From: an uncultured Gemmiger sp.
Lineage (GTDB): Bacteria > Bacillota > Clostridia > Oscillospirales > Ruminococcaceae
Length of the DNA: 49,680 bases
Reading direction: 5' to 3'
NCBI GenBank assembly: GCA_949295035.1
Contig: CASFJO010000013.1
Location: forward strand, 1 to 49,680
The number at the start of each line of letters is the position of its first letter. The first letter of the stretch is position 1. The notes beneath the pieces are model-generated. The model was not told where the DNA came from. It worked only from the letters and a program-made list of their open reading frames with translations, and searched no databases. Of this stretch, positions 1-49,680 are shown piece after piece. The translations under genes were made by a program, and so were the position numbers.

Positions 1-529
1 ACTCGCCTCCTTTTTCCTGCCACAGACGCTCAAATGTATCCATCAATTCCTTTTGGAGAGGGGTCTTTCGGCGGATACGGCGGTAATATGGGCTTATCAG
101 AAAGTCCAGCATAAAATCCTTTGGGACGGTGTACTGCTTTCCAGGCTGGAAAGCCTTCAGAATCCCTGTGCTGATCCACCGCACGATTGCCGAGGACGAA
201 AAGCCTGTGATCTGCTGAATATCCTTTACGGAAAGTAGGTCTGAGTAGGGAGAGAGGTGTTCGTCATAGAATGTTCTCATAGCACAGATATAGGGACTGT
301 CTGCTTCCTGTCTGCACTCACGCCGATAGAGATAGGCAAGAATGTCCGTCAGCTTGATTTTGTGGCTACGGATCAGGTGGTTTTGCTCAATGGTGTAGGG
401 AATCTCACCTTGTTGCTCCAAATTGTAGGCGGTCTTGGGACAGATGTGGCAGATCTCGCATAGTTCCCGTTTGGTTACATAGGCGGGATACTTTGCGACG
501 ATGTCGGGGTAATACTTAGTCAAATCCAT
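1..529 (-). CDS. Two-HTH (excisionase-like) DNA-binding protein, 3' end off window
   Basis: An open frame starts at ATG 529 and stays open for 176 codons to the left edge, with AAAGTGAG as a plausible ribosome site just upstream. The protein begins MDLTKYYPDIVAKYPAYV. It holds two short helix-turn-helix-like units, one near residues 19-45 (TKRELCEICHICPKTAYNLE) and one near 100-135 (LLSVKDIQQITGFSSSAIVR), each followed by a basic stretch. This is the layout of MerR/excisionase-type proteins that sit beside integrases in integrative elements of gut Firmicutes. Base composition is clearly more AT-rich than the core genes from about 1.1 kb on, which suggests transfer. The role as excisionase or element regulator is inferred. 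The stop codon, and probably a recombinase, would lie outside the window. Confidence 0.72.
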   Translation of the reverse strand, partial: MDLTKYYPDIVAKYPAYVTKRELCEICHICPKTAYNLEQQGEIPYTIEQNHLIRSHKIKLTDILAYLYRRECRQEADSPYICAMRTFYDEHLSPYSDLLSVKDIQQITGFSSSAIVRWISTGILKAFQPGKQYTVPKDFMLDFLISPYYRRIRRKTPLQKELMDTFERLWQEKGGE

Positions 530-607
530 GTGCAGCACTCACTTTCTTGTTCATCTGTCATTGGTAGGTGAGGTACTTCACTGGCGTGTAAAATATTGGA
601 TTTTGAA

Positions 608-780
608 GTGGGTTCAAATAAGATCAAGTTGTCTAATCAAAATGGTGATTTGCATTTTCGTGAAATGGCATGGGTGTGAATACCCCCAATCTGGCGTTCA
701 GTTCTATCCTTGTTCTATCCTCCGGTCATAATTCGGGGCAAAAATGGGAAGAACTCGGAAAGCCCTGTGGGTTCAAATAA
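608..780. repeat. 14-bp direct repeat, possible att or core site
   Basis: The sequence GTGGGTTCAAATAA occurs at 608-621 and again, identical, at 767-780. A chance 14-bp match within about 1 kb is unlikely. The position at the edge of AT-richer DNA fits an attachment or recombinase-binding site, but that role is inferred. Confidence 0.5.
701..720. repeat. Tandem GTTCTATCC pair
   Basis: GTTCTATCC occurs at 701-709 and 712-720, an 11-bp period close to one helical turn. It could be a paired protein-binding site of the mobile element; no function is proven. Confidence 0.45.
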
Positions 781-834
781 AAACGAAAAACGGAAGCCAA
801 AATCCGCAGTATACCGCAGCTTTTGGGCTTCCGT
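781..834 (-). terminator. Long stem-loop, terminator-like on the minus strand
   Basis: ACGGAAGCC at 790-798 pairs with GGCTTCCGT at 826-834, extended inward by AAAA/TTTT and CCGCAG/CTGCGG segments. On the minus strand the stem is followed by TTTTTCGTTT (790-781), as in an intrinsic terminator. No minus-strand gene is visible immediately upstream, so it may be a leftover of the element. Confidence 0.5.
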
Positions 835-1035
835 TGTGTACTTCCATCTTCGCTTAATTTCCACCAAAAATCACAAGGGGGAAATGACTCCCAGTCGGGT
901 TTGCCGGAAGATTGTTGATTCCGATGCATCTCCTCTGTCATTCACCGGCGAACAGCGCCGCAGGGCCTCGCTTTTTCGGATACGGGGCCGCTTTACTGTT
1001 CAAAAGCAGAAATGCTTCACATAGCCCTCGCCTAA

Positions 1036-1066
1036 ACTTGACTTTATCAAGTATTTGTTTTATACT
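1036..1066 (+). promoter_or_regulatory. MarR gene promoter with overlapping palindrome
   Basis: The -35 is TTGACT (1038-1043), the spacer is 17 bp and the -10 is TATACT (1061-1066). ACTTGA (1036-1041) and TCAAGT (1047-1052) form an inverted repeat with a 5-bp centre that covers the -35. TTGA...TCAA half-sites are typical of MarR-family operators, so autoregulation by the gene at 1098 is a reasonable inference. Confidence 0.7.
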
Positions 1067-1097
1067 GGAGCCAGCCAACAAGCAAGGGGGTTGCTTC

Positions 1098-1529
1098 ATG
1101 TTTCGACAAACACTGGCCTACAGTTCCACTGTTCTGTTTCGCAGCTTTTCCGAATATACATCCCGGCGGCTTCAGCGGCTGGGGCTCAGCCGCGGGATGC
1201 TCTTTTTGGTGATCTATGTGGGAAAACATCCCGGCTGCACCCAATCGGAACTGACCGAGGCACTGGGGCTGGACTGGGGCTACGGCCAACGCAGCATCCT
1301 GAAGTTGGTGGAGGACGGATTTTTATCGCGGGAAAAGCGCGGGCGTGCGTATCACCTTGACCTGATGGAAAAAGGCCGCGAAGCGTTTGATGTGGGACAT
1401 CAGGTATTTTTTGACTGGGACCGGGAGGTCCTGGCCTGTCTTGATCCGTCGGAACATGCGCAGATGCTCGCCCTGTTGGAAAAGGTCACGCAGAAAGAGG
1501 ACAACAAGCGCAGATGTACGAAGCCCTGA
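1098..1529 (+). CDS. MarR-family transcriptional regulator
   Basis: This 143-residue protein has a winged-helix core: a recognition region near residues 45-75 (TQSELTEALGLDWGYGQRSI) followed by a wing (FLSREKRGRAYHLDLMEKG), with helical ends expected to form the dimer, as usual for MarR proteins of about 140-150 residues. The start at 1098 is preceded by AAGGGGG at good spacing; longer in-frame starts upstream would run through the promoter. It should repress its own promoter through the palindrome at 1036-1052. It is followed by a broken small gene and a flavodoxin. A MarR gene (bilQ) also neighbours bilirubin-reductase genes in some gut Firmicutes, so this may be a partial relic of such a locus. 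The inducer cannot be read from sequence. Confidence 0.88.
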   Translation: MFRQTLAYSSTVLFRSFSEYTSRRLQRLGLSRGMLFLVIYVGKHPGCTQSELTEALGLDWGYGQRSILKLVEDGFLSREKRGRAYHLDLMEKGREAFDVGHQVFFDWDREVLACLDPSEHAQMLALLEKVTQKEDNKRRCTKP

Positions 1530-1758
1530 ACCGTTTTTTTGCCGGGGAGAAGGTCCCTAAAACATCGGGCGATTTTGCTTTTCCGCTCTCAAGCTGAGAA
1601 GCGAGGCATACCGGGAAATGCGCCCGCCTCCGCGGCAGACGGATCGCCCCGACCAGGGTATGGAGAGCGCCGTGTGCGCCGCCGTAAAAGCGCCCGGGCG
1701 GAAGGATGGCCCGACGAGGCATACTCGGCATCTACGAAAGAAAGGATCGATCTTATGA
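1515..1758 (+). pseudogene. Possible frameshifted small gene between regulator and flavodoxin
   Basis: A frame starts at ATG 1515, overlapping the end of the MarR gene, and reads MYEALNRFFAGEKVPKTSG before stopping at 1596-1598. A second frame is open from 1561 to a TGA at 1756-1758, which overlaps the flavodoxin ATG (1755) in an ATGA arrangement typical of translational coupling. The two frames overlap between 1561 and 1598, so a single-base indel there would join them into one protein of about 80 residues. Third codon positions in the second frame are GC-rich over roughly 1600-1710, as in real genes of this genome. I do not recognise the product. It could also be non-coding DNA left by a deletion. 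Confidence 0.35.
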
Positions 1759-2234
1759 GTTACGCAATTGTTTTTAGCAGCCGCACCGGAAACACCCGTC
1801 TTTTGGCCGAGGCCATTCGGGACGCACTGCCACCGGAAGCGTGCGTCTATTTTGGTGAGCCTTCGCCTGAAGCGCTCGCGGCGGACCGTTTTTATGTGGG
1901 CTTCTGGACCGACAAAGGCAGCTGTGGCGAGGACATAGCGGTTTTTCTGGAAAACACCGGCAACAAACCAGTGTTCCTGTTCGGCACGGCAGGTTTTGGC
2001 GGCGCTACCTCCTATTTTGACAAGATCCTGGATTCGGTCCAGGCCCATGTCCCGGGGCCTGTGATCGGACGGTTCATGTGCCAGGGAAAGATGCCCGCCG
2101 CTGTGCGCACCCGCTATGAGTCCATGCCGGAAAGCCCCCGCCGCCAGGCAATGCTGGAGAATTTTGACACCGCATCGTCCCACCCGGACGTGGAGGATCT
2201 GAGCCGACTGCGCCGGGCCGTACAGGACTGTTGA
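1755..2234 (+). CDS. Flavodoxin-family protein, BilS-like
   Basis: This is a 159-residue single-domain flavodoxin. The N-terminal strand and phosphate loop, SSRTGNTRLLAEAI (residues 8-21), is the FMN-binding T/S-x-T-G-N-T signature. The W-T-D-K-G and FGTAGFGG segments supply the other flavin-contacting loops. The MCQGKMP...VRTRYE region resembles flavodoxins annotated as BilS, the electron-donor partner of the bilirubin reductase BilR; this is from memory of the family and not proven. No bilR-like gene lies beside it. The start at 1755 has AAAGGA nine bases upstream. A strong bidirectional terminator follows directly, so this is the last gene of the MarR unit. Confidence 0.8.
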   Translation: MSYAIVFSSRTGNTRLLAEAIRDALPPEACVYFGEPSPEALAADRFYVGFWTDKGSCGEDIAVFLENTGNKPVFLFGTAGFGGATSYFDKILDSVQAHVPGPVIGRFMCQGKMPAAVRTRYESMPESPRRQAMLENFDTASSHPDVEDLSRLRRAVQDC

Positions 2235-2235
2235 T

Positions 2236-2278
2236 AAAACGGAGGGGCTGCCCCGTAAAGGCAGCCCCTCCGTTTTTT
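2236..2278. terminator. Bidirectional intrinsic terminator
   Basis: A perfect stem, AAAACGGAGGGGCTGCC paired with its complement around the loop CCGTAAA, is followed by a T run on the plus strand and on the minus strand as well. It ends the flavodoxin unit (plus) and the MFS gene (minus). Confidence 0.92.
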
Positions 2279-2282
2279 GCAT

Positions 2283-3470
2283 TCATTCCGTTTTGCGGCG
2301 ACGCAGAAAAAAGCTGCCGCCCAGCAAAACCAGCGGGAAGAAAATGGCGGCCAGCAGCCCTGCCCGCAAGGAGCCGCCGGCCTGTTCCGAAACGAATCCC
2401 ACCAATGTGGGGCCGGAAGAACAGCCCAGATCGCCCCCCAGAGCCAACAGCGCAAACAGCGCGGTGCCTCCCGCGGGCATGCGGCCTGCCGCGATGCTGA
2501 ACACCCCCGGCCACAAGATCCCCACCGAAAGGCCGCAGAGCCCGCAGCCCAGCAGCGCCAGGGCGGGGTGCGGCGCAAACACCGCCAGCAGATAGGCTCC
2601 CACGCAGAGCACGCAACTGCCCCGGATAAAGCCGAGCAGGCTGACCCGGTCGCTGAATACCGCGTAAAAAGCCCGGGCCGTGCCCATCAAGACGGCAAAC
2701 AGGCAGGGGCCCGCCAGATCGCCCCATGTCTTTGTGACGCCAAGGCCGCTTTCGGCAAAAGCCGAAGCCCACTGGCTCATGGCCTGTTCGGAGGCGCCCG
2801 CGCAGACCATCAGCAGCGCCAGCAGCCAGAATCCGCCGCTGCGCACCAAAGCGCCCACCGCCATGCCGTCGCCCTCCGGCGTCAGGCGATTGATCGGCAC
2901 CCGGCTGAACAGCGCCGCGTTGGCGGCAGGCACCAGCGCCCACAACAGCGCCAGCACATGCCAGCTGCCCGCACCCAGCAAGGCAAGAAACCCGGTAGAC
3001 AGCGCGATGACCAGCACACAGCCCCAACAATAAAAAGAGTGCAGCAGGCTCATAGCGGCATCCTTCTTTTCGGTGGGGCATGCTTCCACGATGGGGCTGA
3101 TCAGCACCTCGATCAGGCCGCCGCCCACCGCATACAGGCATACGGCCACCAAAAGCCCCGCATACGGACGGGGCAGCAGTTCCGGCAAAAGAGCCATTGC
3201 GGCCAGGCCCAGCGCGCAGCACAAATGAGCGGCCACCACGCAACGCCGGTACCCCAATCGGTCCACAAAAACGGTGCTGGCCAAGTCCACCAGCAGCTGC
3301 ACCCCGAAATTCAAGGTGACCAGCAGGGTGATCTGGCCCAACGATATCCCGTAGGTACGCTGCAGCGTCAAAAACAGCAGCGGCGCCAGATTGTTTACAA
3401 TGGCCTGGCATACATAGCCCAGATAACTGGCATACAGGGTATGGGTATAGGTGAAGCGGGAGCGGATCAT
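2283..3470 (-). CDS. MFS transporter
   Basis: A 395-residue integral membrane protein with about 12 predicted hydrophobic segments in two halves joined by a polar linker near residues 190-205, the classic major facilitator layout. The segment VDRLGYRRCVVAAH after the second helix fits the MFS motif-A loop (D-R-x-G-x-R). Overall it resembles sugar or drug/H+ permeases of the FucP/YbjJ kind, but the substrate cannot be read. The ATG at 3470 is preceded by AAGGAG. It lies 84 bp downstream of ftsQ on the same strand, after a terminator hairpin, and shows no convincing promoter of its own, so it may depend on read-through. It ends at the shared terminator at 2236-2278. Confidence 0.88.
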   Translation of the reverse strand: MIRSRFTYTHTLYASYLGYVCQAIVNNLAPLLFLTLQRTYGISLGQITLLVTLNFGVQLLVDLASTVFVDRLGYRRCVVAAHLCCALGLAAMALLPELLPRPYAGLLVAVCLYAVGGGLIEVLISPIVEACPTEKKDAAMSLLHSFYCWGCVLVIALSTGFLALLGAGSWHVLALLWALVPAANAALFSRVPINRLTPEGDGMAVGALVRSGGFWLLALLMVCAGASEQAMSQWASAFAESGLGVTKTWGDLAGPCLFAVLMGTARAFYAVFSDRVSLLGFIRGSCVLCVGAYLLAVFAPHPALALLGCGLCGLSVGILWPGVFSIAAGRMPAGGTALFALLALGGDLGCSSGPTLVGFVSEQAGGSLRAGLLAAIFFPLVLLGGSFFLRRRKTE

Positions 3471-3494
3471 CGTTTACATCTCCTTACCGGCAGG

Positions 3495-3527
3495 GAAAAG
3501 CGGCGCCGCGATCATAACGGCGCCGCC
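3495..3527 (-). terminator. Terminator of the dcw operon
   Basis: GCGGCGCCG (3500-3508) pairs with CGGCGCCGC (3518-3526). On the minus strand the stem runs into TTTT. It sits just after the ftsQ stop, before the MFS gene. Confidence 0.7.
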
Positions 3528-3554
3528 CGGGAGCGACCTGTTTTTTCCGCGTGA

Positions 3555-4679
3555 TCAGCCGGGGCTGAACACCGGGCGAATGGTGCCATCCTCCCGGATG
3601 TGGCTCACGTCCAGCGTTCCCCGATCGGTCTCGGCCAAGCCGTTTTCTCCCAGCAGGATGGAGCGGGTAAACTGGATCTTATACTCCAGGTTGTTGGCCG
3701 TGCCCAGCAGCACCGTGACCCGGCCATCGTAAATCAGATTCAATTCCGTCAGGCTGGTCATATCCAGCCGGGTCGTTTTTTCCAGCAGCCCCTCCTGAAG
3801 CAGCGCATCCAGGATCTGGCGCAGCAATATCATGTCCTCGGAGCGGTCTTCCGCAGCCGCGCCCGACTCCGGTGCGGCTGAATCACCGTTCGACGCGCTC
3901 GCATCTTGCCCGCTCGTGTCGGCGGTTTCCGGCGAGGGCTGCGTGTCGTCCAGCGCCAAAAAGGTGCCGGGCACCGGAGTCTTTACATCCATCCCCACAA
4001 TGCTGAGAAGCCCGGCCGGCTGGCTGTTGGAGAGTTCCATCACCTTGAACTTCTCGCTCAAGGTGGCCCACCCGGCGGACGTTTGGATGCAATAAGCGGC
4101 AACAGCGGGCTGGACCCGGATGATCACCGAGGACGGAATGTGCTGATAGACCTGCACGGTTTCCAGCAACGGGAAATCCAGGGCCATGGCGGCGGCTTTT
4201 TCTTCCGCGTTAAAGCTGTACAGCTGATCTCCTATCGCGACCCCCAGCGCCGCGGTAATGGCTTCCTCGGTATACGGGCCGGTATCCGCGGGAGTGGAGC
4301 GGTCCAGGTTCTGTACCGTGATGGTCTCCACCTTGAACAACACGGTAAAGGAAAGAACCACGCCGGTCACGATCAGGGCGCAGATCAACAGCCCTGCCAG
4401 AATGCGGCGGTTGCGGCGGCGCCGCCGCATCTCCCCTTTTGTGACCCTACGGCGGGCCGCCTTTTCCCGCGAGGGGCGGTTTCGTGTTTTACGGGCTGGC
4501 GGCGGGGCCGCAGAACGGACCGGCACTTCCCCCAGATCCAGTTCGATCTGCTGCATTCCCCGGCGCCTGCCGGACGGCCGGCGGGGCGGAGGCGGGGCGG
4601 TGTTCTGATCAAATAAAGGCGCCTGGCGCACCGGGCGCCTGGCGGAACGGCGGGAGGTCTTTTTATTCTGTTTTGCCAT
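3555..4679 (-). CDS. ftsQ: Cell division protein FtsQ/DivIB
   Basis: A 374-residue bitopic membrane protein. Residues 1-90 are a very basic cytoplasmic tail, residues about 93-117 form one membrane helix (ILAGLLICALIVTGVVLSF), and the external part begins with a POTRA-like domain (VETITVQNL...YSFNAEEKAAAMAL...VIIRVQPAVAAYCI). An acidic, Ser/Ala-rich insert (about 250-285) precedes the beta domain. It should act in the FtsQ-FtsL-FtsB complex that activates septal wall synthesis. It is the last gene of the dcw run, 55 bp after murG, with a G9 run inside its ribosome site. The long basic tail and acidic insert make it longer than most DivIB proteins. Confidence 0.9.
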   Translation of the reverse strand: MAKQNKKTSRRSARRPVRQAPLFDQNTAPPPPRRPSGRRRGMQQIELDLGEVPVRSAAPPPARKTRNRPSREKAARRRVTKGEMRRRRRNRRILAGLLICALIVTGVVLSFTVLFKVETITVQNLDRSTPADTGPYTEEAITAALGVAIGDQLYSFNAEEKAAAMALDFPLLETVQVYQHIPSSVIIRVQPAVAAYCIQTSAGWATLSEKFKVMELSNSQPAGLLSIVGMDVKTPVPGTFLALDDTQPSPETADTSGQDASASNGDSAAPESGAAAEDRSEDMILLRQILDALLQEGLLEKTTRLDMTSLTELNLIYDGRVTVLLGTANNLEYKIQFTRSILLGENGLAETDRGTLDVSHIREDGTIRPVFSPG

Positions 4680-4685
4680 GGGATG

Positions 4686-4694
4686 CCCCCCCCC
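4686..4694. repeat. Nine-base C/G homopolymer at the ftsQ ribosome site
   Basis: Nine C on the plus strand (nine G in the mRNA) lie inside the purine-rich Shine-Dalgarno region of ftsQ. Slippage here would change the spacing between ribosome site and start codon. Confidence 0.6.
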
Positions 4695-4734
4695 TCTTCC
4701 CTTTTTCCAAACCGCTGCGGCCGCCCGCCGCGGT

Positions 4735-5862
4735 TTACTTCCCTTCGTCTACCAGCCGCAGCAGGCGGGTGGTGATCTTTTCAAGACTCTCCGGCTCGGC
4801 CATTGCCCGGGCCATTTTGCCCATGACCTCCAACCGGCCCGGTTCCGCCAACAGGCCCTCGACTGCCCGGATCAGCCCCTCACCGGTAAGATCTTTCTCC
4901 TCCATGACCAGGGCGGCCCCGGCCTTTTGCAGCTCCAGCGCATTGTAATACTGGTGATTTTCCGCTACATTGGGGCTGGGAATCAGGATCGCGGCCCGGC
5001 CGGCTGCCTGCAGTTCCGCCAGCGTGAGCGCACCGGCCCGGCTGATGACCAGATCAGCGGCAGCCAGCAGCTGCGGCATGTTGCGGATATACTCGCTGAC
5101 CACGAGGTCCTGCCCGGGCGCAAAGCCCTTCTGCTCACCCAGCTGCCGGAACAGTTCCCCCCCCCGGCTGCCGGTAGCGTGGAGATGCAGGATGGTATGG
5201 GGACGGGTGGTCTGTTCCCAAGCGACCAGATCGGCCACCACTTCATTGATGCGGCGGGCGCCCAGGCTTCCGCCAAAACTCAGGATCACGGTTTTGTTTC
5301 CGGCCGCCAGGCAGGCCCGGGCCTCATTGCGGTCCTGGGCAAAAATCTCCGGACGCACCGGATTTCCCACCACAAGGGTCTTATCCGGCGCGCCCAGCTT
5401 TTCCACCGCGGCGGGCACCGCGGCAAACACTACGTCCACATCCCGGGCCAGCAGTTTGTTGGTGACCCCGGGAAAGGCATTTTGCTCATGAATGGCGGTA
5501 TGGATCCCCATTTTGGCGGCGCATCGCACCACCGGGCCGCTTACATATCCGCCGCAGCCGATCACAAGGTCCGGCCGGACCTCTTTCAGGATGGCCCGCG
5601 CCCGAGGCCCGGAAAACGCCAGGTGCCAGACCGCCTGCAGGTTTCGCACCACATTTTTGGGTGTGAGGCGGCGCTGGATCCCGTTGACCTCGATATGATG
5701 AAAGGTATACCCCGCCTCGCTTACCAGACCATATTCCATGCCTTCCCGCCGGCCGGCAAAATGGATCTCTGTATCCGGCCGGGCGGCACGCAGTGCGCCG
5801 GCAATGGCAAGCGCCGGGTTGATATGGCCGGCTGTACCGCCGGCCGCAATAAGCACTCGCAT
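4735..5862 (-). CDS. murG: UDP-N-acetylglucosamine transferase MurG
   Basis: A 375-residue GT-B glycosyltransferase that adds GlcNAc to lipid I to form lipid II on the inner face of the membrane. The N-terminal glycine-rich loop GGTAGHINPALAIA (residues 8-21) is the MurG hallmark (GGTxGHxxPALA). The second motif CGGYVSGPVV (about 103-112) and the C-terminal UDP-GlcNAc site, SFGGSLGARRINE and SRAGALTLAE, are all present. Length is normal. AAAGGAG lies before the ATG at 5862. It sits between ftsW and ftsQ; murD and murC are not found beside it. Confidence 0.97.
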   Translation of the reverse strand: MRVLIAAGGTAGHINPALAIAGALRAARPDTEIHFAGRREGMEYGLVSEAGYTFHHIEVNGIQRRLTPKNVVRNLQAVWHLAFSGPRARAILKEVRPDLVIGCGGYVSGPVVRCAAKMGIHTAIHEQNAFPGVTNKLLARDVDVVFAAVPAAVEKLGAPDKTLVVGNPVRPEIFAQDRNEARACLAAGNKTVILSFGGSLGARRINEVVADLVAWEQTTRPHTILHLHATGSRGGELFRQLGEQKGFAPGQDLVVSEYIRNMPQLLAAADLVISRAGALTLAELQAAGRAAILIPSPNVAENHQYYNALELQKAGAALVMEEKDLTGEGLIRAVEGLLAEPGRLEVMGKMARAMAEPESLEKITTRLLRLVDEGK

Positions 5863-5901
5863 GGATCGCGCGCTCCTTTCCTTCTGTTGACAGTTGATCG
5901 G

Positions 5902-7179
5902 TCAGGCGCCGAAAAATCCCTCTCGGCGGGCTTTCTGCTGCGCTTCCTGTCGGGCGCGGTCAGCGGCCTGCCGCTCTTTTTCCAACTGGCGGCAAAGCGC
6001 CTGATTGGCATTTCCCGCCCGGCAAATGCTGAACAGAACGCCCATCTGTGCCAGCAGCATGATCAGACTGGTACCGCCGGAGGAGAAAAACGGCAGGCTG
6101 ATCCCGGTATTGGGAATGGTGTTAGTGACCACCGCGATGTTTAAGAACACCTGCCAGGCGATCTGCGCCGTCACCCCGATACCCAGCAGCGCGCCGTACC
6201 GGTCAGGCGCGTGCATGGAAACCCAGGCGCACTGTATGATGAAAGCCGCAAACAGGCCGATACACAGGCAGGCGCCTGCAAATCCCAGTTCTTCACAGAG
6301 CACCGCGAAGATAAAATCGTTCTGAGCCTCGGGCAGCCAGAGGTTTTTCTGCACGCTGTTGCCAATGCCCACTCCAAACAGCCCGCCCGAGGCAATGGTA
6401 TACAGGCTCTGGGCGGTCTGCATGGTGCTGTTGAGGATGTCGGAAAAGGGGTCCAGCCAGCCGGCCAGGCGTTCTTCCACATAGCCTTTCTGCACCAGGA
6501 AGAATACGACGCCCACCGTACCCACGCCGCCCGCGCCCAGAAACAGCCAGCGCAAACTGGCGCCGCCCACCGCGATCATGGTCATCAGGATGCAGACCAT
6601 CAGCACCATGGCGGAATAATGCGGCTCAAATTTCAAAAGCACCAGAATGGGCAGCAAAAAGATCAGCGGCAGGATGATACCGTACCACAGGGTCTGGATG
6701 CGGCGATGATGGGCATCCAGCAGGTGGGCTCCGTACAGGATCACGGCAAACTTGGCGATCTCGCTGGGCTGCACGTTGGGCAGGCCCGGCAGCCGGATCC
6801 AACGGTGGTAGCCGTTCAGATCCGGCAGGATCAGCACCAGCACCAACAGTGCCAGGGTCACCCCGTAAAATGCCCAGGTCCACTGACGCAGCCAGTGATA
6901 GTCCACCATGGAAACAAACCAGGCCACCGCCAGACCCGCCAGTGCGTAGAAAAACTGAGGCCCGATATAGTAGAAACTGTTGCCGTCATGCTTATAATAG
7001 GCAGTCACATAGCTGGCGCTGAACAACATGATCAGGCCGAACACCATGAGCATCAGCAGGGTGAGCACCAGATAAGGCGACACCTGACCCGGATGCCGGT
7101 AGAAAAAGCGGGGACGGCGCAGGCGCGCCCGTTTGCGGGGGGCGGACCGTGCCCCACGATTTTGTGCTGTCGCCGCCAC
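5902..7179 (-). CDS. ftsW: Lipid II polymerase FtsW (SEDS family)
   Basis: A 425-residue SEDS glycosyltransferase with about ten membrane helices, which polymerises lipid II at the septum with its partner transpeptidase (here probably the PASTA protein at 9670-11925). Seen in the sequence: LPNVQPSEIAKFAVILY (the conserved QPSE-K motif) and the C-terminal signature NTGISLPFFSSGGTSL. A basic N-terminal tail of about 30 residues and a polar, coiled-coil-like C-terminal tail (about 385-425, rich in R, A, Q, E) extend into the cytoplasm. The gene lies only 46 bp after mraY, leaving no room for murD, which usually sits there. Confidence 0.95.
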   Translation of the reverse strand: MAATAQNRGARSAPRKRARLRRPRFFYRHPGQVSPYLVLTLLMLMVFGLIMLFSASYVTAYYKHDGNSFYYIGPQFFYALAGLAVAWFVSMVDYHWLRQWTWAFYGVTLALLVLVLILPDLNGYHRWIRLPGLPNVQPSEIAKFAVILYGAHLLDAHHRRIQTLWYGIILPLIFLLPILVLLKFEPHYSAMVLMVCILMTMIAVGGASLRWLFLGAGGVGTVGVVFFLVQKGYVEERLAGWLDPFSDILNSTMQTAQSLYTIASGGLFGVGIGNSVQKNLWLPEAQNDFIFAVLCEELGFAGACLCIGLFAAFIIQCAWVSMHAPDRYGALLGIGVTAQIAWQVFLNIAVVTNTIPNTGISLPFFSSGGTSLIMLLAQMGVLFSICRAGNANQALCRQLEKERQAADRARQEAQQKARREGFFGA

Positions 7180-7225
7180 GGCCGCACCTCCTCTTCTCTC
7201 TTGATAATGCCGGCGGAACGTTCCG

Positions 7226-8236
7226 TCAGCTCATATACAGAAATACCACGCCCAGCAAGATCGCGCTGGCGGCCACAAAGCTGAATACGGTCACGATACG
7301 CACCTCGCTCCAGCCGGAAAGTTCAAAGGAATGGTGGATGGGGGTCATCTTGAAGATGCGCTTGCCATGGGTCAGTTTGAAATAGAGCACCTGGATGACC
7401 ACGCTGCCAGCCTCGCAGATATAGACAAACCCCATAAAGACCAGCAGTTCGGGCCGGCCCATGCAAAACGCCATCGCCGTGACGGCGCCACCCAGAAACA
7501 TGCTGCCGGTATCCCCCATGAAGGTCTTGGCCGGGTAGAAGTTCCAGACCAGGAATCCGGCCAGCGCGCCGCCCAGCGAAGCGGCATACAGCGAGAGCTC
7601 AAACATCCCCAGCAGCCCGGTGATCAGCAGATAGCCCACCATGACCACAAAGGTAACGCTGCTGGCCAAACCGTCAATGCCGTCGGTCAGGTTGACCGCA
7701 TTGACCAGGAAAATGATTCCCAAAAAGGCGATGGGATAAAAGGCCAGCCCCAGGTCCACCGTGCCAAACACCGGCAGTGCCACCAGGGTGGTCAGATTGC
7801 CGCTGTGATACAGAGACGCCAGGAACATGACCGCAATGACCACCTGAACCACGATCTTCTGCCAGGCGCGCAGCCCCAGATTGCGGTGATGCACGACCTT
7901 GGAAAAATCGTCCGCAAAGCCTACCAGGCCAAACGCGAAGGCGCAGAACAGCACCTGCAGGACCCCGGTCAGGCTGCCGGGGGAAAACAGGCCCGGTTCC
8001 CGCAAGAACAGGGTGAGCAGCGCAAAGCACAGCCCCAGCGTACTGCCCAGGATAAAGCACAGCCCGCCCATGATGGGGGTGCCTTGTTTCTTCTTGTGCC
8101 AGGTGGGGCCGATCTCCTTGATGGTCTGGCCCAGGTGCAGCTTGCGCAGCATGGGCACGATAAAACACCCGGAAACAGCCGAGATCAGCGCCGCGCTCAC
8201 CACGGCCACGATCAGGGAAACGGTCGTCATGGACAT
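7226..8236 (-). CDS. mraY: Phospho-MurNAc-pentapeptide transferase MraY
   Basis: A polytopic enzyme of about 336 residues that moves phospho-MurNAc-pentapeptide from UDP to undecaprenyl phosphate, giving lipid I. Catalytic acidic motifs are visible: FADDFSKVVHHRNLGL (the DD pair), NAVNLTDGIDGLAS (NxxNxxDGxDGL) and the C-terminal MTPIHHSFEL (HHH-type loop). Length is close to family size. Three ATGs lie in frame at 8239, 8236 and 8230. The AAGGAG site is too close to 8239; 8236 overlaps the murF stop as TGATG and was chosen, and 8230 remains possible. It is translationally coupled to murF. Confidence 0.95.
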   Translation of the reverse strand: MSMTTVSLIVAVVSAALISAVSGCFIVPMLRKLHLGQTIKEIGPTWHKKKQGTPIMGGLCFILGSTLGLCFALLTLFLREPGLFSPGSLTGVLQVLFCAFAFGLVGFADDFSKVVHHRNLGLRAWQKIVVQVVIAVMFLASLYHSGNLTTLVALPVFGTVDLGLAFYPIAFLGIIFLVNAVNLTDGIDGLASSVTFVVMVGYLLITGLLGMFELSLYAASLGGALAGFLVWNFYPAKTFMGDTGSMFLGGAVTAMAFCMGRPELLVFMGFVYICEAGSVVIQVLYFKLTHGKRIFKMTPIHHSFELSGWSEVRIVTVFSFVAASAILLGVVFLYMS

Positions 8237-9606
8237 CATTCTCCTTCTTTCTGCATCTGGTAATAGCGCTGCAGGATGGTTTCCAGCTTCATGCCGCGGC
8301 TGGCCTTGGCCAGCAGCCCGTCACCGGGACGCAGCCAGGCGGCCAGACGGGCGGCGGCATCCTCCGGATCGGTACAGTGCACCGCTTCCACCCCTGCCGC
8401 CGCGGCGGCGCGGGCGGTCAGGGCGCTCTGCGGACCGTACGCCACCAGATAGTTTACCCCGTTTTCCGCTGCCCAACGCCCTGACTGGGTATGCGCTTCA
8501 TCGCTCACCGATCCCAGTTCCAGCATATCGCCCAGCAGCGCCGCCCGGCGGGCAAGCGGCATTTGACCAAACATAGCCAGTGAGGCTTTTACGCTGTCAG
8601 GGCTGGCGTTGTAGCAATCCTCCACCACTGTGATCCCGCCGCAGTGTACAATATGCTGGCGCATGCCGGTGGTCTGATAATCCGCCAGCGCGGCGGCGGC
8701 CCGGGCCGGGTCCAGCCCCAACCGCACGGCCGCTGTCCAGGCGGCCAGCGCGTCCCCCACGTTGTGCCGGCCGACGACGGGGATATACGCCTCAAACCGG
8801 CCGAGCAGGCGGTCTTCGATGAGGAAAACCTGCCCTTCGCCCTTGTTTCGCACCTCCAGCGCCCGCACGTCCGCCGCGGGATCGCCGAGAGCGCTGAACC
8901 AGACCGGACGCAGCCGGGCGGGCACCGCCGCGCCGGGCAGCAGGTCATCGTCCCGGTTGAGCACCAGCGGCGCGCCGTCGGGCAGGCCCGCGCAGATCTC
9001 CATCTTCGCTTTCAGGATATTCTCCCGGCTGCCCAGCGTTTCCAGATGGGATACGCCGATACAGGTGATGATGCCGGCGGAGGGGCGGGCGGCCCGGGCC
9101 AGGCGTTCGATCTCGCCCAGGCTGCTCATGCCCATCTCCACCACCCCGTAACGGATGGAATCGTCCAGCCGGAACAAAGTATTGGGAAGGCCGATCTCAT
9201 TGTTCTGGTTTCCTTCCGTTTTGAGCGAGGGACCAAACGCCGACAGCACCGCATAGCAAAATTCTTTGGTGGTGGTCTTGCCCACGCTGCCGGTCACCCC
9301 GATCAGGGTGGGAGAAAACAGCGTGCGGTAGTTGGCCGCCATACGCACCATGGCATGATGGCTGCTGGCGCAAAGAACGAGCCGTTCCGGCGGGATCCCC
9401 GGCACCGGCCGGTTGGCCACGATCCAGCCCGACCCCGCCCGGAAGGCGGCGGCAGCGTAATCGTGCCCGTCCACCTTTTGGCCGGGAAAACATACAAACA
9501 CGCAACCGGGTACGACCTTACGGCTGTCGGTGACCACCGCGGTGACCGGGCTCGAATCGGCCAGGCCCACGCCGGCCAGCAGATGATTGGCTGCGATCGG
9601 CTGCAT
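8236..9606 (-). CDS. murF: UDP-MurNAc-tripeptide-D-Ala-D-Ala ligase MurF
   Basis: A 456-residue Mur ligase that adds D-Ala-D-Ala to complete the UDP-MurNAc-pentapeptide in the cytoplasm. The ATP loop GVTGSVGKTTTKEF (about residues 104-117), the central NxxNxxG segment (EGNQNNEIGLPNTLF) and the C-terminal VVEDCYNASPDS motif, typical of MurF, are present in the usual order. AGGAGGAG precedes ATG 9606. It overlaps the start of mraY and follows the PBP gene directly. In most Firmicute clusters murE lies between these two, but here the 63-bp gap holds only a small hairpin (9637-9657). Confidence 0.95.
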   Translation of the reverse strand: MQPIAANHLLAGVGLADSSPVTAVVTDSRKVVPGCVFVCFPGQKVDGHDYAAAAFRAGSGWIVANRPVPGIPPERLVLCASSHHAMVRMAANYRTLFSPTLIGVTGSVGKTTTKEFCYAVLSAFGPSLKTEGNQNNEIGLPNTLFRLDDSIRYGVVEMGMSSLGEIERLARAARPSAGIITCIGVSHLETLGSRENILKAKMEICAGLPDGAPLVLNRDDDLLPGAAVPARLRPVWFSALGDPAADVRALEVRNKGEGQVFLIEDRLLGRFEAYIPVVGRHNVGDALAAWTAAVRLGLDPARAAAALADYQTTGMRQHIVHCGGITVVEDCYNASPDSVKASLAMFGQMPLARRAALLGDMLELGSVSDEAHTQSGRWAAENGVNYLVAYGPQSALTARAAAAAGVEAVHCTDPEDAAARLAAWLRPGDGLLAKASRGMKLETILQRYYQMQKEGE

Positions 9607-9636
9607 AGGATCTCCTCCTTACATGGGACAAATCGT

Positions 9637-9657
9637 TCCGCTAGTATGTGTAGCGGA
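9637..9657. other. Small hairpin between PBP gene and murF
   Basis: TCCGCTA (9637-9643) pairs with TAGCGGA (9651-9657) around a 7-base loop. There is no T run, so it is more likely an mRNA processing or stability element than a terminator. Confidence 0.35.
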
Positions 9658-9669
9658 CAAGCGGAGAAA

Positions 9670-11925
9670 TTATTCCTCTCCCCCGCCGGAATCCGATGTG
9701 GTGATGGTGACCACCGTTCCCAGCGGCTGCTGACTTTCCTTTTCCACGCTCTGAGCGGTGACCAGCCCGTTCTCCGGCCCGGAAACGATCACGTTGAAGC
9801 CGGCGGCCCGAAGCATCTGGGCGGCAAACTCTCCCTGCCGGCCCACCACGTCGGGGACCGCGGCGGTCGTATCCTCGGTGCTTCGGGTATACAGGTACAC
9901 GGTGGAACCCAGAGGCACCTTGGTTCCGGCCGCCGGCGACTGGTGGATCACCTCGCCAATGCCGTCTACCAGTTCATGATCCAGGCCCTTGCTGTTCAAG
10001 GTGGATTGAGCCAGGATCCATTCGCTGGAGGAATTGCCCAGCACCAGATTGGGCACGGTAACGGTAGCGGACAGATTTGCGGTGTCCTTTTCAAAGCCCA
10101 TATAGGGCCCGATCTCGCTGAGGATGTTGCCCACCAGCGGCGCGCTGATGGTGCCGCTGGTCTCAAACGTATCGCTGCGCACATCGTCCAGCATGACCAG
10201 CACGGCGATCTGGGGATCGTCCACCGGCATGACACCCACAAAGCTGTAACTTACATTATAACTCCCATCTTCGTTCGCGTCCACATCCAGTTTCTCACTG
10301 GTGCCGGATTTTCCGCCGATCCGGTAGCCGGCCACATAGGCGTTGCGGCCGCTGCCGCCGTCCACCACGCCTTCCATCATGCTGACCACCTGGCTGCTGA
10401 CCGCTTCGCTGACCACCTGCCGTTTGGGTTCGGGATCGATCTCCTCCACCAGGTTGCCGTTGCTGTCCAGAATGCTGCTCACCAGATGGGGCTGCACCAG
10501 ATAGCCGCCATTGACCACCGCGCTCACGGCGGTGATCATCTGGATCGGCGTGACCTTGTGGGTCTGGCCGAAACTGCTGCTGGCCAGCTGCACCGGGCCC
10601 AGGCTGGAAAGGGAATGGGAGATGCCGTTCTCTTCGCCGGGCAGGTCGATGCCGGTTTTTTCCCGGAAGCCAAACCCGTTGTAATATTCGTAAAACTCTT
10701 CGGAGCCCAGGCGCTGCGCGATCTGAATGAACGCGATGTTGCAGCTGTTGTTTACCGCCTGCCCCACCGTCTGCGTCCCGTGCGCCCTGTGGTTGAAACA
10801 GGTGTAGGTACGGTCGGCCACGGTGTAGCTGCCCGGGCAGTTGAAGTCGGAGTTGGGAACAATGACCCCCGCATCCAGCGCGGCGGCGGCCGTGACCAGT
10901 TTGAACACTGAGCCGGGCTCATACAGTTCGGTGATGGCCTTGCTCTTCCATTGACGCTCCCGGGCCGCGCCCTGAGCGGCGGTATAGGCGTCGCCGTCAA
11001 GGCCGTCCAGGGTGGCCGCCAGATCCTCGTCGTAGATGGTGTACGGGGTGTTGGGGTCGAAATCCGGCTTGCTGGCCATGCCCAGCACCGCGCCGGTGTT
11101 CACATCCATGGCAATGGCAACACCGCGCTCCTGCACATCGTAGGTATCGATGGCTTCGCTGAGATAGCGCTCCAGGATCGACTGGATATTGATATCCACC
11201 GTGAGCACCAAACTCTTGCCATCCTCCGCGGGATAGGTGGTGGCCTGGTCGTTGTCCACCTCATAGCCCCAGCGGTTGCGCACCGTCACTGTGCGGCCGT
11301 CCACGCCCGCGAGAGTCTCGTCGTAGTATTTCTCCAGGCCGTAAAAGCCGTCCCCGTCGGCGTTGCAGAAACCCAGGACGCTGGCCAGGAACGCCCCGCA
11401 GGGATACTGCCGTATACTGGTCTGGGTAGTGATGACCGCCAGATCTTTGCTGAAGCCGGACACAAACGCTTTGACCGCATCCGCCGTGGGTTTATCCACG
11501 CTCTTGGCCAGGACTTTGTACCGGGTAGAGGTATCGGACAGTTTTTCGTATATCTCGTCCGCGTCCAGGCTCAGGATCTCGGCCAGTCCTTCGCTGGCCT
11601 CCGCGATGCCCTCCGGATCGCAGACCGTCGGGTCGGCGGTGATGTCCCAGACCGTTACGCTGCGGGCCAGCACGCTGCCGGTCGCGTCGTAGATATTGCC
11701 CCTCTGGGCAGGCAGAGTGGCGTCCATCGTTTGCTGCGCGGCCGCCTGCGCCTGGTACTCGTCGCCCATGGTGATCTGCAGCCAATACAGCCGGCCCACC
11801 AAAAGGCCGAACCCCAGAACAAGAAACAGCCCCAGCAGTACGGCGGTGCGCCGCGAAAGCAGGCGGGGAACGCCAGGCTGGGGTTCAGGAGGGGCGGGCG
11901 GCGTTGTTCTGCGCAAAGAAGCCAT
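9670..11925 (-). CDS. Class B penicillin-binding protein with two PASTA domains (FtsI/SpoVD-like)
   Basis: A D,D-transpeptidase of 751 residues that crosslinks septal peptidoglycan. A short cytoplasmic tail is followed by one membrane anchor (RTAVLLGLFLVLGFGLLVG), a PBP dimerisation domain and the transpeptidase domain with EPGSVFKL (the S-x-x-K nucleophile), NNSCN (S-x-N) and GGKSGTSE (K-S-G). Two PASTA repeats close the protein, beginning VTVPNLVLGN and VPDVVGRQGE. PASTA-bearing class B enzymes of dcw clusters are FtsI/PBP2x or the spore enzyme SpoVD; with no other sporulation genes in view the division role is preferred. Start choice: ATG 11925 lies 15 bases after GGAAAGGA, while ATG 11940 is almost touching it; neither spacing is ideal. 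Confidence 0.92.
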   Translation of the reverse strand: MASLRRTTPPAPPEPQPGVPRLLSRRTAVLLGLFLVLGFGLLVGRLYWLQITMGDEYQAQAAAQQTMDATLPAQRGNIYDATGSVLARSVTVWDITADPTVCDPEGIAEASEGLAEILSLDADEIYEKLSDTSTRYKVLAKSVDKPTADAVKAFVSGFSKDLAVITTQTSIRQYPCGAFLASVLGFCNADGDGFYGLEKYYDETLAGVDGRTVTVRNRWGYEVDNDQATTYPAEDGKSLVLTVDINIQSILERYLSEAIDTYDVQERGVAIAMDVNTGAVLGMASKPDFDPNTPYTIYDEDLAATLDGLDGDAYTAAQGAARERQWKSKAITELYEPGSVFKLVTAAAALDAGVIVPNSDFNCPGSYTVADRTYTCFNHRAHGTQTVGQAVNNSCNIAFIQIAQRLGSEEFYEYYNGFGFREKTGIDLPGEENGISHSLSSLGPVQLASSSFGQTHKVTPIQMITAVSAVVNGGYLVQPHLVSSILDSNGNLVEEIDPEPKRQVVSEAVSSQVVSMMEGVVDGGSGRNAYVAGYRIGGKSGTSEKLDVDANEDGSYNVSYSFVGVMPVDDPQIAVLVMLDDVRSDTFETSGTISAPLVGNILSEIGPYMGFEKDTANLSATVTVPNLVLGNSSSEWILAQSTLNSKGLDHELVDGIGEVIHQSPAAGTKVPLGSTVYLYTRSTEDTTAAVPDVVGRQGEFAAQMLRAAGFNVIVSGPENGLVTAQSVEKESQQPLGTVVTITTSDSGGGEE

Positions 11926-12011
11926 AGCGAGATATACCATTCCTTTCCGGTAAAAAACCGTGTTCGGGCGCCGTTTGGAACGGCGGCAAAAGAAAAGCAA
12001 AAAACGGCAAA

Positions 12012-12040
12012 TGGGAGAGGGCCCTGCCGGTCCTCTCCCA
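12012..12040. other. Hairpin between ftsL and the PBP gene
   Basis: TGGGAGAGG and CCTCTCCCA form a 9-bp stem around an 11-base loop. On the minus strand a T-rich stretch begins only about six bases later, so any terminator activity would be partial. It may set relative expression of ftsL and the PBP gene. Confidence 0.35.
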
Positions 12041-12118
12041 CGCCCTCTCCCCTTTCCGACCAGAAAAGAGAGCGGTTTTTCAGCGGGCGCGAGGCCTTGC
12101 CGCGCGCGCCGCCGTAGT

Positions 12119-12592
12119 TCAGGGATTCAGATAATTCATCAGGCTGAGGGCCATCTCGCCGATCTGCCGGGCAATCCTGTCCAGACCGCTGGCCGGACGG
12201 GTGATCTGGCTTTCCTGTTCCACCGTTATGTAGGTGACCTGGCTGGTGTCGATCTTCATCAGGCCCAGCTGCGTCGCGATCTCGTCCACATTGCTCTGGT
12301 TGGTAATGGCATCCATCTGGCTGGTGAGATAGCTGTATTCGCTCTGGGCGGTGGCCAACTGACTCTCGTATTTCTGGATATCGGCTGCCAGCGCGGATAC
12401 CTGCGCCTGGCTGAACAGATAACTGCACAGAAGCGCCAGGAGGATCCCGCCCACCGCGATGGTGCGCACCTGCTGGAGAGCGACCCAAACCACACCGTTG
12501 CGGCGGCCTTTGGCCACCCGCAGCGGCTGCGGCTGTTTGCGCACTTTGGCGCGGGTTTCAAAGACAGACAGATCGTACGCCGCCTGAGGCAT
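12119..12592 (-). CDS. ftsL: Cell division protein FtsL
   Basis: A 157-residue bitopic protein with a basic cytoplasmic tail of about 45 residues, one membrane helix (VGGILLALLCSYLFSQA, about 47-63) and an external heptad-rich coiled coil (ALAADIQKYESQLATAQSEY). This is the FtsL layout; FtsL scaffolds FtsQ and FtsB at the septum. The family has little sequence identity, so the call rests on topology plus position between rsmH and the class B PBP. GAAAGGAGGG precedes the ATG at 12592. It ends with a longer C-terminal region than typical FtsL, carrying a possible amphipathic segment. Confidence 0.85.
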   Translation of the reverse strand: MPQAAYDLSVFETRAKVRKQPQPLRVAKGRRNGVVWVALQQVRTIAVGGILLALLCSYLFSQAQVSALAADIQKYESQLATAQSEYSYLTSQMDAITNQSNVDEIATQLGLMKIDTSQVTYITVEQESQITRPASGLDRIARQIGEMALSLMNYLNP

Positions 12593-12625
12593 GGGAAGCT
12601 CCCTCCTTTCCCGGATTCACAGCAC

Positions 12626-13549
12626 TTACAATTTCTCGATCACGCGCAGCTTGGCGCTGCGGCTGCGGCGGTTTTCTTCCAGCTCCCGGGCCGCCGCTTC
12701 GATGGGTTTGCGGGTGATCAGTTTTCCTTTTGCCTTGCCGCCGCAGACACAGACCGGCAGTTCCGGCGGACAGGTGCAGGCGGTGGCCCACTGGCGGAAC
12801 CGATTTTTGACCAGCCGGTCCTCCAGAGAGTGAAAGGTGATGATGGCAAACCGCCCGCCCGGATTCAACATTTCAAAAATGCCGTCCAGCCCTTCACTCA
12901 GGGCGTCCAGTTCGCCGTTTACGGCGATGCGCAGCGCCTGAAACGAGCGGCGGCTGGGGTTTTTGTCTTTGCGGCGCACCGCCGGCGGCAGCGCCGAGGC
13001 AATGATATCGGCCAACTGCAGGGTGGTCTGGATAGGCTGGCGCTCCCGGGCGGAAACGATACGGCCCGCGATGGCCCAGGCGTAGGGCTCCTCGCCATAC
13101 TCCCGCAGGATCCGGGCCAATTCCTCCCGGCCGGCGGTATTGACCAGGTCGGCGGCGGTAGGGCCGCTCTGGCTCATCCGCATGTCCAGCGGCGCGTCCA
13201 TCCGGTAGGAAAAACCGCGCTCGCCATCGTCCAGCTGGTGGCTGGAGACCCCCAGGTCCAGCAGTGCGCCGTCCAGTCCGTCGATCCCCAGCCCCCGCAG
13301 CACATCCGGCGCGTTCCGGAAATTAGCCTGCACAACGGTGGCAGGCAGGCCCGCCAGCCGCTCGGTGGCCACCGCGATGGCGTCCGGGTCCTGGTCCAGG
13401 CTGATGAGACGGCCGGTAGTCAGCCGCCGGGCAATGGCGCCCGAGTGTCCGGCCCCGCCGGCGGTGCCGTCCAGGTAGGTCCCTTCCGGTTTGATGGCAA
13501 GCCCGTCCAGACATTTCTGCAGCAGCACGGGCTGATGGCTGAATTCCAT
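12626..13549 (-). CDS. rsmH: 16S rRNA (cytosine1402-N4)-methyltransferase RsmH
   Basis: A 307-residue SAM-dependent methyltransferase that modifies C1402 in the decoding centre of 16S rRNA. The start MEFSHQPVLLQKCLDGL, the SAM loop YLDGTAGGAGHSGAIA (about residues 24-39), the DQDPDA acidic motif and the characteristic LLDLGVSSHQLDDGERGFSY block are all present, as is the C-terminal ITFHSLEDRLVKNRF motif. Length is normal. It is the second gene of the cluster after mraZ, with ATG 13549 preceded by AAAGGGGG. Confidence 0.97.
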   Translation of the reverse strand: MEFSHQPVLLQKCLDGLAIKPEGTYLDGTAGGAGHSGAIARRLTTGRLISLDQDPDAIAVATERLAGLPATVVQANFRNAPDVLRGLGIDGLDGALLDLGVSSHQLDDGERGFSYRMDAPLDMRMSQSGPTAADLVNTAGREELARILREYGEEPYAWAIAGRIVSARERQPIQTTLQLADIIASALPPAVRRKDKNPSRRSFQALRIAVNGELDALSEGLDGIFEMLNPGGRFAIITFHSLEDRLVKNRFRQWATACTCPPELPVCVCGGKAKGKLITRKPIEAAARELEENRRSRSAKLRVIEKL

Positions 13550-13584
13550 GACGGCTTGTCCCCCTTTCGGATCTGTTGGGCGGA

Positions 13585-14010
13585 TCAGATATCCAATTCT
13601 TCCATGGTAGCCGCCAGCTTCTGTGTATCCATAACGATCTGCTCATTGTAAGCCCGCCAGGAGCGGGTATCCCAGATCTCGGCATGGTTGCGGTTGCCGA
13701 TGATGGTGACCTCCTTCTCCAGCCCGGCATGGCGGCGCAATACCGGCGGAAGCAGGATACGGCCCTGCTTGTCCGGCGCGACCTCCTCGGCGGCGGAGAA
13801 CAAAAAGCGTTGAATATCCCGGCTTTTGGTCATGCCCTTGGCAGCGAAGGTGGCGGCCAGCTGTTCAAACTCGCTTTGGGAAAAGGCCACAAGGCAGCCG
13901 TCCAGCCAACGGGTGACCATGAATTTTTCCCCCATCTCCTCCCGGAAACGGGCGGGAAAGTTCAGGCGGCCTTTCGCGTCGATGGCGTAGTTGTACTCGC
14001 CCACCAGCAT
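13585..14010 (-). CDS. mraZ: Transcriptional regulator MraZ
   Basis: A 141-residue protein with two SpoVT/AbrB-type swapped-hairpin domains, each marked by the D-x-x-G-R signature: DAKGRLNFPARFREE (about residues 11-25) and DKQGRILLPPVLRR (about 88-101). MraZ forms a ring and binds repeated GTGGG boxes upstream of its own gene to control the dcw operon. The start at 14010 is chosen for the perfect AAAGGAGG site nine bases upstream and because MLVGEYNYAIDAKGR is the family N-terminus. Three matching boxes lie upstream at 14061-14090, so autoregulation is strongly supported. Confidence 0.96.
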   Translation of the reverse strand: MLVGEYNYAIDAKGRLNFPARFREEMGEKFMVTRWLDGCLVAFSQSEFEQLAATFAAKGMTKSRDIQRFLFSAAEEVAPDKQGRILLPPVLRRHAGLEKEVTIIGNRNHAEIWDTRSWRAYNEQIVMDTQKLAATMEELDI

Positions 14011-14060
14011 CGCGGCCCGCCTCCTTTCCCTGTTGCGGTTTTCCCGGGGGTATCCGGGGA

Positions 14061-14130
14061 TTTTACCCACTTCTACCCACTTTTACCCACTTATATGGTT
14101 TATTATACTGAAACGCCCCCAAAAAAGCAA
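14061..14130 (-). promoter_or_regulatory. mraZ/dcw promoter with three MraZ boxes
   Basis: On the minus strand the -35 is TTGCTT (14130-14125), the spacer is 17 bp and the -10 is TATAAT (14107-14102). Directly after the -10 come three copies of GTGGGTA at an exact 10-bp period (14090-14061). GTGGG repeats at 10-bp spacing are the known MraZ operator. They lie at and just after the expected transcription start, as expected for repression. Confidence 0.92.
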
Positions 14131-14157
14131 TAGGCCCGGGGCAAAAAAGCCCGGGCC
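14121..14157 (-). terminator. Hairpin ending the upstream unit, fused to the mraZ -35
   Basis: GCCCGGGCC (14149-14157) pairs with GGCCCGGGGC (14133-14142) across a T6 loop on the minus strand, then reads TATTGCTTTTTT. The T run lies within and next to the -35 of the mraZ promoter, so terminator and promoter are packed together. Confidence 0.6.
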
Positions 14158-14256
14158 GAAAGGTTCTTTTTTTGGCGAAACACCGCGGTTTTTTCGTTTT
14201 GGACAGCGAGTGTGAAAGATCGGTTACAAAACGGGTACAAAGCGGCCGCGGAGCAG

Positions 14257-14286
14257 AAAAAAGGAGCGAAAGGCGTGGATCGCCTT
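14257..14286 (-). terminator. Weak terminator after the coiled-coil gene
   Basis: AAGGCG and CGCCTT form a 6-bp stem (14270-14286); a T6 run follows on the minus strand after seven bases. It is weak alone but is followed by the stronger hairpin at 14133-14157. Confidence 0.35.
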
Positions 14287-14317
14287 CCGCCCCGATCGCG
14301 GTCCGCTTATAGCGGGA

Positions 14318-14776
14318 TCAGCCGTTCTTGGCCGCCTGGCGCAGGTTGCTGCGCACGCTCTTCACGTCGGCGGCACTGCGGGCCAGCTGCTCCTCACTGG
14401 CGCGGAGCATATTGTCGCAGTATTCCGTGACGGTTTGACGCATCTCCCGTGCCTGGCTCTGCGCGGTGGAAACGATCTCCGCCGCCCGCTGCTGGGCCGC
14501 GCGCACGACCTCCTGCTCGCCCACCAGGATACGGGCCCGTTCTTCGGCTTTCTTGATGATGGCCTCGCTCTCCCGCTTGGCGCTGGCGATGATCTCGCCC
14601 CGGTCCTGCACGATGGCCTTGGCCTGGCGGATCTCATTGGGCAGATTCAGCCGCACCTCGTCGATCAGGTCCCGCACCTTCTCCACGTCCACAGCCCGCT
14701 TGCCTCCGCTGAAGGGCAGGCCCGCCCCCTCTTCCAGGGTCTCCTCCATCATATCCAGCAGTTCGTCGATATTCAT
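14318..14776 (-). CDS. Coiled-coil protein (DivIVA / V-ATPase-H-like), unknown role
   Basis: A 152-residue soluble protein dominated by a long charged helix (about residues 45-150) rich in E, R, A and Q, with the segment ESEAIIKKAEERARILVGEQ. The N-terminus starts MNIDELLDMMEETLEEG and is followed by a proline/glycine break. Proteins of this kind beside rsmD in Clostridia are often annotated as ATPase or V-type ATPase subunit H, only because of the coiled coil. DivIVA-like septal or pole-binding proteins look similar. The start overlaps the rsmD stop (ATGA), so the two genes are coupled. Function is not assigned. Confidence 0.8.
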   Translation of the reverse strand: MNIDELLDMMEETLEEGAGLPFSGGKRAVDVEKVRDLIDEVRLNLPNEIRQAKAIVQDRGEIIASAKRESEAIIKKAEERARILVGEQEVVRAAQQRAAEIVSTAQSQAREMRQTVTEYCDNMLRASEEQLARSAADVKSVRSNLRQAAKNG

Positions 14777-15324
14777 AGGTCTGCACTCCTTTTCTGATAG
14801 CGGGTCACCAGCACGGTGCCGTATCGGTATTGTTTGATCTTTTCCAGGCCGGAAGCCTCATCCGGAAGGTCGGCAGCCAGTTCACTCTCACAGAGCACCG
14901 TGCCGCCAGGCTCAATGCGAGCCGCCAGCAGCGGCAGGATATCCGCCAGCGTGCCGTGCCGGTAGGGCGGGTCCAGCAGGGCCAGGTGAAATGTGTCCCC
15001 TGTACGGGCCAGGAAACTCTCCGCCTCGCTCCAGACCACCTGGGCATGGTCCTCCACACCGGCGGCCCGGCAGTTGCGTTTGACCACCTCGACAGCCGGG
15101 CGGCTGCGGTCCACAAAAACGCAGCGGGCCGCGCCCCGGCTGAGCGCCTCGATCCCCAGCTGCCCGCTTCCCGCGAACAGATCCAGCACCCGCGCCCCGG
15201 GAAGCAGAAACTGCAGCGCGCTGAACATTCCCTCTTTGACCCGGTCGATGGTGGGCCGGGTCACATCCTCGCCGGGCAGGGTCTCGAGACGGGTACCCCG
15301 GGCGGAGCCGGAAATCACGCGCAT
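14773..15324 (-). CDS. rsmD: 16S rRNA (guanine966-N2)-methyltransferase RsmD
   Basis: A 183-residue class I methyltransferase. The opening MRVISGSARGTRLETLPG, the TRPTIDRVKEGMFSAL segment, the SAM loop VLDLFAGSGQLGIEALSRGA (about residues 45-64) and the catalytic LLDPPYRHG (N/D-P-P-Y) motif (about 117-125) are the defining features of RsmD. It methylates G966 of 16S rRNA during 30S assembly. AAGGAGG precedes ATG 15324, four bases after the uvrC stop. It overlaps the next gene by four bases. In many Firmicutes rsmD is followed by coaD; that gene is not here. Confidence 0.95.
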   Translation of the reverse strand: MRVISGSARGTRLETLPGEDVTRPTIDRVKEGMFSALQFLLPGARVLDLFAGSGQLGIEALSRGAARCVFVDRSRPAVEVVKRNCRAAGVEDHAQVVWSEAESFLARTGDTFHLALLDPPYRHGTLADILPLLAARIEPGGTVLCESELAADLPDEASGLEKIKQYRYGTVLVTRYQKRSADL

Positions 15325-15327
15325 GGT

Positions 15328-17226
15328 TCATACCTCCTTAGCCCCTCCGTTCGGGGGGCATGTTTCATTATGGGGGCTGGCGGACGGCTTGTCAAGAGCC
15401 GCTTCAGGGTGAAAATGGGCAAAAATCGCCCGGGCCGTGACCGGGCCCACACCCGGCGTGCCGCACAACTGCTCCACCGTCGCCTCCCTCACCGCGGCCA
15501 CCGTGCGAAACTGTGCCAGCAGCGCTCTGGCAGCCGCCGGGCCCACACCCGGCACCTCGGTAAGGCGGGAAGAATAGGATTTTTTCTTTTGAGCCTGACG
15601 CTGGTAGGAAATGGCAAACCGATGCACCTCGTCCTGGATGGATGTGATAAAGGTAAAGATGCCCCGGTGCAGGCTCACGGCGATCTCCTCGCCGCCGGGC
15701 GCCACGATAGCCCGGGTGCGGTGGCGGTCGTCCTTGACCATGCCGAACAGCGGTACGTCCGCCAGTTTGGTGCCGGCCAGCACCGCTTGCACCGCGCTGA
15801 CCTGGCCCCGGCCGCCGTCCAGCAGGATCAGATCCGGCTTTTGGGCGAAGGAACCGGCGGCATCCGGCTTTTCGTATTCGGCGGCCCGGCGGCTCAGGGT
15901 CTCGGCCATGCTGGCATAGTCATCGGTCCCCAAAACGGTGCGCATCCTGAAACGCCGGTAATCGCTCTTTTTGGGGCGGCCTTCCTCAAACACCACCATA
16001 CCGCAAACGCTGGTGCCCTCCCCCCAGTTGGAGATGTCGTAGCTTTCGATCCGGTGGGGCGGCGCGGACAGACCCAGCACCTGGGCGGTCTCGTCCAGCA
16101 GGCGCTCCTGTTTGCCGTAGCGGCCGCTCTCCCGGGCCAGGCGCTCCACCGCGTTGGTATAGGCCATGGTGACCAGCTTGGCCATATCCCCCTTCTGGGG
16201 CACATACAGCCGCACCTTGGCCCCCCGGGTCTGCTCCAGCAGTTGATGCAGGGGTTCGGCGTCCTCCGGCAGGGCGTCCACCGCGATGGTACGGGGGATC
16301 TCTTCCCCGTCCAGATAGTAGCGGGGCAGAAACTCCTCCCTCACCCCGTCCGCGTCGGCGGTGTCGTGGAACACAAACTCCCGCTTGTCCGCCAGGCGGC
16401 CCCGGCGGTACCGCAGCACCGCGGCGCAGACCGCCCGGGTAGTGGCGGCCAGGGCGATCACATCCATCTGGGTGCACTCATCCACCACTACCTTCTGCCC
16501 TTCGCTGACCTTGCGGATGGCGGCCAGCTGATCCCGGATCAGGGCGGCCTGCTCAAAGTCCAGCCGTTCGGCGGCGGCGTTCATCTTTTCCTCCAGGGTC
16601 TTGATGATCTCCTTTTTGCCGTAGCGGATCATGCGCACCGCCCCGGCCACCGCCTCGTTATAGGTCTCCCGGCTGATTTTTCCGCTGCACAGCCCCATAC
16701 ACTTGCCGATGTGGGCGTTCAGGCAGGGGCGGCCTTTTCCGATATCCTCAGGGAAGCGGCGGCCGCAGCGGGGCAGCTGAAAGCAATCCTGGGCGGTCTG
16801 GACCATCTCCCGCACCGCAAAGCTGGAGGTGAACGGGCCGATATAGTCGGCACCGTCCTCCTCTTTTTGCAGCACGGCGGACAGCCGCGGATACGCCTCC
16901 CGTGTGACCCGCACATAGCTGTACCCCTTGTCATCTTTGAGCAGGATGTTGTATTTGGGGGTGTGGGCCTTGATCTGACTGGCCTCCAGCACCAACGCCT
17001 CAAACTCGCTTTGGCAGACGATCACGTCAAACTCGAAGGCGTTTTCGATCATGCGGGTGACCTTCGCGTCATGGGGCACCCCTTCGCGAAAATACTGGCT
17101 CACCCGGGTGCGCAGGCGTTTGGCTTTGCCGATATAGATGATGACGCCCTCTTTGTCCCGAATGATATACACACCGGGAAGCAGGGGCAGCATACAGGCT
17201 TTTTGGTACAGCTGGGCTTTGGTCAT
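15328..17226 (-). CDS. uvrC: Excinuclease ABC subunit C
   Basis: A 632-residue nucleotide excision repair nuclease that makes both incisions around damage with UvrB. In order: a GIY-YIG domain (PGVYIIRDKEGVIIYIGKAK, about 17-36), a UVR motif for UvrB contact (EKMNAAAERLDFEQAALIRD), the RNase H-like 5'-incision domain with ESYDISNWGE and LLDGGRGQVSAV, and a C-terminal helix-hairpin-helix pair (EVPGVGPAAARALL and GTPGVGPVTARAIF). The start at 17226 is chosen over a longer frame because AAAGGAG lies upstream and MTKAQLYQKA fits the family. It overlaps nothing and is followed at once by rsmD. Confidence 0.96.
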   Translation of the reverse strand: MTKAQLYQKACMLPLLPGVYIIRDKEGVIIYIGKAKRLRTRVSQYFREGVPHDAKVTRMIENAFEFDVIVCQSEFEALVLEASQIKAHTPKYNILLKDDKGYSYVRVTREAYPRLSAVLQKEEDGADYIGPFTSSFAVREMVQTAQDCFQLPRCGRRFPEDIGKGRPCLNAHIGKCMGLCSGKISRETYNEAVAGAVRMIRYGKKEIIKTLEEKMNAAAERLDFEQAALIRDQLAAIRKVSEGQKVVVDECTQMDVIALAATTRAVCAAVLRYRRGRLADKREFVFHDTADADGVREEFLPRYYLDGEEIPRTIAVDALPEDAEPLHQLLEQTRGAKVRLYVPQKGDMAKLVTMAYTNAVERLARESGRYGKQERLLDETAQVLGLSAPPHRIESYDISNWGEGTSVCGMVVFEEGRPKKSDYRRFRMRTVLGTDDYASMAETLSRRAAEYEKPDAAGSFAQKPDLILLDGGRGQVSAVQAVLAGTKLADVPLFGMVKDDRHRTRAIVAPGGEEIAVSLHRGIFTFITSIQDEVHRFAISYQRQAQKKKSYSSRLTEVPGVGPAAARALLAQFRTVAAVREATVEQLCGTPGVGPVTARAIFAHFHPEAALDKPSASPHNETCPPNGGAKEV

Positions 17227-17261
17227 GGGAGAAAGGCTCCTTTGGAAAAATACAAAACAGG

Positions 17262-17298
17262 AAAAGCGGGCAGCCGCCGGGCCGCCCGCTTCTGACAC
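17262..17298 (-). terminator. Terminator after ptsH
   Basis: AAGCGGGC and GCCCGCTT (17264-17291) form a GC-rich stem with further pairing inside. On the minus strand it runs into TTTTCCTGTTTTG. It separates ptsH from uvrC. Confidence 0.65.
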
Positions 17299-17307
17299 GA
17301 TGTTGGA

Positions 17308-17571
17308 TTATTCGGCAAAACCGCTGTTGACCAGCTTGACCAGACCTTCCACCGCGGCCTGCTCATCGGCGCCGTCAGCAATGATCCGGATGGAAGTGCC
17401 GCCCACGATGCCCAGGCTCAGAACGCCCAGCAGGCTCTTGGCGTTGACACGACGCTCTTCTTTTTCGACCCAAATGGAAGATTTGTACTCGTTGGCCTTC
17501 TGAATAAAAAAGGTAGCGGGACGAGCGTGCAGACCGACCTGATTCTCAACAGTGACTTCTTTAACAAACAT
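17308..17571 (-). CDS. ptsH: Phosphocarrier protein HPr
   Basis: An 87-residue HPr of the sugar phosphotransferase system. The active-site block VGLHARPATFF places the phospho-accepting histidine at residue 15, and NAKSLLGVLSLG places serine at residue 46, the HPr kinase target that links HPr to CcpA in Firmicutes. Both residues are present, so this is HPr rather than Crh. The start at 17571 is supported by AGGAG ten bases upstream. The gene is monocistronic, between its own promoter (17633-17661) and a terminator. ptsI is not adjacent. Confidence 0.96.
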   Translation of the reverse strand: MFVKEVTVENQVGLHARPATFFIQKANEYKSSIWVEKEERRVNAKSLLGVLSLGIVGGTSIRIIADGADEQAAVEGLVKLVNSGFAE

Positions 17572-17632
17572 GGTTCCTTCGCTCCTAATTCTCATCGTAG
17601 ATTTGGGTTTGAGAGCCCCATTGCATGATACA

Positions 17633-17661
17633 ATTCTATCGCATCCCCGCAGCCTTGTACA
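17633..17661 (-). promoter_or_regulatory. Probable ptsH promoter
   Basis: On the minus strand TGTACA (17661-17656), a 17-bp spacer and TAGAAT (17638-17633) sit about 60 bases upstream of ptsH. The -35 is a weak match. Further upstream the leader holds two copies of the motif CCAGTTAG on the plus strand (17733-17740 and 17758-17765) that may bind a regulator. Confidence 0.55.
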
Positions 17662-17807
17662 GGGGTTTTGGGCAATTTTGTCAGTTCTCCGAATCTTGGC
17701 TTTTGGAAAAACGCCGCGTTTGTACAAGTTCACCAGTTAGTTTTTCACAAACTTGGCCAGTTAGTCAAATGTTTTCAACATCTTTCCACAATCGAAAGAA
17801 CCGCGTA

Positions 17808-18527
17808 TTATTTTTTGACCTCCCGCGCCTGCCAGGCGGCGTACAAGTCGGGGCGGCGGACCCGGGTGCGTTCCAGGCTCTGCTGTACCCGCCACTTCTC
17901 GATGTTGGCGTGGTGCCCGGTGAGCAGCACGCCGGGCACCGCCCGCCCCTGCCAGACCTCCGGCCGGGTATACTGGGGGTACTCCAGCAGGCCGTTCCAA
18001 TGGCTTTCCTCCTGGTATCCCTGCGGTTCGGCCAGTACGCCGGGCTGGAGCCGCAGCACGCTGTCCGCCACCACCAAAGCGGCCAGTTCCCCGCCGGTGA
18101 GAACATAGTCCCCGATACTGATCTCCTCGTCGGCGATCGCCTGGATCACCCGCTCGTCCATCCCCTCGTAATGCCCGCAGACCAGCAGCAGATTGTCATA
18201 AGCGGCCAGGCGGCGGGCATGTCCCTCGTCAAAGCGGGTCCCGGCGGCGGTCATGAACACGATATGGGGCCGGGGCCGGCCGTACAGCCAGTTCTGGCGA
18301 ATGACAGCCTGGCAGCAGTCATAGATCGGCTGGGCGTTCATCACCATACCGCAGCCGCCCCCATAAGGATAGTCGTCCACCTGTTTCTGCTTGTTGAGGG
18401 TATACTCCCGGATCTGGTGACAATGTGTCTCGATCCATCCCTTGCGGGCGGCCCGGCCCAGAATGCTCTCGTTCAGATAGGCCTGGCAGATCTCGGGAAA
18501 CAGGGTGGCGATGTCAATGCGCATCAT
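17808..18527 (-). CDS. trmD: tRNA (guanine37-N1)-methyltransferase TrmD
   Basis: A 239-residue SPOUT-family methyltransferase that makes m1G37 in tRNAs reading CNN codons and prevents frameshifting. The opening [12 protein letters not shown], the [20 protein letters not shown] segment, the trefoil-knot SAM loop [18 protein letters not shown] and the substrate segment PQYTRPEVW are diagnostic. Length is normal. It overlaps the rimM stop by four bases (ATGA), so the two are co-translated. rplS, which usually follows trmD, is absent here; the unit ends before the ptsH leader. Confidence 0.97.
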
Positions 18528-19057
18528 TCCGCTTCATCTCCGTTCTGGGCGGGCCCGAACAGGCCGGGGATGGGCCGCACCCGGATATAGCCCTCCTCCG
18601 GGCGTTTTTCCACCAGAAACTCCGCCACGCCCGGAAACCGGTATTCGGTGCCGTCTTCCCCGCGGACGGTATAGATGTCCTGGGCGGCGGGATGGCTGAT
18701 GTCGCTCACCGTGCCATAGCAGGCGCCGGTATCCGCGTCCAGGACCCGGCAGCCCAACAGGTCCTGAATAAAAAAGGTTCCTTGAGGCAGGCGCACGTCG
18801 GCCCGGTCGATGTAGAGCACCCGGCCCACCATGGCCCGGGCGGCGTCCATGTCGTTCACCCCTTCCAGCCGGAGCAGACCCATATTTTTGTGGGGGCGCA
18901 GGCCGGCGACCCGCATCTCCCCTTCGCCCAGGGCGGTGCGGTAGACCCGCGGCAGCCGGCTCAGAAAAGCCACGCTGTCGCACCAGAGTTCCAGTTTCAT
19001 CTCGCCGGTGACCCCATGCGGCGCCACGATCCGGCCGATCTCCAGATATTGCTGCAT
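18524..19057 (-). CDS. rimM: Ribosome maturation factor RimM
   Basis: A 177-residue 30S assembly factor that binds S19 and helps mature the 16S 3' domain. The N-terminal RimM barrel starts [19 protein letters not shown], and the C-terminal PRC-barrel half includes [20 protein letters not shown]. The start at 19057 is chosen because AAAGGAG lies six bases upstream; a longer in-frame start would put this site inside the gene. It is separated from khpA by a strong hairpin (19081-19111), so rimM-trmD may be expressed at a lower level than rpsP-khpA. Confidence 0.95.
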
Positions 19058-19080
19058 AACGGCTCCTTTGCTAACCAATG

Positions 19081-19111
19081 AAAAAAGCCTTTTGCGCGGG
19101 GCAAAAGGCTT
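19081..19111 (-). terminator. Internal terminator between khpA and rimM
   Basis: AAGCCTTTTG (19085-19094) pairs with CAAAAGGCTT (19102-19111). On the minus strand the stem is followed directly by TTTTTT. It lies 24 bases before the rimM start with no evident promoter in between, so it probably attenuates rather than ends transcription. Confidence 0.82.
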
Positions 19112-19129
19112 GTGTCTGTGCGGCCGGGA

Positions 19130-19363
19130 TCAGTCGATCTCGACCATGACCTTGTCGCCCTGACGGACGGCGGCCGCCCGCATCACGATGCGGATGGCTT
19201 TTGCGATACGGCCCTGCTTGCCAATGACCCGGCCCATGTCCCCTTCGGCCACATGCAGGTGATAGACGATGGTGCCGTCCTCTCGGGGGGCATCCACAGT
19301 GACCTGCACGGCGTCCGGCTCATCCACCAGCCCTCTGGCAACGGCCAGCAACAGCTCCTGCAT
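19130..19363 (-). CDS. khpA: KH-domain RNA-binding protein KhpA
   Basis: A 77-residue single KH domain. The GxxG loop is visible in GRVIGKQGRIAKAIRIV (about residues 45-61). KhpA forms a complex with KhpB (Jag/EloR) in Gram-positive bacteria and affects cell elongation and small RNA biology. The place between rpsP and rimM is the classic one. AAACGGAGG precedes ATG 19363. Spacing to rpsP is 21 bp, consistent with one operon. Confidence 0.94.
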   Translation of the reverse strand: MQELLLAVARGLVDEPDAVQVTVDAPREDGTIVYHLHVAEGDMGRVIGKQGRIAKAIRIVMRAAAVRQGDKVMVEID

Positions 19364-19384
19364 GGATCGTACCTCCGTTTTGGG

Positions 19385-19627
19385 TTACAGAATGTTGGAC
19401 TTCTTCAGCAGCACACGCACGGTGTCGGTGGGCTGAGCGCCGGTGGCGATCCACTTCTTGGCCTTCTCGCCGTCGATGTTCACAACCGCGGGCTCCTTGG
19501 TGGGATCGTAGTAGCCGATCTCCTCGATGAAGCGGCCGTCCCGGGGGAAGCGGCTATCCGCCACAACCACACGATAGAAAGGAGCCTTCTTGGCGCCCAT
19601 GCGGCGCAGTCTGATCTTAACAGCCAT
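19385..19627 (-). CDS. rpsP: 30S ribosomal protein S16
   Basis: An 80-residue S16. The opening [19 protein letters not shown] and the [18 protein letters not shown] segment are textbook S16. It binds 16S rRNA early in 30S assembly. ACAGGAGG precedes ATG 19627. The 110-bp gap to ffh contains a hairpin-prone leader (GCCCG/CGGGC near 19650-19670) and a TTATAC element near 19684 but no clear -35, so it may be read from the ylxM-ffh promoter. Confidence 0.97.
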
Positions 19628-19737
19628 GATACGTTACCTCCTGTAAATGTGTCGGCCCGGTTCGGGCACGGTACAAAAATGTATAACACCCGCACCGCCT
19701 GGCGGCCTGGGTCATACCGAAAAAGTTGCGCGGGGCA

Positions 19738-21075
19738 TCAGCGTGGCATCATGCCGCCCACCCCCATCCGCCGGCCAAAAGCCTTGGGATTTTTTTTGAA
19801 CTGCTTCATGAGTTTCTGCATAGTCTCATACTGACGCAGCAGACGGTTGACCTGCTCCACCGTGGTGCCGCTGCCCGCCGCGATCCGCCGCTTGCGCTTG
19901 GGATTGATGATGGAGGGCTTGGCCCGCTCGGCGGGGGTCATGCTGTAGATGATCGCCTCGATCTGGACGAACGCCTTGTCGTCCACCTGACTGGAATCGA
20001 TCTTGCTGCCGCCGGGCAGCATGCTCAGAAGCGCCGCCGCGCCGCCCATCTTCTTCATCTGGGCCAGCTGGGCCAGCATATCGTTCATGTCGAACTTGTT
20101 TTCCATCAGGCGGCGGGCAGTTTCTTCCGCCTGCTTGTCATCCTGGGCCTGCTGCGCCTTCTCGATCAGGGTGAGCACATCGCCCATACCCAAAATGCGG
20201 CCGGCCATGCGGCCCGGATGAAAGACCTCCAGATCGTCCAGCTTTTCGCCGGTGCCCTGGAACTTGATGGGCTTGCCGGTGACCGCCTTGACGCTGAGCG
20301 CCGCGCCGCCCCGGGTATCGCCGTCGGTCTTGGTGAGCACGATGCCGTCCACCGCCACCGCTTCGTTGAATGCCTTGGCCACGTTGACCGCGTCCTGACC
20401 GGCCATGGCGTCCACCACCAGCAGGACCTCATCCACCGTGACGGCCTGCTTGATCCGGCCCAGTTCGGCCATGAGGGCCTCGTCCACATGCAGGCGGCCG
20501 GCCGTGTCCAGGATCACGATGTCGTTGCCGTGATCTTTGGCGTGGGCCACCGCCCTGGCGGCGATCTCCTCGGGCTTGGCCTGGCCCATCTCAAACACCG
20601 GTACCCCGGCCTGAGCCCCCACCACCTTCAGCTGGTCGATGGCGGCGGGCCTGTAGACGTCGCATGCCACCAGCAGCGGGCGGTGCCCCTGCTTCAAAAA
20701 CCACTTGCCCAGCTTGGCGGCGTGGGTGGTCTTGCCGTTGCCCTGCAGGCCGCACATCATGATGACCGTGGGCGGTTTGGACTTGATATGGATGCGGGCC
20801 GCCTCCTGGCCGCCCATCAGATTGGTGAGTTCCTCGTTGACGATCTTGACCACCTGCTGGGCGGGGGTCAGGCTCTCCATGACCTCCTGCCCGAGAGCCC
20901 GTTCGGTGACCTCGCTGCAGAAATTTTTCGCGACCTTGAAGTTGACGTCGGCCTCCAGCAGGGCCATGCGCACCTCCCGCATGGCGGCCTTTACGTCCGC
21001 CTCGGTCAGCTTGCCCTTGCCGCGCAGTTTTTTGAATACACCGGCCAAACGGTCGGAAAGGGATTCAAATGCCAT
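19738..21075 (-). CDS. ffh: Signal recognition particle protein Ffh
   Basis: A 445-residue SRP54 GTPase that delivers membrane proteins cotranslationally. The N domain (residues 1-90) is followed by the G domain with G1 loop GLQGNGKTTHAAKLG (about 107-121), DVYRPAAIDQL, DTAGRLHVDE, TKTDGDTRGGAALS and the C-terminal methionine-rich M domain (DMLAQLAQMKKMGGAAALL...RRIAAGSGTTVEQVNRLL). G1 has N in place of the usual S, a mild change. It is 18 bp downstream of ylxM and driven by the strong promoter at 21509-21537. The 4.5S RNA gene is not in the window. Confidence 0.97.
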   Translation of the reverse strand: MAFESLSDRLAGVFKKLRGKGKLTEADVKAAMREVRMALLEADVNFKVAKNFCSEVTERALGQEVMESLTPAQQVVKIVNEELTNLMGGQEAARIHIKSKPPTVIMMCGLQGNGKTTHAAKLGKWFLKQGHRPLLVACDVYRPAAIDQLKVVGAQAGVPVFEMGQAKPEEIAARAVAHAKDHGNDIVILDTAGRLHVDEALMAELGRIKQAVTVDEVLLVVDAMAGQDAVNVAKAFNEAVAVDGIVLTKTDGDTRGGAALSVKAVTGKPIKFQGTGEKLDDLEVFHPGRMAGRILGMGDVLTLIEKAQQAQDDKQAEETARRLMENKFDMNDMLAQLAQMKKMGGAAALLSMLPGGSKIDSSQVDDKAFVQIEAIIYSMTPAERAKPSIINPKRKRRIAAGSGTTVEQVNRLLRQYETMQKLMKQFKKNPKAFGRRMGVGGMMPR

Positions 21076-21093
21076 ACTGTCTCCTCGCTGCCC

Positions 21094-21459
21094 TTACTCG
21101 CTGATATGCTCGATCAGTTCCAGCATCTCACTGGTGGCCTTGTCGATCTCCTCGCTCATCGCATAGGATGTGGAGTTGTAAAAACGAATATCCCGCGTCA
21201 GCTTTTCCAGCCGGGCGACCCCTTCCTGCACGGCCCGGTACCGGCGGGCAAAGCCCACCTTTTCCTCCAGTTCCAGAAGGATGCCCTCGCCCCGTTTGAT
21301 GGAGTCCCGCACGCCCTGCCGGGTAATGCCGAAGTTATCCGCGATCTCCGCCAGGGAAAGATCGTCGTTATAATACTGCTCCATCACATCACGCTGCTTT
21401 TCGGTGAGGACCTCGCCGTAGAAATCCAGCAGGTATGAAATCTCCAGATTCTTGGCCAC
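21094..21459 (-). CDS. ylxM: YlxM/p13-like SRP-operon DNA-binding protein
   Basis: A 121-residue protein with a sigma-70 region-4-like helix-turn-helix: EKQRDVMEQYYNDDLSLAEI then GITRQGVRDSIKRGEGILLE. Its place directly before ffh is the family signature; it probably helps regulate or assemble the SRP system. The start is taken as GTG 21459, eight bases after GGGGAGGG; a TTG at 21477 is possible but would place the ribosome site inside the gene. It is the first gene after a near-consensus promoter with a 5' hairpin. Confidence 0.92.
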   Translation of the reverse strand: MAKNLEISYLLDFYGEVLTEKQRDVMEQYYNDDLSLAEIADNFGITRQGVRDSIKRGEGILLELEEKVGFARRYRAVQEGVARLEKLTRDIRFYNSTSYAMSEEIDKATSEMLELIEHISE

Positions 21460-21479
21460 GGCCGTCCCTCCCCGCAATT

Positions 21480-21502
21480 CTGTAAAGTTTTTTGCTTTAC
21501 AG
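21480..21502 (-). other. 5' leader hairpin of the ylxM-ffh mRNA
   Basis: CTGTAAAG and CTTTACAG pair around a CAAAAAA loop. It lies 7 bases past the -10, so it would be at or very near the 5' end of the mRNA. Terminal hairpins of this kind protect mRNA from 5'-dependent decay. There is no T run after it on the minus strand. Confidence 0.6.
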
Positions 21503-21508
21503 TTGCAG

Positions 21509-21537
21509 ATTATACCAGACCGTCAGGGTGCTGTCAA
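21509..21537 (-). promoter_or_regulatory. Full-consensus promoter of ylxM-ffh
   Basis: On the minus strand TTGACA (21537-21532), a 17-bp spacer and TATAAT (21514-21509): a perfect vegetative sigma-70/SigA promoter. Confidence 0.95.
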
Positions 21538-21600
21538 GGGGCGAAACACAAATATTTTGGTTTTTTCGGCGCTTTGCGGCCCCGGAAAGGGGCCGGGCGC

Positions 21601-21629
21601 TTGACGGCGGCAGGGGGATGGAATAAGAT
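21601..21629 (+). promoter_or_regulatory. Probable promoter of the CysK-like/aminotransferase unit
   Basis: TTGACG (21601-21606), a 17-bp spacer and TAAGAT (21624-21629). The -10 is a partial match. It sits about 40 bases before the start at 21669. Confidence 0.55.
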
Positions 21630-21668
21630 AATGTAATAAAGGAACGAAATCCGGAAGGGGGCGCCCGC

Positions 21669-22565
21669 ATGGAGGTGCTGAACAGCTATTATCCGGTTCT
21701 CTATCGCTGCCCGGTCGTCAAACTGGGCGGATATGCCGCCCAGCACAAACTGAACGGCGAGGTGCTGGCCTATCTGGATTTTGGCGGCGCCACCGGCAGC
21801 GCCAAGGACGGCCTTGCGGAAAGCATGCTGGCACTGGCGACCGAGCGGGGCGATCTGGCCCCTGGCCAGATGGTGGTGGAGGCCAGCAGCGGCACCTTTG
21901 GCGCGGCGCTGACCCTGGCCTGCCGGGTCAGCGGGCATCCGATCACCCTGATCGTATCCCGCACGCTGGACGCGCAGCGGATGAGCTATCTGCGCGGCCT
22001 CGGCGCCAAACTGCTCTACTCCTCCCCGCTGGACGGAAGGAGAGGCTTGGAACAGCTTGCCCGCCAGACCGCTGAAGACTGCGGCGGCTACTATATGGAC
22101 TACTTTGCCAACGATGACAATCCGGAGCATCACCGGCGGGTGACCGGCCCGGCGATCCTGAAGGCCACCGGCGGCCAGATCGACGCGGTGGTAGCCGGTG
22201 TGGGCAGCGGCGGCACGGTGACCGGCGTGGGCGAGCACATCCGGGCCTGGCATGACCACATCAAAATCGTGGCGGTGGAACCCTATGAGAGCCAGGCCAT
22301 CGGCGGCGGTTTTGTGGGCAAGCATGGTATTCCCGGGTTGGGCGCGGGCTTTGTGCCCGCCAACTATAACCCGTATATCGTGGATCTGGTGCTGGCAGTG
22401 ACCAGCGGAGACGCCCAGCGTGCCGCCCAGGATGTGTTGCTGAGCGACGGTATCCCCGCCTGTCCCAGCGCGGGGGCCGCGCTGTTTGCCGCCCGGCAGC
22501 TGATTGAAAAAGGCAAAGCCCGCCGCCCGCTGTGCATCTTCAGCGGGCGTGTGAGTTACGATTGA
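21669..22565 (+). CDS. PLP-dependent beta-synthase fold protein, divergent cysteine-synthase-like
   Basis: A 298-residue fold-type II PLP enzyme of the cysteine synthase/CBS family. The Schiff-base lysine is K46 in GGATGSAKDGLA, and the phosphate loop is GVGSGGTVTG (about 177-186). It ends with PSAGAALFAA and SGRVSYD, as CysK-type enzymes do. It is odd in two places: the usual GSVKDR reads GSAKDG, and the usual TSGNTG substrate/PLP loop reads SSGTFG, losing the asparagine that contacts PLP O3'. True O-acetylserine sulfhydrylase activity is therefore doubtful; another beta-replacement, lyase or racemase-like role is possible. It is 28 bp upstream of an aminotransferase on the same strand. Confidence 0.85.
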   Translation: MEVLNSYYPVLYRCPVVKLGGYAAQHKLNGEVLAYLDFGGATGSAKDGLAESMLALATERGDLAPGQMVVEASSGTFGAALTLACRVSGHPITLIVSRTLDAQRMSYLRGLGAKLLYSSPLDGRRGLEQLARQTAEDCGGYYMDYFANDDNPEHHRRVTGPAILKATGGQIDAVVAGVGSGGTVTGVGEHIRAWHDHIKIVAVEPYESQAIGGGFVGKHGIPGLGAGFVPANYNPYIVDLVLAVTSGDAQRAAQDVLLSDGIPACPSAGAALFAARQLIEKGKARRPLCIFSGRVSYD

Positions 22566-22593
22566 TACGATCGAGGGAGAGGGGTATACAACC

Positions 22594-23787
22594 ATGATAC
22601 CGGAACATTACCGGCAGATGCTGGGGCAGAAATCGACAATCCGGGAGATTTTTGCCTACGGTATGGAGCGGGCCAAGGTGATCGGCCCGGAAAACGTATT
22701 TGACTACAGCCTGGGCAATCCGTCGGTACCACCGCCGGAAGAATTCACCCGGGCCATGCTGGACCTGCTGCAGAACAGCGATCCGCTGACCCTGCACGGG
22801 TACAGCCCGAGCCTGGGTATCGAGAGCGTGCGGCAGGCCATCGCCGACTCGCTGCGCCGGCGGTTCGGCATCGCCTACGAGGCAAAACACATTTTCCCTA
22901 CCACCGGCGCGGCGGGGGCGGTGGCCCATGCGCTGCGGGCAGTGGGCCGACCCGGAGACCGGGTGCTGGTCTTTGCGCCATTCTTTTCCGAATACCGGCC
23001 CTATGTGGAGGGCGCCGGGCTGCGGCTGGAGGTAGTGCCTCCTCATGTGGAGGATTTCCAGATCCAGTTTGACGAGTTGGAAAAGCGGCTGGCACCCGAC
23101 GTGGCCGCGCTGCTCATCAACACCCCCAACAACCCCAGCGGCGTGGTGTACACCGAGGCGACCCTGCGCCGCCTGGCCGCCCTGCTGGAGGAAAAGCAGA
23201 AGGAATGGGGCCAGCCCATCTATCTGATCAGCGATGAGCCCTACCGGGAGATCGTGTTCGGTGACAAGCCCACCCCCTATCCGGCGGCCATTTATCCCAA
23301 CACCCTGACCTGTTATTCCTTCAGCAAATCGCTGAGCCTGCCCGGCGAACGGATCGGCTATGTAGCGGCCGGGCCGGACTGCGCCGAGGCGGCGACCATC
23401 ATCGAGATCTGCGGGCAGATCTCCCGGGGCACCGGCCACAACTGCCCGCCCTCTATTATCCAGCTGGCGGTGGCCCGCTGCCTGGATGTGACCAGCGATC
23501 TGCGCGTCTACCGCACCAACCGGGATATCCTGTACAGGGAACTGACCGGTTTGGGTTTCACCTGCGTGGAGCCGGGCGGCACCTTCTATATCTTTCCGAA
23601 AGCGCTGGAAGAGGATGCGGGAGCCTTCTGCAAAAAGGCGATGCAATACGATCTGCTGCTGGTACCGGGAGACGGGTTCGGCTGCCCGGGTTATTTCCGG
23701 ATGGCCTACTGCATCGACACCGACAAGGTGGTACGCAGCCTGCCCGCATTGCGCAAACTGGCGGTGGAGTACCGCGGAAAATCCTGA
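22594..23787 (+). CDS. Class I/II pyridoxal-phosphate aminotransferase
   Basis: A 397-residue fold-type I enzyme of the aspartate aminotransferase superfamily. Seen: NPSVPPP (substrate arm), TGAAGAVAHAL (phosphate loop start), NTPNNPSGVVY (residues about 176-186), SDEPYREI with D214, and the PLP lysine K245 in SFSKSLSLPGERIGY; a late FRMAY holds the substrate carboxylate arginine. The substrate cannot be read; family members act on aspartate, alanine or aromatic amino acids. It follows the CysK-like gene and probably works on a linked amino acid. GAGGGAGAGGGG precedes the ATG. It ends at a strong bidirectional terminator. Confidence 0.92.
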   Translation: MIPEHYRQMLGQKSTIREIFAYGMERAKVIGPENVFDYSLGNPSVPPPEEFTRAMLDLLQNSDPLTLHGYSPSLGIESVRQAIADSLRRRFGIAYEAKHIFPTTGAAGAVAHALRAVGRPGDRVLVFAPFFSEYRPYVEGAGLRLEVVPPHVEDFQIQFDELEKRLAPDVAALLINTPNNPSGVVYTEATLRRLAALLEEKQKEWGQPIYLISDEPYREIVFGDKPTPYPAAIYPNTLTCYSFSKSLSLPGERIGYVAAGPDCAEAATIIEICGQISRGTGHNCPPSIIQLAVARCLDVTSDLRVYRTNRDILYRELTGLGFTCVEPGGTFYIFPKALEEDAGAFCKKAMQYDLLLVPGDGFGCPGYFRMAYCIDTDKVVRSLPALRKLAVEYRGKS

Positions 23788-23794
23788 CAGACAA

Positions 23795-23831
23795 AACAGG
23801 CGCGCTGCCCGCGGGCAGCGCGCCTGTTATT
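23795..23831. terminator. Bidirectional terminator
   Basis: A perfect 16-bp stem around a GC centre (23795-23828), followed by ATTTTG on the plus strand and TTTTGTCTG on the minus strand. It separates the aminotransferase from phosphoglucomutase. Confidence 0.88.
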
Positions 23832-23842
23832 TTGTGCAAAAA

Positions 23843-25555
23843 TCAGCTGAGCAGGGGCTTGAGAGCCGCGGCCAGCGCGTCCTTCCGGGACTGGGCCTCG
23901 GCCAGGTCCTTGCCCAGGGTAGTGAAATAGGTCTTGATCTTGGGCTCGGTACCGCTGGGCCGCACCACCACCGAAGCGCCGCCCTCCAACGCATAAATCA
24001 GCACGTTGGCGGCGGGCAGGTCGATGGGCTCGGTCTGGCCGGTGGTCAGGTCGGTCCTGGTGCGGGCCTGGTAATCCGACACCGACACCACCTTGCAGCC
24101 GGCGAACTCGGCGGGCGGGTTCTGACGCAGACGCTGCATGATGCCGGCCATCTTGTCCATACCGGACAGGCCCGGGAATTCAAAACTGTCCACCTTGTTC
24201 AGGTAGCGGCCATACTGGGCGTAGATGCGCTCCAGCTCCTCCTTGATGGAGGAACCGATACTGCGGTAGTAGGCGGCCATCTCGCAGATCAGCATACTGC
24301 CCACGATGGCGTCCTTGTCCCGCACATAGCTGCCCGCCAGATAGCCGTAACTCTCCTCAAAGCCGAAGATGAACCGCTCTACCTGGCCCGCAGCCTCCAG
24401 ACGGGCGATCTGATCGCCGATCCACTTGAAGCCGGTGAGCACGTTGCGGCACTCCACACCGTAATGGGCGGCCACCACGTCCGCCAGCGGGGTGGACACG
24501 ATGCTCTTGACCATGACCGGGTCCTTGGGCATGGTGCCCTTTTCGATGCGGGCGGCGCAGATATAGTCCAGCAGCAGCACACCCACCTCGTTGCCGCTGA
24601 GCAGTTCATAGCTGCCGTCCTTGCAGCGCACGGCGATGCCCACGCGGTCAGCGTCCGGATCGGTGGCCAGCATCAGGTCGGCGCCGTTCTTCTCCGCCAG
24701 TTCCAGACCCAGCCGCAGCGCCTCAAAAATCTCCGGATTGGGATAGGGGCAGGTGGGGAAGTTGCCGTCCGGGTCCTTCTGTTCGGGCACGATGGTGATG
24801 TCGGTGATACCGGTATCACCCAGCACCCGGGTGACCGGCACCAGGCCGCTGCCGTTCAGCGGGCTGTACACCAGCTTGAGCCCGGCGGTGGCGCACAGAC
24901 CCGGACGCACACTGCGGGCCTTGATGGCCTCGTACAGCGCCTCATAGCAGGCGTCCTCCACATACTGGATCAGGCCGGCGGCCATCCCCTCTTCAAAAGG
25001 CATGGTCTTTGCCCCGGTGAGCACATCGGTCTTTTGGATCTCGGCATACACAATGTCAGCGGCCTCGTCGGTCATCTGGCAGCCGTCCGGGCCATAGGCC
25101 TTATAGCCGTTGTACTTGGCCGGGTTGTGGCTGGCGGTGACCATGATGCCCGCGTTGCAGCGATAATACCGGGTGGCAAAACTCAGCGCCGGCACCGGCA
25201 TCAGGGCCTTGTAGATGCGCACCTTGATCCCGTTGGCCGCCAGCACTTCGGCGGCGGCTTTGGCGAACAGGTCGCTTTTGATACGGCTGTCGTAGCTGAT
25301 GGCCACAGTCTGGGTACCGCCCTGGGTCCTGACCCAGTTGGCCAGCCCCTGGGTGGCCTGCCGCACCACATACACATTCATTCGATTGGTGCCCGCGCCG
25401 ATGACCCCCCGCAGACCGGCGGTGCCAAACTTGAGCGCCACGGCGAACCGGTCCCGGACAGCCTCGTCGTTCCCCCGGATGGATTCCAGTTCCGGCTTCA
25501 GGTCAGCGTCGTCCAGATCGGCGGCAAGCCAGCGTTCATACTCTTGCTGATACAT
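23843..25555 (-). CDS. Phosphoglucomutase / phospho-sugar mutase
   Basis: A 570-residue alpha-D-phosphohexomutase that interconverts glucose-1-phosphate and glucose-6-phosphate, feeding glycogen and wall-sugar synthesis. The phosphoserine loop VTASHNPAKYNGYK puts the catalytic serine at residue 142; the Mg loop is DPDADRVGIAV, the sugar loop is GFEESYGYLAG and the phosphate loop is VRPSGTEPKIK. The long form (about 570) is the PgcA type of Firmicutes. The start at 25555 is chosen for AGAGGG eight bases upstream; an earlier in-frame ATG at 25579 has none. It shares a divergent promoter region with comM. Confidence 0.93.
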   Translation of the reverse strand: MYQQEYERWLAADLDDADLKPELESIRGNDEAVRDRFAVALKFGTAGLRGVIGAGTNRMNVYVVRQATQGLANWVRTQGGTQTVAISYDSRIKSDLFAKAAAEVLAANGIKVRIYKALMPVPALSFATRYYRCNAGIMVTASHNPAKYNGYKAYGPDGCQMTDEAADIVYAEIQKTDVLTGAKTMPFEEGMAAGLIQYVEDACYEALYEAIKARSVRPGLCATAGLKLVYSPLNGSGLVPVTRVLGDTGITDITIVPEQKDPDGNFPTCPYPNPEIFEALRLGLELAEKNGADLMLATDPDADRVGIAVRCKDGSYELLSGNEVGVLLLDYICAARIEKGTMPKDPVMVKSIVSTPLADVVAAHYGVECRNVLTGFKWIGDQIARLEAAGQVERFIFGFEESYGYLAGSYVRDKDAIVGSMLICEMAAYYRSIGSSIKEELERIYAQYGRYLNKVDSFEFPGLSGMDKMAGIMQRLRQNPPAEFAGCKVVSVSDYQARTRTDLTTGQTEPIDLPAANVLIYALEGGASVVVRPSGTEPKIKTYFTTLGKDLAEAQSRKDALAAALKPLLS

Positions 25556-25611
25556 GGCAATTACCCTCTTTCTGTGCATTCTCTGCGTTGCAAAATGGGA
25601 TCTCTAGTTTC

Positions 25612-25640
25612 ATTTTATAGACAGGCAGCCGGATTGTCAA
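25612..25640 (-). promoter_or_regulatory. Phosphoglucomutase promoter
   Basis: On the minus strand TTGACA (25640-25635), a 17-bp spacer and TAAAAT (25617-25612). Confidence 0.88.
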
Positions 25641-25647
25641 TTCGCAC

Positions 25648-25688
25648 TTGTGGATTTGGCCCGACCGATCTATACTGGTTTTAGTATA
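25648..25688 (+). promoter_or_regulatory. comM promoter with initiator palindrome
   Basis: TTGTGG (25648-25653), a 17-bp spacer and TATACT (25671-25676). TATACT and AGTATA (25683-25688) form an inverted repeat across the expected transcription start. The two divergent -35 elements (pgm and comM) are only 7 bp apart. Confidence 0.75.
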
Positions 25689-25707
25689 CGACGCAGGAGG
25701 GACGGCC

Positions 25708-27237
25708 ATGTTTGCCAGAGTAAACAGCTTCGGGATCCACGGTCTGGAAGGATTTCTTGTGACGGCGGAGGCCGATCTGAGCGGCGGGCTGCCCCAATTT
25801 GCCATCGTGGGGCTGCCGGACAGCGCGGTGAAGGAGGCTGCCGACCGGGTGCGCAGCGCCAGCAAAAATCTGGGATTCGGCTGGCCGGCCGGGCGGATCA
25901 CGGTGAATCTGGCCCCCGCCCACCGGAAAAAGGCCGGGCCGGTGTACGATCTGCCCATTCTGCTGGGCATCCTGTGCGCGGCGGGCCAGCTGCCGCCCCC
26001 GCCCACCGACTGTGCCTTTGTGGGCGAACTGGCCCTGGATGGGGCGGTGCGACCGGTGAACGGTGTGCTGCCCATGGCGCTGCGCGCGGCGGCCTGCGGC
26101 ATCAAACAGCTGTTCGTGCCAGCCGCCAACGCACGGGAAGCCGCGGTGGCCGAAGGGCTGACGGTATACGGGGTGAACAGCGCCCGGCAGGTAGCGGAAC
26201 ATCTGCAAGGCAGCGCGCCGCTGACGCCGGTGGAGCCCTGCCGCTATGAGAGCGACGCGGCCGGCGACGTCCCCGACTTTTCCGATGTACACGGCCAGGC
26301 GGAGGCCCGACGGGCCATGGAGGTGGCAGCGGCGGGCGGCCACAACATCCTGCTGATCGGCCCGCCGGGCACCGGCAAGAGCATGCTGGCCAAACGGCTG
26401 CCGGGTATTCTTCCGCCCATGACCCGGGAAGAAGCGGTGGAGGTGACCCAGATCTACTCGGTGGCCGGGCTGCTGCCGGCGGGCAGCGGGCTTATGACCC
26501 GGCGGCCCTTTCGCAGCCCGCACCACAGCGTGAGCGCCACCGCACTGGCGGGCGGCGGATCAAATCCCCGGCCCGGCGAGGTGAGCCTGGCCCACGACGG
26601 GGTGCTGTTTCTGGACGAACTGCCGGAATTCAGCCGGGACGCACTGGAAATATTGCGTCAGCCGGTGGAGGACGGACAGGTGACGGTGAGCCGGGTGGCG
26701 GGCAGCGCCACCTATCCCAGCCGTTTTTTGCTGGCCGCCGCCATGAACCCCTGCCGGTGCGGGTATTTCGGGCACCCCACCCGGGCCTGTACCTGCCCGC
26801 CCAGCGCCATCGACCGGTACCGGCAAAAGATCAGCGGCCCGCTGCTGGACCGGATCGACCTGCATGTGGAGGTAGCCCCGGTGGACTATGAGGATCTGGC
26901 CGACGCCGCCGGCGGCGAGAGCAGCGCCGCCATCCTGGCCCGGGTATTGGCGGCTCGACAGATCCAGACCGCCCGGTACGCGGGCACCGGGGTGCGCTGC
27001 AATGCTCAGCTCCCCCCTGCCCTGCTGCGGCGGTTCTGCGTGACCACCCCTGCCGCCGCGGCCATGCTGCGGGAGGCGTTCCGCTCGATGGGGCTCAGCG
27101 CCCGGGCTTATGACCGGATCCTGAAGGTGGCCCGTACCATCGCCGATCTGGCGGGCGCGGACCGGATCGGTGAGGAACACCTGGCCGAGGCGCTGCAGTA
27201 CCGCAGCCTGGACCGCAAGTACTGGTATTCCAACTGA
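25708..27237 (+). CDS. ComM/YifB family AAA+ Mg-chelatase-like protein
   Basis: A 509-residue AAA+ protein. The N-terminal ChlI-like domain begins MFARVNSFGIHGLEGFLV; the AAA core has Walker A GPPGTGKSMLAKRLPG (about residues 218-233), Walker B GVLFLDELPEFSRDALE, and the Cys-bearing segment NPCRCGYFG...CTCPPSAI; a C-terminal Mg-chelatase helical domain closes it. ComM is a helicase that speeds branch migration during integration of transformed DNA in naturally competent bacteria; other YifB proteins are of unknown role. AGGAGG precedes ATG 25708. It is monocistronic, with its own terminator. Confidence 0.93.
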   Translation: MFARVNSFGIHGLEGFLVTAEADLSGGLPQFAIVGLPDSAVKEAADRVRSASKNLGFGWPAGRITVNLAPAHRKKAGPVYDLPILLGILCAAGQLPPPPTDCAFVGELALDGAVRPVNGVLPMALRAAACGIKQLFVPAANAREAAVAEGLTVYGVNSARQVAEHLQGSAPLTPVEPCRYESDAAGDVPDFSDVHGQAEARRAMEVAAAGGHNILLIGPPGTGKSMLAKRLPGILPPMTREEAVEVTQIYSVAGLLPAGSGLMTRRPFRSPHHSVSATALAGGGSNPRPGEVSLAHDGVLFLDELPEFSRDALEILRQPVEDGQVTVSRVAGSATYPSRFLLAAAMNPCRCGYFGHPTRACTCPPSAIDRYRQKISGPLLDRIDLHVEVAPVDYEDLADAAGGESSAAILARVLAARQIQTARYAGTGVRCNAQLPPALLRRFCVTTPAAAAMLREAFRSMGLSARAYDRILKVARTIADLAGADRIGEEHLAEALQYRSLDRKYWYSN

Positions 27238-27243
27238 ACGCGC

Positions 27244-27280
27244 CCCCGGCAGGGATTCGCCTGCCGGGATTTTTGTTTGT
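27244..27280 (+). terminator. Terminator of comM
   Basis: CCCGGCAGG and CCTGCCGGG (27245-27268) form a stem followed by ATTTTTGTTTG. Confidence 0.88.
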
Positions 27281-27282
27281 CG

Positions 27283-27343
27283 AGAAAAAATTATTGTTTT
27301 TCGATAAATTTATATTGATTTTCGATTTTCGCTATGGTATAGT
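27283..27343 (+). promoter_or_regulatory. Promoter and operator region of the DUF2975-HTH pair
   Basis: The promoter is TTGATT (27315-27320), a 17-bp spacer and TATAGT (27338-27343). Around it an AT-rich block holds repeated TTTTCGA elements at about 27297, 27319 and 27325 and a reverse copy TCGAGAAAA near 27280. These are good candidate sites for the HTH protein encoded by the second gene; autoregulation is inferred. Confidence 0.6.
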
Positions 27344-27379
27344 AGCGTCAGAGGATATCCTTACAAGGAGGAACGATAT

Positions 27380-27841
27380 ATGCGACTTTCCAACGAGCAG
27401 AGCATCCGTCTGTCCCGGGGGTGCGTATGGCTGTTTATGATCCTGCTGGCGGCGCTGGACCTGGGCTGTTATTGGGCGGTAGACTGGTTCATCGGCACCC
27501 GGCCGGTGCTGCTGGGCTTCGGCCTGCGGGAGGGGCTGCTGATGATGAGCACCATCTATCTGTGCAGCGCGCCCGCCTGGGTGCTGCTGGTCAATCTGCA
27601 CCGGCTTCTCGGCGCACTGGCCGCCGGGCGGGTGTTTGTGCCCGCCAACGTGGCTCGGCTGCGCCGGGTAAGCTGGTGCTGCACGGCGGCCTGCCTGCTC
27701 TGCCTGGCCAGTGCCTTCTATTATCTGCCCTGGCTGCTGGTGGCGGTGGCGGCGGGCTTTATGGCGCTGATCGTGCGGATCGTGAAAAACTGTTTTGCCC
27801 AGGCCGCCGCCATGAAGGACGAACTGGATTTTACCATCTGA
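27380..27841 (+). CDS. DUF2975 membrane protein
   Basis: A 153-residue protein with four hydrophobic segments (about residues 14-34, 52-72, 97-117 and 120-138), the DUF2975 layout. The polar link HRLLGALAAGRVFVPANVARLRR between the second and third segments is typical of the family. DUF2975 genes are nearly always followed by a small HTH regulator, as here 19 bp downstream. The pair probably senses a membrane or cell-state signal, but the function is unknown. AAGGAGG precedes ATG 27380. Confidence 0.85.
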   Translation: MRLSNEQSIRLSRGCVWLFMILLAALDLGCYWAVDWFIGTRPVLLGFGLREGLLMMSTIYLCSAPAWVLLVNLHRLLGALAAGRVFVPANVARLRRVSWCCTAACLLCLASAFYYLPWLLVAVAAGFMALIVRIVKNCFAQAAAMKDELDFTI

Positions 27842-27860
27842 CGCCGGGAGGGAGAAGCGT

Positions 27861-28082
27861 ATGTCCATCCGAATCAACCTGGATGTGATGATGGCCCGCC
27901 GTCATATCGCCGCCGGCGATCTGGCGGAGCGGATCGGGATCACCCCGGCCAATCTGTCCATCCTGAAAAACAACAAGGCCAAGGCGGTGCGGTTTTCCAC
28001 CCTGGAGGCTTTGTGCCGGGAACTGAACTGCCAGCCCGGCGATATTCTGGAATACCTGCCGGATGAGGAACAGGCCCCATGA
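27861..28082 (+). CDS. Small XRE/Cro-type HTH regulator (YozG-like)
   Basis: A 73-residue protein that is essentially one helix-turn-helix: MARRHIAAGDLAERIGI then ITPANLSILKNNKAKAVRF, followed by LEALCRELNCQPGDILEY, the hallmark of the YozG/Cro-C1 group. It is the expected partner of DUF2975 and probably binds the TTTTCGA block upstream of the pair. GGGAGGGAG precedes the ATG. Confidence 0.9.
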   Translation: MSIRINLDVMMARRHIAAGDLAERIGITPANLSILKNNKAKAVRFSTLEALCRELNCQPGDILEYLPDEEQAP

Positions 28083-28170
28083 CAAAACCGTCCTGTCACG
28101 GCTATACCGCCAACTGCGGTCTGCGGGGTGGATTTCCTGCCGCTTTCCGGCCCAAACAAGGAGGAACGCC

Positions 28171-28689
28171 ATGAAACGAAACCTCTTTTTTCCCCTTCTG
28201 CTCTGCCTTGCGCTGGCGCTGGCGGGCTGCGCCCCTTCGGCCCGGCAGCAGGCCGCCGAGGCCCTGAGCCTGGACCTGTCCGCCGGGACCGTCCTGCTGG
28301 ACACCGACACCCATGGCGGTTTCCTTGGAGACGGGACCTCCTGCCTGAAGCTTGCGTTTCCGGACGACGCTCTGGCCGGCGTCCTCGCGGCTGACCCGGC
28401 CTGGAAGCCGTTTCCCCTTTCGGATGTGACCACCGCGCTGGTCTATGGCCGGACGGTGGAGCAGGACGGGGCCAGCATGACCTGGGGCCCCTGCCTGATT
28501 GACGGGGACGGTCAGCCGCTGGTAGACCCGGCGGTGGAGAACGGCTGGTACCGGTTTATCGACCGGCATTCCCAGAGCCATGACCCGGCCGATGAAAGCC
28601 GTGTACTGGAGCGTGGGTCGCTGAACTTCACGCTGGCACTCTACGACGCTGACCGCAACGAACTGTACTATCTGACCCTGGATACCTGA
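28171..28689 (+). CDS. Predicted lipoprotein, unknown function
   Basis: A 172-residue secreted protein. Residues 1-20 form a signal peptide ending in the lipobox LAGC, so cysteine 20 should be lipidated and the protein anchored outside the membrane. The rest shows no known domain; it contains YRFIDRHSQSHDPADES and an acidic C-terminal strand segment. The start at 28171 is chosen for AAGGAGG six bases upstream; an in-frame ATG at 28063 would bury the signal peptide. It lies between the HTH gene and a DUF4173 gene, 14 bp before the latter, so co-expression is likely. Confidence 0.8.
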   Translation: MKRNLFFPLLLCLALALAGCAPSARQQAAEALSLDLSAGTVLLDTDTHGGFLGDGTSCLKLAFPDDALAGVLAADPAWKPFPLSDVTTALVYGRTVEQDGASMTWGPCLIDGDGQPLVDPAVENGWYRFIDRHSQSHDPADESRVLERGSLNFTLALYDADRNELYYLTLDT

Positions 28690-28703
28690 CAAGGAGAATC
28701 ACC

Positions 28704-30296
28704 ATGGACAAGAATCTGCAAGAGGGCGCGGGGCGTCCCCTCTATACCAGTGTTCCCCAAACCGTGCTGATCCGGCCGCCTTTCACCGCCGCCCCGGCTG
28801 AACTGTGGGCCGCGCTGGGCAGCTACCTGATCGGATTTTTCTATATCCAACTGATCTTCTGGAACGCCAACTCCGCCGGCGGTTGGCTGACCGTCTTTAC
28901 CCTTGTGTTCTGCGCCGGGGTGGAGTTCTTCTGCCAGGCCATGGGCCGCCGGAAGATCCCCGCCGAGAGCTGGTTCTGGCTGGCCTGCCTGGGCGCGGTG
29001 GCGCTGAGTTTTGCGTTTTGGGGCAGCGTCAGTGCCACAGTGGGCGGCTGGGACATGCTGGCCCTGCACGGGCTGGCGGTCTATTGGGTCCTGAGCCGCA
29101 CCGGCTCGCTGAGCGAGGGCGGCACCGGCCCCATGCTGGTGCTGGACCTGGTGCGCGGGTTCCTGCTCTATCCTTTCGGCGGCTTTTTGCTGCGCATCCG
29201 TACCCTGCTGGCCCGGGCCCGGCGCGGAAGGTCCGGCGCCCGGGGATTGGCGGGCGCTCTGATCGGGCTGGCGGCGGCGGTGCCGCTGCTGGCCATCGCC
29301 TACCAACAACTGGCGGCGGTGGACGGCAATTTTGCCGCTCTGCTGCGGCTGACCGTCGACTGGAACTGGCTCAACGGGGAACTGGTGCTGCGGCTGATCC
29401 TGAGCCTGCCGGTGGGAGCCTGGCTGTACGGGCTGACCGCCTCCTGCCTGCGTGTCCGGCCCGACCCGGCCCTGCCCGCCGAACTGCGCCGTGCGGCGGA
29501 GGAGGCGCGGGTGCTGCCTGTCAGCACAGCCGGCGTTCTGCTGGCCGCTTTGAACGGGTTGTATCTGGCTTTCTTTTTGCTGCAGGGCAGCTACCTGCTG
29601 GGGGGATTTTTCGGGCGGCTGCCCGCGGGCTTCACCGCCTCGGAATACGCGGTCAGCGGGTTTGGCGAGGTATGCCGGCTGATGCTGCTGAACCTGGCGG
29701 TGCTGGGCGGCTGTGCCAAGTTTGGCCGCGTGCCGCTGCGCCGCAGCCGGGCGTTACAGGTCCTGGGCGGGCTTCTGTGCGGCTTCAGCCTGCTGTTCGT
29801 AGCCGTTGCCGGGGCCAAGCTGGGCCTCTATATCCGCCGTTTTGGCCTGACCCCCCGCCGGGTGCTGGCCGCCTGGTTCATCCTTGTATTGGGCGCCTGG
29901 GCCTGCATCGCCCTGTTTACCCTGCTGCGCCCCATCCGGGCCGTCCGGCTGGCCGTGTGGGTGACGGCGGCGGCCTTCGCTCTGCTCTGCCTGTCCCATC
30001 CGGACGGCTGGATCGCACGGGGCAACATTGCCCTGTACGCCCACGGTGTGGTGGATGAGATCGACCCGGATGTGATCGGCCAATGCACCCGCTGGAAGGG
30101 TCCGCGCCAGCTGGCCCAGCCCCTGCTGGACAGCGGCTGGATGCTGGGCCGCTCCGAGGAGGAACTGGTGGACATGCTGGGCTATATGAACGGCTCCGCC
30201 AGCGACACCCTGCGCTGGTCGCTGGGAGAGGGGCGGCAGCTGATCGTGTCCTTCGACCGGCTGACCGGCCTGTCCGACCGGGCTGAGATCCGATGA
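28704..30296 (+). CDS. DUF4173/DUF4153-type multi-pass membrane protein
   Basis: A 530-residue protein with about 12 hydrophobic segments and a soluble C-terminal tail (about 440-530). The segment AGAKLGLYIRRFGLTPRRVLAAWF is the conserved DUF4173 core, in which a Y-I-x-x-x-G-L-T-x-x-R motif ends one helix and begins the next. The C-terminal half before the tail (RGNIALYAHGVVDEIDPDVI) also fits. The function is unknown; in Firmicutes such genes are often beside small regulators, as here. AAGGAG precedes ATG 28704. The hairpin at 30372-30406 may end this unit. Confidence 0.82.
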   Translation: MDKNLQEGAGRPLYTSVPQTVLIRPPFTAAPAELWAALGSYLIGFFYIQLIFWNANSAGGWLTVFTLVFCAGVEFFCQAMGRRKIPAESWFWLACLGAVALSFAFWGSVSATVGGWDMLALHGLAVYWVLSRTGSLSEGGTGPMLVLDLVRGFLLYPFGGFLLRIRTLLARARRGRSGARGLAGALIGLAAAVPLLAIAYQQLAAVDGNFAALLRLTVDWNWLNGELVLRLILSLPVGAWLYGLTASCLRVRPDPALPAELRRAAEEARVLPVSTAGVLLAALNGLYLAFFLLQGSYLLGGFFGRLPAGFTASEYAVSGFGEVCRLMLLNLAVLGGCAKFGRVPLRRSRALQVLGGLLCGFSLLFVAVAGAKLGLYIRRFGLTPRRVLAAWFILVLGAWACIALFTLLRPIRAVRLAVWVTAAAFALLCLSHPDGWIARGNIALYAHGVVDEIDPDVIGQCTRWKGPRQLAQPLLDSGWMLGRSEEELVDMLGYMNGSASDTLRWSLGEGRQLIVSFDRLTGLSDRAEIR

Positions 30297-30326
30297 TCGG
30301 AATTTCACATATCCCTCACCGGATGC

Positions 30327-30357
30327 TTGCAGAATCCACACAGCGCCAGCGTATACT
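30327..30357 (+). promoter_or_regulatory. Candidate promoter of the ABC operon
   Basis: TTGCAG (30327-30332) and TATACT (30352-30357) with a 19-bp spacer. The spacer is longer than ideal. The hairpin at 30372 lies between this site and the first gene. Confidence 0.4.
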
Positions 30358-30371
30358 GGCACAAGACCGAC

Positions 30372-30406
30372 AAAGGTCATCCCGGCAGGGATGGCCTTTT
30401 CTTTTG
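30372..30406 (+). terminator. Terminator or attenuator before the ABC operon
   Basis: AAAGGTCATCCC (30372-30383) pairs with GGGATGGCCTTT (30388-30399), including one G-U pair, around a GGCA loop, then TCTTTTG. It ends just before the AAGGAGGG of the ATPase gene. It could end the DUF4173 unit or act as a leader attenuator. Confidence 0.72.
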
Positions 30407-30423
30407 CTAAGGAGGGTTGCGCA

Positions 30424-31386
30424 TTGATCCAGGTGGAACACCTGACCCGCCGGTACGGGACCCATGTCGCGGTGGAGGATCTGTCCTTCACCGTGCCAAC
30501 CGGCCAAATCTGCGGGCTGCTGGGGCCCAACGGTGCCGGCAAGACAACCACCATGAACATGCTGACCGGGTATCTCTCGGCCAGCGAGGGCAGGGTGATC
30601 GTCAGCGGGCACGACATTCTGGAGGAGCCCATGGCCGCCCGGCGGCAGCTGGGCTATCTGCCGGAACAGCCGCCGCTGTACCCCGAGATGACAGTGGAGG
30701 AATACCTGCGCTTTGTGGCCGAACTGCGCCGGGTGCCTCGCGCCGAGTGGGCCGCCCAGGTGCGCCGGGCGATGAACCGGGTGGCCGCTGCCGATATGGC
30801 CCGCCGGCTGATCCGCAACCTGTCCAAGGGCTATCGCCAGCGGGTGGGGCTGGCCGCCGCGCTGCTGGGTGACCCGGAGGTGCTGATTTTGGACGAACCC
30901 ACCGTGGGGCTGGATCCGGCTCAGATGATCGAGTTCCGCACCCTGATCCGCCAGCTGGGCCGCAAGCACACGGTGATCCTCTCCAGCCATATCCTGAGCG
31001 AGGTGAGCGCCGTATGCGACCAGGTGCTGATCCTGTCCCGGGGGCAGCTGATAGCGCAGGGCACCCCGGACCAGCTGGCCGACCGGCTGGCGGGCCGCAC
31101 CCGGCTGCGGGTACTGGTGCTGGGCCAGGCAAGCGAGGCGGCCGCGGCGGTGCGGAACCTGGCGGGCGTGTGCGATGTGCAGGCCGAACCTGAGCCGGAG
31201 GGCAGAGCCCGGCTGACCGTTGCCCTGGACGCAGGCGCGGGTCCGCAGCAGCAGGCGGCCGTGAGCCTGGCTCTGGCTGCCGCCGGCTGTGCGGTGCTGC
31301 GGCTGGAAGCCGAGGCGTTGAGCCTGGAAGAGGTGTTTTTGCAGCTGACCGGGGAACCGGCGGAGGAAGGGGGCGAAGAGGAATAA
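30424..31386 (+). CDS. ABC transporter ATPase, GldA-like (ABC-2 exporter)
   Basis: A 320-residue cytoplasmic ATPase. Walker A is GPNGAGKTT (residues 34-42), the Q loop is LPEQPPLYPEM, the signature is LSKGYRQRVGL and Walker B is EVLILDEPTVGLD; the H loop SSHILSEV follows. A C-terminal regulatory region of about 100 residues is typical of ABC-2/GldA-like exporters. The start is TTG 30424, seven bases after AAGGAGGG; the in-frame ATG at 30391 sits inside a terminator hairpin and has no ribosome site. It is the first gene of a four-gene unit with a permease, a GldG-like protein and a DUF4340 protein. Confidence 0.93.
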   Translation: MIQVEHLTRRYGTHVAVEDLSFTVPTGQICGLLGPNGAGKTTTMNMLTGYLSASEGRVIVSGHDILEEPMAARRQLGYLPEQPPLYPEMTVEEYLRFVAELRRVPRAEWAAQVRRAMNRVAAADMARRLIRNLSKGYRQRVGLAAALLGDPEVLILDEPTVGLDPAQMIEFRTLIRQLGRKHTVILSSHILSEVSAVCDQVLILSRGQLIAQGTPDQLADRLAGRTRLRVLVLGQASEAAAAVRNLAGVCDVQAEPEPEGRARLTVALDAGAGPQQQAAVSLALAAAGCAVLRLEAEALSLEEVFLQLTGEPAEEGGEEE

Positions 31387-32246
31387 CCGCGATCTTCAAA
31401 CGGGAGTGGAAAAGTCTTTTCAGCGGGATGCTGGGTTACGCCCTCTGCGCCGCCTACGTGCTGGTGGGCGGGCTGTACTTCTGGGTGTACAATCTGCTGA
31501 ATCTGTATCCGGATTTTGGCTACACCCTCTACGGTACCACCTTCGCCATGCTGGTGTTCATCCCCATCCTGACCATGCGCAGCCTGGCGGAGGAACACCG
31601 CTCCCACACCGACCAGCTGCTTCTCACCGCGCCGGTGAGCATCCCCTCCATCGTGGCGGGCAAATACCTGGCCATGACCGCCGTCTTTACGGTGCCGGTG
31701 GCGATCCTGGGGCTCTGCCCGCTGGTGATGCGGCTGTACGGCACCGTCAGCCTGCCCAAGGCATACGGCGCGCTGCTGGGTTACTGGCTGCTGGGCTGCG
31801 CGGGCATCGCCATCGGCCTGTTTCTGAGCGGGCTGACCGACAGCCCGATCGTCGCCGCTCTGGCCACCTTCGGGGTACTGCTGCTAAGTTACCTGATGCC
31901 CGGCATCCAGAGCCTGTTCACGGTGGGAAGCCTGCTGGCTGTGGGGATATTCGGGCTGCTGGCCGCACTGGCCGGCCTGCTGGCGGGCATCCGCAGCCGC
32001 AGCCTTATGTTGGGCATGCTGGTGTTTCTTGCCCTCTGCGCCGCCCTGGCTGCCCTCTACGGGCTGCGCAGCGCCGCCCTCACCGGCGCCTTCTCCGCTT
32101 TGCTGGGGGCACTGGGGCTGTTCACCCCTTTTGAGAACTTCATCTATGGGATCTTCAGTATCCCGGCGATGATCTACTATCTGAGCATCACGGCGCTGTT
32201 TTTGTTCCTGGCGGGCCAGGGGCTGGAAAAGCGCCGCTGGAACTGA
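31383..32246 (+). CDS. ABC-2 permease, GldF-like, with probable ATA start
   Basis: An integral membrane subunit of about 287 residues with six or seven hydrophobic helices and the conserved PILTMRSLAEEHRSHTDQLL loop of ABC-2/GldF permeases. The family N-terminus is a short cytoplasmic segment of the type AIFKREWKS, which is encoded here before the first ATG (31428). No ATG, GTG or TTG is available upstream in frame. The best candidate is ATA at 31383, which overlaps the ATPase stop as ATAA and follows GGAAGGGGGCGAAGAGG. ATC 31392 is another option; ATG 31428 would drop 15 residues and has no ribosome site. Confidence 0.82.
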   Translation: MTAIFKREWKSLFSGMLGYALCAAYVLVGGLYFWVYNLLNLYPDFGYTLYGTTFAMLVFIPILTMRSLAEEHRSHTDQLLLTAPVSIPSIVAGKYLAMTAVFTVPVAILGLCPLVMRLYGTVSLPKAYGALLGYWLLGCAGIAIGLFLSGLTDSPIVAALATFGVLLLSYLMPGIQSLFTVGSLLAVGIFGLLAALAGLLAGIRSRSLMLGMLVFLALCAALAALYGLRSAALTGAFSALLGALGLFTPFENFIYGIFSIPAMIYYLSITALFLFLAGQGLEKRRWN

Positions 32247-32262
32247 AAGGAGGCTCGTTCGC

Positions 32263-33759
32263 ATGGGAAAGGACCTCCGCAGAGACCGACCGGAACGCCG
32301 TTTTCCGTTCCCCCTGCCTGCCCGGCCCTCCGCCCGGGTATTCCGCAACGGCTCGGCCGCCACGCTGCTGACGGTGCTGGCAATAGCCGCCGCCGTGCTG
32401 GTAAACCTGATCGCCCGCGCTCTGCCCGTCTCGGCCAGCCAGTTTGATCTGAGTGAGACCGGGCTGTATACCCTGGGGGATGTATCGCTGGGCATCCTGG
32501 ACCAGCTGGATCAAGATGTGACCATCTACTACCTGGCCATGACCGCCACTGTGGACAGCAATGTGACCGCCCTGCTGGACCAGTACGCCGGGCACAGCAG
32601 CCACATTCGCTGGCAGCAGAAGGACCCGGCCCTTTATCCGGCCTTCGCCCGCCAGATGGGGGTGGAGGACGCCACCGACGGCAGCCTGATCGTGACCAGC
32701 GGCGAGCGCACCAAACTGGTGGACGGCAGCCTGCTCTACACCAGCGAATTCGACTACGACACCTACACCACTGTGGCCAGCTTTGACGCGGAGAACCAGA
32801 TCACCAGCGCGGTGCAGTATGTGACCGGCGGCGAACTGCCGGTGGTGTACCAGCTGACCGGACATGGTGAGAGCGCGCTCTCCGATGGGGCGCAGCAGGC
32901 GCTGGGGCTGCAGAACGTGGAATTGCGGCAGCTGAATCTGCTCTCGGATGACATCCCGGAGGACGCGGATGCGCTGGTGATCTGTGCGCCCGGCTCGGAT
33001 TTTGCTCAGGAGGATGTGGAAACGCTGCGCAGCTGGCTGCTGGAGGGAGGCCGGATGCTGGTTTGCACCAATCCCGGGGCGGACACCCCCAATCTGGACA
33101 GCCTGATGGAGGACTGGGGATTGAGCCGGATCGACGGGCTGGTGATCGAGGGCAGCAGTGCCCATCATCTGCAGGGGGCGAACTATTATCTGCTGCCCGA
33201 TCAGGGCAGCCACCCCATCAACGACGCAGTGGATGACGGGCTGTATGTGCTGGCTCCGGAGGCGCAGGCTATCCGGGTAGCGGACCAGCTGCCCGAGGGA
33301 GTGGCGGTGAGCGAACTGCTGACAACCAGTGACAGCGCCTATAACAAATCCGAAGGCTATGCCATGGCCACCCTGGACAAAGAGGAGGGTGACGAGACCG
33401 GCCGGTTCGTGCTGGCAGTGGCGGCTACCCTGGGCGCGGCGGAGAGCGGCGACGAAGAGGCGGCGGGCGACAGCGGGCCGGAGAGCCGGCTGATATGGCT
33501 GAGCTGCCCGACACTGTTCATGACCGATGAACTGGACCTGATCACCGCCGGCGGCAACGGCCAGTTTGTACTGGGCTGTATCAGCTGGCTGGCCAGCCAG
33601 GACACCACCTCACTGATCGCCGCCAAGAGCCTGATGCTGGAGGGGCTGAGCCTGAGTTCCGGCCAGGTGACCCTGTGGGCGGGCGTATTTCTGGTACTCA
33701 TCCCGCTGGCACTGCTCATCCTGGGCATCGTGGTGACCCTGAAACGGAGGAGACGCTGA
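32263..33759 (+). CDS. GldG-like ABC auxiliary protein
   Basis: A 498-residue membrane-anchored protein. A basic tail is followed by one helix (about 33-53), a large extracytoplasmic part with the ABC_transp_aux pattern (NLIARALPVSASQFDLSETG, then TLGDVSLGILDQLDQDVTIY) and a C-terminal helix (WAGVFLVLIPLALLILG, about 473-489). The FDLSETGLYTLGD opening matches the GldG/IFT52-like family, where FDLT-x-x-x-x-x-TLS is conserved. In Bacteroidetes GldFG-A is a gliding-motility ABC system; in Firmicutes such sets are exporters of unknown cargo. AAAGGAGG precedes the ATG. It overlaps the next gene by one base (TGATG). Confidence 0.88.
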   Translation: MGKDLRRDRPERRFPFPLPARPSARVFRNGSAATLLTVLAIAAAVLVNLIARALPVSASQFDLSETGLYTLGDVSLGILDQLDQDVTIYYLAMTATVDSNVTALLDQYAGHSSHIRWQQKDPALYPAFARQMGVEDATDGSLIVTSGERTKLVDGSLLYTSEFDYDTYTTVASFDAENQITSAVQYVTGGELPVVYQLTGHGESALSDGAQQALGLQNVELRQLNLLSDDIPEDADALVICAPGSDFAQEDVETLRSWLLEGGRMLVCTNPGADTPNLDSLMEDWGLSRIDGLVIEGSSAHHLQGANYYLLPDQGSHPINDAVDDGLYVLAPEAQAIRVADQLPEGVAVSELLTTSDSAYNKSEGYAMATLDKEEGDETGRFVLAVAATLGAAESGDEEAAGDSGPESRLIWLSCPTLFMTDELDLITAGGNGQFVLGCISWLASQDTTSLIAAKSLMLEGLSLSSGQVTLWAGVFLVLIPLALLILGIVVTLKRRRR

Positions 33760-34364
33760 TGAAACAGAAACGGCTGCTGCTGTTGGGCATGATCGGGCTG
33801 GTGACGCTGCTCGGGGCCGGGCTGGCGCTGGTGAGCCTGCTGGCCCGGGAAACGGAAACCGAACCGGAGACCACCATTGCCCTGACCGATTATGCCCCGG
33901 CGGACATTACCGCCATCCAATATACCCGGGATGGCGATACGGTGGATCTGGCGCTGGTGAGCGAAACGGTGGAGGCCACCGACGCAAGCACCGGCGAGGC
34001 CACCACCGAGGAGGAAAGCCGCTGGGTGCTGGCGGACCGGCCGGAGGAGACGGTGGACCAGACGCTGGTGAACAGCATGACCACCGCGCTGGGTACCCTG
34101 ACCGCCACCCGGGACCTGGGAGAAAACGAGAGCCTGGCCCGGTTCGGGCTGGATGAACCGGTCCTGACGGTACAGGCCACCGTAAACGGTACGGATCAAC
34201 GCTACTATTTTGGTGACACCAACGAGGTGACCGGCGATGTCTACCTGATGGTGGAGGGCAAGACCAGCCTGTACACCGTGAATTACACCAGTCTGGCTGT
34301 GTTTCGGTACAGCGCGGACGAGTTGATCCAGGTGATCACCGCCGAGGCGAAACCCGAGGAATAA
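33759..34364 (+). CDS. DUF4340 membrane-anchored protein
   Basis: A 201-residue protein with one N-terminal helix (LLLLGMIGLVTLLGAGLALVS) and an extracytoplasmic domain of the DUF4340 type: SLARFGLDEPVLTVQATVN then YYFGDTNEVTGDVYLMVEG. DUF4340 proteins regularly follow GldG-like genes and are thought to be part of the same exporter. The ATG overlaps the previous stop. A very strong terminator follows. The acidic stretch near residues 72-82 (STGEATTEEES) is a likely surface loop. Confidence 0.85.
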   Translation: MKQKRLLLLGMIGLVTLLGAGLALVSLLARETETEPETTIALTDYAPADITAIQYTRDGDTVDLALVSETVEATDASTGEATTEEESRWVLADRPEETVDQTLVNSMTTALGTLTATRDLGENESLARFGLDEPVLTVQATVNGTDQRYYFGDTNEVTGDVYLMVEGKTSLYTVNYTSLAVFRYSADELIQVITAEAKPEE

Positions 34365-34366
34365 GC

Positions 34367-34416
34367 GCGAAAAGGCCGGGCCCGGAAACTTTTGTTTCCG
34401 GGCCCGGCCTTTTCGC
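34367..34416. terminator. Very strong bidirectional terminator
   Basis: GCGAAAAGGCCGGGCCCGGA pairs with its complement across a short T-rich loop (34367-34416), with AAAA/TTTT flanks on both strands. It ends the ABC operon (plus) and plsY (minus). Confidence 0.93.
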
Positions 34417-35151
34417 TTACTTTTTCTTTTCGCCAAATTTATACTCGGTGCCATTGCGCAGCCGCTGGATATTGGCTCGGTGCATCCAAACCACCAGCGC
34501 GCCCATAATGGCGGCGCAGAGGGTGGGGAACCAGATCACGCCGCCCCGATACCAGCACCAGAGAGCGGTAAAGACAGGATACAGCACTGCTACGGTAATG
34601 CTGGACAGGCTGACGATCCGGGTGGAAAAAGCCAGCGCAAAGAACACCACTGCCAGGGCGGCCACCACCACGGGCTGACTGGCCAGGATGGCTCCGGCGG
34701 CCACAGCCACCCCTTTTCCGCCCTTAAAGCCGAACCAGACCGGCCACAGATGGCCGCAGGTGGCGGCGATGGCGGCCAGATGGGCCCCATACACCGCCGC
34801 GTCCGGCACCGGCAGAAAAGCCCCAAAGAGCAGCCGGCCGATCAGAACAGCCAGCGCCCCCTTGCCCATATCCCCCGCCAGGGTCAGCGCGGCGGCTTTT
34901 TTGCCGTAGGTGCGCAGGATATTGGTGGTGCCCGCGTTGCCGCTGCCCCGGCTGCGCACGTCCTCCTTGAACAGCAGGCGGCTGACCACCACCCCGAAAT
35001 CAATGCTGCCCAGCAGATAGGCCTGTGCCAGACAGACAACCGCGAGCAGAATTACCGTCCACACCGGCGAGCCGCTCACAAAGATCGCCGTGGGGCCGTC
35101 CGCCCCGCCGATCACGCCCAGGGACGCCTGGGACAAGATATTGCCGTTCAT
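34417..35151 (-). CDS. plsY: Glycerol-3-phosphate acyltransferase PlsY with N-terminal extension
   Basis: A 244-residue membrane enzyme that acylates glycerol-3-phosphate from acyl-phosphate, the first step of phospholipid synthesis. PlsY motifs are clear: GSIDFGVVVSRLLF (motif 1), RSRGSGNAGTTNILRTYGKK (the phosphate-binding GSGNxGxTN) and WFGFKGGKGVAVAAG (the FKGGKGVA motif). Most PlsY proteins are near 200 residues and begin at motif 1. Here about 40 extra residues precede it and include GVIGGADGPTAIFVSG, a motif known from sodium-pump decarboxylase beta subunits. AAGGAGGG before ATG 35151 supports the long start. It is the last gene after DUF512 and der. Confidence 0.93.
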   Translation of the reverse strand: MNGNILSQASLGVIGGADGPTAIFVSGSPVWTVILLAVVCLAQAYLLGSIDFGVVVSRLLFKEDVRSRGSGNAGTTNILRTYGKKAAALTLAGDMGKGALAVLIGRLLFGAFLPVPDAAVYGAHLAAIAATCGHLWPVWFGFKGGKGVAVAAGAILASQPVVVAALAVVFFALAFSTRIVSLSSITVAVLYPVFTALWCWYRGGVIWFPTLCAAIMGALVVWMHRANIQRLRNGTEYKFGEKKK

Positions 35152-35176
35152 ACCGCCGATCCCTCCTTCCGGATGT

Positions 35177-36508
35177 TCACCGGGTCTTGCCGTCTCCCCG
35201 CTCCCGCACAAGCAGCCGCACGGGTGTGCCTTCCAGACCAAACGTCTCCCGGATCTGGTTCTCGATATATCGCTGGTAGGAGAAATGGAACAGGTCCGCC
35301 CGGTTCACAAAGCAGACAAACGTGGGCGGCCGGGTGGAAGCCTGGGTCATATAGAAAATCTTTAGCCGCCGCCCCTTATCGCTGGGGGGCTGCACCCGGG
35401 CGGTGGCCCGGGCCAGCAGTTCGTTCAGCACGCCGGTGGTCACACGGAGGGCGTTCTGCCCGTCCACGTACCGGATCAGCTCCATCAGCCGGTCCACCCG
35501 CTGACCGGTACGGGCGCTGATGAAGATGATGGGCGCGTAGGACATAAAGCTGAAATCGTCCATGAGTTTTTTGCGCATGACGTCCATGGTCTTATCGTCC
35601 TTGTCCACCGCGTCCCACTTGTTGACCGCGATGATGCACCCCTTGCCCTGCTCATGGGCGTAGCCGGCCACCTTGCTGTCCTGCTCGGTAAAGCCCTCGG
35701 TCGCGTCGACCAGGATCACGCAGACCCGGCTGCGCTCCACCGCCGCCAGGCTGCGCAGCACACTGTACCGCTCCACCCCGTCTTCCACCTTGGCTTTCTT
35801 GCGCAGGCCGGCGGTGTCGGTAAAGATGAATTTGCCGTACTGGTTCTCCACCGGGCTGTCGATCGCATCCCGGGTGGTACCGGCTTCATTGGCCACGATC
35901 ATCCGGTTTTCACCCAGGATATAGTTCACCAGGCTGGACTTGCCCACATTGGGGCGGCCGATCACCGCCACCGGGATCCGGTCGTCTTCTTCCTCGTTTT
36001 CGCCGCCCTCGGGCAGATGGGCGCAGACCGCGTCCAGCAGGTCGCCGGTACCGTGGCCGTGCACAGCCGACACCGGGATCACCTCGCCCAGGCCCAGGGA
36101 ATAAAAGTCGTACAACTCCATAGGGGGCTCGCCCACCTTGTCGCACTTATTGACCGCCAGAACCACCGGTTTGCCGCTGCGCATGAGCAATCCGGCCACG
36201 TCCTGGTCCAGGGCGGTGACCCCCGCACGCAGGTCGGTGACCATGATGATGCAGTCGGCCGAATCAATGGCCAGCTGGGCCTGCTGGCGCATGTGCAGCA
36301 GCATCCCGTCGTCCACATTGGGCTCCAGGCCGCCGGTATCCACCAGCAGGAACTTCTGGTTCTGCCATTCACAGTCCCCAAAGATCCGGTCCCGGGTAAC
36401 GCCGGGGGTATCCTCCACGATGGCCAGGCGCTGGCCGATCAGTTTATTGAACAAGGTGGACTTGCCTACGTTGGGCCGGCCCACTACCGCTACGATCGGT
36501 TTCGGCAT
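35177..36508 (-). CDS. der: Ribosome biogenesis GTPase Der
   Basis: A 443-residue double-Era GTPase needed for 50S assembly. Two G domains each have a full set of motifs: GRPNVGKSTLFNKL, DTGGL and NKCD in the first, and GRPNVGKSSLVNYIL, DTAGL and NKWD in the second. The C-terminal KH-like domain ends the protein. Length is normal. AAAGGAGGAGG precedes ATG 36508. It lies between a DUF512 radical SAM gene (24 bp) and plsY (25 bp), which is the usual order in Clostridia. Confidence 0.97.
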   Translation of the reverse strand: MPKPIVAVVGRPNVGKSTLFNKLIGQRLAIVEDTPGVTRDRIFGDCEWQNQKFLLVDTGGLEPNVDDGMLLHMRQQAQLAIDSADCIIMVTDLRAGVTALDQDVAGLLMRSGKPVVLAVNKCDKVGEPPMELYDFYSLGLGEVIPVSAVHGHGTGDLLDAVCAHLPEGGENEEEDDRIPVAVIGRPNVGKSSLVNYILGENRMIVANEAGTTRDAIDSPVENQYGKFIFTDTAGLRKKAKVEDGVERYSVLRSLAAVERSRVCVILVDATEGFTEQDSKVAGYAHEQGKGCIIAVNKWDAVDKDDKTMDVMRKKLMDDFSFMSYAPIIFISARTGQRVDRLMELIRYVDGQNALRVTTGVLNELLARATARVQPPSDKGRRLKIFYMTQASTRPPTFVCFVNRADLFHFSYQRYIENQIRETFGLEGTPVRLLVRERGDGKTR

Positions 36509-36532
36509 GTCGATCGCCTCCTCCTTTGGTTT

Positions 36533-37843
36533 TCAGTTGGTCTTTTCCCCCAGCACGGCGCGCAGCGTGCCCGCGCCGTCGGCGGGAAGGATCCGGATGC
36601 GTACCCCCAGCTGCTTTTCCAGCCCGGCCACGGTGACGCTGTCCAAAAACATGTCCTTCTCGTCCCGCAGCATCACTTCCGGCACACCCAGTACCCGGCT
36701 GGTCAGCCTGCCCTTGCACTGGGCCAGGATATCGGTGGCGGTCACAAGCCCCGCCACGCTCACATTTCCGCCAAAGAAATCGTTACGGATCGGGTGCACC
36801 GCCACCTTCACCGCCGGGAACCGCCGATTCAGTTCTTCCATGAGCCGGTGGATCAGCGGCGCGGCCAGGGTGCCGGTGACCACATCCATCCGACGGGGCA
36901 GCCAGGCCCGGCGGGGCTGAAACAGCTCATCCAGAAATTCATCGTGAAACTTGCGCCACATGCCCACGCCGTTTTCCAGCTGGGGATACTCCTCGTAAAA
37001 ATCGGCCGAAGGGATGGGCCGGCCGGCCAGCAGGTACCACTCGTCGCCCGGATAGACCAGACGGGTGCCCAGTTCGGCGCGGCACTCACTGCCGAAAGAT
37101 TCCAGAATATCCAGCACCTCGGCGGCGCTGGCCGGGTCGTAGGGCTGCAGTTTATACAGCCTGTCCCGGTAGCGGGTCAGGCCGCTGGGTACCGCCGCGA
37201 TACTTTTTACATGAGGGGCCAGCGCCTTCAGGTCCCGGAGGGTGCGGCGCAGTTCGTCCCCGTCATTGACGCCCCGGCAAAGCACCAGCTGGCAGTTCAT
37301 CTCGATGCCCGCAGCGGCGAACCGGGGCAGGTAGTCCAGCACCTCCCCCGCCCGCTTGTTGGCCATCATCCGCACCCGCAGCTGCGGGTTGGTGGTATGC
37401 ACAGAGATGTTGATGGGGCTGATGTGCATGGTCTGGATACGCTCCACCTCGTGGGCGCTCAGATTGGTCAGGGTGACGTAATTGCCGAACAGAAAACTCA
37501 GCCGCTCGTCATCATCTTTGAAATACAGGGTATCCCGCATACCGGGGGGCAGCTGGTCGATAAAGCAGAACATGCAGTGGTTGGCGCAGGAATGCTTCTC
37601 GTCGATCAGATAGGTCTCAAATCCACAGCCCAACGGTTCGTATTCCGGCTTGTCCACCTGCAGGTAATCCAGACGCCCTTCGGTGGAAACAGCCAGCTGA
37701 AAAGACGAGCCGGAAGTGTAAAACTGATAGTCCAGCATGTCGTTGAGCTCGTTGCCGTCCGCCGAGAGCAGCACCGAGCCGGGCCGGATGCCCAGCCGCT
37801 CCGCCGCCGACCCCTTTTCCACCTGCTGTACGCGCACCGCCAT
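36533..37843 (-). CDS. DUF512 radical SAM protein with PDZ-like N-terminus
   Basis: A 436-residue predicted iron-sulfur enzyme. Residues 1-60 form a PDZ-like fold, followed by the cluster-binding CANHCMFCFIDQLP, with cysteines at 86, 90 and 93 (C-x3-C-x2-C). The second half is DUF512, beginning near SAEVLDILESFG. Homologs sit beside der in many Firmicutes; one group is named for YwlG-like or oxidoreductase roles, but the substrate is not known. The start at 37843 is chosen for AGGAGG ten bases upstream; a longer frame up to 37906 would run into the terminator of rpmF. Confidence 0.88.
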   Translation of the reverse strand: MAVRVQQVEKGSAAERLGIRPGSVLLSADGNELNDMLDYQFYTSGSSFQLAVSTEGRLDYLQVDKPEYEPLGCGFETYLIDEKHSCANHCMFCFIDQLPPGMRDTLYFKDDDERLSFLFGNYVTLTNLSAHEVERIQTMHISPINISVHTTNPQLRVRMMANKRAGEVLDYLPRFAAAGIEMNCQLVLCRGVNDGDELRRTLRDLKALAPHVKSIAAVPSGLTRYRDRLYKLQPYDPASAAEVLDILESFGSECRAELGTRLVYPGDEWYLLAGRPIPSADFYEEYPQLENGVGMWRKFHDEFLDELFQPRRAWLPRRMDVVTGTLAAPLIHRLMEELNRRFPAVKVAVHPIRNDFFGGNVSVAGLVTATDILAQCKGRLTSRVLGVPEVMLRDEKDMFLDSVTVAGLEKQLGVRIRILPADGAGTLRAVLGEKTN

Positions 37844-37871
37844 AATCGGGTAACCTCCTGTAGGATAACAA

Positions 37872-37902
37872 AGCAAAAAGGGGAAGGCATGCCCTCCCCT
37901 TT
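37872..37902 (-). terminator. Terminator of yceD-rpmF
   Basis: AAAGGGGA and TCCCCTTT pair around a CATG-centred loop (37877-37902). On the minus strand TTTTTGCTTTG follows. It lies before the DUF512 gene, which may rely on read-through. Confidence 0.75.
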
Positions 37903-37918
37903 GCACTGAAAGCCTGGA

Positions 37919-38101
37919 TCAGGCTTCCTTCTTGACGATTTCCTTGCCCTTGTAGTAGCCGCAGTTGCCGCATACCTGGTGGGGGAGTTTGTACTCGCCG
38001 CACTGTTCGCACTTGACCAGAGCGGGGGCCTCCAGCTTCCACACAGAGGAGCGACGCTTGTCGCGCCGTGCCTTGGAAACCTTTCTCTTGGGTACTGCCA
38101 T
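37919..38101 (-). CDS. rpmF: 50S ribosomal protein L32
   Basis: A 60-residue L32. MAVPKRKVSKARRDKRR at the start and the zinc-ribbon cysteines in CEQCGEYKLPHQVCGNCG are diagnostic. It is coupled to the DUF177 gene upstream, as in most bacteria; plsX, which usually follows, is missing. AGGAGGTG precedes the ATG. Confidence 0.97.
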   Translation of the reverse strand: MAVPKRKVSKARRDKRRSSVWKLEAPALVKCEQCGEYKLPHQVCGNCGYYKGKEIVKKEA

Positions 38102-38129
38102 CTTTAAGCACCTCCTCGATGGAATTCTG

Positions 38130-38633
38130 TCATTGAAGCAGTTGTTTCAATATACTCAGCCTTGCGTCTGCGGGGGCATCATCGCCGGCCTGCCGCTGAC
38201 AGGCACAGCCTGCCGCTTTTGGTTGTCCGCATACGGGGCAAAGTCCCTGACAATCCGGGCTGCACAGCAGCACGGGTTCGACCTCCAGCACCAGTTCCTG
38301 ATACACCAGCTCGTCCAGATCCAGGGCACCGTTCTCCGCCAGGGGAAGCTCGAACTCCTCGCTGTCAGGATCGGACGGACGGATCAGCCACCGGCGTTCA
38401 AAACACACCGGCTGACGTACAGGCGCCAGGCATCGGGCACAAGACGCGCAGACCTGCGACTCCACCCTGAGCACAAGTTCCACATCCGCCTCGCCGGGAT
38501 AGGCCGCGAACTCCACCGAAGCCGGTGTGTCCGCCGTATAGCCCGGGAAATCCGCTTTGCGCAGATCCACCGTAAAGGACTGGCGCCAAGGCTCTCGCCC
38601 ATTGTGCAGAAACTGTTTCAGATCAAATTGCAT
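38130..38633 (-). CDS. YceD/DUF177 family protein
   Basis: A 167-residue DUF177 protein, linked to 23S rRNA accumulation in other bacteria. Two cysteine pairs are visible: CASCARCLAP (about residues 71-80) and CSPDCQGLCPVCGQP (about 128-142), which probably bind zinc. It precedes rpmF by 28 bp. The start at 38633 follows TTGAGGTAG. A near-consensus promoter lies just upstream. Confidence 0.9.
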   Translation of the reverse strand: MQFDLKQFLHNGREPWRQSFTVDLRKADFPGYTADTPASVEFAAYPGEADVELVLRVESQVCASCARCLAPVRQPVCFERRWLIRPSDPDSEEFELPLAENGALDLDELVYQELVLEVEPVLLCSPDCQGLCPVCGQPKAAGCACQRQAGDDAPADARLSILKQLLQ

Positions 38634-38658
38634 AGTCTACCTCAAAGGCCGCTTATCA

Positions 38659-38687
38659 ATTATACCCACTGTACAATGGTTTGTCAA
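38659..38687 (-). promoter_or_regulatory. Full-consensus promoter of yceD-rpmF
   Basis: On the minus strand TTGACA (38687-38682), a 17-bp spacer and TATAAT (38664-38659). Confidence 0.95.
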
Positions 38688-38774
38688 CCATAAAATCCGG
38701 AGGAAATCAACTTTTTTGGCATTTTCTTCCGATACGGCGGCTAAAGCGGGCGTTCTTCCTGCCAATATACGGAT

Positions 38775-38827
38775 ACGGCGGGGGCCTGTTCCGGCCCCCG
38801 CCGTCCGCTATCCGCCGCGCGGCGGAT
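38775..38827. repeat. Two adjacent GC-rich palindromes
   Basis: A 12-bp stem (38775-38786 with 38793-38804) and a perfect 18-bp palindrome, ATCCGCCGCGCGGCGGAT (38810-38827), that overlaps the last codon of the next gene. They lie after the P-loop gene on the minus strand. There is no T run, so they may act as a Rho-independent-like block, an mRNA 3' end stabiliser or a protein site. Confidence 0.55.
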
Positions 38828-39231
38828 CACAGATACTTGGAAACGCTCTCCGGCAGCGTATCGCGGTCAGCCGAAACGGTGACCACCAGTTTCAGGCTCT
38901 CGCCCGCAATGGCGTTCAGCTGATCCAGCACATTGCCCAAAGCGGCCAGGTCATGGTCCAGCACCTTCAGCACACCGTCGATATACAGTTCGGTGATGTC
39001 GTAGTTCCCGGCCAGGACACCGGCGACAAAGCCGTAGAACATGTCGGCGCCGGCCACGTGATACTCGTCCATATCCACCAGACGGGCTTGGTGGTCGATA
39101 TCGTATGTGAGCTGCATGCCCTTCTCGATGACCACCACGTTGCCGGAGGTGGTGCGGGTGCCGGCGTTGATCATGTCCACCAGGGTCTTGGTCTTGCCGG
39201 AGCCTTTGGTGCCGACGATAAGTTGAATCAT
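38827..39231 (-). CDS. Small P-loop ATP-binding protein, unknown function
   Basis: A 134-residue protein starting MIQLIVGTKGSGKT, with a clear Walker A (GTKGSGKT, residues 7-14) and a likely Walker B strand (ITELYIDGV). It resembles only the core of a P-loop NTPase. In some Clostridia such short proteins are annotated as ATPase or twitching-motility protein, without evidence. CAAGGAGG precedes ATG 39231, 46 bp after pgi on the same strand. Function not assigned. Confidence 0.75.
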   Translation of the reverse strand: MIQLIVGTKGSGKTKTLVDMINAGTRTTSGNVVVIEKGMQLTYDIDHQARLVDMDEYHVAGADMFYGFVAGVLAGNYDITELYIDGVLKVLDHDLAALGNVLDQLNAIAGESLKLVVTVSADRDTLPESVSKYL

Positions 39232-39277
39232 AAGGGTATACCTCCTTGTATTTTCACACTGCGATCAGTGCGGGGGA

Positions 39278-40615
39278 TCAGTCTGCCAGTTTGGCTTCCA
39301 GTTCAGCCTTGCGGTCCTCATAACCGGGTTTGCCCAGCAGGGCGAACATATTTTTCTTGTAGCTTTCCACGCCGGGCTGATCGAACGGATTCACGCCCAG
39401 CAGGTAGCCGCTGACCGCGCAGGCCCGCTCGAAGAAGTAGATCAGGCCGCCAAGATCGTACTCGGACAGGCCGTCCACCTCCAGCAGGATGTTGGGCACG
39501 CCGCCGTCGGTGTGGGCCAGCACGGTGCCCTCCAGCGCCTTGTGGTTGACCACGCTCATGTTTTGACCGGCCAGGAAATCCAGGCCGTCGAAGTTGTCCG
39601 CGCTGCGCTCGATGAACAGGTCGCGGGCGGGCTTTTTGATATCCACCACCGTCTCGAACATGATCCGGGCACCGTCCTGCACGAACTGGCCCATGGAGTG
39701 CAGGTCGGTGGAGAACACCACGCTGGTGGGCATCAGGCCCTTCTGGTCTTTGCCCTCGCTCTCGCCGTACAGCTGCTTGTACCACTCATTCATCATGGTG
39801 AAATTGGGCTCATAGCAGGCCATCAGTTCCACCGCTTTGCCCTTGCGGTACAGGATATTGCGGGCGGCCGCGTAGCGGTAGCAGGCATTGTCCGGGCTGA
39901 GGACGGAATACTCGGCCATGGCGTCGGCCGCGCCCTGCATCAGCGCGTCAATGTCGCAGCCGGCGCAGGCGATGGGCAGCAGGCCCACGGCGGTGAGCAC
40001 CGAATACCGGCCGCCCACGTCGTCGGGCACCACGAAGGTCTCCCACCCCTGGGCGTCAGCCAGCTGCTTCAGGGTGCCGCGGGCCCGGTCGGTGGTGGCG
40101 TAGATCCGGCGGCGCGCCTCTTCGGCGCCCACGGTGTCCTCCAGATATTTTTTGAACACACGGAAGGCCAGGGCGGGCTCGGTTGTGGTGCCGGACTTGG
40201 AGATCACGTTCACGCTGACCCGCTTGCCGCGGCAGCAATCCAGGATATCCTGCAGATAGGCCGGGCTGATGGAGTTGCCGGCGAAGAAGATCTGGGGGCC
40301 GCCCTGCACGGTGCAGTTGTACAGCATGCCTTTGACCGCCTCGATCACGGCGCGGGCACCCAGATAAGAACCGCCGATACCGATGACAACCAGCACATCG
40401 CTGTCGGAACGGATGCGGGCAGCGGCGGCCTTGATGCGGGCAAACTCCTCTTTATCGTAGGCGACCGGGAGATCGGTCCAGCCCAGGAAATCGTTGCCCG
40501 GGCCGGTCTTGCTCTCCAGCATCTGGTGCGCCAGTTCCACCTGGGGGTAAATGGCGGCAAATTCCTCGTCGCGCACAAACCCTTTCAGGTGTTTTGCATT
40601 GAATTTTACGCTCAT
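39278..40615 (-). CDS. pgi: Glucose-6-phosphate isomerase
   Basis: A 445-residue glycolytic enzyme that interconverts glucose-6-phosphate and fructose-6-phosphate. The family signatures [14 protein letters not shown] (N-terminal sugar-phosphate loop), [15 protein letters not shown] and the late [12 protein letters not shown] motif are present. The length is the shorter Firmicute type (about 440-450). The start at 40615 is chosen for GGGAGG seven bases upstream; an earlier frame start at 40681 would include the promoter. It has its own promoter. Confidence 0.97.
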
Positions 40616-40652
40616 GCGTCTGCCTCCCTTTAGCAGTGGATGTCTTGTAATA

Positions 40653-40681
40653 ACTATACCGTTTTGCCGGAGTACTGTCAA
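40653..40681 (-). promoter_or_regulatory. pgi promoter
   Basis: On the minus strand TTGACA (40681-40676), a 17-bp spacer and TATAGT (40658-40653). GGCAGACGC at 40682-40690 and its complement at 40616-40624 flank the region; the significance is unknown. Confidence 0.9.
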
Positions 40682-40733
40682 GGCAGACGCTTCAAGTTTG
40701 ACAGAAAAAGCGGAGTTTCTTTCCCGGCCGCGC

Positions 40734-41912
40734 TTACAGGCGGCACAGTTCCTTCAACAGGGTGAAAAAGGCGGTGGAAAGGGTGCGCCGGGCCACCGGA
40801 CCGGCGGTGAGCACCGGGTATTCTCCCAGCAGCTGGTCGCCCGTATACAGACGGACCGTGCCCACCGGAGAATCCGGCTGGACCGGCGCCTCCAGACGTT
40901 CCGGCAAGGTCAGTTCCGCCCGCAGAGAAGCCGCCCCGCCTTTGGGCGCCAGCAGCGCGCCGGGCAATTGGTAGACCAGCGTCACCCGGTCATCATCCCC
41001 CAGGCGGACCGGCAGGGTCAGGGGGGCATTTTCCGGCAGCGGGGCGGCGGCGCTCTCAAAGTTGGCAAAGCCGTAGTCCAGCAGGGTGGTGGCGGCGGCG
41101 AACCGGTCGGCGCTGCTGCCCGCGCCCAGCACCACCGCGATCAGGGACAAGCCGCCCCGGGTGGCGCTGGCGGTGATGCAGATGCCCGCGCCGCTGGTGG
41201 TGCCGGTCTTGAGGCCGGTGATCCCCTCATACCGGCGCAGCAGCTTGTTGGTGTTGACCAGCTGGGTCTCACCGCCCCGCAAACTGTCGGTCCAGATGGT
41301 GGTATACTCGGTGACCTGGGGGTGTTTGGTGAGCATCTCCCGGCTGAGCACCGCCACATCCCGGGCCGTGGAGAGATGCCCGCTGGCGTCCAGGCCGCAG
41401 GCGTTGGCAAAATGGGTACCGGACAGGCCCAGCTCCTGCGCCTTGGCGTTCATCATCTCCACAAAAGCCGCCTCGCTGCCGCCCACATACTCCGCCACCG
41501 CCACCGCCGCGTCGTTGGCGCTGGCCACACAGATGGCCTTGAGCATCTCCTGCAGGGTGAGCTGCTCGCCCGGCTCCAGCCAGATCTGGCTGCCGCCCAT
41601 ATCGTAGGCGTGTTCGCTCACCGGCACGATGTCATCCAGGTGGATGCGGCCGACTTCCAGCGCCTCAAACGTAAGCAGCAGGGTCATCACTTTGGTGATA
41701 GAAGCGATGGGCAGCCGTTCGTCCGGCAGCTTTTCGTATAGGATGGCCCCGGTGGCCTGATCCATGAGCACGGCGGCCCGGCAGGGCACATCGAAATCCG
41801 GCTGCGCGAAGGTAAAGGGCTGCGCGGCGTTTTCTCCGTTTGTTTCGGTGGCGGACACCGGAAGGCCCGCCAGCAGGAGCAGCGCCAGCAGCACCGCGAT
41901 ACATTGTTTCAT
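40734..41912 (-). CDS. D-alanyl-D-alanine carboxypeptidase (PBP5/DacF-like)
   Basis: A 392-residue secreted class C penicillin-binding protein that trims the terminal D-Ala of peptidoglycan stem peptides. A signal peptide ([21 protein letters not shown]) is followed by the S-x-x-K box SITK (serine 71), S-A-N (131-133) and K-T-G (235-237). The C-terminal beta domain is typical of PBP5-type enzymes, and the amphipathic end ([14 protein letters not shown]) fits membrane attachment. GAGGAA precedes ATG 41912. Homologs include DacA, DacB and DacF; no specific one is claimed. Confidence 0.93.
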
Positions 41913-41942
41913 GATGCGTTCCTCACTTCCCCGTTGATCTTT

Positions 41943-41970
41943 ATCGTATGTATATGGGACAGGGCTGCAA
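41943..41970 (-). promoter_or_regulatory. Candidate promoter of the carboxypeptidase gene
   Basis: On the minus strand TTGCAG (41970-41965), a 16-bp spacer and TACGAT (41948-41943). The match is partial. Confidence 0.4.
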
Positions 41971-41987
41971 ATTAGTCATACGGGCGG

Positions 41988-42016
41988 TTGTGCCGGCGCG
42001 CGGATTCCGGTATAAT
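41988..42016 (+). promoter_or_regulatory. mtaB promoter
   Basis: TTGTGC (41988-41993), a 17-bp spacer and TATAAT (42011-42016), about 57 bases before the start. Confidence 0.8.
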
Positions 42017-42072
42017 AAGGTAGGGCACGGACGCGAGCCGTCCGCCCCAATCCCATTTTGCGAGGAAACACT

Positions 42073-43371
42073 ATGCGCGTAAGTTTTTATACGCTGGGCT
42101 GCAAGGTGAACCAGAACGAGACCGGGGCCCTGCAGCAGCTGTTCTGCCAGAACGGCTATACCCTGGCCGGAAAGGATGAACCGGCGGACGTTTATATCGT
42201 GAACAGCTGCACCGTGACCGCGGGTGGCGACAAAAAAAGCCGTCAGTGGCTGCGGCGGGCCAAGCGGGAGAATCCCGGCGCCGTGACGGTACTGACCGGC
42301 TGTTACCCCCAGGCTTTTCCCGATGAGGCGGCCGCCGTGGAGGAGGCCGATCTTGTGACCGGCAGCACCGACCGGCGAGGTCTGCTGGAACGGGTGCAGC
42401 GGGTGCTGGACAGTGGTGAGCGGCTGGTGGAGATCGCCCCTCACCAGCGGGGCGAAGCGTTTGAGGAACTGCCCATGGAGCGGTTCGAGGGGCACACCCG
42501 GGCCTTTCTCAAGGTGGAGGACGGCTGCGACCGGCAGTGCGCCTACTGTGTGATCCCCCGCGCCCGGGGGCGGGTGCGCAGCCGCAGCGAGACCAGCATT
42601 CTGGCGGAGCTGCGCACCCTGGCCGGCGCCGGCTATCGGGAGGCGGTGCTGGCGGGCATCAACCTGTCCAGCTACGGCAAGGACACCGGCTCCACCCTGG
42701 CCCGGCTGACCGCCGCCTGCGGGCAGGTGGAGGGCATCCGGCGCATCCGGCTGGGCAGCCTGGAGCCGGATCTCATGACCGACGACGAGATCGGCATCCT
42801 GGCCGGGGTGGGCAGCCTCTGCCCTCAGTTCCACCTCTCGCTGCAAAGCGGCTGCGACGCCACCCTGCGGCGGATGCGCCGGATCTACGACACGGCCCAA
42901 TACCGGGCGGTGGCGGACAAGCTGCGGGCGGCCTTTGACGGCGATGCAAGCTTTACCACCGACGTGATCGTGGGCTTCCCCGGTGAGACCGAGGAGGAAT
43001 TTCGCCAGAGCCTGGCGTTTGTGGAGTCCTTCGGCTTTTTGAAGGTACACGTGTTCCCCTACTCCGCCCGGCCGGGCACCCCGGCAGCGGAATTTCCCGG
43101 CCAGATCCCGGAGGCGGAAAAAGCCGCCCGGGTGCGCCGGATGCAGCAGGCGGCGGACGCGGCCCGGGCCCGGCTGGCGGCGGCCATGAAGGGCCGCCGG
43201 GAAGAGGTGCTGCTGGAGAAACCCCTGTCGGCCACCCTGTTCACCGGTTACACCCGGCTGTACCTGCCGGTGGTGGTGAGTGCGCCCGGCCACACCGGCG
43301 GCGACGTGATACCGGTGGAACTGGGCCCCTGGGAGGGGGAGCACAGCCGCGCCCGGCTGGCGGCCTACTGA
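42073..43371 (+). CDS. mtaB: tRNA threonylcarbamoyladenosine methylthiotransferase MtaB
   Basis: A 432-residue radical SAM methylthiotransferase that converts t6A37 to ms2t6A37 in tRNAs reading ANN codons. The N-terminal UPF0004 domain begins MRVSFYTLGCKVNQNETGAL (cysteine 10 is a cluster ligand; two more lie in VNSCTVTAGG and GCYPQAF), the radical SAM cluster motif is CDRQCAYCVIPRARGR (C-x3-C-x2-C), and a TRAM-like C-terminal domain follows. This subset is MtaB rather than MiaB or RimO by the GCKVNQNET opening. The start at 42073 follows GCGAGG; it is monocistronic. Confidence 0.95.
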   Translation: MRVSFYTLGCKVNQNETGALQQLFCQNGYTLAGKDEPADVYIVNSCTVTAGGDKKSRQWLRRAKRENPGAVTVLTGCYPQAFPDEAAAVEEADLVTGSTDRRGLLERVQRVLDSGERLVEIAPHQRGEAFEELPMERFEGHTRAFLKVEDGCDRQCAYCVIPRARGRVRSRSETSILAELRTLAGAGYREAVLAGINLSSYGKDTGSTLARLTAACGQVEGIRRIRLGSLEPDLMTDDEIGILAGVGSLCPQFHLSLQSGCDATLRRMRRIYDTAQYRAVADKLRAAFDGDASFTTDVIVGFPGETEEEFRQSLAFVESFGFLKVHVFPYSARPGTPAAEFPGQIPEAEKAARVRRMQQAADAARARLAAAMKGRREEVLLEKPLSATLFTGYTRLYLPVVVSAPGHTGGDVIPVELGPWEGEHSRARLAAY

Positions 43372-43413
43372 GCAGAATCCCGCAAAACCACCAAAGAAAC
43401 CTCGCTTTGCCTC

Positions 43414-43442
43414 TTGGCGGCGGGCGGGTTTTATGTTATTCT
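43414..43442 (+). promoter_or_regulatory. Candidate hydrogenase promoter
   Basis: TTGGCG (43414-43419), a 17-bp spacer and TATTCT (43437-43442). The match is moderate. No Rex operator (TTGTTAANNNNNTTAACAA type) is visible nearby. Confidence 0.4.
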
Positions 43443-43477
43443 TTTGACGAGACCCGAAGTGTGAAAGGAGTACCACC

Positions 43478-44986
43478 ATGCGAGGAATCTACACCCCCGT
43501 GATCGACATTCGCCGCAAGGTCTTTACCGAAGTGGCCCGGATGTCCTACGAAGGCGGAAACTACGCGGAGAAGATGACCGCCCTGCCCTTCAAGATCGTG
43601 CCCGGTGAGATCGGAAAACTGCGGCACAACATCTTTCTGGAACGGGCGATCGTGAGCGAGCGCATCCGGCTGGCCATGGGCCTGCCCCTGCGCCCGGTGG
43701 ACACCCAGATGCCCGCCAGCGCCGGCGTGGAGCACAGCGCCATCGCCGAAAAATACTACGATCCCCCGCTGATCAACGTGATCAAGTTTGCCTGCAACAG
43801 CTGCCCGGAGAAACTGGTCAAGGTGACCGCCATGTGCCAGGGCTGTCTGGCCCACCCCTGCCAGGAGGTCTGCCCCAAGAAGGCGATCTCGTTCCGCAAC
43901 GGGCTCAGCCACATCGACCAGGATCTGTGCATCAAGTGCGGCAAGTGCGTGGACGCCTGCCCCTACCATGCCATCGTGAAGATGGAGCGGCCCTGCGCCC
44001 AGGCCTGCGGCATGAACGCCATCAAATCGGACGAGTTCGGCCGCGCCGAGATCGACTACGACAAGTGCGTGTCCTGCGGCATGTGCCTGGTAAACTGCCC
44101 CTTTGGCGCCATCTCGGACAAGGGCCAGATCTTCCAGCTGATCCAGTCCATCCAGCAGGGCGACCGGGTGTTTGCCATCCTGGCGCCGGCCTTCATCAAC
44201 CAGTTCCCCGGCCTGACCCCGGAAAAGTTCAAGGCCGCCATGAAGCAGCTGGGCTTTGACGACGTGGTAGAAGTGGCCATCGGCGCTGACCTGTGTACTG
44301 TGGAAGAGGCCAAGGACTTCCTGCGCGAGGTGCCGGAACACCAGCCCTTCATGGCTACCAGCTGCTGCCCCTCCTGGAGCGTGATGGCCAAGAAGCTGTT
44401 CCCGGAACTGGCCCACTGCATCAGCATGGCCATGACCCCCATGGTGTTGACCGCCCGTCTGCTGAAAAAGCAGCACAAGAACATCAAGGTGGCCTTTATC
44501 GGGCCCTGCTCCGCCAAAAAGCTGGAGGCGAGCCGCCGCACCGTGCGCAGCGATGTGGACTTTGTACTGACCTTTGAGGAACTGATGGGAATGTTTGAGG
44601 CCCGCGAGGTGGACTTTGACATTCTGGAGGACGAGGGCGGCCTGGACCGGGGCACTGCCGCGGGCCGCGGCTTTGCCGTGAGCGGCGGCGTGGCGCAGGC
44701 GGTGGCCGACGCCATCCACCGGATGGACCCGGACCGGGAGGTCAAGATCGCCAGCGCTCAGGGCCTGGCCGAGTGCAAAAAGCTGCTGATGATGGCCAAG
44801 GCCGGCAAGTACAACGGTTATCTGCTGGAGGGCATGGGCTGCCCCGGCGGCTGCATCGCCGGCGCCGGCACCCTGGCGGACCCGGCCAAGACCGCCGCCA
44901 TCCTGGCCAAGTACAAAAAAGAAGCCAAGCTGCAGGACGCGGTGGACAGCCCCTATGAGATCACGCTGGATTTCCTGCACGACTGA
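43478..44986 (+). CDS. [FeFe] hydrogenase, group-B-like, monomeric
   Basis: A 502-residue enzyme that makes or uses H2. The N-terminal third carries ferredoxin-like clusters: CQGCLAHPCQEVCP (120-133), CIKCGKCVDACP (151-162) and CVSCGMCLVNCP (197-208), with extra cysteines before and between. The H-cluster motifs are L1 TSCCPSW (294-300), L2 GPCSAKK (342-348) and L3 EGMGCPGGC (451-459), so all four cluster-bridging cysteines are present. The L2 opening G-P-C rather than M-P-C and the N-terminal domain without a 2Fe-2S unit point to the group B subtype. AAAGGAG precedes ATG 43478. The maturases HydE, HydF and HydG are not in the window. It probably disposes of electrons during fermentation. Confidence 0.93.
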   Translation: MRGIYTPVIDIRRKVFTEVARMSYEGGNYAEKMTALPFKIVPGEIGKLRHNIFLERAIVSERIRLAMGLPLRPVDTQMPASAGVEHSAIAEKYYDPPLINVIKFACNSCPEKLVKVTAMCQGCLAHPCQEVCPKKAISFRNGLSHIDQDLCIKCGKCVDACPYHAIVKMERPCAQACGMNAIKSDEFGRAEIDYDKCVSCGMCLVNCPFGAISDKGQIFQLIQSIQQGDRVFAILAPAFINQFPGLTPEKFKAAMKQLGFDDVVEVAIGADLCTVEEAKDFLREVPEHQPFMATSCCPSWSVMAKKLFPELAHCISMAMTPMVLTARLLKKQHKNIKVAFIGPCSAKKLEASRRTVRSDVDFVLTFEELMGMFEAREVDFDILEDEGGLDRGTAAGRGFAVSGGVAQAVADAIHRMDPDREVKIASAQGLAECKKLLMMAKAGKYNGYLLEGMGCPGGCIAGAGTLADPAKTAAILAKYKKEAKLQDAVDSPYEITLDFLHD

Positions 44987-45006
44987 CGAAATGCTCCTGT
45001 AAGACA

Positions 45007-45043
45007 GAAGGCCCCCGGTGCGCTGTATGCACCGGGGGTCTTC
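45007..45043. terminator. Hairpin between convergent hydrogenase and glnN
   Basis: GAAGGCCCCCGGTGC (45007-45021) pairs with GCACCGGGGGTCTTC (45029-45043). The T run is poor on both strands, but the stem is strong and lies between convergent genes. Confidence 0.65.
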
Positions 45044-45137
45044 CGCTTGAAAGGAAAAATGAGAAATATGAAAACAGGGTGCGGGGCCAGGCAGCGGTCA
45101 GGGGGAACACTGCCGACCGCCGGCCCGCGCCCCGTTC

Positions 45138-47216
45138 TCAAACATAAAAGAGCATGTCGCTGTAGGTAGGCAGCGGCCACAGAGAGCGGTCGACCGTCTG
45201 CTCCAGCTTGTCGGCCGGGGTGCGCACCGCGGCCATGGCGGGCAGCACCTTGTCGGCGCAATACTGCGCCAGGCCGGTCACGTCCTGCGGCATAGCCTCC
45301 ACGCAGGCGTACAGCGCGTCCGCCGCGGCAAGCATCTCGCCGGTGAGGCTGCTCACCTGGCTGGTGAGCGCGGTCTCGGCGGGCGCTTCGATGCCCAGGG
45401 CCTTCTTGGCGCTCACGCCGGCGGCCAGGCTGTTGGAATATTTGATGCAGGCCGGGGCGATCTGCTGACGGATCAGATCCAGCAGGGTCAGCGCCTCGAT
45501 GCGGATGGCCTTGCCGTACTCGTCCAGCAGGATCTCCTCTCGGGAGGCGATCTCCTCGCGGGTGTAGATGCCGTGGCGGGCAAACAGCGCCACATTCTTT
45601 TCATCGGTGTAGTGTACCAGGGCCTCGGGGGTGGTGCGGAAGTTGCACAGACCCCGGCGCTCGGCCTCCACCGGCCATTCCTCGCCGTAACCGTTGCCGT
45701 TGAACAGGACCCGCTCGTGGGCCGCCAGTTCCCGGCGGATCAGGGTCAGCAGATCCTTCTGGAAGTCGGCGCTTGCCTCCAGTTCGTCGGCGTACTGGCC
45801 CAGCGCGTCGGCCACCGCGGTGTTGAGCATCACGTTGGTGCAGGCGATGTTGAAGGAAGAGCCCGGCATCCGGAACTCAAATTTGTTGCCGGTAAAGGCG
45901 AAGGGGCTGGTGCGGTTGCGGTCGGATGTATCCCGGGGCAGATTGGGCAGTACCACGGCGCCGGTGTCCAGCACGGTGGGCGCGTTGCTCTGGCAGGGGC
46001 CGGTGCCCTTGATCAGGCAGTCGATCACCGCCTGCAGTTCGTCGCCCACATACACCGAAATGATGGCCGGAGGCGCCTCGTTGGCGCCCAGACGGTGGTC
46101 GTTGCCGGCGCTGGCCACGCTGATGCGCAGCAGGTCCTGGTACTCATCCACCGCCTTGATCACTGCGGTCAGGAACAGCAGGAACTGGGTATTCTCCGCA
46201 GGGGTGGAGCCGGGGTCCAGCAGGTTCTCGCCCTTGTCGGTGCTGATGCTCCAGTTGTTGTGCTTGCCGCTTCCGTTGACCCCCTCGAAGGGTTTTTCGT
46301 GCAGCAGGCAGGCAAAACCATGCCGATCAGCCACCTTCTTCATGACCTCCATGGTCAGCTGGTTGGCGTCAGTGGCAATGTTGGCGGTGGCAAAAATGGG
46401 AGCCATCTCATGCTGGCAGGGGGCCACCTCGTTGTGTTCGGTCTTGGCCAGGATGCCCAGCTTCCACAGCTCGGCGTCCAGATCCTCCATGAAGGCTTTG
46501 ACCCGCGGCCGCAGCGAACCGAAGTAGTGATCCTCCAGTTCCTGGCCCTTGGGGGCGGGAGCGCCCACCAGGGTGCGGCCGGTGAGGATCAGGTCGGGGC
46601 GGCAGGCATAGTCCTGCTTGTTGATGAGGAAGTACTCCTGTTCCGGCCCGATGGTGGCGGTGACCCGGCAAACTTTTTTGCCGAACAGGCCCAACACCCG
46701 CACCGCCTGACGGCTCAGCGCCTCCATGCTGCGCAGAAGCGGGGTCTTTTTGTCCAGCACCTGGCCGGTGTAACTGCAGAAAGCGGTGGGGATGCAGAGG
46801 GTGTCATCCTTGATAAAGGCGTAGCTGGTGGGATCCCAGGCGGTGTAGCCCCGGGCCTCGAAGGTAGCCCGCAGACCGCCGGAGGGGAAGCTGGACGCGT
46901 CCGGTTCCCCTTTCACCAGTTCCTTGCCGGAAAAGTCCATAATAACGCCGCCATCCCCGCAGGGGCTGATAAAGCTGTCGTGTTTCTCGGCGGTGACGCC
47001 GGTCATGGGCTGGAACCAGTGGGTGAAATGGGTAGCCCCCTTGCTCACAGCCCAGTCCTTCATGCAGGTAGCCACCACGTTGGCCACATCCAAATCCAGC
47101 GGAGCCCCCCGCTGGATGGTGTTCTTCAGGGAGCGGTATACATCTTTGGGCAGGTGCGCCCGCATCACCTTGTCATTGAATACCATACTGCCAAACAGTT
47201 CCGGTACGTTCTGCAT
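45138..47216 (-). CDS. glnN: Glutamine synthetase type III
   Basis: A 692-residue GlnN-type enzyme that makes glutamine from glutamate, ammonia and ATP. Type III is identified by its size (about 690-730) and by motifs such as [34 protein letters not shown] and [12 protein letters not shown]; the glutamate/ATP site and the metal-binding glutamates are present. The C-terminal arm (about 600-692) is the type III helical extension. AAAGGAG precedes ATG 47216, 36 bp after asnA, so they are probably co-transcribed. No regulator is adjacent. Confidence 0.96.
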
Positions 47217-47252
47217 ACTAGATCTCTCCTTTCCCTTTCTGACGCGGCTGGT

Positions 47253-48251
47253 TTACAGCAGCTGGATACCCTCTTGCGCGCAGGCACGGATCATATCCTC
47301 CGGCCACAGACTTACCTGCACCTCGCCGATATGAGCCTTGCCCAGAAGCAGCATGCACAGCCGGCTCTGGCCGATGCCGCCGCCCATGGTCAGGGGCAGG
47401 GTGCCGTCCAGCACGCCCTTGTGGAAGGGCAGCGCCAGGCGCTCGGGGCAACCGGCGGCTTCACACTGGATGCGCATACGGTCGGCGTCCACCCGGATAC
47501 CCATGCTGGACACCTCAAACGCGTGGCCCAGGGTGCTGTTCCAGAACAGGATATCGCCGTTCATGGTCCAGTCATCGTAGTCGGGGGCGCGACCGTCATG
47601 CTTTCCGCCGCTCTTGAGCGGGCCGCCGATCTGCATCACAAAGGCGGTAGGATGATCCTTCAGCCAGGCATCCTCCCGCTCCTTCGGGGTCAGGCCGGGC
47701 CAGCGATCCTCCAGTTCCTGGGTGGTGACAAAGCTGACCTCGCGGGACAGTTCCACCGTAAGGGCGGGGTATTCCTTTTTCACCGCGTCCAGAGTGTCGC
47801 AGACGGCCGCCACGATCTGGCGCACCGTCTCCTTCAGATACTCGACGGTACGGGTCTCCCGGGTGATGACCTTCTCCCAGTCCCACTGGTCCACATAGAC
47901 CGAATGCAGGGCGTCCAGCTCTTCATCCCGGCGGATGGCGTTCATATCGGTGTACAGGCCGGTACCGGCGGCAAAACCGTAGCGGCCCAGAGCCATGCGT
48001 TTCCATTTGGCCAGGCTGTGCACCACCTGGGCGGCGGGCAGCGAGGGAATGGCCGGAATGTCGAAGGACACCGGACGTTCCACGCCGTTCAGATCGTCGT
48101 TCAGGCCGGTGGAAGGATCCACGAACAGGGGCGCGGTGACCCGGGAAAGGGACAGCCGCTCAGACAGGTTCTGCTGGAAGGTCTGCTTGACAAAGCCAAT
48201 AGCTTTCTGGGTATCATACAGGCTCAAAACGGATGTGTACGCTTTTTTCAT
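47253..48251 (-). CDS. asnA: Aspartate-ammonia ligase AsnA
   Basis: A 332-residue AsnA that makes asparagine from aspartate, ammonia and ATP using free ammonium (not glutamine). The opening YDTQKAIGFVKQTFQQNLS, ASN-synthetase core VDQWDWEKVI, KSGGKHDGRAPDYDDW and the late TMGGGIGQSRLCMLLL (class II synthetase-like motif 3) are clear. AAGGAGG precedes ATG 48251. It follows hisH by 13 bp and precedes glnN, so ammonia-using genes are grouped. Confidence 0.97.
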   Translation of the reverse strand: MKKAYTSVLSLYDTQKAIGFVKQTFQQNLSERLSLSRVTAPLFVDPSTGLNDDLNGVERPVSFDIPAIPSLPAAQVVHSLAKWKRMALGRYGFAAGTGLYTDMNAIRRDEELDALHSVYVDQWDWEKVITRETRTVEYLKETVRQIVAAVCDTLDAVKKEYPALTVELSREVSFVTTQELEDRWPGLTPKEREDAWLKDHPTAFVMQIGGPLKSGGKHDGRAPDYDDWTMNGDILFWNSTLGHAFEVSSMGIRVDADRMRIQCEAAGCPERLALPFHKGVLDGTLPLTMGGGIGQSRLCMLLLGKAHIGEVQVSLWPEDMIRACAQEGIQLL

Positions 48252-48264
48252 AGGTCATTCCTCC

Positions 48265-48927
48265 TTATTCCAAAGCCGGGGTCCCTGCCAGGCTAACAAA
48301 CGCCCGCAGGATACTCAGCCCGGTTTCTGCGCTTTTTTCCGGGTGAAACTGCACACCGGTCACGTTGCCGCGGCGTACCGCCGCGCAAACACGGCGGCCG
48401 CCGTACAGGGTATCGGCCAGCCGGTCCGTCTCGCAGGCGGGCACGGCGGCAAAGCTGTGTACAAAGTAGACCTCCTCCCCCGGCCGGATATCGGCCAGAA
48501 GCGAGCCGGCAAAGCCGGACGGTACGGCGGGGATCAGGCCGCTCCACCCCACGTGGGGCACCCGCAGAGGATTTCCCTCCGCGTCCTGGCGGGGCAGCGG
48601 CTCCACCGTGCCGGGGATCAGGCCCAGGCCGGGGGTCACGCCGTCCTCGCAGCCGGTATCGAAGAGCATCTGCATCCCGAGGCAGATGCCCAGCAGCGGC
48701 ACGCCGGCGGTGGCCTTTTCCCGGATGGGGCCCTCCAGGCCGTCGGCCCGAAGGCGAGCCATGCCGTCCGCGAAGGAACCTACGCCCGGAAGCACCAGCG
48801 CGGCAGCTTTTCGGATGCTGTCGGGGCCGGCGGCAAAGACCGCTTCCGCGCCGCAGAACTCCAGTGCCCGGCGCACGCTGAGCAGATTGCCCCGGCCATA
48901 GTCGATGATGGTCACGACCGGCCGCAT
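48265..48927 (-). CDS. HisH-like glutamine amidotransferase
   Basis: A 220-residue class I glutaminase that makes ammonia for its cyclase partner. The active triad is complete: cysteine in GICLGMQML, and histidine and glutamate in GVQFHPEKS. The opening VVTIIDYGRGNLLSVRRAL is typical of HisH. The start at 48927 follows GGAGGTGAG and overlaps the 3' end of the HisF2-like gene by 16 bp, so the two are coupled. With an apparently HisF2-type partner and no other his genes nearby, it may serve a non-histidine amidation rather than IGP synthesis; this is inferred. Confidence 0.88.
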   Translation of the reverse strand: MRPVVTIIDYGRGNLLSVRRALEFCGAEAVFAAGPDSIRKAAALVLPGVGSFADGMARLRADGLEGPIREKATAGVPLLGICLGMQMLFDTGCEDGVTPGLGLIPGTVEPLPRQDAEGNPLRVPHVGWSGLIPAVPSGFAGSLLADIRPGEEVYFVHSFAAVPACETDRLADTLYGGRRVCAAVRRGNVTGVQFHPEKSAETGLSILRAFVSLAGTPALE

Positions 48928-49680
48928 AGTCTCACCTCCACGCCTTTTTGGGCCAGCTGATTTTTCAGGGCGGGGATATCGGTGTTGTCGTAATGCAGGA
49001 TGCTGCCCACGGCCACCGCCTGAGCGTCCCCCTCCACCGCCAGGAACAGATCCTCGGCCGAGGAGGCGCCGCCGGCGGCGATCACCGGCACCGGGACCAC
49101 CGCGGACACCGCCGCGATCAGTTCCTGGTCCATACCTTTGCGAAAACCTTCTCGATCCACGCTGGTGAGCAGGATCTCCCCCGCTCCCTGGGCCACGCCT
49201 TCCTTCACCCACTCCAGCACATCCCGGCCGGAGTGTTCCCGGCCGTTGTCAAAATAGGCTTCCCATCCGGCAGCCGGGTCGGCGGGATCCCGCCGCTTGG
49301 CCTGTACGCTCAGCACCATGCACTGGCTGCCGAAAGCTCGGGCCACCTCTCCGATCAGTTCCGGACGGCGCAGGGCGGCGGTATTGACGGCGGCTTTGTC
49401 CGCTCCCGCCCGCAGGATGGCGGCCACGTCCTCCACGCTGCGCAGCCCGCCGCCCGCTGTGATCGGGATGAATACATCGGCGGTGGCCCGGCGAAGGATG
49501 TCGCCCAGGTTGTTCCGCTCATACAGGCTGGCCACCGTGTCCAGGTAGAGCAGCTCATCCACCCCCTGGCGGTAGTACCGCACCGCAAATTCGTGGGGAT
49601 CTCCCAGCTTGCGAAGGCCCTCATACTGGATGCCCTTTACCAGATTTTCGTCCTTCACATCCAGCCGGGCGATCAGGCGG
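48912..49680 (-). CDS. HisF2/AglZ-type cyclase subunit homolog, 5' end off window
   Basis: A TIM-barrel HisF homolog of at least 256 residues; the first few codons lie beyond the right edge. The frame at the edge reads RLIARLDVKDENLVKGIQ, where genuine HisF has CLDVKDGRVVKG. Blocks such as DELLYLDTVASLYERNNL, ITAGGGLRSVEDVA and DNGREHSGRDVLEW match the HisF2/AglZ group tied to acetamidino sugar modification in surface glycans. In histidine-type HisF a second catalytic aspartate lies in A-I-D-A-K-R; here the segment reads LSVQAKRRD, with glutamine in its place, while the first aspartate (RLDVKD) is kept. A histidine role is therefore unlikely. A GTG at 49658 is internal to the family N-terminus and not the real start. 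Confidence 0.85.
   Translation of the reverse strand, partial: RLIARLDVKDENLVKGIQYEGLRKLGDPHEFAVRYYRQGVDELLYLDTVASLYERNNLGDILRRATADVFIPITAGGGLRSVEDVAAILRAGADKAAVNTAALRRPELIGEVARAFGSQCMVLSVQAKRRDPADPAAGWEAYFDNGREHSGRDVLEWVKEGVAQGAGEILLTSVDREGFRKGMDQELIAAVSAVVPVPVIAAGGASSAEDLFLAVEGDAQAVAVGSILHYDNTDIPALKNQLAQKGVEVRLCGRS

Follow-up and report, generated by a model that had tools for sequence, protein, structure and literature searches.

Introduction

HisH2 and HisF2 are the partners of P. aeruginosa WbpG. WbpG, like WbuX, has a role in amidino sugars, and the L. pneumophila N-acetyl sugar amidotransferase (NASAT) 8WEX has a PP-loop and a zinc tetracysteine, whose two cysteine pairs flank a disordered stretch that, according to the excerpted text of that report, is missing in other members (PMC10607449). 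PtmG is described as converting CMP-Leg5Ac7Ac to CMP-Leg5Am7Ac, and a ptmG homologue, ORF 28, was given this role (PMC3766260, in excerpt); 8WEX presumably corresponds to ORF 28.

On the regulatory side, an ANTAR target has been defined as a dual hairpin, and the reported targets include P-II, ammonium transporter, and glutamate and glutamine synthesis genes (PMC3369931, in excerpt); therefore an ANTAR nitrogen regulon as such is already known. In the dual motif, the second hexaloop hairpin lies 2-25 nt away (PMC8164766, in excerpt). EutV-type targets have two hexaloops, and induction was abolished when the first was deleted (PMC3369931, in excerpt). EutV contacts a single hexaloop, and the minimal motif has been revised to one, with both still needed in eut (PMC8934654, in excerpt).

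Here we describe a NASAT-HisF-HisH set encoded among nitrogen genes in an uncultured Gemmiger sp. The window, i.e., the whole stretch of 49,680 bases that was analyzed, comprises bases 1-49680 of contig C13 (124,398 bases) in a genome of 2.64 Mb (97 contigs, 91.8% complete). The closest named relatives of the NASAT adjoining the window are those of an uncultured Gemmiger (98% identity) and Gemmiger sp. An120 (97%).

Gene organization

The genes of interest at and beyond the right edge of the window are as follows.

45138..47216 (-), glnN, type III glutamine synthetase (PF12437 270.1 bits, PF18318 137.3 bits), final gene of the predicted operon
47253..48251 (-), asnA, aspartate-ammonia ligase (TIGR00669 350.5 bits, cut-off 292.8)
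48265..48927 (-), HisH-like glutaminase with intact triad (TIGR01855 187.8 bits, cut-off 105.4; triad columns)
48912..49680 (-), HisF-like (beta/alpha)8 barrel with D11 kept and D130 replaced by Q, a predicted non-cyclase, cut by the window edge
C13:49688-51055, same strand as hisF, NASAT of 455 aa (TIGR03573), with a 4-base overlap with hisF
C13:51188-51763, same strand, upstream of NASAT, ANTAR-domain regulator (ANTAR profile match)

The first ATG of the HisF-like gene lies 11 bases beyond the window edge (C13:49691), giving a product of 259 aa. On the common strand, asnA begins 13 bases downstream of hisH, and glnN 36 bases further on. Upstream of the ANTAR gene is glnA on the same strand, followed by a divergent dapL and then pyrG. 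The order is therefore glnA, ANTAR regulator, NASAT, hisF, hisH, asnA, and glnN, and we predict that NASAT-hisF-hisH-asnA-glnN forms one transcript. A separate his cluster on contig C79 has its own hisH, hisA, and hisF (the remaining his genes there were named by reading translations).

A preliminary description of the window had recognized the HisF- and HisH-like reading frames, whose positions were borne out by an ORF check, and had suggested looking for a separate his operon elsewhere, which the C79 cluster provides. It had also expected an N-acetyl sugar amidotransferase of the PseA/WbpG type or surface-glycan genes past the right edge. The former is indeed present, with NASAT scoring 349.7 bits against TIGR03573 (cut-off 203.2). 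The latter are not: the neighbors are the ANTAR regulator, glnA, dapL, and pyrG, with asnA and glnN downstream. Neither of the two outcomes named as contradicting it, a his operon directly beyond the edge with this as its only hisF, or Asp in the 130 column, appeared.

A HisF-like barrel lacking Asp130

When aligned with HisF and HisF2 sets, as the preliminary description had proposed, the HisF-like protein retains the first catalytic Asp, Asp11 (ARLDVKD), and has Gln in the Asp130 column (LSVQAKR), where the HisF of the same genome reads LSIDARR and the solved HisF chains shown in the alignment have Asp. It therefore lacks one of the two catalytic Asp expected of HisF, and both residue assignments made earlier hold. 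Its earlier assignment to HisF2/AglZ, from signature blocks, does not: the protein scores 173.8 bits against NF038364 (AglZ/HisF2; cut-off 310) and falls in a different clade of the tree, so membership in that group was rejected. The best-scoring named family is HisF (TIGR00735), yet the 260.2 bits are below the cut-off of 294.55. Against TIGR03572 (WbuZ) it scores 246.2 bits, below the cut-off of 299.7, which a Rhizobium member of the same clade passes (301.4 bits); as expected of a WbuZ, it is encoded with NASAT and HisH. TIGR03572 was discarded as a WbuZ probe in the phylum, as only 3 of 299 genomes exceeded its cut-off and all three matches align as ordinary D/D HisF; therefore NF038364 was used to find references.

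Among 143 distinct sequences aligned (identical rows merged, and rows below 110 bits treated as HisA), the NASAT-linked clade has D/Q in columns 11/130 in 51 sequences, D/E in 25, E/Q in three, and D/D in one, i.e., Gln or Glu at 130 in 79/80 distinct sequences. The AglZ/HisF2 group instead has Leu at 11 and Asp at 130 (19/19), and canonical HisF has D/D in 32/32 rows after removal of those treated as HisA. In a 99-row tree, for which near-identical rows were thinned, three groups are resolved, namely the clade together with L223 (100/100), the AglZ group (99/98), and HisF (95/81), with weaker support (98/73) for joining the NASAT-linked clade to the AglZ group. The sole D/D clade member, L223:10001-10777, lies on an Azospirillum lipoferum plasmid, and its 21-kb stretch lacks an annotated NASAT. 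The NASAT-linked HisF thus appears to be a new, third, and separate clade that lost Asp130, a mirror image of AglZ/HisF2 losing Asp11. Its members can exceed the HisF cut-off and be misnamed, as for the relative L128 (302.4 bits against TIGR00735), which poses an annotation risk.

Columns R5, E46, K99, and E167 are what we take to be the ammonia gate of HisF. Together with K19 and D98, they are invariant in 79/79 clade rows, and D130 is lost in 79/79, with L223 set aside by hand; column 176 is Glu in 77/79. HisF D98 and K19 have been treated in HisH activation (PMC8115485, in excerpt). The simplest reading of these columns is that the barrel may still conduct ammonia and engage HisH while no longer cyclizing. 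The HisH-like protein itself, above the TIGR01855 cut-off, shows the complete Cys-His-Glu triad, none of whose columns varies in 92 aligned HisH-like sequences, a set still including overlapping loci and any canonical HisH; the complete triad noted earlier is confirmed in aligned columns.

Three further observations concern other HisF-like sequences. Column 98 is Glu in 16/19 AglZ/HisF2 rows (loci L225, L132, and L228-L244), and D98E has been reported to speed up glutamine turnover by HisH in imidazole glycerol phosphate synthase (PMC8115485, in excerpt); by analogy, Glu98 in AglZ/HisF2 perhaps makes a naturally switched-on conduit. One Burkholderiales contig (L132:9318-10082 and 14292-15518) has both NASAT-linked HisF types, with Glu130 and Leu11 respectively. 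The Synergistaceae HisF (L117 and L118) nest within the Oscillospiraceae clade, and a search upstream of their NASAT revealed no leader, perhaps reflecting transfer of the set without its control.

The NASAT partner and the legionaminic acid pathway

NASAT carries the PP-loop SGGxDS and CxxC...[GN]xCxxC motifs, and amidination of an N-acetyl sugar is its predicted function. It aligns over 427 residues to 8WEX (656 bits), sharing the tetracysteine and PP-loop, with no alignment gap in the stretch between the cysteine pairs. Relatives of this long NASAT (80-100% identity) are present in 23/197 genomes of the family, and the clade HisF (at least 61% identity; next match 46%) occurs in the same 23. 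A second, short NASAT type is also found in all 23, and without the long type in 15/174 other family genomes (plus one weak fragment); therefore the long NASAT goes with the clade HisF, and the short can occur without it. NeuB scores at least 310 bits in all 23 long-NASAT genomes, vs. 15/174 of the others.

In the source genome, LegB, LegC, NeuB, and NeuC are all over cut-off on contig C51, i.e., another contig than that of the NASAT set, and a second, shorter NASAT is on contig C14. No leader of the type described below was detected at the legionaminic genes by a pattern scan or by a covariance-model scan that scored 150 of 4374 first-look candidates. The Rhizobium sp. WL3 genes for LegB, LegC, NeuC, NeuB, an acetyltransferase, a nucleotidyltransferase, a cytidylyltransferase, and NASAT form a run closed by a clade HisF (60% identity), the order ending in NASAT-WbuZ-HisH. 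By analogy with PtmG, the NASAT described here may likewise convert CMP-Leg5Ac7Ac to CMP-Leg5Am7Ac. Given NASAT and the separate his cluster, the earlier proposal of an ammonia-delivery unit for something other than histidine is the best reading of the HisF-HisH pair.

Many loci of the G. formicilis group have a short NASAT within ~8 kb. The second, short NASAT of the source genome (L012:9713-10834 (-)) has no adjoining HisF, and on a Peptococcaceae contig (L133:6819-9308) short and long NASAT are in tandem before HisF-HisH; two amidotransferases may share one ammonia supplier. At the AglZ-type loci (L228-L244, n=17), the best match of the nearby NASAT is the L225 one in 13/17 and the short type, at ~30%, in 2/17, and none shows in the 1.5-kb flanks in 2/17; the L225-type NASAT is taken to be a third, WbpG-like class.

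The neighborhood in relatives

Conservation of the gene order was assessed in 80 named loci, the best of 286 stretches encoding NASAT relatives, among which close strains remain. HisF follows NASAT in 74/80; four of the six exceptions are at a contig end and two belong to a genus in which the genes are unlinked. NASAT is directly after the ANTAR gene in 22/80, and asnA-glnN follows in 7/80 (row count). The NASAT-HisF-HisH trio is also present at 18 distant loci (proteobacterial, Geobacter-group, Nitrospira, Cohnella, Peptococcaceae, Eubacteriaceae, and Synergistaceae), with no reference nitrogen genes within the stretches examined there.

A hexaloop leader upstream of NASAT

The 132-base gap between the ANTAR and NASAT genes folds at -56.4 kcal/mol (z -5.1). 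It contains a terminator consisting of a long GC-rich hairpin followed by TTTTCTTTTT, which was missed by a simple terminator scan and found by folding. The 5' arm of the terminator can alternatively pair with the bases just upstream to form CAGGC-AAAGGC-GCCTG, with a six-base loop bearing A1 and G4. An A1/G4 hexaloop overlapping an intrinsic terminator, the arrangement sought in an ANTAR-target RNA, is thus present in the NASAT leader. Known Rfam families were searched in this stretch (L006) and rejected, nothing coming near a gathering score.

Four such leaders are found in a 20-kb stretch of the source genome, at dapL, pyrG, glnA, and NASAT. Once repeated contigs at five loci were discounted, a pattern of loop, stem, and terminator gave 107 matches in 1,212,944 bases of 82 loci, located at NASAT (41), glnA (18), pyrG (14), glnN (10), dapL (6), and asnA (1), and 17/107 without a reference gene. 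With L088, L113, L121, and L130 left out for short upstream sequence, a terminator with an AANG loop motif precedes NASAT in 17/24 ANTAR-adjacent loci, 28/37 other Oscillospiraceae loci, and 0/17 distant loci; counts for the terminator plus all four antiterminator pairs are 15/24, 23/37, and 0/17 respectively. As the leader is absent before NASAT in 17/17 distant loci, nitrogen control would therefore be a trait of the Oscillospiraceae family only.

Among leaders picked without requiring the antiterminator stem, 38/45 can form it, compared with a mean of 13.1/45 (sd 2.6) and a highest value of 24 in 5000 re-deals, and with 2.6% around any AANG. In 49 leaders, the antiterminator had a covariation score of 0.754, vs. 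0.278 on shuffling, and the terminator one of 0.710, vs. 0.254, and slid structures scored at most 0.153 and 0.165 respectively; these 49 were chosen by a motif demanding pairing, the unbiased pairing figure being 38/45. The closing pair of the hexaloop is C-G in 105/107 pattern matches, although the pattern required only A1, A2, and G4. A dual-hexaloop reading was considered and rejected: a second hexaloop, sought on the upstream side only within 25 nt, occurs in 9/106 leaders, vs. a shuffled rate of 8.2%. A strong -10 hexamer lies no more than 30 bases upstream of the stem in 75/107 leaders, 4-16 bases away in 72 of them, as opposed to 2.6% at random places. The NASAT leader of the source genome has no -10 box just upstream and may be read through from glnA-ANTAR.

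Genes preceded by the leader

With 150 of 4374 first-look candidates scored, a covariance model matched the source genome at seven places (E<=0.1). Five of them, at E<1e-3, precede NASAT, pyrG, gltB, glnA, and a gene for an ammonium transporter-P-II fusion (amtB-PII). Two weaker places, one opposite the NASAT leader on the other strand (E 0.019) and one on C70 (E 0.09), have no nitrogen-gene explanation, and the dapL leader was found by pattern only and missed by the model. An ammonium transporter of 547 aa fused to a P-II domain, with a leader upstream, is encoded at L260:2544-4187 (-).

Across the family, 100/197 genomes have a match at E<=0.001, with 26 candidates scored for almost all of the genomes listed; because scoring in the genome searches covered a fraction of the first-look candidates, absences are weak. 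The gene behind the leader was read for 18 of 30 returned loci, the other 12 coming from long-NASAT genomes, and is glnN in seven, asnA in three, HisF in two, and gdh, amt, glnA, gltB, pyrG, or a solute-binding protein in one each (two names, at L270 and L277, by tblastn). The two HisF leaders come from the two genomes of genus g110, where NASAT and HisF-HisH are encoded apart; the model has a match before NASAT in each genome as well. On visual inspection, a promoter-like box, a hexaloop, and a terminator can be made out in both HisF leaders and in the NASAT leader displayed. Separate leaders for the unlinked HisF-HisH and NASAT are the strongest evidence suggesting that the set itself is kept under leader control.

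The ANTAR regulator

The source genome has a single ANTAR match, in the gene beside glnA (48.9 bits, cut-off 27.3), and the protein encoded between glnA and NASAT is thus the likely reader of the hexaloop. Of the 197 family genomes, 95 have both leader and ANTAR, five the leader only, 49 ANTAR only, and 48 neither (Fisher p 3e-13, with kinship ignored). Among the matches listed in genomes without long NASAT, at least 49/98 leaders are within 10 kb of an ANTAR gene. At position 54 (L006:11508-12083 (-)), the phospho-acceptor column set by alignment to 1s8n, the protein and its relatives have Asn (37/39) or His (2/39) instead of Asp, therefore phosphorylation is unlikely to be the regulator's signal.

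Proposed mechanism and alternatives

In the mechanism that we infer from gene order, protein families, residue losses, the leader with its covariation, the leader-bearing genes, and the co-occurrence with ANTAR, HisH would hydrolyze glutamine and the ammonia would pass through the HisF-like barrel, in which the second catalytic Asp is gone and the gate and HisH-activating residues are kept. The PP-loop ATPase NASAT, encoded just upstream, would use it to convert an N-acetyl group to N-acetimidoyl (amidino) on a nucleotide-activated nonulosonic acid destined for a surface glycan, with CMP-legionaminic acid the likeliest substrate. The leader would fold either as the hexaloop hairpin (antiterminator) or as the intrinsic terminator ahead of the NASAT-HisF-HisH-asnA-glnN run, and the ANTAR protein would read the hexaloop of the leaders before NASAT, glnA, gltB, amtB-PII, pyrG, and dapL, both its binding and the direction of control being presumed. 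Because the leader is common to the NASAT set and nitrogen genes, surface amidination would be tied to nitrogen state. We consider it probable that this locus serves to amidinate a legionaminic-type sugar with ammonia from glutamine, and that ANTAR places it under nitrogen control via natural single-hexaloop targets. A broader hypothesis, which we regard as evenly balanced between right and wrong, is that the Oscillospiraceae have a nitrogen regulon built on natural single-hexaloop ANTAR targets, mostly at the transcript start, which includes the amidine step of a legionaminic-type glycan but leaves out its sugar backbone, and through which nitrogen state would switch between N-acetyl and positively charged N-acetimidoyl surface sugars, with the third HisF clade lacking Asp130 as the conduit.

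The leader could instead be a genuine nitrogen attenuator read by a factor other than ANTAR, such as another RNA-binding protein or an RNA structure coupled to translation or glutamine. We think this unlikely: the single hexaloop, the five leader-bearing genomes without an ANTAR match, and the missing phospho-acceptor Asp in the regulator's receiver-like half would agree with it, but the C-G closing pair in 105/107 hexaloops was not asked for by the pattern, at least 49/98 listed leaders are within 10 kb of an ANTAR gene, and a lone hexaloop has been reported to be the smallest motif that ANTAR binds (PMC8934654, in excerpt). Somewhat harder to sustain is the view that an ordinary WbuX/WbuZ/HisH surface-sugar set landed in a glutamine synthetase operon, the terminator ending the glnA-ANTAR transcript and the shared element being coincidental or passively inherited. 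Such three-gene sets do exist in other phyla without the leader, and NASAT directly follows ANTAR, where a terminator is expected, in 22/80 named loci; however, terminator plus four pairs are kept away from ANTAR (23/37, vs. 15/24 ANTAR-adjacent), the leader is found ahead of NASAT and of HisF where the two are separated, and five other nitrogen-gene units in the source genome have it as well.

Two alternatives concern the product rather than the control. A nitrogen-regulated set making something other than a surface sugar, e.g., an amidine metabolite for nitrogen storage or signaling, would suit the high conservation of NASAT across the genera of the family (80-90% identity to that of the source genome) and its place among nitrogen genes, but is decidedly unlikely in our view, given NeuB at 310 bits or more in all 23 long-NASAT genomes of the family sample, the short NASAT within ~8 kb in many G. 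formicilis-group loci, and the L. pneumophila relative and Rhizobium operon, which point to legionaminic acid. That the pair is a second histidine-pathway HisF-HisH with a tolerated substitution is hardly credible: although no named family scores higher than HisF (TIGR00735, 260.2 bits), this score is below 294.55, a separate his cluster exists, column 130 is lost nearly clade-wide, and the HisF-like gene goes with NASAT, so a histidine function was rejected on cluster, scores, and residue columns. We therefore retain nitrogen-controlled amidination of a legionaminic-type sugar as the preferred explanation.

Comparison with known systems

The NASAT-HisF-HisH trio is of a known kind: P. aeruginosa WbpG/HisH2/HisF2 and E. 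coli O145 WbuX/Y/Z likewise combine NASAT, glutaminase, and a HisF-like barrel for amidino sugars. The new parts are the HisF clade and the coupling to a nitrogen leader; a literature search of titles and abstract openings, with subscription papers mostly outside it, found nothing joining sugar amidination with nitrogen regulation. The locus would link surface-sugar amidination to a second field, the control of nitrogen metabolism by RNA antitermination. About a hundred natural single-hexaloop leaders are also at hand for testing if one hexaloop suffices for ANTAR antitermination, a question raised previously (PMC8934654, in excerpt), and two NASAT-linked HisF clades with complementary Asp losses and the tested gate columns kept make the step from cyclase to conduit testable.

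Compared with individual systems, the Gemmiger NASAT, whose closest known counterparts are L. pneumophila 8WEX and C. jejuni PtmG, resembles 8WEX in the tetracysteine, PP-loop, and inter-cysteine stretch (PMC10607449, in excerpt), whereas the L. pneumophila gene is in an LPS locus and the Gemmiger gene among nitrogen genes. The AglZ/HisF2 group has Leu11 with Asp130 kept, in contrast to Asp11 and Gln130 in Gemmiger, and the nearby NASAT at its loci is of the L225 class in 13/17, unlike the long NASAT of Gemmiger. The wbuZ of Rhizobium sp. WL3 (NZ_CP042825.1) belongs to the same HisF clade (60% identity, Glu at 130) and shares the NASAT-HisF-HisH order; unlike in Gemmiger, this set is embedded in a legionaminic acid operon, with no nitrogen genes annotated in the 21-kb stretch. 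Similar to the ANTAR regulons of EutV and of D. acetoxidans nitrogen genes (PMC3369931, in excerpt), the putative Gemmiger regulon combines an A1/G4 hexaloop overlapping a terminator with nitrogen genes. The leaders collected across the loci differ from the EutV type in having one hexaloop rather than two and in mostly lying just after a -10 box, and, unlike the ANTAR regulons in the excerpted text of PMC3369931, the putative regulon includes a sugar amidotransferase set.
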